Below are positions 1 to 35,957 of a stretch of DNA of 35,957 nucleotides, in pieces; positions within the stretch are counted from its first letter, which is position 1, and each line of letters starts with the position of its first letter. The notes under the pieces were generated by a model. The model saw only the letters and a list, made by a program, of their open reading frames with translations. It ran no database searches and was not told the origin of the DNA. The DNA is taken from positions 1-35,957 of the forward strand of contig JAPLAT010000320.1 of assembly GCA_026393175.1 (NCBI GenBank), given 5' to 3'. The translations under genes were made by a program, and so were the position numbers. The DNA is from Pseudonocardiales bacterium. GTDB taxonomy: Bacteria; Actinomycetota; Actinomycetes; Mycobacteriales; Pseudonocardiaceae.

Positions 1-92
1 GCCGGGCGGTCGGACGCGCGGCGCGAGCGGCGCGCGGGGCCCGGGCGAGCGCGCGCCGGACGGTCCGGCGGCGCCCGGTGCCGGGGCGCGGG

Positions 93-881
93 TCAGGGGG
101 CGGTCGGGGCGGGGGCGGCGCCGATCGCCTGCTCGGCGCCGCTGGTGCGCTCCCACAGCGCGATGCCGCCGAGCAGCCCGGAGATGTTGGGCACGATCGT
201 CCGGTTCGGGCCGATGGTGTCCGGGTCCAGCTTCTTCGCGTTGCCGCCGCCGATGTAGACGTGGTCGGGCAGCACCATCGCCTCGAGCGCGTCCAGCGCG
301 TCGAGCACCCGCGCCCGCCAGCGCTCCTTGCCGACCTCGTGGCGCTGGTTGTCCCCGCACGCGACCTCGATGGACAGGCCCTCGCCGAACCGGCCGTGCG
401 AGAGCTCCATGTGCGGCAGCAGGGCGCCGTCGAAGAAGACCGCGCAGCCCACCCCGGTGCCCAGGGTGATGACCAGCTCCATGCCCTGACCGGAGATCAC
501 CGCGCAGCCCTGCACGTCCGCGTCGTTGGCGACCCGGACCGGGTGGGCGAACCGCTCGAGCAGCGCCTGCTCCAGCTCGAACCCGTGCCAGAGCGCGACG
601 AGCTCGGGGTCGGGGTCCTGCCCGGGGCCGCGCCGGGAGAACGCCGGGACCTCGCGGACCCGGCCGCGGCGGATGGCCCCGGGGAAGCCGACGGACACGC
701 GGTCGTACTCCGGCTGGGTCGCGGCGAGCTGCTCCAGCTCGTCGAGCAGCACGCTCGGGGTGCACGGGTAGGGGGTCTCGCGGCGGGCGCGCTCGGTGAG
801 CATCTCGCCCTCGGGGTCGAGCACCGTGGCCTTGAGCCCGGAGCCGCCGACGTCGATCGCGAGGGTGCGGGGGCCGGTCAT
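93..881 (-). CDS. ppgK: Polyphosphate glucokinase (ROK family)
   Basis: 262 aa ORF; N-terminal AIDVGGSGLKATVLD phosphate-binding motif, VANDADVQGCAV, ITLGTGVGCAVFFDG, GGGNAKKLDP typical of PpgK. Confidence 0.93.
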   Translation of the reverse strand: MTGPRTLAIDVGGSGLKATVLDPEGEMLTERARRETPYPCTPSVLLDELEQLAATQPEYDRVSVGFPGAIRRGRVREVPAFSRRGPGQDPDPELVALWHGFELEQALLERFAHPVRVANDADVQGCAVISGQGMELVITLGTGVGCAVFFDGALLPHMELSHGRFGEGLSIEVACGDNQRHEVGKERWRARVLDALDALEAMVLPDHVYIGGGNAKKLDPDTIGPNRTIVPNISGLLGGIALWERTSGAEQAIGAAPAPTAP

Positions 882-1025
882 GGTGCGGGGTCCTCCTCGG
901 TGCGGGCTGGCGAGGGCAACCTACCCGGGCGGGGGTGGCCGTGCCGACCGTCGCCCGGGGTGTGGCCACCACCCCCACGGGGAGGGGGGACGCCAGGGTG
1001 GGCGCGCCCGCCCCGCGGCGGTGGG

Positions 1026-1424
1026 ATGGACGGCATGACCAACCTCGCCACGCCCGCCTGGTGGATGGCCGGCGGCCTGCGCAACGTCCCCGGCGTCCTC
1101 GTCGCGGGGGAGGGGCGCCTCGCGTTCGTCGCCGACGACGGCCCCGTCTTCGCCGCCCCCCTCACCGCCGTCGGCCCCGTGAGCTGGCCGTGGCACTGGT
1201 TCGGCGGCGGCTGCCGGATCACCGTGGGCGCCGACCGGTTCAACATCACCTTCGTGCGCCCCAACGGTGCCCCGGCCGCGTCGACCCACCTGCTGGAGTC
1301 GGCGCAGTCGCTGGCCGTCGTGCTGTCGCTGGGCGCCGTGCCCGCGCACTCGGTGGCCGGGCTGTTCGACGTCCGCAGCGGTCGGGCCGCCGGGAAGCTG
1401 TGGAAGGAGGTCCTCCCTGGCTAG
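1026..1424 (+). CDS. Conserved hypothetical protein (about 130 aa)
   Basis: 3' part of the 78..1424 ORF; non-repetitive sequence MDGMTNLATPAWWMAGGLRNVPGVLVAGEGRLAFV...; the 5' extension is antisense to ppgK and is discarded. Stop shares CTAG with the convergent thrC. Confidence 0.65.
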   Translation: MDGMTNLATPAWWMAGGLRNVPGVLVAGEGRLAFVADDGPVFAAPLTAVGPVSWPWHWFGGGCRITVGADRFNITFVRPNGAPAASTHLLESAQSLAVVLSLGAVPAHSVAGLFDVRSGRAAGKLWKEVLPG

Positions 1425-2716
1425 GGCCGGAGCCGCGCGCCGCGGGGCAGCACCGGCAGGTCGACGGGCACCGTGTCCGGGTAGATCAGCCCGCTGCCGG
1501 TGTTGAGCACGACCACGTCCTCGGTGCCGTCGAGCCAGCCCGTCTCACGGAGCCGGCCCGCCGCGGCCACGCACGCCGCGCCCTCCGGGCAGATCCAGGT
1601 GCCCTCGTCGCGGGCCAGCGCGGCCTGCGCGGCGAGCAGGTCGGCGTCGGACACCGCGACCGCCGTGCCGCCGGTGGAGCGCACCGCGTCGAGCACGAGG
1701 ACGTCGCCCAGCGCCTTGGGCACCGTGATCCCGAAGGCGACGGTGCGCGGGTCGGCGGGCGGGGTGCTCTCGGCCAGCCCGGCGTGGAAGGCGTCCACGA
1801 TCGGGGCGCAGCCCTGCGCCTGCACCGCCACCAGCCGCGGCAGGTCGCCGGTCAGCCAGCCCAGCTCCCGCATCTCGCGCAGGGCCTTGTGGATGGCGAT
1901 GATCCCGACCCCGCCGCCCGTCGGGTAGAGGATGACGTCCGGCGCGCGCCAGCCCAGCTGCTCGACGATCTCGTAGCCCATCGTCTTCTTGCCCTCCAGC
2001 CGGTAGGGCTCGCGCAGGGTGGAGACGTCCTGGTAGCCGCCCCGCTCGGTGACCGCCGCCTTGATCATGGCGCCCGCGTCGCCGATCAGGCCGTCCACCA
2101 GGTGCAGCTCGGCCCCGGTCACCACGCACTCGCGGCGGGTGATCACCGGGGCGTCGGCAGGCATGGCGATCAGCGCGCGCATCCCGGCGCGCGCCGCGTA
2201 GGCCGACCAGGCCGCGCCCGCGTTGCCGTTCGTCGGCATCGCGATGCCGGTGACGCCCAGCTCCGCCGCCCGCGACACCCCGACGGCGGCGCCGCGGGCC
2301 TTGAAGGCGCCGGTCGGGACGAGGCCCTCGTCCTTCATCCGTAGCCCGGGGACGCCGAGGCGGGCGCCGTGCCGGGGCAGGTCGAGCAGCGGGGTCATGC
2401 CCTCGCCGAGGGTCACCACGTGCGCGGGGTCGCGGACGGGCAGCAGCTCGTGGTAGCGCCACAGGTCCGGGGGCCGGGTGGCGATCTCGGCGGGGGAGAC
2501 GGTCGCGGCGGCCCGGTCGAGGTCGTACTGCGCGAGGAGTGGCGCGCCGAGCGGTGACGTGCCCTGCACGACGTCGGCGTCGTGGGTCGACCCGTCACGG
2601 GAGCAGGTGAGGTGTGTGAGGACGGAGTAGCCGGTGGTCACGGAGGGCACCCCGCGAGGCAAGCCGACGGTCGGCGCTGCGTCAACCGGGTGGCGAACCA
2701 CGTCGATGTCACCCAC
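1421..2716 (-). CDS. thrC: Threonine synthase (PLP-dependent); true start may be downstream of 2716
   Basis: LTHLTCSRDG N-terminus, LGEGMTPLLDLPR, KDEGLVPTGAFKARGAAVGVSRA (PLP lysine region), PTNGNAGAAWSAYAARAG, YPTGGGVGIIAIHKA. Confidence 0.9.
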   Translation of the reverse strand: MGDIDVVRHPVDAAPTVGLPRGVPSVTTGYSVLTHLTCSRDGSTHDADVVQGTSPLGAPLLAQYDLDRAAATVSPAEIATRPPDLWRYHELLPVRDPAHVVTLGEGMTPLLDLPRHGARLGVPGLRMKDEGLVPTGAFKARGAAVGVSRAAELGVTGIAMPTNGNAGAAWSAYAARAGMRALIAMPADAPVITRRECVVTGAELHLVDGLIGDAGAMIKAAVTERGGYQDVSTLREPYRLEGKKTMGYEIVEQLGWRAPDVILYPTGGGVGIIAIHKALREMRELGWLTGDLPRLVAVQAQGCAPIVDAFHAGLAESTPPADPRTVAFGITVPKALGDVLVLDAVRSTGGTAVAVSDADLLAAQAALARDEGTWICPEGAACVAAAGRLRETGWLDGTEDVVVLNTGSGLIYPDTVPVDLPVLPRGARLRP

Positions 2717-2925
2717 AGTGTGTCACCGATCACGGTGAGCGGACGGTGACGAGAGGTGATCGGTCGGTGGCCGACGGTTCACCCGCCCGGCGCGATGGGC
2801 CGACTGCTCGTCGCGCCCGGGCGAATGGTCGCCGCCCGATCCGCTGACTGGTCGTGACGAGACGGCTCCATCGGGTTCACTCACCCCATCGAACGTGACG
2901 ACACGATCACTCGGAGGCTCCCCCG

Positions 2926-3522
2926 ATGAACCTGAACCGCCCGCTGCCCGAGCCGTACCGCGACGTCGCGCTCCTGTTCGCCCGGATCGTCCTGGGCGTG
3001 GTGATGTTCGCCCACGGCTACCAGAAGATGGTCATCAACGGCATCGGCCGCACCACCGAGGGCTTCGAGTCGCTGTCCATCCCGCTGGCCATCGTGTCGG
3101 CGTCGTTCGTGACGGTCGTCGAGTTCGCCGGCAGCGCGCTGCTCATCCTCGGCGCGCTCACCCCCTTCATCGCCGCCTGCAACCTGGTGATCATGGGTGG
3201 CGCCGTCGTCTTCGTGCACGCCAAGAACGGCATCTTCGTCGCCGACGGCGGCTGGGAGCTGGTCGGCGTCATCGGGGCCGGGTTCATCATCCTCGCCGCC
3301 GTGGGCCCGGGCCGGTTCAGCGTCGACCACGTCGTCAACCGCAAGCAGCGCGAGTACCGCGAGGCGCTGGAGAAGGCCCAGCCGGTCACCGCCCCGTGGC
3401 CCCGGGCCGCCGACACCGGCCCGCAGCAGCTGTGGACCCCGCCGGAGGGCGTGGCCGCCGGTGACGCCCCGCTGCCCCGGCGCGAGCCCCGCACCCAGGC
3501 ACTGCCCACCATCCGGCGCTGA
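2926..3522 (+). CDS. DoxX family membrane protein
   Basis: 198 aa; ALLFARIVLGVVMFAHGYQKM ... TM helices and DoxX-like pattern; upstream GGAGG SD-like sequence. Confidence 0.85.
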   Translation: MNLNRPLPEPYRDVALLFARIVLGVVMFAHGYQKMVINGIGRTTEGFESLSIPLAIVSASFVTVVEFAGSALLILGALTPFIAACNLVIMGGAVVFVHAKNGIFVADGGWELVGVIGAGFIILAAVGPGRFSVDHVVNRKQREYREALEKAQPVTAPWPRAADTGPQQLWTPPEGVAAGDAPLPRREPRTQALPTIRR

Positions 3523-3568
3523 CGCGCCCACCCGACCTCCCGCCGACTGCCCCCGGCGGGAACACCCA

Positions 3569-3605
3569 CGGAACGCCCGGCGCCCACCCCGCGCCGGGCG
3601 TTCCG
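3569..3605. terminator. Perfect 15-bp stem / 7-nt loop hairpin downstream of doxX
   Basis: CGGAACGCCCGGCGC-ccacccc-GCGCCGGGCGTTCCG, perfect inverted repeat; no strong T-tract. Confidence 0.7.
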
Positions 3606-3671
3606 CGGCCTCCGGGCCCGGTCGCGGAGCCCGCGGGCGGTCCCGGGGCGGGGATGGGGCACGATCGCGGC

Positions 3672-4505
3672 ATGGCTCTGCGGGCGGTGACGGCGATCCG
3701 CTACGTCACCCCGCTGCGCGAGGGCGGCTCGCTGCCCGGCGTGATGGAGGCCGACGACCTCGGCACCTACGCCGTGAAGTTCCGCGGGGCGGGGCAGGGG
3801 CCCAAGGTGCTGGTCGCGGAGGTCGTGGCGGGTGAGCTCGCCCGGGCGCTCGGGCTGCCCGTGCCGGAGCTCGTCACCGTCGACCTGGACCCCGCGCTCG
3901 GCGCGGCCGAGCCCGACCAGGAGGTGCAGGAGCTGCTGCGCGCCAGCCCCGGGCTCAACCTGGGGGCGGACTTCCTGCCCGGCGCGCTGGACCTCGACCC
4001 CGCCGCGTTCTCCGTCGACCCCGGGTTCGCCGGGCGGGTGCTGTGGTTCGACGCGCTCGTCGGCAACGTCGACCGGTCCTGGCGCAACACCAACATGCTG
4101 TTCTGGCACGGCGGCCCCTACCTGATCGACCACGGCGCCACCCTGACGTTCCACCACGACTGGGCGGGCGCCGCGGCGTGGGTGACCCGCCGCTACGACG
4201 CGCGCGAGCACGTCCTGCTCGGCGCCGCGCCCGACCTCGACGCCGCCGACGCCGAGCTGGGGCCGCGGGTCACCGGCGAGCTGCTGGCCCGCGTGGCGGC
4301 ACAGGTGCCGGACGAGTGGCTGGCCGGCGAGCCCGCCGGGACGCCCGACGGGCTCCGCGCCGGGTACGCCGCCCAGCTCGCGGCGCGGCTCGCCGCGCGC
4401 GAGGCCTGGCTGCCGGGGGTCCGCGACGCCGTCGCCGCCTACGCCGCCCACCCGCCCGACCGGGCCGTCGACCCGCTGGCCCGCTACACCCGGCGGCCGC
4501 GGTGA
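3672..4505 (+). CDS. HipA-like (PI3/4-kinase-fold) protein kinase, orphan
   Basis: GTYAVKFRGAGQGPKVLVAEVVAGELARALGLPVPE; LVGNVDRSWRNTNMLFW (catalytic N-x-D-R..N) and YLIDHGATLTFHH (metal-binding ID motif). Confidence 0.8.
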   Translation: MALRAVTAIRYVTPLREGGSLPGVMEADDLGTYAVKFRGAGQGPKVLVAEVVAGELARALGLPVPELVTVDLDPALGAAEPDQEVQELLRASPGLNLGADFLPGALDLDPAAFSVDPGFAGRVLWFDALVGNVDRSWRNTNMLFWHGGPYLIDHGATLTFHHDWAGAAAWVTRRYDAREHVLLGAAPDLDAADAELGPRVTGELLARVAAQVPDEWLAGEPAGTPDGLRAGYAAQLAARLAAREAWLPGVRDAVAAYAAHPPDRAVDPLARYTRRPR

Positions 4506-4912
4506 GGCACCCGTTCGAGTACGCCGTGCTGCGGGTCGTGCCGCGCGTCGAGCGGGGGGAGTGCCTCAACGCCGGGGTGCTGCTCTACTGCCGGCCGCTG
4601 GAGCACCTCGGCGCCCGGGTGCACCTCGACCCCGACCGGCTCGCCGCCCTCGACCCCGCCGCCGACCCGGTGGCGATCACCCGCGTCCTCGACGCGGTGG
4701 TGGCGCTGTGCGACGGCTCCACGGCCGGGGCCCGGTACGCCGGGCCGGCCGGGGCGGAGGACCGGGGCAGGCGCTTCCGGCGGCTCACCGCCCCGCGCAG
4801 AACGATCGTCCAGCCCGGGCCGGTGCACACGGGCCTCACCACCGACCCCGAGGCCGATCTGACCCGCCTGCTCGAGACCCTCGTCCTCCCCCCACGCCCC
4901 ACCCCCGCCTGA
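4502..4912 (+). CDS. DUF3037-type protein
   Basis: VRHPFEYAVLRVVPRVERGECLNAGVLLYCRPLEHLGARVHLDPDRLAALDP...; GTG start overlaps upstream TGA (GTGA); within ORF 4043..4912. Confidence 0.8.
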   Translation: MRHPFEYAVLRVVPRVERGECLNAGVLLYCRPLEHLGARVHLDPDRLAALDPAADPVAITRVLDAVVALCDGSTAGARYAGPAGAEDRGRRFRRLTAPRRTIVQPGPVHTGLTTDPEADLTRLLETLVLPPRPTPA

Positions 4913-4916
4913 CGGC

Positions 4917-5321
4917 CCCGCACCCCCCGCGAGTCGGGGCCTGGGCGCGCACGAGTCGGGCCCTCGGAGCCCGCGAGTCGGGGTGTGGGAGTGCGCGAGT
5001 CGGGGCGTGGGTGCGCCCGAGTCGGGCCCCGGCACCCCGCGAGTCGGGGTGTGAGTGCGCACGAGTCGGGGTCCACGGGCCCGACTCGCGCACGGTGGGG
5101 GCCCGACTCGCGCACGGTGGGGGCCCGACTCGCGCACGGTGGGGGCCCGACTCGCGCACGGTGGGGGCCCGACTCGCGCGCGGTGGGGCCCCGACTCGCG
5201 CACGGTCAGGCCCCGACTCGCGCGCGGTGGGGCCCCGACTCGCGCACGGTCAGGCCCCGACTCGCGCACGGTGGGGGCCCGACTCGCGCACGGTGGGGGC
5301 CCGACTCGCGGGGGTGGGTGG
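4917..5321. repeat. Mirrored 22-bp tandem array: 7 units (GAGTCGGG orientation) then 11 inverted units (CCCGACTC orientation)
   Basis: GAGTCGGG starts at 4931, 4953, 4975, 4997, 5019, 5041, 5063; CCCGACTC starts at 5080, 5102, 5124, 5146, 5168, 5190, 5212, 5234, 5256, 5278, 5300 (all spaced exactly 22 bp). Dyad centre near 5075. Confidence 0.97.
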
Positions 5322-5322
5322 G

Positions 5323-5808
5323 TCAGCCGGCGGCGGCGGCCAGGCGGGCGACGGAGGCGCGCATCTGGTCCTCGCTCACGCGCGGGTAGAGGCCCAGGGC
5401 GTTCTCGTCCCGCACCCCGGACCAGTCGTAGGTGTGGGTGACGCGGGTGCCGCCGTCGCCGGTCGGCTCGAGCTCCCAGGCGTAGGTGTGGCCGCTGGGG
5501 TCCAGCTCTCCGATGACGTGGGACAGGGAGCCGGCCGGGTGGATCGCGGGCGCCCAGGCGATGCGCCGCCCGTCCTCGAACGCGACGACCTCGCTGCGCA
5601 TCGTGTAGTCGCCGATGCCGTCCTGGTTCATCCGCATGACGAACGCGTCGCCGACGCCGGTGACCGGGGTGTCGCCGGACTCGAGGCCGCGGAGCATGCC
5701 CGCGCCGTCGAGGTCGGTGTGCCGCGCGGGGTCGGCCAGCAGCGCGAAGAGCCGCTCGGGCGGCACCGGGACGGTGTCGCTGACCTGCAGTGCCCTGACC
5801 TCTGCCAT
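5323..5808 (-). CDS. SRPBCC family (polyketide cyclase/START-like) protein
   Basis: MAEVRALQVSDTVPVPPERLFALLADPARHTDLDGAGML...GGTRVTHTYDWSGV; alternative start at 5820. Confidence 0.85.
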   Translation of the reverse strand: MAEVRALQVSDTVPVPPERLFALLADPARHTDLDGAGMLRGLESGDTPVTGVGDAFVMRMNQDGIGDYTMRSEVVAFEDGRRIAWAPAIHPAGSLSHVIGELDPSGHTYAWELEPTGDGGTRVTHTYDWSGVRDENALGLYPRVSEDQMRASVARLAAAAG

Positions 5809-5900
5809 GCGGACCTCCATCGACGCTGATGTGTCGTGCACGACCATCCACCCACGCGCCGCTGTGGCCGTCAAGCGGGGCCATGCCCTTGGATGGGGTG

Positions 5901-6932
5901 ATGACGATCGACGCCGTGCCGGCCGCTCCGCTCGCCGACTGGTTCCGCGCCGAGGTCCCCGGTGTCGCCGACGGGCCGCTGACGGTGGAGCGCATCTCCG
6001 GCGGGCACTCGAACCTCACCTACCGGATCGTCGACACCGCCGGGACGACGTGGGCCCTGCGCCGCCCGCCGACCGGCATGGTCCTGGCGACGGCCCACGA
6101 CATGGCCAGGGAGTGGCGCTTCATCAGCGCCCTGCACTCCACGGCCGTGCCCGTCGCGCGGCCGGTGGCGCTGTGCCGGGACCCGTCGGTGATCGGCGCC
6201 GAGTTCTACGTCATGGACTTCGTCGAGGGCGACGTCCTGGGCGACGAGGCGTCCGGGCACCGGCTGCACGGGGAGGCCCGGCACACCGCGGGCCTGGACG
6301 CCGTGGACGTCCTCGCCGCGCTGCACGCCGTCGACCCGCAGCAGGTGGGCCTGGGCGACCTGCACCGCCCGGGCAGCTACCTGGAACGCCAGCTCCGGCG
6401 CTGGCACCGGCAGGTGCACGCCTCCGCGGTCGCCGACCTGCAGGTCGTCGACGCCGCGCACGAGCGGCTCGCGGCGCGGGTGGCGCAGCTGCCGCCGTCG
6501 GAGGTGCGGATCGCGCACGGCGACTTCCGCATGGGCAACCTCGCCGTCGGGCCGGACGGGCGGGTGCGGGCGGTGTTCGACTGGGAGCTGGCGACGCTCG
6601 GCGACCCGCTGGCCGACCTGGGCTGGCTCATCGCCTCGTGGGCCCGCCCCGGCGACGCCGACCCGCCGATGCTGGCCGGCCCGAGCCTGGTCGACGGCTA
6701 CGCCGACGCCGGCGAGCTGGTGGAGCGGTACGCGGAGCGCTCCGGGCGCGACGTCTCGGAGCTGGACTTCTACGTCGCGTTCGCGCGCTGGCGCTCGGCC
6801 TGCATCGGGGCGGGGGTCTACAGCCGCTACGCGGGCGGCGTGATGGGCGACGGGGAGAGCGAGGAGCGCTCGGCCGCCCGGCTCGCGTCCCTGCACGCCC
6901 AGGCCAGGGCCGCCCTCGACGCGCTGCGCTGA
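5901..6932 (+). CDS. Phosphotransferase family protein (APH/ACAD10-like)
   Basis: RISGGHSNLTYRIVD, FIHxLH-like, RIAHGDFRMGNLAVGPDGRVRAVFDWELATLGDPLADLGWL (Brenner/DFG-like motifs). Confidence 0.92.
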   Translation: MTIDAVPAAPLADWFRAEVPGVADGPLTVERISGGHSNLTYRIVDTAGTTWALRRPPTGMVLATAHDMAREWRFISALHSTAVPVARPVALCRDPSVIGAEFYVMDFVEGDVLGDEASGHRLHGEARHTAGLDAVDVLAALHAVDPQQVGLGDLHRPGSYLERQLRRWHRQVHASAVADLQVVDAAHERLAARVAQLPPSEVRIAHGDFRMGNLAVGPDGRVRAVFDWELATLGDPLADLGWLIASWARPGDADPPMLAGPSLVDGYADAGELVERYAERSGRDVSELDFYVAFARWRSACIGAGVYSRYAGGVMGDGESEERSAARLASLHAQARAALDALR

Positions 6933-6940
6933 GTCGGCCG

Positions 6941-7321
6941 TCAGGTCAGGGTGATCGCCAGGCCGACCGCGCGCCGGCCCGTCACCGCGGTGGCGGCGAG
7001 CCCGAGCAGGCCGTACTTGCGCCGCACCGCCGTGCGGACGCGCCGGGTGCCCTCGGCGTCGAGCACCCGGGCGGTGCCGGGGACGGGCTCGCCGAGCGGG
7101 GTGCCGCGCCGGTCGCACGGGGCCAGGGTGACGGCGCCGTCGCGGCGGACCCGCTTGACCTTGCCGGACGAGCCGGGTGTCCAGACGCCCAGGCCGGGGC
7201 CGTCCGGCCCGTCCAGCGGGGCGACCCACACCGGCGTGCCGACGGCCCGGCCGTCGCGCCGGAACGTGGTGAGCAGGACGAACTGCGCCCCGGCGAGACT
7301 CTCGATGGTCGAGGGGTTCAC
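6941..7321 (-). CDS. PPOX-class F420-dependent oxidoreductase (split beta-barrel)
   Basis: LAGAQFVLLTTFRRDGRAVGTPVWVAPLDG...GKVKRVRRDGAVTLAPCDRRG; start overlaps the P450 stop. Confidence 0.88.
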   Translation of the reverse strand: MNPSTIESLAGAQFVLLTTFRRDGRAVGTPVWVAPLDGPDGPGLGVWTPGSSGKVKRVRRDGAVTLAPCDRRGTPLGEPVPGTARVLDAEGTRRVRTAVRRKYGLLGLAATAVTGRRAVGLAITLT

Positions 7322-8622
7322 GCGTCCACGGTAGCGCGGGTCAACCGGGCCGGCATCGCGTCGTAGCCGCGCAGGACGCGGGTCGGGCGGCGGTGCGGCG
7401 GGCCGTCGAGCGCGAGGTCGGGGAAGCGGTCGAACAGCGCGCGCAGGCCGACCTCGCCCTCCATCTTCGCGAGCGCCGCGCCCAGGCAGTAGTGGATGCC
7501 GCTGGAGAACGCGATGTGCTCGCCCGCGTTGGCGCGGGTGACGTCGAAGCGGGCCGGGTCGGTGAAGACGGCCGGGTCGCGGTTGGCCCCGCCCAGCATG
7601 ACGACGACGGCCTGCCCGGCCCGCACGCGCTCGCCGGCCAGCTCGGTGTCGCGCAGGGCGATGCGGCCGGTGCGCTGGACGGGGGAGTCGTGGCGCAGCA
7701 CCTCCTCGACCGCGCCCGCCCAGCGGGCCGGGTCCTCGCGGAGCAGGGCCAGCTGCTCGGGATGGGCGGTGAGCAGCGCCGTGCCGTTGCCGATGAGGTT
7801 GACGGTGGTCTCGAACCCGGCGGCGAGCAGCAGCATCGCGATGCTGGTCAGCTCGTCGGTGCTGAGCACGCCCTCCTCGGTGTGGGCGTGCACGAGGTGG
7901 GACAGGATGTTGTCACCGGGGTTGCGGCGCACGTGCTCGAAGTGGCCGAGCATCCAGGACTCCAGCGCGGCGAGGTCGCGCTCGGAGCGGCGGAAGTCGG
8001 GCCAGGACAGCCCCGCGTCGAGCGAGAGGGCGCCGCCCGCGCCCCACTCGAGGAACTGGCGGCGCATCTCCACCGGGGCGCCCAGCATCTCGGCGATCAC
8101 GGTGGCGGGGAGCAGGGCGGCGTAGTCGTCGATGAGGTCGGCGCGCGGGCCGGTCATCGCGTCGAGCAGGCCGTGCGCGACCTCCTCGGTGCGGGTGCGC
8201 AGCCGCGCCACGGCCCGCGCGGTGAACGCGCGGGTGACGAGCTTGCGGTAGCGGGTGTGGTCGGGCGCGTCGACGGCGAGCATCGAGGGCGGGGTGACCG
8301 GGCCGAGCGGGCCGCGGCCCCCGGCGGCGACGGCGTAGCGCAGGGCGGCGGGGGTGCGCCCGCTCGGCCCGCCGACGACGCCCATGTCCGGGCTGCGCAG
8401 GCAGGCGAGCGCGACGTCGTGGTGCGCGGTGTTGAGCACGATCCCGTTGTCGACGAGCCGGCCGGTCGCGCGCAGCGCGTCGTAGGCCGCCCACGGCTCG
8501 GCGTTGATGGCGGGGTCGAGCATGAGCTGCGCGGTCTGCTCGCCCGCCGCCATCCGCCTGCCGACCGCCCGCCTGATCAGGCCGTGGCGGATGCCCCACC
8601 GGATCGCCTGCCGCACCACCAT
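7318..8622 (-). CDS. Cytochrome P450
   Basis: 434 aa; AGFETTVNLIGNG (I-helix), EEVLRHDSPVQ (ExxR region), FSSGIHYCLGAALAKMEGEVGL (heme-binding Cys). Confidence 0.95.
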   Translation of the reverse strand: MVVRQAIRWGIRHGLIRRAVGRRMAAGEQTAQLMLDPAINAEPWAAYDALRATGRLVDNGIVLNTAHHDVALACLRSPDMGVVGGPSGRTPAALRYAVAAGGRGPLGPVTPPSMLAVDAPDHTRYRKLVTRAFTARAVARLRTRTEEVAHGLLDAMTGPRADLIDDYAALLPATVIAEMLGAPVEMRRQFLEWGAGGALSLDAGLSWPDFRRSERDLAALESWMLGHFEHVRRNPGDNILSHLVHAHTEEGVLSTDELTSIAMLLLAAGFETTVNLIGNGTALLTAHPEQLALLREDPARWAGAVEEVLRHDSPVQRTGRIALRDTELAGERVRAGQAVVVMLGGANRDPAVFTDPARFDVTRANAGEHIAFSSGIHYCLGAALAKMEGEVGLRALFDRFPDLALDGPPHRRPTRVLRGYDAMPARLTRATVDA

Positions 8623-8638
8623 CGGAGCCTCCGCAACC

Positions 8639-8676
8639 TACCGCCGGTAACTTGCGGCCGAACTTACCCGCGGTAA
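8639..8676. promoter_or_regulatory. Two similar palindromes, TACC-gcc-GGTA and TTACC-cgc-GGTAA, between divergent genes (candidate operators)
   Basis: 8639-8649 TACCGCCGGTA and 8664-8676 TTACCCGCGGTAA; centres 26 bp apart, in the P450/metallophosphoesterase intergenic region. Confidence 0.6.
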
Positions 8677-8714
8677 CCCGGGCTGCGCCACCCTCGCGTG
8701 GTAGGAGATGGGCC

Positions 8715-9641
8715 GTGCCCGCCCCCCGCCTGCTCGCCGTGTCCGACCTGCACGTGCGCCATCCCGACAACCGGGCGCTCGCGGCCGGGCTGCGGCCCGT
8801 CGGCGACGGGGACTGGCTGATCGTGGCCGGCGACGTCGCCGAGCAGGTCGACGACGTGCTGGAGACGCTGGCCGGGCTGCGCGAGCGGTTCGCCCGCGTC
8901 GTCTGGGTGCCGGGCAACCACGAACTGTGGACGCGCACCAAGGAGGTGCCGGCCCGGCGCGGCGTGGCCCGCTACGCGGCGCTCGTCGAGGGCTGCCGCG
9001 CCCGGGGCGTCGACACCCCGGAGGACCCCTTCCCGGTCTTCCCGGGCCCGGACGGCCCGCTCGTCGTCGCGCCGCTGTTCGTGCTCTACGACTACTCGTT
9101 CCTCCCCGACGGCGCGGCGACCGCCGCCGAGGGCCTGGCGATCGCCCGGACGGCCGGCGTCGTCGCCACCGACGAGCACCTGCTGCACCCCGACCCGCAC
9201 CCGTCCCGCGCGGCCTGGTGCGCCGCCCGGGTGGCGGAGTCGCGGCGCCGGCTGGACGCGATCGACGCCGCGCTGCCGACGGTGCTGGTCAACCACTGGC
9301 CGCTCACCCGGCTCCCGACGCGCGTGCTGCGCCACCCCGAGTTCGCGCTCTGGTGCGGCACGACGGCGACGGCGGACTGGCACGTCCGCTACCGGGCGGC
9401 CGCCGTGGTCTACGGGCACCTGCACATCCCGCGGGTCACGACCGAGGACGGCGTGCCGTTCCACGAGGTGTCCCTGGGCTACCCGCGGGAGTGGCGGGCC
9501 CGGGACGAGCGGTACGGGACGCGGGTGGCGGACCTGCTCCCGCGGCAGGTCCTGCCGGCAGTGCCCTGGCCGGGGCCTCCCGGACCCCCGCCTCCTCCCG
9601 GAACCACAGCCACACCGCCACCCACAGCACGGGCCCGGTGA
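8715..9641 (+). CDS. Calcineurin-like metallophosphoesterase
   Basis: LLAVSDLHVRHPDN, WLIVAGDVAEQ, VVWVPGNHELW, VNHWPL, VYGHLHIPR metal-ligand motifs; GTG start. Confidence 0.92.
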   Translation: MPAPRLLAVSDLHVRHPDNRALAAGLRPVGDGDWLIVAGDVAEQVDDVLETLAGLRERFARVVWVPGNHELWTRTKEVPARRGVARYAALVEGCRARGVDTPEDPFPVFPGPDGPLVVAPLFVLYDYSFLPDGAATAAEGLAIARTAGVVATDEHLLHPDPHPSRAAWCAARVAESRRRLDAIDAALPTVLVNHWPLTRLPTRVLRHPEFALWCGTTATADWHVRYRAAAVVYGHLHIPRVTTEDGVPFHEVSLGYPREWRARDERYGTRVADLLPRQVLPAVPWPGPPGPPPPPGTTATPPPTARAR

Positions 9642-9807
9642 CGGCCAGGATCGTCAGCGCCAGCCACGCGGTGTCCGAGACGAACCCGGTGGCCGCCCAG
9701 CCGAGGATCCACACGACCATCAGCGCCGTGCGCCGCCGGATGAGCCGGCGGTGCACGGCGACGAGGGGCTCCCGCAGGTCGGTGACGACGACGGGGCGCT
9801 CGCGCAT
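9436..9807 (-). CDS. Small membrane protein with Pro/Ala-rich tail
   Basis: Two hydrophobic segments (RTALMVVWILGWAATGFVSDTAWLALTILAVTGPVLWVAVWLWF); 3' 206 bp antisense to the metallophosphoesterase gene. Confidence 0.5.
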   Translation of the reverse strand: MRERPVVVTDLREPLVAVHRRLIRRRTALMVVWILGWAATGFVSDTAWLALTILAVTGPVLWVAVWLWFREEAGVREAPARALPAGPAAGAGPPPASRTARPGPATPAGSPGTPRGTARRPRS

Positions 9808-9814
9808 CAGCCCA

Positions 9815-10063
9815 TCATGCGCGCGTGCCGTAGCGGCGGCGGAACTTCTCCACCTGACCGGCGGAGTCGAGCACGCGGGTCGCGCCGGTCCAGAACGGGT
9901 GCGAGAACGCCGTGACGTCCACGCGGACCAGCGGGTAGGTGTTCCCGTCGCTCCACTCGACGGTCTCGCGCGAGGTCGCCGTCGAGCGGGTGAGGAACGC
10001 GTCGCCGGTGGACCGGTCCTGGTAGACGACGGGTCCGTAGGCGGGGTGGATGCCGGGTCGCAT
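9815..10063 (-). CDS. rpmE2: 50S ribosomal protein L31 type B (Cys-free, zinc-independent)
   Basis: [28 protein letters not shown]...[18 protein letters not shown]...[10 protein letters not shown]; no cysteines; AAGGAGG SD upstream on the minus strand. Confidence 0.93.
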
Positions 10064-10078
10064 CGGATGCCTCCTTGT

Positions 10079-10093
10079 TGACAACGATGTTCG
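10079..10093. promoter_or_regulatory. Candidate Zur operator
   Basis: TGACAACGATGTTCG resembles TGAAAATGATTTTCA-type actinobacterial Zur boxes (11/15 identities to that string by eye); lies between rpmE2 and the divergent Cys-motif gene. Confidence 0.4.
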
Positions 10094-10112
10094 TTTGCAT
10101 CAACGTACCCCC

Positions 10113-10469
10113 ATGCCCTTCCATTCCGGCTACACGGCCGTCACCTGTGCCGCCTGCACCGGGCCGGGCACCGTCGGGCCCGCCCTGCAGGACGCGCTCC
10201 GGCCGGTCGTGCGGGCGAGCACGGGCGGCGTCCTCGTCGGCGCGGGCTGCCTCGCCGGCTGCGCCGGCAGGCCGGCCGGACCGGTCCTGCTCGTGCAGCC
10301 CTGCGACGGCGAGCGGCGGCCGACCTCGCCCGCCCTGCGGATCGGGCCGCTGCGCACCGGCGCCGACGTCGACGCCGTGACGGCCTGGCTCGGCGCGGGC
10401 GACCTCGACCCGGCGCTGCTGCCGCGCCACCTCGTCGTCCCCCCGCGCCGGCGCACCACGACCGGCTGA
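10113..10469 (+). CDS. Cys-motif (thioredoxin-like 2Fe-2S / metal-binding type) small protein
   Basis: MPFHSGYTAVTCAACTGPG...GVLVGAGCLAGCAGRPAGPVLLVQPCDG; CxxC and CxxxC arrangement. Confidence 0.55.
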   Translation: MPFHSGYTAVTCAACTGPGTVGPALQDALRPVVRASTGGVLVGAGCLAGCAGRPAGPVLLVQPCDGERRPTSPALRIGPLRTGADVDAVTAWLGAGDLDPALLPRHLVVPPRRRTTTG

Positions 10470-10520
10470 CGTACCCGGGGCGCGCCGCGCTCGTTGCCGC
10501 CGGTGAGGGCGACGACGGGG

Positions 10521-11495
10521 GTGCGTGACGTGCGGTGGACGGGTCCGGTCGGGCTGCTGGCGGCCCTGGGGGTGGCGCTGGCGGCCGCGCTCGGCGGCGC
10601 GGCACCCGCGCTGGCCGACGAGGAGGGGCCCGCGCTGCGCGTCCCGGTGGACCTGCTCGACGCCGCGCTGGACTGCACCGAGGGCGCGGCCGATCTCGAC
10701 GCCGTGCTGCTCGTCCCCGGCACCGGGCTGACGCCCGCGCCCAACTTCTCCTGGAACTACGCCCGGGCCTTCGCCCAGCAGGGTCGTCCGTTCTGCACGG
10801 TGGAACTGCCGGAGAGCGCGACGGGCGACGTGCAGGTCGCCGCGGAGTACGTCGTGCACGCCCTGCGGACGATGGGTGCGGGCACCGACGTGGTCGGCTA
10901 CTCGCAGGGCGGCATGATCGGGCGCTGGGCGCTGAAGTACTGGCCCGACACGCGCGGCCTGGTCGACGACCTCGTCGGCCTCGCCCCGTCCAACCACGGC
11001 ACCCTCGACGCCGACGTGCTGTGCGCGGCCGGGCCGTGCGCCGCGGCGATCCACCAGCAGGCGCTGGCCGCCGACTTCATGGCGGCGCTGAACGACGGCC
11101 CGGAGACCTTCCCCGGCGTCGACTACACGGTCGCCTACTCGCTGACCGACCAGGTCGTCGTGCCCAACCTGGTGCCCCCGCGCAGCTCGCCGCTGCGGGG
11201 CGACGCCGCGAACATCGCCGTGCAGCAGGTCTGCCCGGGGCACGTCGCCGAGCACCTGGCGATGGGCACCTACGACCCGGTCGGCCACGCGATCGTCCTC
11301 GACGCGCTGGACGCCGACGGGCCTGCCGACCGCGACCGGATCGACCGGGGCGCCTGCCTGGCCGGGGTCATGCCCGGGGTCGACCCGGTGACCTTCCCGA
11401 CGGACTACGCCGGCTTCGTCGCGGCCGTCGGGAACGGGATCGCGACGGCCCGGCCGGTGCCCGCCGAGCCGCCGATCGCCCCCTACGCCCGCTGA
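10521..11495 (+). CDS. Secreted lipase/esterase (alpha/beta hydrolase)
   Basis: Signal peptide WTGPVGLLAALGVALAAALGGAAPALA; LLVPGTGLTP; DVVGYSQGGMIGRWALKYWP (GxSxG); LAPSNHG. Confidence 0.88.
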   Translation: MRDVRWTGPVGLLAALGVALAAALGGAAPALADEEGPALRVPVDLLDAALDCTEGAADLDAVLLVPGTGLTPAPNFSWNYARAFAQQGRPFCTVELPESATGDVQVAAEYVVHALRTMGAGTDVVGYSQGGMIGRWALKYWPDTRGLVDDLVGLAPSNHGTLDADVLCAAGPCAAAIHQQALAADFMAALNDGPETFPGVDYTVAYSLTDQVVVPNLVPPRSSPLRGDAANIAVQQVCPGHVAEHLAMGTYDPVGHAIVLDALDADGPADRDRIDRGACLAGVMPGVDPVTFPTDYAGFVAAVGNGIATARPVPAEPPIAPYAR

Positions 11496-11524
11496 CCGGG
11501 ACCGTCACGTGATCTGATGGTGTC

Positions 11525-12298
11525 GTGAGCCGGTCCCGGTCGGGTGCGCGCGTGCTGGACCGCACGCGCCCGGAACCGCTGTGGTCCCAGCTGCTGGGCG
11601 ACCTGCGCCGCCGCCTCGGGGCGGGGGAGTTCACCGGCGTGTTCCCCGGCGAGCTCGCGCTGGTCGCCGAGTACGGGGTCAGCAGGCACACCGTGCGCGA
11701 GGCCCTGCGCCGGCTGCGCGACGAGGGCACGGTCGTCGCCGGTCGCGGCCGCACGCCCCGGCTGGCCGAGCCGGTGCAGATCCGCCAGCCGGTCGGCGCC
11801 CTCTACAGCCTGTTCTCCGCCGTCGAGGCCGCCGGGCTCTCGCAGCGCAGCGTCGTGCGCACCCTCGAGGTGCGCGCCGACGGCGTCGTCGCCGCCCGCC
11901 TGGGGCTGGAGGAGTCCACGCCGCTGGTGTTCCTGGAGCGGCTGCGCATGGCGGGCACCGCGCCGCTGGCCGTCGACCGGGTGTGGCTGCCCGAGCGGAT
12001 CGCGCGCCCGCTGCTCGACGTCGACCTCACCCACACCGGCCTCTACGCCGAGCTGGAGCAGACCTGCGGCATCCGGCTCTCCGGCGGGCGCGAGGACATC
12101 CGGGCCGTCGTGCCCACGCCCGCCGAGCGCGCGCTGCTCGCCGTCGAGGCGGGGGTGGCGGCGTTCTCGGTGGAGCGCCTCGGGCGGGTCGGCGAGGAGG
12201 CGGTCGAGTGGCGGCACACGCTCGTGCGCGGTGACCGGTACACCCTGACGGCGGATCTGTCGGCGCGGGAGAACTACCAGTTGGGCCTGGCCCGCTGA
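11525..12298 (+). CDS. GntR family transcriptional regulator (UTRA effector domain)
   Basis: 257 aa; PLWSQLLGDLRRRLGAGEFTGVFPGELALVAEYGVSRHTVREALRRLRDEG wHTH; UTRA-like C-terminus. Confidence 0.9.
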   Translation: MSRSRSGARVLDRTRPEPLWSQLLGDLRRRLGAGEFTGVFPGELALVAEYGVSRHTVREALRRLRDEGTVVAGRGRTPRLAEPVQIRQPVGALYSLFSAVEAAGLSQRSVVRTLEVRADGVVAARLGLEESTPLVFLERLRMAGTAPLAVDRVWLPERIARPLLDVDLTHTGLYAELEQTCGIRLSGGREDIRAVVPTPAERALLAVEAGVAAFSVERLGRVGEEAVEWRHTLVRGDRYTLTADLSARENYQLGLAR

Positions 12299-12307
12299 GG
12301 TGGTGAG

Positions 12308-12982
12308 GTGGGCGCCGTGGACGAGATCGAGGAGTGGACGCGCACCCAGCGGCGCGTCATCGACCTGGTGGAGCCCCTGACCGCGGAGCAGGCCGCGGTC
12401 CGCGTGCCGGCCTGCCCGGACTGGACCGTGCGGGACCTGCTCGCGCACATGGTCGGCCTGGGGGCCGACGTCGTGGCGGGCGACGAGCCCGACGACCACA
12501 ACGAGCGGTGGACGGGCCGGCAGGTCGAGTCCCGCCGCGACCGCGACGTCGCCGCGCTGGTGGCGGAGTGGCGCGAGCTCACCGGCCCGCTGCGCGACTG
12601 GATGCGCCGCTACAACACCCGCCCGCTCGGGGACGTGGTGATCCACGAGCAGGACCTGCGAGGCGCGCTCGGCGTGCCCGGCGGGCAGGACAGCGCCGGA
12701 GTGGCGGCGGTGCGCGACCGGTTCACCGGCCGGTTCGCCGCCCGGCTCGGCGACCGCCCGCCGATCGCGCTGGTGGGGGAGACCTGGTCGTGGGCCTCCA
12801 CCCGGGAACCGGGCGCGGCGGCCGTCGTCGTCCGGGCGCCGGACTTCGACCTGGCGCGGGCGCTGGTGACCCGGCGGTCGGCCGCGCAGCTGCGCGGCTG
12901 GACCGAGCGCGGGGACATCGAGCCCTACCTGGACGCGTTCGCCGTGCTCGGGCCGCTGCCGGTGAACGACCTGCGGGAGTGA
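12308..12982 (+). CDS. Maleylpyruvate isomerase family, mycothiol-dependent (DinB-fold) protein
   Basis: ACPDWTVRDLLAHMVGLGADVV..., VIHEQDLRGALG His motifs of the TIGR03083/MDMPI family. Confidence 0.82.
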   Translation: MGAVDEIEEWTRTQRRVIDLVEPLTAEQAAVRVPACPDWTVRDLLAHMVGLGADVVAGDEPDDHNERWTGRQVESRRDRDVAALVAEWRELTGPLRDWMRRYNTRPLGDVVIHEQDLRGALGVPGGQDSAGVAAVRDRFTGRFAARLGDRPPIALVGETWSWASTREPGAAAVVVRAPDFDLARALVTRRSAAQLRGWTERGDIEPYLDAFAVLGPLPVNDLRE

Positions 12983-12988
12983 GCGGGG

Positions 12989-13741
12989 TCAGCCCGGCCC
13001 GATCCGCCCGGCCGCGCGCGCCAGCACCTCGGCGACGGCCGGGGCGGCGGCCCGGCGGAACCGCATCGTCGGCGCGGAGTGGGTGATCGCCGCGACCGGG
13101 CCCCCCGGCCCGCCGGGCACGCAGACCCCGACGGCGGAGATGCCGGCCTCGGTCTCGTCGACGTTGAGGCCGTAGCCCCGGCGCCGGGTGCGGGCGAGCA
13201 GCCGCTCCAGCCGGGGCAGGTCGACGTCGGGCCGGTCGCCGTAGAGCGCGCGCACCGTGGCCACGGGCAGCGCCGCCAGCAGCGCCCGGCCGCCCGAGGT
13301 GGCCTCCGCGGGCAGCCGCACCCCGGCGCGCGAGCCCACCCGCAGCGGTCGGCGCGCCTCCACCGAGTCGACGAACAGCACCTCGGTCCCCTCCCGCACC
13401 ATCAGGTGCACGGTCTCGTCCAGCGCCCGGTGCACCTCCTCCAGCGCGGGCCGCAGCCGGGTGCGCAGCAGCAGTCGGTCCGGGTCGGGGGCCGCCCCGA
13501 GGAGCGCGGGCCCGGGCCCGTAGGCGCGGTCCGGGCGCTGCGCGGCGAACCCGCGGAAGACCAGCATCCGCAGCAGCCGGTGCGCCGTCGAGCGGGCGAC
13601 GCCCAGCTCGCGCGCCGCGTCGCTCACCCGCACGGCGCCGTCGCGGCGCAGGGCCAGCAGCAGGAGCAGCGCGTGGTCCACCGAGGCGAGCGCGTAGGCG
13701 GGGCGGTCGCCGTGCCCGTTCTGCCCCCCGCTGTTCTGCAC
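12989..13741 (-). CDS. IclR family transcriptional regulator
   Basis: SVDHALLLLLALRRDGAVRVSDAARELGVARSTAHRLLRMLVFRGF HTH; IclR effector domain. Confidence 0.9.
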   Translation of the reverse strand: MQNSGGQNGHGDRPAYALASVDHALLLLLALRRDGAVRVSDAARELGVARSTAHRLLRMLVFRGFAAQRPDRAYGPGPALLGAAPDPDRLLLRTRLRPALEEVHRALDETVHLMVREGTEVLFVDSVEARRPLRVGSRAGVRLPAEATSGGRALLAALPVATVRALYGDRPDVDLPRLERLLARTRRRGYGLNVDETEAGISAVGVCVPGGPGGPVAAITHSAPTMRFRRAAAPAVAEVLARAAGRIGPG

Positions 13742-13800
13742 AGCGGAATCGTAGGTCCGGTCGCGTGCCGGGACCGCCCGCGCCGCCGTACGGTCGGCCG

Positions 13801-14907
13801 ATGACCGCCCTCGCCGAGCCGACCGCCGAGGAGCTCGCCGCCCTCGACGACCTGTACGCCGACTTCGCCGCCGCCCACATGACGCCGTTGTGGACCCAGA
13901 TCGGCGGCCTCATGCCGGTCACCCCGAGCCCGGCCGCGGTGCCGTTCCTGTGGCGCTGGTCGACGCTGCTGCCGCTGGCGCGCCGGGCCGGGGAGCTCGT
14001 GCCGGTCGGCCGGGGCGGGGAGCGGCGGGCGATCGCGCTGGCCAACCCCGGCCTGCCCGGCACGGCGTACGCGACGCCGACGCTGTGGTCGGCGATCCAG
14101 TACCTCGGCCCACGCGAGGAGGCGCCCGCCCACCGGCACACCCAGACCGCGTTCCGGTTCGTGGTGGAGGGCGAGGGCGTGTGGACGAACGTGGAGGGCC
14201 CGGGCGGGGGGGTCGACGCGATAGCGATGCGGCGCGGGGACCTGCTGCTCACCCCGGGCATGCACTTCCACGAGCACCACAACACCACCGACCACCCGAT
14301 GGCCTGGATCGACGGGCTCGACATCCCGCTGGTCCGCCAGATCGACGCCGGGTTCTTCGAGTTCGGCCCGGACGAGCTCGCGACCCGGGACACCCCGGCG
14401 GCCTCGCGCAACGAGCGGCTGTGGGGCCACCCCGGGCTGACGCCGGTCGGCGCGCCCGTGCCGCGGGCCTCGCCGCTGATGGCCTACCGGTGGGAGCACA
14501 CCGATGCCGCCCTGGCCGCCCAGCTGGAGCTGGCGGTCGAGGGCCACCCGGGCGTGGTGGGCCCCGGGCACGCGGCGGTCCGGTTCACCAACCCGGCGAC
14601 GGCGGGGGACTGCCTGTCGACGATGCGCTGCGAGATGCACCGCCTCGCCCCCGGCGCCGCGACGCGCACCCGGCGCGTCGCGGGGTCGGCGGTCTGGCAG
14701 GTGTTCTCGGGCTCGGGCACCGTCGCCGTCGGGGAGGAGACCTGGGAGGTCGGCACCGGGGACCTGTTCGCCGTGCCGTCGTGGGCGCCGGTGCGGATCG
14801 CCAGCGACGCGGGGCTGGACGCCTTCCGCTTCTCCGACGAGCCCGTCCTGGAGGCGCTGGGCCTGGCCCGCACGCAGACGGGGGACGGGGAGACCGGGGA
14901 CGCGTGA
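13801..14907 (+). CDS. Gentisate 1,2-dioxygenase-like bicupin
   Basis: AIQYLGPREEAPAHRHTQTAFRFVVEGEGVWTNVEG, GDLLLTPGMHFHEHHN; bicupin architecture of GDO. Confidence 0.88.
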   Translation: MTALAEPTAEELAALDDLYADFAAAHMTPLWTQIGGLMPVTPSPAAVPFLWRWSTLLPLARRAGELVPVGRGGERRAIALANPGLPGTAYATPTLWSAIQYLGPREEAPAHRHTQTAFRFVVEGEGVWTNVEGPGGGVDAIAMRRGDLLLTPGMHFHEHHNTTDHPMAWIDGLDIPLVRQIDAGFFEFGPDELATRDTPAASRNERLWGHPGLTPVGAPVPRASPLMAYRWEHTDAALAAQLELAVEGHPGVVGPGHAAVRFTNPATAGDCLSTMRCEMHRLAPGAATRTRRVAGSAVWQVFSGSGTVAVGEETWEVGTGDLFAVPSWAPVRIASDAGLDAFRFSDEPVLEALGLARTQTGDGETGDA

Positions 14908-16043
14908 CCGACGTCGTCGTCGTCGGGGGCGGCATCGGCGGCCTCGCCGCGGCCGTGTGCTGCGCCCGGCGCGGGCTCGCCGTCCGGGTGCTGGAGCAGG
15001 CCCGGGCGTACGGCGAGGTCGGGGCGGGGATCCAGCTCGCGCCCAACGCCACCCGCGTCCTGCACCGCCTCGGCCTGCTCGACCGGCTCCGCGACGTCGG
15101 CGTCCGGCCGCGGCGCCTCGTGCTCTCCGACGCCGTCACCGGCGCCGAGCTGACCCACCTGCCGCTCGACGACCTCACCGCCCGCTACGGCGGCCCCTAC
15201 GTCGTGCTGCACCGCTCCGACCTGCTCGACGCGCTGCTCGACGCCGCACGCGCGGCGGGCGTGGCGCTGGAGACCGACGCCCGCGTGGAGTCCGTCGTCG
15301 ACACCGGCGCGGGCGTGAGCGCCCGCACCGCCGACGGCCGGGAGTTCGCCGGCGGGGTCCTGCTGGCCGCCGACGGCCTGCACTCCCGGGTCCGGCCGCT
15401 GCTGTGCGCCGACGAGCCGGTCGCCTCCGGCTACGTCGCCTACCGCGGCGCGGTCCCGCTCGACGCCGTGGCGCACCGCTCCGACCTGGCCGACGTCGTG
15501 GTGTTCGTCGGCCCGGGGCGGCACTTCGTGCAGTACCCGCTGCGCGCGGGGGAGCTGTACAACCAGGTCGCGGTCTTCCGCAGCCCGGCGTTCGCGCGGG
15601 GCGAGCCGGACTGGGGCGGCCCCGACGAGCTCGACGCCGCGTTCGCCGGCAGCTGCGACCACGTGCTCGGCGCCGTCGCCGCGGTGCGCCGCGACCTGCG
15701 CTGGCCGATGGCGGACCGGGAGCCGGTCGACACGTGGGTCGGGGGCCGGGTGGCGCTCCTCGGCGACGCGGCGCACCCCATGCTGCAGTACCTCGCCCAG
15801 GGCGCCTGCCAGGCGATCGAGGACGCCGACGCCGTCGCCGCCGCGCTGGCCGAGGAGCCGCCGGACGCCGCGCTGCGGGCCTACCAGGCCCGGCGCGCGC
15901 CCCGGGCGGCGTTCGTGCAGACCACGGCCCGGCGCTGGGGAGAGCTCTGGCACCTCGACGGCCCCGCCGCGGCGGCCCGGGACGCGGCGCTGCGCGCCCG
16001 GGCCCCCGACGACCACACCTGGGTGGCCCCCCTCTACGGCTGA
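14904..16043 (+). CDS. FAD-dependent aromatic monooxygenase (3-hydroxybenzoate 6-hydroxylase / salicylate hydroxylase type)
   Basis: VVVVGGGIGGLAAAVCCARRGLAVRVLEQA (GxGxxG), LAADGLHSRVR (DG), VALLGDAAHPMLQYLAQGACQAIEDA (GD); GTG start overlapping the upstream stop. Confidence 0.88.
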   Translation: MTDVVVVGGGIGGLAAAVCCARRGLAVRVLEQARAYGEVGAGIQLAPNATRVLHRLGLLDRLRDVGVRPRRLVLSDAVTGAELTHLPLDDLTARYGGPYVVLHRSDLLDALLDAARAAGVALETDARVESVVDTGAGVSARTADGREFAGGVLLAADGLHSRVRPLLCADEPVASGYVAYRGAVPLDAVAHRSDLADVVVFVGPGRHFVQYPLRAGELYNQVAVFRSPAFARGEPDWGGPDELDAAFAGSCDHVLGAVAAVRRDLRWPMADREPVDTWVGGRVALLGDAAHPMLQYLAQGACQAIEDADAVAAALAEEPPDAALRAYQARRAPRAAFVQTTARRWGELWHLDGPAAAARDAALRARAPDDHTWVAPLYG

Positions 16044-16045
16044 GG

Positions 16046-16117
16046 GTCCTCGCAGAGGGCAGGTCGTCCTCGCACACGTCCGGTCCCCTGCGAGGACCGC
16101 CGGACCTGTGCGGGGAC
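16046..16117. repeat. Mini mirrored array: 2 direct + 2 inverted units of GTCCTCGCA, 20-bp period
   Basis: GTCCTCGCA at 16046 and 16066; TGCGAGGAC at 16089 and TGCGGGGAC at 16109; in the convergent gap 16044-16128. Confidence 0.85.
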
Positions 16118-16128
16118 GCCGCCGCCGG

Positions 16129-16542
16129 TCACGTGAGGGCGGCCCGGCAGCTGTTCAGGGCGGCGCGCAGGGCCGCGCGCTGCTCCGCGGACAGGTCGGC
16201 CACCATCCGCTCCTCCAGCGCGCCGACCTCGCCCGCCACCGCGGCGAGCTGCCGCCTGCCGGCCGCGGTCAGGCAGGTGCGCAGGCGGCGGCCGTGGCCG
16301 GGGTCGGGGGAGCGGTGGATCAGCCCGCGCCCCTCCAGCGCCGCGACGATGTCGGCCATGGCCTGCGGCGTGACGAAGGAGTTGCGGGCGAGCTCGGCGG
16401 TGGACAGGCCGTCGCGGCGCTCCAGCACCGTGAGCGCGGTGTAGGTCGCCGTCGTCAGGCCGTGCGGGCGCAGCAGCTCGTCGAGCCGGGCGCGGACCGC
16501 CAGCTCCACCTGCTTCACCGCGTACAGCAGCGAGGGCTCCAT
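16129..16542 (-). CDS. MarR family transcriptional regulator
   Basis: MEPSLLYAVKQVELAVRARLDELLRPHGLTTATYTALTVLERRDGLSTAELARNSFVTPQAMADIVAALEGRGLIHRSPDPGHGRRLRTCLT: canonical MarR wHTH. Confidence 0.93.
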   Translation of the reverse strand: MEPSLLYAVKQVELAVRARLDELLRPHGLTTATYTALTVLERRDGLSTAELARNSFVTPQAMADIVAALEGRGLIHRSPDPGHGRRLRTCLTAAGRRQLAAVAGEVGALEERMVADLSAEQRAALRAALNSCRAALT

Positions 16543-16563
16543 CGCACCAGCTTCCCACAATGC

Positions 16564-16574
16564 CAGGTTTCCTG
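16564..16574. promoter_or_regulatory. Candidate MarR operator (CAGG-ttt-CCTG) in a short divergent promoter
   Basis: AATGCCAGGTTTCCTGTTAATT in the 46-bp intergenic region between marR and the crotonase gene; unusually AT-rich for this window. Confidence 0.45.
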
Positions 16575-16588
16575 TTAATTTCGGCGGC

Positions 16589-17365
16589 ATGGACCTCCCC
16601 GCGACGCTGCAGGTGGAGGAGCACGGCGAGATCGCCGTGCTCCGGCTGCACCGCGCCGCCAAGCGCAACGCCCTCGACGACGCCACGGTGCTGGGCCTGA
16701 AGGCCTACTTCACCGACCCCCCGCCCGGGGTCCGCGCGGTCGTCCTCGACGCCGCGGGCGAGCACTTCTCCGCGGGCCTGGACATGGCGGAGCTGGCCGC
16801 GACCGGCGACCCGTTCGCCGGGATGGAGCACTCCCGGATGTGGCACCGGGCCTTCGAGCGCATGGAGCGCGGCCGGGTGCCGGTCGTCGCCGTGCTCAAG
16901 GGGGCCGTCGTCGGCGGCGGGCTGGAACTGGCCTGCGCCGCGCACATCCGGGTCGCCGAGGACACCGCGTTCTACGCGCTGCCCGAGGGGCAGCGCGGCC
17001 TGTTCGTCGGCGGCGGGGCGTCGGTGCGGGTGCCCCGGCTGATCGGCGTGCACCGGATGGCCGACCTCATGCTCACCGGCCGCGTGCTCGACGCCGACGA
17101 GGGCCACGCCCTGGGGCTGTCGCACTACCGGGCCGCGCCCGGCGAGGGGCCGGCCCGGGCCATGGAGCTGGCGAAGCGGATCGCGACCGCGGCCCCGATC
17201 ACCACGTTCGCGGTGCTGCAGGCGCTGCCGCGGATCGCCGAGAGCAGCCCCGACCAGGGCTACCTCACCGAGGCGCTGATGGCCGCGGTCGCCTCCAGCA
17301 GCGGCGAGGCCAGGGAGCGGATGGAGGCGTTCCTCTCCGGGCGCGGGCCGAAGGTGGACCGGTGA
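16589..17365 (+). CDS. Enoyl-CoA hydratase/isomerase (crotonase family)
   Basis: EHFSAGLDMAELA; GAVVGGGLELACAAHIRVAEDTAFYALPEGQRGLFVGGGASVRVPRLIG. Confidence 0.92.
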   Translation: MDLPATLQVEEHGEIAVLRLHRAAKRNALDDATVLGLKAYFTDPPPGVRAVVLDAAGEHFSAGLDMAELAATGDPFAGMEHSRMWHRAFERMERGRVPVVAVLKGAVVGGGLELACAAHIRVAEDTAFYALPEGQRGLFVGGGASVRVPRLIGVHRMADLMLTGRVLDADEGHALGLSHYRAAPGEGPARAMELAKRIATAAPITTFAVLQALPRIAESSPDQGYLTEALMAAVASSSGEARERMEAFLSGRGPKVDR

Positions 17366-19311
17366 CCGCGCCCGAACTGCTCCGCACCCCGCCCGCCGAC
17401 CCGCGGGACGCCGGCCGCATCGGCGCGTTCGTCGCGCACGTCGAGCGAACCCGCGGGACGGCCTTCGCCGACTACGCCGCCCTGCACCACTGGTCGGTCA
17501 CCGACCTGGAGGGCTTCTGGTCCGCGCTCGTCGAGCACTTCGACATCGCCTTCACCACGCCGCCGACGGCCGTGCTGGGCCGCCGGGAGATGCCGGGCGC
17601 GCAGTGGTTCCCCGGCGCGGAGCTCAACTACGCCTTCCACGCCCTGCGCGGCACCGGCGTCGCCGACGACGACGTCGCGGTCGTGGCGCACTCGCAGACC
17701 CGCGCGGAGGTCGAGCTCACCTGGGCGCAGCTGCGCGAGGCCGTGGCGCGCGCCCGCGCCGGGCTCGTCCGGCTCGGGGTGGGGCGCGGCGACCGGGTCG
17801 TGGCCTACCTGCCGAACATCCCGGAGACCCTGGTCGCCTTCCTGGCCGCCGCGAGCCTGGGCGCGGTGTGGGCGAGCTGCGCGCCCGAGTTCGGCGCCCG
17901 CAGCGTGATCGACCGGTTCGCGCAGGTGGAGCCCACGGTGCTGCTCGCCGTCGGCGGCTACACCTACGGCGACAAGCCCGTCGACCGCCGCGCCGAGGTC
18001 GCCGCGCTGCGCGCCGGGCTGCCGACGCTGCGCCACGTCGTGGACGTCGCCTACGGCGGGGGCCCGCTCCCCGACGCCGTCACCTGGGAGGACCTGCTGG
18101 CCGAGCCGGGGCCGCTCGCGTTCGACCCGGTGCCGTTCGACCACCCGCTCTACGTCCTGTTCTCCTCCGGCACCACGGGCCGGCCCAAGGCGATCGTGCA
18201 CGGCCACGGTGGCATCACCGTCGAGCACACCAAGAACCACGCGCTGTCCTGGGACCTCGGCCCCGGCGACCGGCTCCAGTGGTTCACCACCACCGCGTGG
18301 ATGATGTGGAACGCGCTGGTGTCCGGCCTGGTCGTGGGCGCGTCGGTGGTGCTCATCGACGGGAACCCGGTGCACCCCGACCCCGGGTGGCAGTGGCGCC
18401 TGGCCGCGCGGACCGGGGCCACGGTGACGGGCGCGTCGCCGGGCTGGCTGATGGCGTGCCGCGCCGCGGGCCTGGCGCCGGGGCGGGAGCTGGAGTTCCC
18501 CCGGCTGCGCCAGATCGGGGTGGCGGGCAGCCCGCTGCCGCCCGAGGGCTACCGCTGGGTCACCGAGCAGTTCGGCCCCGGGGTGCTGCTCAACAACGGC
18601 AGCGGCGGCACCGACGTCTGCACGGGCATGGTCCAGGGCGGCCCCTGGCAGCCGGTGTGGCTCGGGGAGATCTCCGGCCCGACGCTCGGCGTGGCCGTCG
18701 CGGCGTTCGACGCCGAGGGACGCCCGGTCGTCGGCGAGCTGGGTGAGCTGGTGATCACCGAGCCGATGCCGAGCATGCCGGTGTGCTTCTGGGGCGACCC
18801 CGACGGCGAGCGCTACCGGGACACCTACTTCGACACCTGGCCCGGCGTGTGGCGCCACGGCGACTGGGCGCGGTTCCTGCCCACCGGCAGCTGCGTCATC
18901 GCCGGGCGCAGCGACGCGACGCTCAACCGCGGCGGGGTCCGGCTGGGCACCGCGGAGTTCTACGCGGTGGTCGAGGAGCTGCCCGAGGTGCAGGACAGCC
19001 TCGTCGTGCACCTGGAGGACGCGGCGGGCGGCAACGGCGAGCTGCTGCTGTTCCTGCAGCTCACCGAGGGGGTCGAGCTGGACGACGCGCTGCGTGCCCG
19101 GGTGGCCGGCGAGCTGCGCGCGGCCCTGTCGCCGCGGCACGTGCCCGACCGGATCGCGGCGGTGCCGGCGATCCCGCGCAACCGCACCGGCAAGAAGCTG
19201 GAGCTGCCGGTGAAGAAGATCCTGCGCGGGGCCGCGGTGGAGGACGTGGCCAGCCGCGACGTGCTCGCCGTGCCGACCGCGCTCGACGCGTTCGAGGCGA
19301 TCGCCCGATGA
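17362..19311 (+). CDS. Acetoacetyl-CoA synthetase-like acyl-CoA ligase
   Basis: YVLFSSGTTGRPKAIVHGHGG (AMP-binding P-loop), TTTAWMMWN, GSGGTDVC, GDWARF, RNRTGKKLELPVKKIL; GTG start (GTGA overlap). Confidence 0.92.
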   Translation: MTAPELLRTPPADPRDAGRIGAFVAHVERTRGTAFADYAALHHWSVTDLEGFWSALVEHFDIAFTTPPTAVLGRREMPGAQWFPGAELNYAFHALRGTGVADDDVAVVAHSQTRAEVELTWAQLREAVARARAGLVRLGVGRGDRVVAYLPNIPETLVAFLAAASLGAVWASCAPEFGARSVIDRFAQVEPTVLLAVGGYTYGDKPVDRRAEVAALRAGLPTLRHVVDVAYGGGPLPDAVTWEDLLAEPGPLAFDPVPFDHPLYVLFSSGTTGRPKAIVHGHGGITVEHTKNHALSWDLGPGDRLQWFTTTAWMMWNALVSGLVVGASVVLIDGNPVHPDPGWQWRLAARTGATVTGASPGWLMACRAAGLAPGRELEFPRLRQIGVAGSPLPPEGYRWVTEQFGPGVLLNNGSGGTDVCTGMVQGGPWQPVWLGEISGPTLGVAVAAFDAEGRPVVGELGELVITEPMPSMPVCFWGDPDGERYRDTYFDTWPGVWRHGDWARFLPTGSCVIAGRSDATLNRGGVRLGTAEFYAVVEELPEVQDSLVVHLEDAAGGNGELLLFLQLTEGVELDDALRARVAGELRAALSPRHVPDRIAAVPAIPRNRTGKKLELPVKKILRGAAVEDVASRDVLAVPTALDAFEAIAR

Positions 19312-20204
19312 CGACCGTCGCCGTCCTCGGCACCGGCGTGATCGGGACGAGCTGGGCCGCGCACTTCCTGCGCCACGGCCTGTCCGTGGTCGCGACGGAC
19401 CCGGCCGCGGGCGCGGAGGACCGGCTGCGTGCCGGCGTGGCCGCGATCGGTGCCCCCGCCGAGCGGCTGCGCTTCACCGACGACGTCGGCGCCGCCGCCG
19501 CGGCCGCGGACTTCGTGCAGGAGAACGGCCCGGAGCGCGAGGACGTCAAGCTCGCGGTGATCGCCGCCGCCGACGCCGCCGCCCGGCCCGACGTCGTGAT
19601 CGCCAGCAGCTCGTCGGGCCTGCTGCCCAGCGCGATCGCCCGCGGCGCGGCGCACCACCCCGAGCGGGTGCTCGTGGGGCACCCGTTCCAGCCGCCGCAC
19701 GTCGTCCCGCTGGTCGAGGTGGTGCCGGGGGAGCGCACGGCGGAGGCCGCCGTCGACGCGGCCGTCGCGTTCTACACGGGCGTGGGCAAGAAGCCGGTGC
19801 GGCTGCGCCGCGAGCTGCCCGGCCACGTCGTCAACCGGTTGCAGGCGGCGCTGTGGCAGGAGGCGTACTCGCTGGTCGAGCGCGGCGTCGTGAGCGTCGC
19901 CGACATCGACACCGCGATCAGCAACGGTCCCGGCCTGCGCTGGGCGCTGCTCGGGCCGTTCGCCACCCAGCACCTCTCCGGCGGGGCGGGCGGCATCGCC
20001 CACGTGCTGGAGCACCTCGGCCCGCCCACCGAGGCGTGGTGGCGCGACCTCGGGCAGGTCACGCTCACCCCCGCGCTGGTCGACGCGATCGTCGCCGGTG
20101 TGGACGCGGAGCTGGGCGGGGCCGACCCCGCCGAGCTGGCCACCCGCCGCGACACCGCGCTGCGCGCGCTGCTGGACCTCAAGGCCGAAGGGGGCCTCGG
20201 ATGA
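19308..20204 (+). CDS. 3-hydroxyacyl-CoA dehydrogenase, NAD-binding (single-module / L-carnitine-dehydrogenase-like)
   Basis: VAVLGTGVIGTSWAAHFLRHGLSVVATDP; VLVGHPFQPPHVVPLVEVVPG; ELPGHVVNRLQAALWQEAYSLVERGVVS; ATGA overlap. Confidence 0.9.
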   Translation: MTTVAVLGTGVIGTSWAAHFLRHGLSVVATDPAAGAEDRLRAGVAAIGAPAERLRFTDDVGAAAAAADFVQENGPEREDVKLAVIAAADAAARPDVVIASSSSGLLPSAIARGAAHHPERVLVGHPFQPPHVVPLVEVVPGERTAEAAVDAAVAFYTGVGKKPVRLRRELPGHVVNRLQAALWQEAYSLVERGVVSVADIDTAISNGPGLRWALLGPFATQHLSGGAGGIAHVLEHLGPPTEAWWRDLGQVTLTPALVDAIVAGVDAELGGADPAELATRRDTALRALLDLKAEGGLG

Positions 20205-21067
20205 CGCTCGACCTCGACGCGCTGGACGCCATCGACGTGCACGTGCACGTCGAGCAGGACGCCCACGGCTGCCTGTCCCTCGACCAGGAGCTGATGGACG
20301 CCTCGGCCGCCTACTTCAAGGCCGACCAGGACCGCACGCCCACGGTCGAGTCGATCGCGGCGTACTACCGGGAGCGGCGCACCGCGGCCGTCGTCTTCAC
20401 CGTGGACGCGACGACCGCGACCGGGCACCCCGCCCTGTCCAGCGAGGAGATCCTCGACGCCGCCGCGGCGCACGCCGACGTGCTCGTCCCGTTCGGGTCG
20501 GTGGACCCGCACGACGCGGCGGCGCCGGACCGGGTCCGCGCGCTGGCCGCCCGCGGCGCGCGGGGCTTCAAGTTCCACCCCAGCCTGCAGGCGTTCGCGC
20601 CGAACGACCCGGCGTTCTACCCGGTGTACGAGGCCGTCGCCGAGGCCGGCGTGCCCGCGCTGTTCCACACCGGCCAGACCGGCATCGGCGCCGGGCTGCC
20701 CGGCGGCCGCGGGATCAAGCTGCGCTTCTCCGACCCCATGCTCATCGACGACGTCGCCGCCGACTTCCCGCGGCTCACCGTCGTGCTCGCGCACCCGTCG
20801 GTGCCGTGGCAGGACGCCGCGATCTCGATGGCGACGCACAAGGCGAACGTCTACATCGACCTGTCGGGCTGGTCGCCGCGCTACTTCCCGCCCCAGCTCG
20901 TCCGCGCCGCGAACGGCCTGCTGAAGCGCAAGGTGCTGTTCGGGTCGGACTTCCCGGTCATCACGCCGGACCGCTGGCGCGCCGACTTCGACCGGCTGGA
21001 CGTCAAGGACGAGGTGCGGCCGCTGATCCTCAAGGACAACGCGGTGCGGATGCTGGGCCTGGGGTGA
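20201..21067 (+). CDS. Amidohydrolase family (TIM-barrel metal-dependent hydrolase; CouO/PhdC-like candidate)
   Basis: IDVHVHVEQDAHG (HxH), GARGFKFHPSLQAF, VLAHPSVPWQDAAISMA, VLFGSDFPVITPDRW; ATGA overlap. Confidence 0.88.
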   Translation: MTLDLDALDAIDVHVHVEQDAHGCLSLDQELMDASAAYFKADQDRTPTVESIAAYYRERRTAAVVFTVDATTATGHPALSSEEILDAAAAHADVLVPFGSVDPHDAAAPDRVRALAARGARGFKFHPSLQAFAPNDPAFYPVYEAVAEAGVPALFHTGQTGIGAGLPGGRGIKLRFSDPMLIDDVAADFPRLTVVLAHPSVPWQDAAISMATHKANVYIDLSGWSPRYFPPQLVRAANGLLKRKVLFGSDFPVITPDRWRADFDRLDVKDEVRPLILKDNAVRMLGLG

Positions 21068-21100
21068 CCCGCGGGGCCGCGACGGTGCAGGATCCCGCGC

Positions 21101-22162
21101 GTGCCCTCCCACCCGGCGCCGCCGCCCCCCGCGCCCTCCGACCTGGACGAGCGGCTCGAGCGCTGGGTCGCCGCGGGCCTGATCCGCGCCGACCAGGCCG
21201 ACCGCATCCGCGCGGCGGAACGCCCGGCCCCCGCGCCGGAGCCGCCCCGGGCGGTGTCCCTCGTGGCCGAGGCGCTCGGGTACGTCGGCGGCGTGCTGGT
21301 GCTCGTCGCCGCGGTGACGCTGACCGGGCGGCTGTGGGACGAGCTCGGCACCGGCGGGCGGCTCGCCGTCGCGCTCGGGGCCACCGCTGTGCTCCTGGGC
21401 GCGGGCGCGGCGGCCCCGGTGGGCGCCGCGGCCGGCCGGCGGCTGCGCGCGGTGTGCTGGCTGATCGGGGTGGCCACCCTGGCCTTCGCGACGGCGCTGG
21501 TCGGCGAGGACCTGCTCGACCTCGACGGGGACGGCGTCGCCCTGCTCACCTCCGCCGTCGCGGCCGCGTCGGCGGGCGGGCTGTGGGCGGCGCACCGCAC
21601 GGTCGTGCAGCAGGCGGCCGTGGTGCTCCCGCTGGCCGTCGGGGCCGGGGCCGCCGCCGCGCACCTGCCCGCCGGCGCGGACACCGTGACCGGGCTCGCG
21701 GTGTGGGGCACGGGCCTGGTCTGGCTGCTGCTGGGCCGCGGCGGGGTGATCACGGCCCGGCCTGCGGCGACGGTGCTGGGCGGGACCACCGCCGTCGTCG
21801 GCGCCCAGCTGACAGTCGACACCGACGGGGGCGCCGTGCTGGCCGTGCTGACCGCCCTCGCCCTCGTGGCGGGCGGGGTCGTCCTGCGCGACCTGCTGCT
21901 GCTCGTGCTCGGCGCGGCGGCCGTGCTCGTCACCGTCCCGACGGTGCTGTCGCGCTGGTTCCCGGACGCGCTGTCCGTGCCGCTGGTGCTGCTCGCGGCG
22001 GGGACGCTGCTGGTCGTCGGCGCGCTGTGGGCGGCCCGGCGCGGCACCGTCCGCCCGGTGCGGCGCCCGGCGGAGCTGCCGCCCCGCCTCGCCGTGATCG
22101 TCGCCGCGGGGGTGGGGCTGGCCGTGGCCGTCGCCGTCGTGGTGCTGGGGCTGGCGGGGTAG
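21101..22162 (+). CDS. Multi-pass membrane protein (DUF2157-like)
   Basis: 353 aa; LDERLERWVAAGLIRADQADRIRAAE N-terminus followed by about 10 hydrophobic helices. Confidence 0.75.
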   Translation: MPSHPAPPPPAPSDLDERLERWVAAGLIRADQADRIRAAERPAPAPEPPRAVSLVAEALGYVGGVLVLVAAVTLTGRLWDELGTGGRLAVALGATAVLLGAGAAAPVGAAAGRRLRAVCWLIGVATLAFATALVGEDLLDLDGDGVALLTSAVAAASAGGLWAAHRTVVQQAAVVLPLAVGAGAAAAHLPAGADTVTGLAVWGTGLVWLLLGRGGVITARPAATVLGGTTAVVGAQLTVDTDGGAVLAVLTALALVAGGVVLRDLLLLVLGAAAVLVTVPTVLSRWFPDALSVPLVLLAAGTLLVVGALWAARRGTVRPVRRPAELPPRLAVIVAAGVGLAVAVAVVVLGLAG

Positions 22163-22212
22163 GGGACCTTCGCCCCTGGTCGCGCCGGCCCGGCCGCGGG
22201 ACCGTCGGGAGC

Positions 22213-22728
22213 ATGGCGGAGCGACGGGTGCGGCGGAGCCGCGAGCGGGTGCTGGGCGGGGTGTGCGCGGGCGTGGCCGAGCACCTGGGGGTCGACGCGC
22301 TGCCGGTGCGGCTCGCCGTGGTCCTGATCGCGCTGGTCACCGGCGGGTTCGGGGTGCTGGCCTACCTGCTGGCGTGGGTCCTGCTGCCGCCGCCCGCGGA
22401 GGGCGCCGCGCCGCCTGCCGAGATCCCGGCGACCGCCCGGACCCCGGCCCCGCGCCCCGCCGTCCCCGCGCCGGGCGCGGCCTGGCGGGCCGTGGGCGGC
22501 GAGGTCCGCACGCTCGCGGGCGGGGTGCGGGCGGCCGTCGGCGGGGTCCCCCGCACGGCCGGCTCCCCGCTGGACACGGCCGACGCGGCCGCGACGGCAC
22601 TGGGGGAGCACCTGCGCACCCCGGAGGTCGGGGCCGGGCTGCGCCGCACCGCGCAGGGCCTGGCCACCGCCGTCACCGCGACGGTGGACGAGGCCGCCCG
22701 CCGTGCGCGGCGCGACGGCGGGGCCTGA
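22213..22728 (+). CDS. PspC domain-containing protein
   Basis: RRVRRSRERVLGGVCAGVAEHLGVDALPVRLAVVLIALVTGGFGVLAYLLAWVLLP: canonical PspC. Confidence 0.93.
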   Translation: MAERRVRRSRERVLGGVCAGVAEHLGVDALPVRLAVVLIALVTGGFGVLAYLLAWVLLPPPAEGAAPPAEIPATARTPAPRPAVPAPGAAWRAVGGEVRTLAGGVRAAVGGVPRTAGSPLDTADAAATALGEHLRTPEVGAGLRRTAQGLATAVTATVDEAARRARRDGGA

Positions 22729-22775
22729 ACCGGCGGGCCGTCCACGGTCGGCGCCGGGCCGGGCGGGAGACCGAC

Positions 22776-23051
22776 ATGGACGGGAACGGGACCGGCCGCC
22801 GCCGGTGGCAGGACCTCGGCCCGCGCGCCCGCGCGGCCACGGCGATCGGGGCCGCGGTGCAGGTCGCGCTGCTCGTCGCGGCGCTGCGCGACCTGCGGTG
22901 CCGGTCGGCCGAGGAGGTGAACGGGCCGCGCCGGGTGTGGGTGCTGGTCTCGCTCGTCACCATCGTCGGCCCGCTGACGTACTTCGCCGCGGGCCGGCGG
23001 CCCCGGGCCGGTTGCGCCGCGTCGGCGCCGGGGGTCAGACTGGGCCCGTGA
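22776..23051 (+). CDS. Small PLDc_N-like membrane protein
   Basis: GAAVQVALLVAALRDLRCRSAEEVNGPRRVWVLVSLVTIVGPLTYFAAGRR. Confidence 0.7.
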   Translation: MDGNGTGRRRWQDLGPRARAATAIGAAVQVALLVAALRDLRCRSAEEVNGPRRVWVLVSLVTIVGPLTYFAAGRRPRAGCAASAPGVRLGP

Positions 23052-23152
23052 CCGCCCTGGCCCCGTCGCGCACGTTCTGCGTGTGCCTGCTCGCGACGGA
23101 CCAGCTCTCGGTCGACGACCGTCGGTGTCGTCCGGCTCCCGCGCGCGCCTGA
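23048..23152 (+). CDS. Putative 34-aa Cys-containing small ORF
   Basis: GTG start at the GTGA overlap with the upstream gene: VTALAPSRTFCVCLLATDQLSVDDRRCRPAPARA. Confidence 0.3.
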   Translation: MTALAPSRTFCVCLLATDQLSVDDRRCRPAPARA

Positions 23153-23215
23153 CCGGATCCCGGCCCGGGTCGCGCGCACTGCGCCCGCCGACCCCGTCCC
23201 GCCCCGGAGCGACCC

Positions 23216-23356
23216 GTGACCCGCCCCCGCCCTGCCCGCCGCGGCCCCCGTCCCCCCGGCGCCGCCGACACGCCCACCCCCGGCCGGTGGCGACGCCTCG
23301 CGGCGCGGTTCGCCGCCGCGGTGCGCGCCGCGCACGCGGCCTCGGTGCCGTTCTGA
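23216..23356 (+). CDS. Putative 46-aa basic small protein
   Basis: GTG start: VTRPRPARRGPRPPGAADTPTPGRWRRLAARFAAAVRAAHAASVPF; basic linker plus amphipathic C-terminus. Confidence 0.3.
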   Translation: MTRPRPARRGPRPPGAADTPTPGRWRRLAARFAAAVRAAHAASVPF

Positions 23357-23716
23357 GGAGTCCCGGCTCCGACGAACGGCTGACGAACGGCTGACGATCC
23401 GGCGCCGCCCTCGTCACGGGGGCCTGCGCTGCGCTACACAGGGGGAGCACGGTGGCCACCGGGACGCGCCCGGGGCCCGGGAGCGCGGACGCCGACGGTG
23501 GCGCGGCTGGGGAGCCCGCCTTCACCGGCCGGTCGCAGCACCCCGGCCCCGCGGGATCACCGCTGGGGAGCGGGAGCCGGCCGGTGGCCACCGTGCGACA
23601 CCCGTCCCCTGCCCCTCCGCCCGCGTCCCCGGGCGGGTCGTCCGGCGCTCCGGCCGCCGTCCTCACGGCGGCCCCGGTGCCGAGGTCCGTCCCGACCGCC
23701 CGCGCCGGCCCCCGCG

Positions 23717-24016
23717 TCAGGCCGTACCGGCCGGGTCCAGCGGGGACGGCGGCACGGGAGCGCCGACGGACCCCCCGCCGCCCCCACCACCGGACTCGAC
23801 CAGCACCTCGACGGCGGTCGCGGCCGGCACGGCGATGCCGGCCAGCGGCTGCTGCGCGGTGACTACGCCGGTGGCCGGCAGCGGGTCGACGGGGTCGGCG
23901 GAGACCACCACCACCCGCGCGGACAGCGCGAGCGCGTGCGCCTCGCCGATCTCCAGGCCGACCAGGGCCGGTACGAGCACGGCGTCCTGCGGATCGGGGC
24001 CCGCGGCTGCGTCCAT
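23717..24016 (-). CDS. Small protein with a single PASTA domain
   Basis: VPALVGLEIGEAHALALSARVVVVSADPVDPLPATGVVTAQQPLAGIAVPAATAVEVLVESGGGGGGG: PASTA fold pattern; 3' portion of ORF 23717..25057. Confidence 0.75.
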   Translation of the reverse strand: MDAAAGPDPQDAVLVPALVGLEIGEAHALALSARVVVVSADPVDPLPATGVVTAQQPLAGIAVPAATAVEVLVESGGGGGGGSVGAPVPPSPLDPAGTA

Positions 24017-24309
24017 GGCCAGGGGTACCCGCGGTCGTCGCGCGGGACACGCGGGTCCTCCGGAGGCGGGTCGGTCCCCGGACCGCCGGCCGATCGCCGC
24101 GCCGACGTCGACCTTCGCGCGCCGGCCAGTCCCGCGTGCGACGCCGGCGCGCGTGGGAGACCGCCGAGCGCGCGTCGACAGGACGAGCGCGCGGCGGCGC
24201 GACCCACCCACCCGTCGCCGGCGGCCGCTCCGTCGGCGGGCCCGCCCCGGTCTTTCCCCGCCCCGGTCGTCCCCTGCCCCGGCCGTCCCCGCCCCGGTCG
24301 TCCCCCCCG

Positions 24310-24720
24310 TCAGTTCCCGGCCGGGACGGGCGGTGGGGCCGGGGACGCGGACCGGGTCGTGGCCGGGGTCGCGGTCGGTGTCACCGTCGGGGTCGCTGTC
24401 GCGGACGGGACCGGAGAAGGGATCGTGGGGACGGTCGGGGCGCCGCTCGGGTCCGGTTGCTGGACGACGCTGGGCACCGCGGCCGGGGGCAGCGGTGCCC
24501 CGGTGAGGGGCACGGGCGCGGTCTGCGGCCGCACCCCGCACCCGGCGACGACCACCGCGGCCGCCGTGACGGCGACGAGGAGCCCGGCCGCGCGCCGCGC
24601 CGCCCGCCCGGGGGCCGCTCGCCCGTGGTCCGTCCGCCCGGATGCTGTCCGTCCCGGGGCCCGCCCGGACACCGTCCGCCCGCGGCCGACGCGTCCCGGG
24701 CCCTGCCGCCGGCCGGTCAC
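24310..24720 (-). CDS. Small lipoprotein with Pro/Thr-rich tail
   Basis: AGLLVAVTAAAVVVAGCGVRPQ lipobox (VAGC); starts in a 4-nt overlap with the histidine kinase stop. Confidence 0.7.
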   Translation of the reverse strand: MTGRRQGPGRVGRGRTVSGRAPGRTASGRTDHGRAAPGRAARRAAGLLVAVTAAAVVVAGCGVRPQTAPVPLTGAPLPPAAVPSVVQQPDPSGAPTVPTIPSPVPSATATPTVTPTATPATTRSASPAPPPVPAGN

Positions 24721-26129
24721 GGCCGGGCCTCGGGCAGGTCGACGACGAACCGGGCGCCACCGCCGGGGCGGTCCTCCACGTGCACGCTCCCGCCGTGCCG
24801 GTCCACGTGCAGGGCCACCAGCGCGAGGCCCAGGCCGGAACCGGTGTCGTCGCCCCGGCGCCCGGCGCGGCTGCCGCGGGTGAACCGCTCGAAGACCTGC
24901 TCGCGCAGCTCCTCCGGCACCCCGGGGCCGGCGTCGTCGACCTCGATCCGGGCCCGTCCGCCCGACCGCGTGACGGCCACCCGGACCGGGCCGCCCCCGT
25001 ACCGGTCCGCGTTCTCCAGCAGGTTGACGACGACCCGGTCGAGCCGCCTGCGGTCACCGCGCACCGGCACCGGCCCCGCGGCCTCGACCGCCGGGGCGGG
25101 ACCGGCGCGCAGCGCGGTCACCGCGGTGACGAGCTCGGCCAGGTCGAGCACCTCCGCGTCGTCACCGTCCGGCGCGGCGCGGCCCGGGTCGTCCCGGGAG
25201 ATCTCCAGCAGGTCCACCACCATCCGCTGGAAGCGCTCCACCTCGCCGGTGAGCAGGTCCAGCGCCCGCCGGGCGGTGCCGGACAGCTCGTCGCGGCGGT
25301 TCTCCAGCACCGCGGCCGCGTTCGCCATCGTCGTCAGCGGGGAGCGCAGCTCGTGGCTGACGTCCCCGGCGAACCGGGTGTCGCGCCGCACCCGGCTCTC
25401 CAGCGCCTCGGCCGTGCGGTTGAACGAGGCGGCCAGCGGGGCGAGGTCGGGGTCGTCGCGGTCGGGGAGGCGGGCGCCGAGGTCCCCGCGCGCCACGCGG
25501 GACGCGGCGTCGGTCAGCTCGGTCAGCGGGCGCAGCGCGCGGCGGCTCGCCCACGACCCGAGGGCGACGCCGAGCAGCACGCTCGTCGCGACGCCGGCGA
25601 TGAGGACGGAGCTGAGGAACCGGAAGGTCCGGTCCAGCTGGGGGAGCGGGTGCAGCTCCACGTAGGCCGAGCCGTCACCGGGCACGGGCAGGGTCACGGC
25701 GATCACCGGCAGGCCCTCCACGACCAGGCGCTGCCGGGCCGGCACGCCGTCGCGGGCGAGGTCGAGCAGCGGGCTCGGCAGGTCGTCCGGGCCGACCTGG
25801 CGCCCGCCGGTCAGCCAGCCGTCCTCGCGCTCGAGCAGCACCGTGGAGTCGGAGTCGGTGGTGATCCCGGCGATGAGGTCGCGCAGCCCCGGCGACCCCG
25901 ACCGGAGCACCCCCTCGACCAACCGCACGTTCACCGCCGTCTGCAGGACGGCGCCGTCCTCGCGCTGACGCAGCATGTACCCGCTGGCCAGGTTCCAGGT
26001 GACGACGGCGAGCGCGCCGGTCAGCACGAGCGCGACCAGCCCGAACGCGACGGCGACGCGCCAGCGCAGCGACAGCCCGACCCGGCGCACCCGTTCCCCT
26101 CCCGTGCGGTCCCCGGTCACGTGCGGCAC
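24717..26129 (-). CDS. Sensor histidine kinase (HAMP, HisKA, HATPase)
   Basis: RFAGDVSHELRSPLTTMANAAAVLENR (H-box), NLLENADRYGGG (N-box), VDDAGPGVPEELREQVFERF (G1/F), GSGLGLALV (G2). Confidence 0.95.
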   Translation of the reverse strand: MPHVTGDRTGGERVRRVGLSLRWRVAVAFGLVALVLTGALAVVTWNLASGYMLRQREDGAVLQTAVNVRLVEGVLRSGSPGLRDLIAGITTDSDSTVLLEREDGWLTGGRQVGPDDLPSPLLDLARDGVPARQRLVVEGLPVIAVTLPVPGDGSAYVELHPLPQLDRTFRFLSSVLIAGVATSVLLGVALGSWASRRALRPLTELTDAASRVARGDLGARLPDRDDPDLAPLAASFNRTAEALESRVRRDTRFAGDVSHELRSPLTTMANAAAVLENRRDELSGTARRALDLLTGEVERFQRMVVDLLEISRDDPGRAAPDGDDAEVLDLAELVTAVTALRAGPAPAVEAAGPVPVRGDRRRLDRVVVNLLENADRYGGGPVRVAVTRSGGRARIEVDDAGPGVPEELREQVFERFTRGSRAGRRGDDTGSGLGLALVALHVDRHGGSVHVEDRPGGGARFVVDLPEARP

Positions 26130-26132
26130 CGG

Positions 26133-26825
26133 TCAGGCGTCCTCGCCGACCCGGTAACCACGACCGCGCACCGTCAGTACACACCGCGGGTCGTCGGGAT
26201 CGCGTTCGACCTTGCGCCGCAGCCGCCGGATGTGGACGTCGAGCAGCCGGGTGTCGCCGAAGTAGTCGTAGCCCCAGACCCGCCGCAGCAGCTCCTCGCG
26301 GGTGACGACCCGCCCGCCCGCCGCGGCCAGCTCGAGCAGCAGCCCGAACTCGGTGCGCGTGAGGTGGACCGGCGTGCCGTCGCGGGTCACGGCGTGGGCG
26401 TCGCGGTCGACCTCCAGCGACCCGACGCGCAGCACGCCCGGCGAGGCGGGCTGGCGGCGCCGCAGCAGGGCCCGGATCCGGGCTGCCAGCACGGCGGCCA
26501 CCAGCGGTTTGGTGACGTAGTCGTCCGCGCCCGCCTCGAGGCCGGCGATGACGTCGCGGTGGTCCGTGCGCGCCGAGACGATGATGATCGGCAGGTCGCC
26601 CGCGGCGCGCAGCGTGCGGCAGACCTCCAGCCCGTCGATGCCCGGCAGCATGAGGTCGAGCAGCACGACGTCGACCGGCCCGTCGGCGAGCAGGTCCAGC
26701 GCCGTCTCGCCGTCGGGCGCCTCGACGACCAGGCACCCCTCGTCGGCCAGCGCGAGGCCCAGCGCCTGCCGGATGCGCGCGTCGTCCTCGACCAGCAGGA
26801 CCCGGGTGGGCGGCTCGGCGTTCAG
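26133..26825 (-). CDS. OmpR/PhoB-family response regulator; probable CTG start
   Basis: TRVLLVEDDARIRQALGLALADEGCLVVEAPDGETALDLL...VVLLDLMLPGIDGLEVC...ADDYVTKPL; winged-helix RTEFGLLLELAAAGGRVVTREELLRRVWG. Confidence 0.93.
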   Translation of the reverse strand: MNAEPPTRVLLVEDDARIRQALGLALADEGCLVVEAPDGETALDLLADGPVDVVLLDLMLPGIDGLEVCRTLRAAGDLPIIIVSARTDHRDVIAGLEAGADDYVTKPLVAAVLAARIRALLRRRQPASPGVLRVGSLEVDRDAHAVTRDGTPVHLTRTEFGLLLELAAAGGRVVTREELLRRVWGYDYFGDTRLLDVHIRRLRRKVERDPDDPRCVLTVRGRGYRVGEDA

Positions 26826-27037
26826 CGCCGCACCACCGCCCAGCCGCGCAGCCGGTAGGCCGCCAGGCGGTGCAGCATCTCCTCCAGCGCCCCGGGCGGC
26901 ACCTGGCCCCGCAGCTCCCGCTCCGCGGCCGCCACCTCGCGGTGGACGACGTCGGGCGGCACCAGCCCCGCGTACTCCTCGGCGAGCCGCGCGGCCACGG
27001 CGTTCCGGTCGGGGGTGTGCGGCGGTCGGACGGGCAT
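26822..27037 (-). CDS. Small helical conserved hypothetical protein (71 aa), first gene of the TCS operon
   Basis: MPVRPPHTPDRNAVAARLAEEYAGLVPPDVVHREVAAAERELRGQVPPGALEEMLHRLAAYRLRGWAVVRR; stop overlaps the RR start (CTGA). Confidence 0.65.
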   Translation of the reverse strand: MPVRPPHTPDRNAVAARLAEEYAGLVPPDVVHREVAAAERELRGQVPPGALEEMLHRLAAYRLRGWAVVRR

Positions 27038-27162
27038 CGTGCTCCTCCCGGTCGGGCTGGTGCCGGATGCCCCGATCCTCCCCGAGGACGGGCACCCGGC
27101 GCCGCACCGCCGGGCTCGGCCGGACCGATCGCAAGGCGAACGTCAGGCGGGCCCGGTCGCGG

Positions 27163-29271
27163 TCAGAAGCTGCGCTGCAGGACGAGCACCGAGCGTTGCG
27201 GGACCTCGACGGTGCTGCCCGCGGCGGGGAACCGGCGCCGGTCGTCGGCCAGCAGCGGGTCGGCGGTGTCCAGGGCGGTCTCCCAGCCGTTGCCGTAGGA
27301 CTCGTCGGGCAGCGTGAACTCGAGGTCCTCGTGGTGGGCGTTGAACAGCAGCAGGAACGAGTCGTCGACGACCTGGCGGCCGAGCTCGTCGCGGTCGGGG
27401 ATGCCGCGCCCGTTGAGGTAGATCATCAGCGTCTGGGTGCCGCCGTCCCAGTCGTCGTCGGTCATCGGCTGCCCGTCGGGCCGCAGCCAGCCGATGTCCT
27501 CCATGTTCGTCCCGCGGATCGGGCGGCCCTGGAAGAACCGCTGCCTGCGGAAGATCGGGTGCTCCGCGCGCAGCCGGGTCAGGCGGGCGGTGAACCCGGT
27601 GAGGACGTCCTGCTCGCGCGCCCGCGCCCAGTCCACCCAGCTCAGCTCGTTGTCCTGGCAGTAGACGTTGTTGTTGCCCTGCTGGGTGCGGCCCAGCTCG
27701 TCGCCGTGGGCGATCATCGGGACGCCCTGGGAGAGCAGCAGGGTCGTCATGATGTTGCGCTTCTGCCGCTCGCGGAGCGCGTAGACGTCGACGTCGTCGG
27801 TGGGGCCCTCGGCGCCGCAGTTCCAGGACCGGTTGTGGCTCTCGCCGTCGCGGTTGTCCTCGCCGTTGGCCTCGTTGTGCTTCTCGTTGTAGGAGACGAG
27901 GTCCTGCAGCGTGAAGCCGTCGTGCGCGGTGACGAAGTTGATCGAGGCGATGGGGCGGCGGTTGTCCGCCTCGTAGAGGTCCGAGCTGCCGGTGAAGCGG
28001 GCCGCGAACTCGCCGAGGCTCGACGGCTCGCCGCGCCAGAAGTCGCGCACGGTGTCGCGGTACTTGCCGTTCCACTCCGTCCACAGCGGGGGGAACCCGC
28101 CGACCTGGTAGCCGCCGTCGCCGACGTCCCACGGCTCGGCGATGAGCTTGACCTGGCTGACCACCGGGTCCTGGTTGACCAGCTCGAAGAACGCCGCGAG
28201 CCGGTCGACCTCGTGGAACTGGCGGGCGAGGGAGGAGGCGAGGTCGAAGCGGAAGCCGTCGACGTGCATCTCGGTGACCCAGTACCGCAGCGAGTCCATG
28301 ATCAGCCGCAGCGACTCGTGGTGGCGGACGTTGAGGCTGTTCCCGGTGCCGGTGGTGTCGTAGTAGTGCTTCTCGTCGCCGTCGACGAGCCGGTAGTAGG
28401 CCCGGTTGTCCGCGCCGCGGAAGGACAGCGTCGGGCCCAGGTGGTTGCCCTCGGCCGTGTGGTTGTAGACGACGTCGAGGATCACCTCGATGCCGGCGCG
28501 GTGCAGCGTGCGCACCATCGTCTTGAACTCGTAGACCTGCTCGCCGCGCGTGCCGAAGCTGGCGTAGCCGTTGTGCGGGGCGAAGAAGCCGATCGTGTTG
28601 TAGCCCCAGTAGTTCGACAGGCCCTTGTCCACCAGCGTCGAGTCGTTGACGAACTGGTGCACCGGCATCAGTTCGATCGCGGTGACCCCGAGGTTCTTGA
28701 GGTGGGCGATCATCGCCGGGTGGGCGAGGCCGGAGTAGGTGCCGCGCACGTCGTCGGGGATGTCCGGGTGGGTCATCGTCATGCCCTTGACGTGGGCCTC
28801 GTAGATGACCGACTCGTTGTAGGGGATGCGCAGCGGGCGGTCGTTGGCCCAGTCGAAGAACGTGTTGATGACGACGGACTTCATGGCGTGCGGGGCGGAG
28901 TCCTCGTCGTTGAACGAGTCCGGGTCCCCGAAGGTGTAGGAGAACGACGACTGGCCCCACTCGACCTCGCCGTCCACCGCCTTCGCGTACGGGTCCAGCA
29001 GCAGCTTCGCCGGGTTGCACCGCAGGCCTGCCGAGGGCTCGTAGGGCCCGTGGACCCGGAACCCGTAGCGCTGGCCCGGCCACACCCGCGGCAGGTAGCC
29101 GTGCCAGACCAGGCCGTTGCGCTCGGGGAGGTCGACGCGCACCTCGGTGCCGTCGTCGTCGAACAGGCACAGCTCGATGCGGTCGGCGACCTCGGAGAAG
29201 ATCGCGAAGTTGGTGCCGCCGCCGTCGAACGACGACCCCAGCGGGTAGGGCGAGCCGGGCCAGATGTGCAA
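27163..29271 (-). CDS. glgX: Glycogen debranching enzyme GlgX (TTG start)
   Basis: LHIWPGSPYPLGSSFDGGGTNFAIFSEVADRIELCLFDDDG; VDGFRFDLASSLAR; NFVTAHDGFTLQDLVSYNEKHNEANGEDNRDG; GH13 motifs. Confidence 0.95.
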   Translation of the reverse strand: MHIWPGSPYPLGSSFDGGGTNFAIFSEVADRIELCLFDDDGTEVRVDLPERNGLVWHGYLPRVWPGQRYGFRVHGPYEPSAGLRCNPAKLLLDPYAKAVDGEVEWGQSSFSYTFGDPDSFNDEDSAPHAMKSVVINTFFDWANDRPLRIPYNESVIYEAHVKGMTMTHPDIPDDVRGTYSGLAHPAMIAHLKNLGVTAIELMPVHQFVNDSTLVDKGLSNYWGYNTIGFFAPHNGYASFGTRGEQVYEFKTMVRTLHRAGIEVILDVVYNHTAEGNHLGPTLSFRGADNRAYYRLVDGDEKHYYDTTGTGNSLNVRHHESLRLIMDSLRYWVTEMHVDGFRFDLASSLARQFHEVDRLAAFFELVNQDPVVSQVKLIAEPWDVGDGGYQVGGFPPLWTEWNGKYRDTVRDFWRGEPSSLGEFAARFTGSSDLYEADNRRPIASINFVTAHDGFTLQDLVSYNEKHNEANGEDNRDGESHNRSWNCGAEGPTDDVDVYALRERQKRNIMTTLLLSQGVPMIAHGDELGRTQQGNNNVYCQDNELSWVDWARAREQDVLTGFTARLTRLRAEHPIFRRQRFFQGRPIRGTNMEDIGWLRPDGQPMTDDDWDGGTQTLMIYLNGRGIPDRDELGRQVVDDSFLLLFNAHHEDLEFTLPDESYGNGWETALDTADPLLADDRRRFPAAGSTVEVPQRSVLVLQRSF

Positions 29272-29469
29272 GGGGGTCCTCCAGGTACGACGGGCCCGCC
29301 GATCGCGGGCACGTCTTACTAGCGCAGCACGTGCGTCCCGGCGACCCGGAACGCTGCGAGGATCCCCACACGGCGGCCCCGCATGCGCGGTGGCCCGTCG
29401 GGGTAACTCGTTCACAACGGACGGCCGCCGGATCCGACGGCGGCCCACGACACTGGGAGGAACGCACCC

Positions 29470-30018
29470 ATGGCCCCCGTGCACTACACCGTCCCCGGCC
29501 TCGACGAGAAGGCCGCGACCGCCACCATCGAGATCCTGCAGCAGCGCCTGCACGCCCTCAACGACTTGGCGCTCACGCTCAAGCACGTCCACTGGAACGT
29601 GGTCGGCCCCAACTTCATCGCCGTGCACACCATGCTCGACCCGCAGGTCGACGGCGTGCGCGAGATGGTCGACGACGTCGCGGAGCGCATCGCGACCCTC
29701 GGCGGCTCGCCCAACGGCACGCCCGGCAAGCTCGTCGCCGAGCGCAGCTGGGACGACTACTCCGTCGGCCGTGCGGACGCGCTGGCCCACCTCGGCGCGC
29801 TCGACCTCGTCTACACCGGGGTGATCGGCGACCACCGTGCCGCGATCGAGACGACCGAGGAGCTCGACCCGGTCACGCAGGACATGCTCATCGCCCAGTC
29901 CGGCGAGCTCGAGCAGTACCAGTGGTTCGTCCGGGCGCACCTGGAGAACTCCGACGGCGACCTCAGCTCCGCAGGCGCCCGCACCGAGGTGCAGGCGGCC
30001 CGCGAGGCCGGCGCCTGA
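29470..30018 (+). CDS. dps: Dps family DNA-binding ferritin-like protein
   Basis: ALNDLALTLKHVHWNVVGPNFIAVHTMLDPQVDGVREMVDDVAERIATLGGSPNGTPG: Dps ferroxidase ligands; GGGAGG SD. Confidence 0.94.
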   Translation: MAPVHYTVPGLDEKAATATIEILQQRLHALNDLALTLKHVHWNVVGPNFIAVHTMLDPQVDGVREMVDDVAERIATLGGSPNGTPGKLVAERSWDDYSVGRADALAHLGALDLVYTGVIGDHRAAIETTEELDPVTQDMLIAQSGELEQYQWFVRAHLENSDGDLSSAGARTEVQAAREAGA

Positions 30019-30040
30019 CGGCGACCTCACGCACGAACCG

Positions 30041-30071
30041 ACGACCCCGGGGCCTATGGCCCCGGGGTCGT
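30041..30071. terminator. Perfect 14-bp stem / 3-nt loop hairpin downstream of dps
   Basis: ACGACCCCGGGGCC-tat-GGCCCCGGGGTCGT followed by TCGTCTGT. Confidence 0.75.
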
Positions 30072-30114
30072 TCGTCTGTGCGGCCGGTCGTGCCGCCGCC
30101 TGCCGTGACTGCGG

Positions 30115-30151
30115 GGTGACACCGCTCCCACTGGATCGGAGCGGTGTCACC
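30115..30151. promoter_or_regulatory. Perfect 14-bp inverted repeat with 9-nt spacer (second terminator or operator)
   Basis: GGTGACACCGCTCC-cactggatc-GGAGCGGTGTCACC. Confidence 0.6.
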
Positions 30152-30333
30152 ACGCTGCGATGCGGGAGGGGCGGCCGCACCCGCCGCCGCCCGCCCGCAG
30201 AGGGGCCGCCGGGGCGAGTGAACCGCCGGTCACGCAGCGCGCCGGAGCGCTCTGGCCGGGGCCGGGGGCGGGCGATACTGTCCGGGCTAGTGAATACGGA
30301 ATCACCACCGTCGACCCCGGGGGACGCCCACCG

Positions 30334-31932
30334 ATGCCCGTCCTGAGATCGGCCCTCGACACCTCCGGTGAGGTCTACCGCGGCAACCGCGCCGTTCAGC
30401 TCGAGCTGCTGGACCGGCTCACCGAGCAGCTGGAGATCGCGGCGGCGGGCGGGGGCGAGGCCTACCGGGAGCGGCACCGCGCCCGCGGCCGGCTGCTCGC
30501 CCGCGAGCGCGTCCAGCTCCTCATCGACCCCGACGCCCCGTTCCTGGAGCTGTCCGGGCTCGCGGCGTGGGGCACGTCGTTCACCGTGGGCGCCAGCGTC
30601 GTGACCGGGATCGGGGTGGTGTCGGGCGTCGAGTGCATGGTGATCGCGCACGACCCGACCGTCCGCGGCGGGGCGATGAACCCCTACTCGCTGCGCAAGA
30701 CGCTGCGGGCGCTGGAGATCGCCCGGGTCAACAGGCTCCCGGTGGTCAACCTCGTCGAGTCCGGGGGCGCGGACCTGCCGTCGCAGGCCGAGCTGTTCGT
30801 GCCGGGCGGGCGGATCTTCCACGAGCTCACCGAGATGTCCGCCCTGGGCATCCCCACCGTCGCGCTGGTGTTCGGCAACTCGACGGCGGGCGGGGCCTAC
30901 GTGCCCGGGATGTGCGACCACGCCGTGCTCGTCGACCGGCAGGCCAAGGTGTTCCTCGGCGGGCCGCCGCTGGTGCGGATGGCGACCGGCGAGGAGGCCG
31001 ACGACGAGTCGCTGGGCGGCGCGGACATGCACTCGCGCGTGTCGGGGCTGTCCGACCACTTCGCCGTGGACGAGCACGACGCCATCCGGATCGGGCGGTC
31101 GATCATCGCCCGGATCAACTGGCGCAAGCACGGCCCCGCGCCCGCGGCCGACCCGGCGCCGCCGCGGTACGACCCCGACGAGATCCTCGGCGTGGTCTCC
31201 GCCGACCCGAAGGTGCCCTTCGACCCGCGCGAGGTGCTCGCCCGCACCGTCGACGGCTCGGAGTTCGACGAGTACAAGCCGCTCTACGGCACCTCGCTCG
31301 TCACGGGCTGGGCGAGCGTGCACGGCTATCCGGTGGGGGTGCTGGCCAACCACCGCGGGGTGCTGTTCGGCGAGGAGTCGAAGAAGGCCACCGAGTTCAT
31401 CCTGCTGGCGAACCAGACCGACACCCCGCTGGTGTTCCTGCAGAACACCACCGGCTACATGGTGGGCACCCGCTACGAGCAGGGCGGCATCGTCAAGGAC
31501 GGCGCCAAGATGAACAACGCCGTCACGAACAGCACCGTGCCCCACCTGACCATCACCATGGCGTCGTCGTTCGGGGCGGGCAACTACGGCATGTCCGGGC
31601 GGGCGTTCGACCCGCGGCTGCTGTTCGCCTGGCCCGGCGCCACGCTCGCCGTCATGGGCGCCGCCCAGCTCGCCGGCGTGCTGTCGATCGTGGGGCGGGC
31701 GTCGGCGGCGTCGCAGGGCAAGCCGTTCGACGCCGACGCCGACCGGGCGCGCACGGCGGCGATCGAGGCCCAGATCGCCGCGGAGGCGCACGCCTTCGCC
31801 GTCAGCGGCCGGGTGCACGACGACGGCATCGTCGACCCGCGCGACACGCGCACCGTGCTGGGACTCGCCCTGTCGGCCGTCCACTCCACCACCGTCGAGG
31901 GCCGTCGCGGCTTCGGCGTCTTCCGGATGTGA
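30334..31932 (+). CDS. Acyl-CoA carboxylase carboxyltransferase (beta) subunit
   Basis: RHRARGRLLARERVQLLIDPDAPFLELS, GNSTAGGAYVPGMCDH, GEESKKATEFILLANQTDTPLVFLQNTTGYMVG: MCC/GCC-beta type. Confidence 0.94.
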   Translation: MPVLRSALDTSGEVYRGNRAVQLELLDRLTEQLEIAAAGGGEAYRERHRARGRLLARERVQLLIDPDAPFLELSGLAAWGTSFTVGASVVTGIGVVSGVECMVIAHDPTVRGGAMNPYSLRKTLRALEIARVNRLPVVNLVESGGADLPSQAELFVPGGRIFHELTEMSALGIPTVALVFGNSTAGGAYVPGMCDHAVLVDRQAKVFLGGPPLVRMATGEEADDESLGGADMHSRVSGLSDHFAVDEHDAIRIGRSIIARINWRKHGPAPAADPAPPRYDPDEILGVVSADPKVPFDPREVLARTVDGSEFDEYKPLYGTSLVTGWASVHGYPVGVLANHRGVLFGEESKKATEFILLANQTDTPLVFLQNTTGYMVGTRYEQGGIVKDGAKMNNAVTNSTVPHLTITMASSFGAGNYGMSGRAFDPRLLFAWPGATLAVMGAAQLAGVLSIVGRASAASQGKPFDADADRARTAAIEAQIAAEAHAFAVSGRVHDDGIVDPRDTRTVLGLALSAVHSTTVEGRRGFGVFRM

Positions 31933-33896
31933 GCCCCGTGATCGAGAAGCTGCTCGTCGCCAACCGCGGCGAGATCGCCGTCCGCGTGCTGCGCACGGCG
32001 CACGCGCTGGGCATCGCCACCGTCGCGGTGCACTCCGACCCCGACGCCGACGCACCGTTCGTCGCCCTCGCCGACGAGGCCGTGCGGCTGCCCGGCGCCG
32101 CGCCCGCCGACACCTACCTGCGCGGCGACCTCATGATCGCCGCCGCCCGGGCCACCGGCGCCGACGCCGTGCACCCCGGCTACGGCTTCCTGTCCGAGAA
32201 CGCCGGGTTCGCGCGGGACTGCGCGGCCGCCGGGCTGGTGTTCGTCGGCCCCTCGCCCGAGGTGATCGCGGCGATGGGCTCCAAGGTCGAGGCCAAGGCG
32301 CTGATGGCGGCGGCCGGGGTGCCGGTGCTGCCCGGGGCCACCGTCGGGCCGGACACCGACCTGGCCGCGGCGGGGGAGCAGATCGGGTTCCCGTTGCTGG
32401 TCAAGGCCGCGTTCGGGGGCGGCGGGCGCGGCATGCGGGTCGTGCACGACGGGGCCGGGCTGGCCGAGGCCGTGGCCGGTGCGCGGCGGGAGGCCGCGGC
32501 GGCGTTCGGCGACGGCACCGTGTTCCTGGAGCGGTTCGTCGTGGACCCGCGCCACGTCGAGGTGCAGATCGTCGGGGACGCCCACGGCACCGTCGTGCAC
32601 CTGTTCGAGCGCGAGTGCTCGATCCAGCGCCGCTACCAGAAGATCGTCGAGGAGTGCCCGTCCCCGGCCGTCGACGAGCGGCTGCGCGCCGAGCTGGGGG
32701 CGGCCGCCGTCGCGGCGGGCAAGGCGCTGGGCTACACCGGCGCCGGCACCGTCGAGTTCGTCCTCGACGCCGACGGGGCGTTCCACTTCCTGGAGGTCAA
32801 CACCCGGCTGCAGGTGGAGCACCCGGTCACGGAGCTCGTCACCGGGCTCGACCTCGTCGAGATCCAGCTCCGCGTCGCCGAGGGCGAGCCGCTGCCGGCG
32901 TCGGTCACCGGCGCCCGGATCGACGGCCACGCCATCGAGGCGCGGCTCTACGCCGAGGACGTCCCGGCGGGGTTCCTGCCGGCCACCGGCACGCTGCACC
33001 GGTTCGCCGTGCCCGGCGGGACGCGCGTCGACACCGGGTTCGGCGACGGCTCGGTCGTCCCCCCGCACTACGACGCGATGCTGGCGAAGGTGGTCGCGCA
33101 CGGCCCGACCCGGGCCGTCGCCGCCCGGCGGCTCGCCCGCGCGCTGGTCGGGGCGCGCATCCACGGCGTCACCACCAACCGCGACCTGCTCGTCGGGATC
33201 CTCCGCGAGCCGGAGTTCCTCGCCGGGGGCACCGACACCGGCTACCTCACCCGCCACGACCCCGCCGCCCTCGGCGCGCCGCCCGAGGGCGCCCTCGCCG
33301 TGCACGCCGCCGCCGCGGCGCTGGCCGCCCAGGCGGCCCACCGGGCGTCGGCGCCCGTGCTGGGCGGGCTGCCCTCGGGGTGGCGCAACGTCGTCGGGGA
33401 GCCGCAGCGGGTGGCCTACACGGTGGGCGGGCGGGCCGTCGAGGTCACCTACCGGTTCCTCCGCGACGGGGTCCGGGTGTCCGTCGACGGCGAACCGCTC
33501 GCCGTGACCCTGCACGCCGCGACCCCGGAGCGCGTCGACCTGGAGGTGGACGGCGTGCGCCGCGCGGTCGACGTGCACCGCGCCGGCGGGACCGCCTGGG
33601 TGGACAGCGCCCTGGGCGCCACCGCGCTCGTGGAGGTGCCGCGCTTCCGCGACCCGGCCGCGGACCGCCGGCCCGGGTCGCTCGTGGCGCCGATGCCCGG
33701 CGGGGTGGTCCGGGTGCTCGCCGCCGTGGGCGACACCGTCGCCGCGGGCACGCCGCTCGTCGTGCTGGAGGCGATGAAGATGGAGCACACGGTCGCCGCG
33801 CCCGCCGACGGGGAGCTCGCCGAGCTGCACGTCGGCCCCGGCGACCAGGTGGACACCGGGCAGGTGCTCGCCGTGGTGCGGGGGGCGGGCGCGTGA
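31929..33896 (+). CDS. Acyl-CoA carboxylase biotin carboxylase + BCCP (alpha) subunit
   Basis: IEKLLVANRGEIAVRVLRTAHALGI, GGGGRGMRVV, FLEVNTRLQVEHPVTELVTG, C-terminal VLEAMKMEHTV biotinylation motif. Confidence 0.95.
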   Translation: MSPVIEKLLVANRGEIAVRVLRTAHALGIATVAVHSDPDADAPFVALADEAVRLPGAAPADTYLRGDLMIAAARATGADAVHPGYGFLSENAGFARDCAAAGLVFVGPSPEVIAAMGSKVEAKALMAAAGVPVLPGATVGPDTDLAAAGEQIGFPLLVKAAFGGGGRGMRVVHDGAGLAEAVAGARREAAAAFGDGTVFLERFVVDPRHVEVQIVGDAHGTVVHLFERECSIQRRYQKIVEECPSPAVDERLRAELGAAAVAAGKALGYTGAGTVEFVLDADGAFHFLEVNTRLQVEHPVTELVTGLDLVEIQLRVAEGEPLPASVTGARIDGHAIEARLYAEDVPAGFLPATGTLHRFAVPGGTRVDTGFGDGSVVPPHYDAMLAKVVAHGPTRAVAARRLARALVGARIHGVTTNRDLLVGILREPEFLAGGTDTGYLTRHDPAALGAPPEGALAVHAAAAALAAQAAHRASAPVLGGLPSGWRNVVGEPQRVAYTVGGRAVEVTYRFLRDGVRVSVDGEPLAVTLHAATPERVDLEVDGVRRAVDVHRAGGTAWVDSALGATALVEVPRFRDPAADRRPGSLVAPMPGGVVRVLAAVGDTVAAGTPLVVLEAMKMEHTVAAPADGELAELHVGPGDQVDTGQVLAVVRGAGA

Positions 33897-35659
33897 CGGG
33901 CGGGCGCCCGGTGCGGATCGCCAACTGCTCGGGCTTCTACGGCGACCGGCTCGCCGCGGCCCGGGAGATGGTCGACGGCGGCCCGATCGACGTCCTGACC
34001 GGGGACTACCTCGCCGAGCTGACGATGCTCATCCTGGCCAAGGGGCAGGCCAAGGACCCCGCGGGCGGGTACGCGCGCACGTTCCTCACCCAGGTCGAGG
34101 ACGTGCTCGGCACCTGCCTGGAACGCGGGACCCGGATCGTTGCCAACGCGGGCGGGCTCAACCCGGCCGGCCTGGCGGCCGCGGTCCGCGAGGTCGCCGC
34201 CCGGCTCGGGCTCGACGCCGCCGTCGCGCACGTGGAGGGCGACGACCTGCGCGGGCGCCTCGACGCGATCGTCCCCGCGCCGGGGGGCACCCCCGTCTCG
34301 GCCAACGCCTACCTCGGGGGCTGGGGCATCGCCGCGGCGCTGGGGGCCGGCGCGGACGTCGTCGTCACCGGGCGGGTGACCGACGCGTCGCTGGTCGTCG
34401 GGCCGGCGGCGTGGTGGCACGGCTGGGGGCCCACCGACTGGGACGCGCTCGCCGGCGCCGTCGCGGCGGGGCACGTGATCGAGTGCGGGCCGCAGGCCAC
34501 CGGCGGCAACTACCCCTTCCTCGACGAGATCACCGACCGCCGCGCCCCGGGGTTCCCCATCGCGGAGGTCGCCGCCGACGGGTCGTCGGTGATCACCAAG
34601 CACCCCGGGACCGGCGGGCTGGTGTCGGTCGGCACCGTCACCGCGCAGCTGCTCTACGAGATCGCCGAGCCCGCCTACCTCGGCCCGGACGTCACCGCGC
34701 ACTTCGACACGATCGCCCTCGCCGCCGCAGGCGAGCACCGCGTCGCGCTCACCGGGACCCGGGGGAGCCCCCCGCCGGAGACGCTCAAGGTGGCCCTCAA
34801 CGACGTCGGCGGCTTCCGCAACACGATGACGATGGTGCTCACCGGGCTCGACGTCGAGGCGAAGGCCGCGCACGCCGAGGCGCTGCTGTTCGACTCCCTC
34901 GGCGGCCGGGACCGCTTCGCCGAGGTCGACGTCCGGCTGCTGCGGTTCGACGTCCCCGACGCGCCGTCGAACGAGCGGGCGACCGCCCACCTGCGGGTCA
35001 CGGTGAAGGACCCGGACCCGCGCAGGGTCGGCCGGGAGTTCTCCGCCGCGATGGTGGAGCTCGCCCTGGGCGGTTACGCGGGCTTCCACACCACCACGCC
35101 CCCGACGGCGGAGTCGGCGTACGGCGTCTACCGCCCGGCGGCCGTCCCGCGGTCCGCCGTCACGCACACGGTCGTGCTCCCCGACGGCACCCGCCGCACC
35201 GTCCCCGACCCGCCCTCCGGGCCCGTGCGCGCGGAGGAGGGTTCTCGCACGTCGGCGCACCCACGAGCGCCGGACGCGCCCCCGGGGCCCGCGGCGCGCC
35301 TGGTGCGACGGCCGCTCGGCGAGATCTGCGGCGCGCGCTCGGGCGACAAGGGCGGCGACGCCAACATCGGCCTGTGGACCCACGACGACACGGCGTGGGC
35401 GTGGATGTGGGAGCACCTCACCGAGGACCGGCTGCGCGACCTGCTCGGCCCCGAGGCCGCCGACCTGCGGATCGAGCGGTTCGCCCTGCCGACCCTGCGG
35501 GCGATGAACGTCGTGGTGCACGGCCTGCTCGGCGACGGGGTGGCGTCGTCGACCCGGCCGGACCCGCAGGCCAAGGGCCTGGGGGAGTACCTGCGCAGCC
35601 GCCTGGTCGACGTGCCGCGGGAGGTGCTGCGCGCTCGTGCGCGCGCAGGGATGTTCTAG
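33893..35659 (+). CDS. AtuA family (acyclic terpene utilization, DUF1446) protein with C-terminal AtuA-like ferredoxin-fold domain
   Basis: VRIANCSGFYGDRLAAAREMVDGGPIDVLTGDYLAELTMLILAKGQAKDPAGGYARTFL...; C-terminal GEICGARSGDKGGDANIGLW; GTGA overlap with the alpha subunit. Confidence 0.92.
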   Translation: MTGGRPVRIANCSGFYGDRLAAAREMVDGGPIDVLTGDYLAELTMLILAKGQAKDPAGGYARTFLTQVEDVLGTCLERGTRIVANAGGLNPAGLAAAVREVAARLGLDAAVAHVEGDDLRGRLDAIVPAPGGTPVSANAYLGGWGIAAALGAGADVVVTGRVTDASLVVGPAAWWHGWGPTDWDALAGAVAAGHVIECGPQATGGNYPFLDEITDRRAPGFPIAEVAADGSSVITKHPGTGGLVSVGTVTAQLLYEIAEPAYLGPDVTAHFDTIALAAAGEHRVALTGTRGSPPPETLKVALNDVGGFRNTMTMVLTGLDVEAKAAHAEALLFDSLGGRDRFAEVDVRLLRFDVPDAPSNERATAHLRVTVKDPDPRRVGREFSAAMVELALGGYAGFHTTTPPTAESAYGVYRPAAVPRSAVTHTVVLPDGTRRTVPDPPSGPVRAEEGSRTSAHPRAPDAPPGPAARLVRRPLGEICGARSGDKGGDANIGLWTHDDTAWAWMWEHLTEDRLRDLLGPEAADLRIERFALPTLRAMNVVVHGLLGDGVASSTRPDPQAKGLGEYLRSRLVDVPREVLRARARAGMF

Positions 35660-35957
35660 GCCTCCTGCGCGCGCACGGGCGCCGCGGGCGCGTCGAGGTA
35701 GGCCGCGAGCAGGCCGGCGGCGGTGAGGGCGAGGCGGCCCTGGTGGGCGAGGCGCCGCCGCCAGCCCTCCAGCGAGGCGGCCAGCGGCTCGGCGCCGCCG
35801 GCCCGCCGGACCTGGTCGACGACGGTGGCGATGTGCGCCAGGGGGTAGCCGCCGCGGCGCAGCAGGTGGGCCAGGCGCGCGTCGCGGACGTCGGCGGCGC
35901 CGTACTGCCGCTGGCCGGTGCGCGGGTCGCGGGGCGGGTGGAGCACGCCGGCGCGCT
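35656..35957 (-). CDS. MerR-type transcriptional regulator (N-terminus truncated by window edge)
   Basis: GVLHPPRDPRTGQRQYGAADVRDARLAHLLRRGGYPLAHIATVVDQV: MerR HTH second half. Confidence 0.75.
   Translation of the reverse strand, partial: RAGVLHPPRDPRTGQRQYGAADVRDARLAHLLRRGGYPLAHIATVVDQVRRAGGAEPLAASLEGWRRRLAHQGRLALTAAGLLAAYLDAPAAPVRAQEA

Follow-up and report, generated by a model that had tools for sequence, protein, structure and literature searches.

The window, that is, the whole stretch of 35,957 bp that was analyzed, contains a gene for a DUF3037 protein (PF11236; 4502–4912, forward strand) and a gene for an SRPBCC-type (Polyketide_cyc2/AHSA1) protein (5323–5820, reverse strand; start codon approximate) that converge on a gap, between the stops at 4912 and 5323, occupied by a mirrored array of short repeats. 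The left arm (4930–5070, forward strand), located 3' of the DUF3037 gene, consists of 7 units of CGAGTCGGG with cores at 4930+22n, the first of them 18 bp beyond the stop; the right arm (5080–5308, reverse strand), located 3' of the SRPBCC-type gene, consists of 11 units that read CCCGACTCG on the forward strand, with cores at 5080+22n, the last of them 15 bp from the stop. The two oppositely oriented series each keep an exact 22-bp register, TRF assigns period 22 to both arms, and the orientation switches between 5070 and 5080. All 18 copies of CCCGACTCG/CGAGTCGGG in the window fall inside 4930–5308, whereas shuffled windows contain 2.1 ± 1.6 copies, 10 at the most, and none reaches 18. The original prediction, in which 18 units (7 + 11) on exact registers flipped orientation near 5075 between convergent DUF3037 and SRPBCC genes, agrees with our recount and domain assignments on all these points. 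It had also held that the core alone is conserved in the left arm, which describes that arm best (linker identity between units 0.53, as against 0.78 in the right arm), and that a 9-mer core is invariant, which is the case in 18/18 window units but does not extend to the genus, where the shared core is the 7-mer GCGAGTC.

Both arms carry an outer cap, identified by sequence and folding. In the left cap (4925–4939, forward strand), the C-run ahead of the first core can pair as CCCCG-CGAGT-CGGGG, a fold that is weak alone (z −0.3 for the cap region), and the right cap (5300–5312, reverse strand), CCCG-CGAGT-CGGG on that strand, is a weak fold as well. The region 4700–5500 contains 0 terminator-like sites (GC-rich hairpin with a U-tract) and yields 0 matches to the Rfam 15 covariance models up to E = 1.

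Within 3687–4912, a HipA-like kinase gene (PF20613) overlaps the start of the DUF3037 gene. At about 60% identity, relatives of the DUF3037 protein occur widely in Streptomyces and Actinomadura; a Pseudonocardia MAG, whose 7.4-kb contig piece lacks an array, is among the nearest named non-Streptomyces sources (59% identity), and Pseudonocardia is our guess at the genus from these relatives. Elsewhere in the window (24241–24687), short GC-rich tandem repeats with periods of 12–27 (TRF) form a cluster unrelated to the 22-bp array.

Distribution and unit structure

The search of the genome and its relatives proposed in the original prediction finds such arrays recurring throughout both. The genome that harbors the window (G000; 5.5 Mb, 712 contigs) contains 221 unit pairs of the form CCCGACTCG-N13-CCCGACTCG (109 + 112), with 0 in the reversed-sequence control. 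Five of its draft contigs (C92, C263, C315, C345, and C160) have an end inside or close to an array, which makes these counts lower bounds; the arrays probably fragment assemblies. The 9-mer form is present in 17/37 genus genomes, and the GCGAGTC-N15-GCGAGTC form in 25–338 pairs in 24/37, in 1–6 pairs in 3, and not at all in 10 (control, 0–2). The genus-wide pair search thus superseded the 9-mer as the essential core, and the 9-mer is a dialect of the genome at hand and some related genomes. On a prs DNA tree, array presence needs 8 changes and extends to the deepest genus branch (G010/G012). Outside the family, 24 genomes sampled elsewhere in the order contain 0–1 GCGAGTC-N15-GCGAGTC pairs each.

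A restriction of the arrays to one genus, suggested by the 9-mer search only, was overturned by a three-unit GCGAGTC search of 111 genomes of the family, which returned matches in other genera (84 in G426, 31 in G330, 32 in G478, and 22 in G491, with different linkers) and none in 102/111. For G326 (genus g28), where the reversed control gave matches, a variable-gap search detects about 85 pairs with the core CCTGAGCGTTCGAC on one chromosome, almost all at 22 bp; its 22-bp arrays, seen at L322 and L328 and in some cases mirrored, are built on the unrelated core CCTGAGCGTTCGACACTCGGGA, and gene context was viewed at two loci. A search of plasmid sequences gave no match, and a match on a viral contig (L171) is, judging by its sequence, apparently a chance repeat inside a phage coding sequence. 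A literature search, mostly outside subscription journals, returned nothing on such arrays in Pseudonocardia.

The spacing of the units is nearly invariant, although the linkers diverge: in loci fetched from 11 genomes, 657/673 core-to-core steps are 22 bp, and among single steps in eight genus genomes, 584/593 are. Adjacent units show 1120 linker differences in 431 comparisons (mean 2.6 of 15 bases), against 16/673 non-22 steps, so that substitutions are roughly a hundred times as frequent as length changes, an excess that probably surpasses the usual indel share of noncoding change. In G000, most of the columns flanking CGAGTC that lie outside the search pattern are 95–100% conserved, compared with about 45–71% for linker and middle columns; the contrast is similar, with other letters, in G009, G012, and G034, and weaker in G004. 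When units of G012 are chosen by their spacer, 25/26 retain the 9-mer core, whereas among pairs chosen by the core, the spacer is retained in only 57/157. These observations, along with a core and period common to 24 species of the genus, support the earlier proposal of constraint on a phased core as opposed to plain slippage. In a passive minisatellite, unit length, and core relative to linker, would be unconstrained; here, nearly all steps are 22 bp and box columns are better conserved than linker columns in most genomes, although a recombination mechanism could itself fix the length.

A C-run precedes the outermost core in 55–75% of arms in G000, G012, G024, and G033, compared with 1–13% of inner units. 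This enrichment was not found in G034, and in G009, G330, and G426, inner units carry the C-run too. Loci L181–L186 of G011 differ from the 22-bp arrays of its relatives in having single-core and 20/21-bp forms in which each unit comes with a C-run.

Gene ends, folding, and orthologous loci

Tabulation of gene orientation at each locus, also proposed at the outset, places the arrays at 3' ends and away from divergent promoters. With genes called by a home-made, unpublished codon-usage caller that may miss small genes, the array-bearing gaps in the fetched loci of eight genus genomes, at dozens of gene ends, are 49 convergent, 65 tandem, and 5 divergent, whereas gaps of 60 bp or more without an array, counted over these loci, are 36 convergent, 133 tandem, and 125 divergent. 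Arrays are depleted in divergent gaps (5/119 vs 125/294; Fisher p = 6e-17). Arrays lie at a median of 9–35 bp from the closest stop depending on the genome, about 18 bp in most, and 13 arms lie inside called genes. In other genera, the 20 array-bearing gaps comprise 9 convergent, 8 tandem, and 3 divergent ones, with larger distances in G426, where one array (L338) lies downstream of a canonical hairpin with a U-tract. The original prediction had named intragenic occurrence, unit numbers unrelated to the dyad, and absence from relatives as signs of a passive repeat or a one-off expansion; arrays are rarely intragenic and no one-off, and unit number is independent of the dyad.

Among single arms, the nearest gene has GCGAGTC on its coding strand in 59 cases and on the opposite strand in 25. 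The preference is strong in G012 and absent or reversed in G034 and G004, so a fixed orientation relative to the gene is not supported as a general feature. A replichore polarity (KOPS-like), suggested by early lists, was dropped because those lists cut reverse matches short and the G009 and G012 lists are mixed.

The mirror or cruciform is likewise unsupported as a general feature: single arms make up the majority of elements, and the mirrors that do occur are in some cases reversed. As RNA, mirrored pairs greatly surpass their shuffles in folding (median z −10 for >< and −7 for <>), whereas the median for single-arm elements is 0 (146 foldings, both strands), and for these reasons we rejected the idea that the arrays work in general through a cruciform or a giant RNA hairpin. 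Strong local hairpins are rarer at array-bearing than at array-free ends of the same genomes, both convergent (6% vs 26%, p 9e-4) and tandem (8% vs 23%, p 0.05); the z values here are relative to dinucleotide shuffles, which, for sequence as repetitive as the arrays, may introduce a bias.

At some orthologous 3' ends, arrays recur across species. Inspection by eye of the 3' end of prs reveals an array in G000, G004, G007, G011, and G018 (with other core flanks in G004 and G018), a degenerate array in G030, a 21/22-bp repeat GGCGAGTTTGCC in G006, and plain inverted repeats instead in, for example, G010, G013, G020, G024, G028, G033, and G036. In G024 and G028 (L228 and L238), a near-identical long perfect hairpin, GTGAGTGGCGATAGTCGC...GCGACTATCGCCACTCAC, which may be a separate repeat family, occupies the array position of other species. 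Among a few other such ends, for example, the gene for a class I tRNA synthetase (probably ileS) has an array at its 3' end in both G012 and G025, and the G000/G012 pairs L116/L135 and L151/L157 likewise have arrays at orthologous ends, all with genome-specific linkers; these cases are few and the comparison is informal.

Candidate explanations

The window array belongs to a family of phased 22-bp arrays dispersed among many related soil actinobacteria, probably the Pseudonocardiaceae. With motif and spacing kept across species while the intervening letters change, these sequences suggest a DNA-recognition element of gene ends that has not been described before. Given that a conserved core, a fixed pitch, and a free linker form the expected pattern of a phased protein-binding array, we tentatively lean toward a protein that would bind the DNA in phase and form a barrier to transcription where genes end, a reading that we hold to be plausible, if short of probable. 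The unit would comprise a box of roughly 14 bp centered on CGAGTC and a free linker of roughly 8 bp, the box being the putative site for a sequence-specific DNA-binding protein that would fill the array cooperatively, with about two helical turns to each unit. Once filled, an array 3' of a stop codon would end or insulate transcription between neighboring transcription units, and a convergent gene pair would have one arm for each gene, hence the mirror. The family itself, its period, the box/linker contrast, the 3'-end placement, the depletion of divergent gaps, the 3' ends shared by some species, and the paucity of strong hairpins at array-bearing ends are read from the sequences; from there, we infer protein binding, its oligomeric mode, and the barrier function. 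The placement together with the exchange with hairpins suggests action at transcript ends, and the occurrence of both orientations fits DNA binding better than an RNA signal. Several observations count against the barrier. The G426 array behind a hairpin with a U-tract indicates that arrays need not be the terminator; the 59:25 bias of single arms is more than an orientation-blind barrier would need; the ten genus genomes without the core show that it is dispensable; the placement rule is looser in other genera, with 3/20 gaps divergent; and 22 bp is about 2.1 turns, such that exact same-face phasing would drift along long arrays. A broader version of the barrier, a family-wide gene-end system in which a putative oligomerizing protein recognizes a rapidly drifting box, spaced at a fixed 22 bp behind genes, to end or insulate transcription, and in which protein and box co-evolve into dialects (GCGAGTC in several genera, CCTGAGCGTT in g28) at constant pitch, appears unlikely as a whole; if real, it would be a protein-and-array alternative to hairpin terminators.

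The arrays could instead be a functionless, passive or selfish minisatellite that spreads by slippage and gene conversion, is homogenized within each genome, and survives nowhere but 3' of genes, since it would not be tolerated in promoters or coding sequence. We regard this main rival of the barrier as doubtful, yet as close to it in weight: linkers are genome-specific, the distribution is patchy (none in ten genomes of the genus, and 8 changes on the prs tree), promoter avoidance would also yield the deficit in divergent gaps, and one G426 array sits behind a terminator hairpin that is complete already. A passive repeat, however, does not readily account for a core and a 22-bp length that persist across species and genera with fully diverged linkers, for the conservation of box columns above linker columns within genomes, for arrays that lie so near the stop codon (in most genomes, at a median of about 18 bp), or for their recurrence at orthologous 3' ends, and the constant length would be unexplained unless a copying mechanism fixes it. 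Even if passive, the arrays would form a bacterial minisatellite family of unusually constrained length, one that annotators should know of and that probably breaks assemblies.

Two further explanations appear improbable to us. The transcribed array could fold into mirror stems and C-run caps and act as an RNA-level 3' element, through intrinsic termination that lacks a U-tract or through protection of mRNA 3' ends, as proposed for REP elements. The strong folding of mirrored elements (median z −10 and −7) is as expected for such an element, as are the outer caps CCCG-CGAGT-CGGG ahead of 55–75% of arms in four genomes, the plain hairpins at the prs end of other species, the orientation bias of single arms, and the many hairpin 3' ends without U-tracts in Streptomyces (PMC8269248), but most elements are single arms with a median fold z of 0, local hairpins are fewer at array-bearing ends, the opposite orientation is common in G034 and G004, and pairing explains neither the conserved core nor the fixed pitch; a hairpin role limited to mirrored elements is possible. 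A nucleoid, supercoiling, or segregation site, at which a bound protein organizes the chromosome or absorbs supercoils between convergent genes without ending transcription, draws on the same core and pitch evidence as the barrier and on the over-representation of convergent gaps (49/119 with arrays vs 36/294 without); weighing against it, and making it scarcely probable, arrays are as common in tandem as in convergent gaps, the full lists show no replichore polarity, and the arrays are dispensable in ten genus genomes.

Known repeat and terminator systems

REP/BIME elements of Gammaproteobacteria and other bacteria are present in many dispersed copies in convergent and same-direction gaps, often tens of bases from a stop, and form lineage-specific types with pairs in both orientations (PMC3733652, PMC12306157). 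The 22-bp arrays also lie outside genes, close to 3' ends, and favor convergent and same-direction over divergent gaps (49/65/5), but differ in their head-to-tail arrangement at fixed 22 bp and in inner units that form no hairpins above chance. Their units do not behave as hairpin-forming palindromes: single arms have z 0, only mirrored pairs fold, and the window caps are weak. The RAYT/Y1 transposase domain (PF01797) has no match in G000, G007, G010, G011, G012, G018, G024, G033, or G034, and is found in the array-bearing G020 and G022 as well as in G003, G008, and G015, which have few or no arrays; we rejected RAYT/REP mobilization because the domain is undetected in most array-rich genomes. 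Intrinsic and I-shaped (U-lacking) terminators resemble the arrays in their location just past stop codons and in the hairpins found elsewhere at the same prs 3' end, but the window array lacks a U-tract, single arms fold at chance, and sequence and spacing are conserved. Neither a RAYT transposase, nor an Rfam family, nor a U-tract terminator accounts for the arrays.

A dispersed, phased, lineage-coded gene-end array would be a concrete, testable candidate for the way in which transcription is ended and neighboring genes are insulated in GC-rich actinobacteria, where U-tract terminators are scarce. A pitch of 22 bp retained with two different cores would also be unusual, in that spacing is rarely better conserved than sequence. 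Among tandem repeats, the MIRU/ETR elements of mycobacteria are similarly intergenic and dispersed, in contrast to the 22-bp units, however, MIRU units are described as several times longer, and we know of no 22-bp phased box in them. A functional analogy comes from the Sal-box/TTF-I arrays, repeated protein-binding boxes behind eukaryotic rRNA genes that stop the polymerase; given the different domain of life, binder, and sequence, the likeness is one of analogy only.
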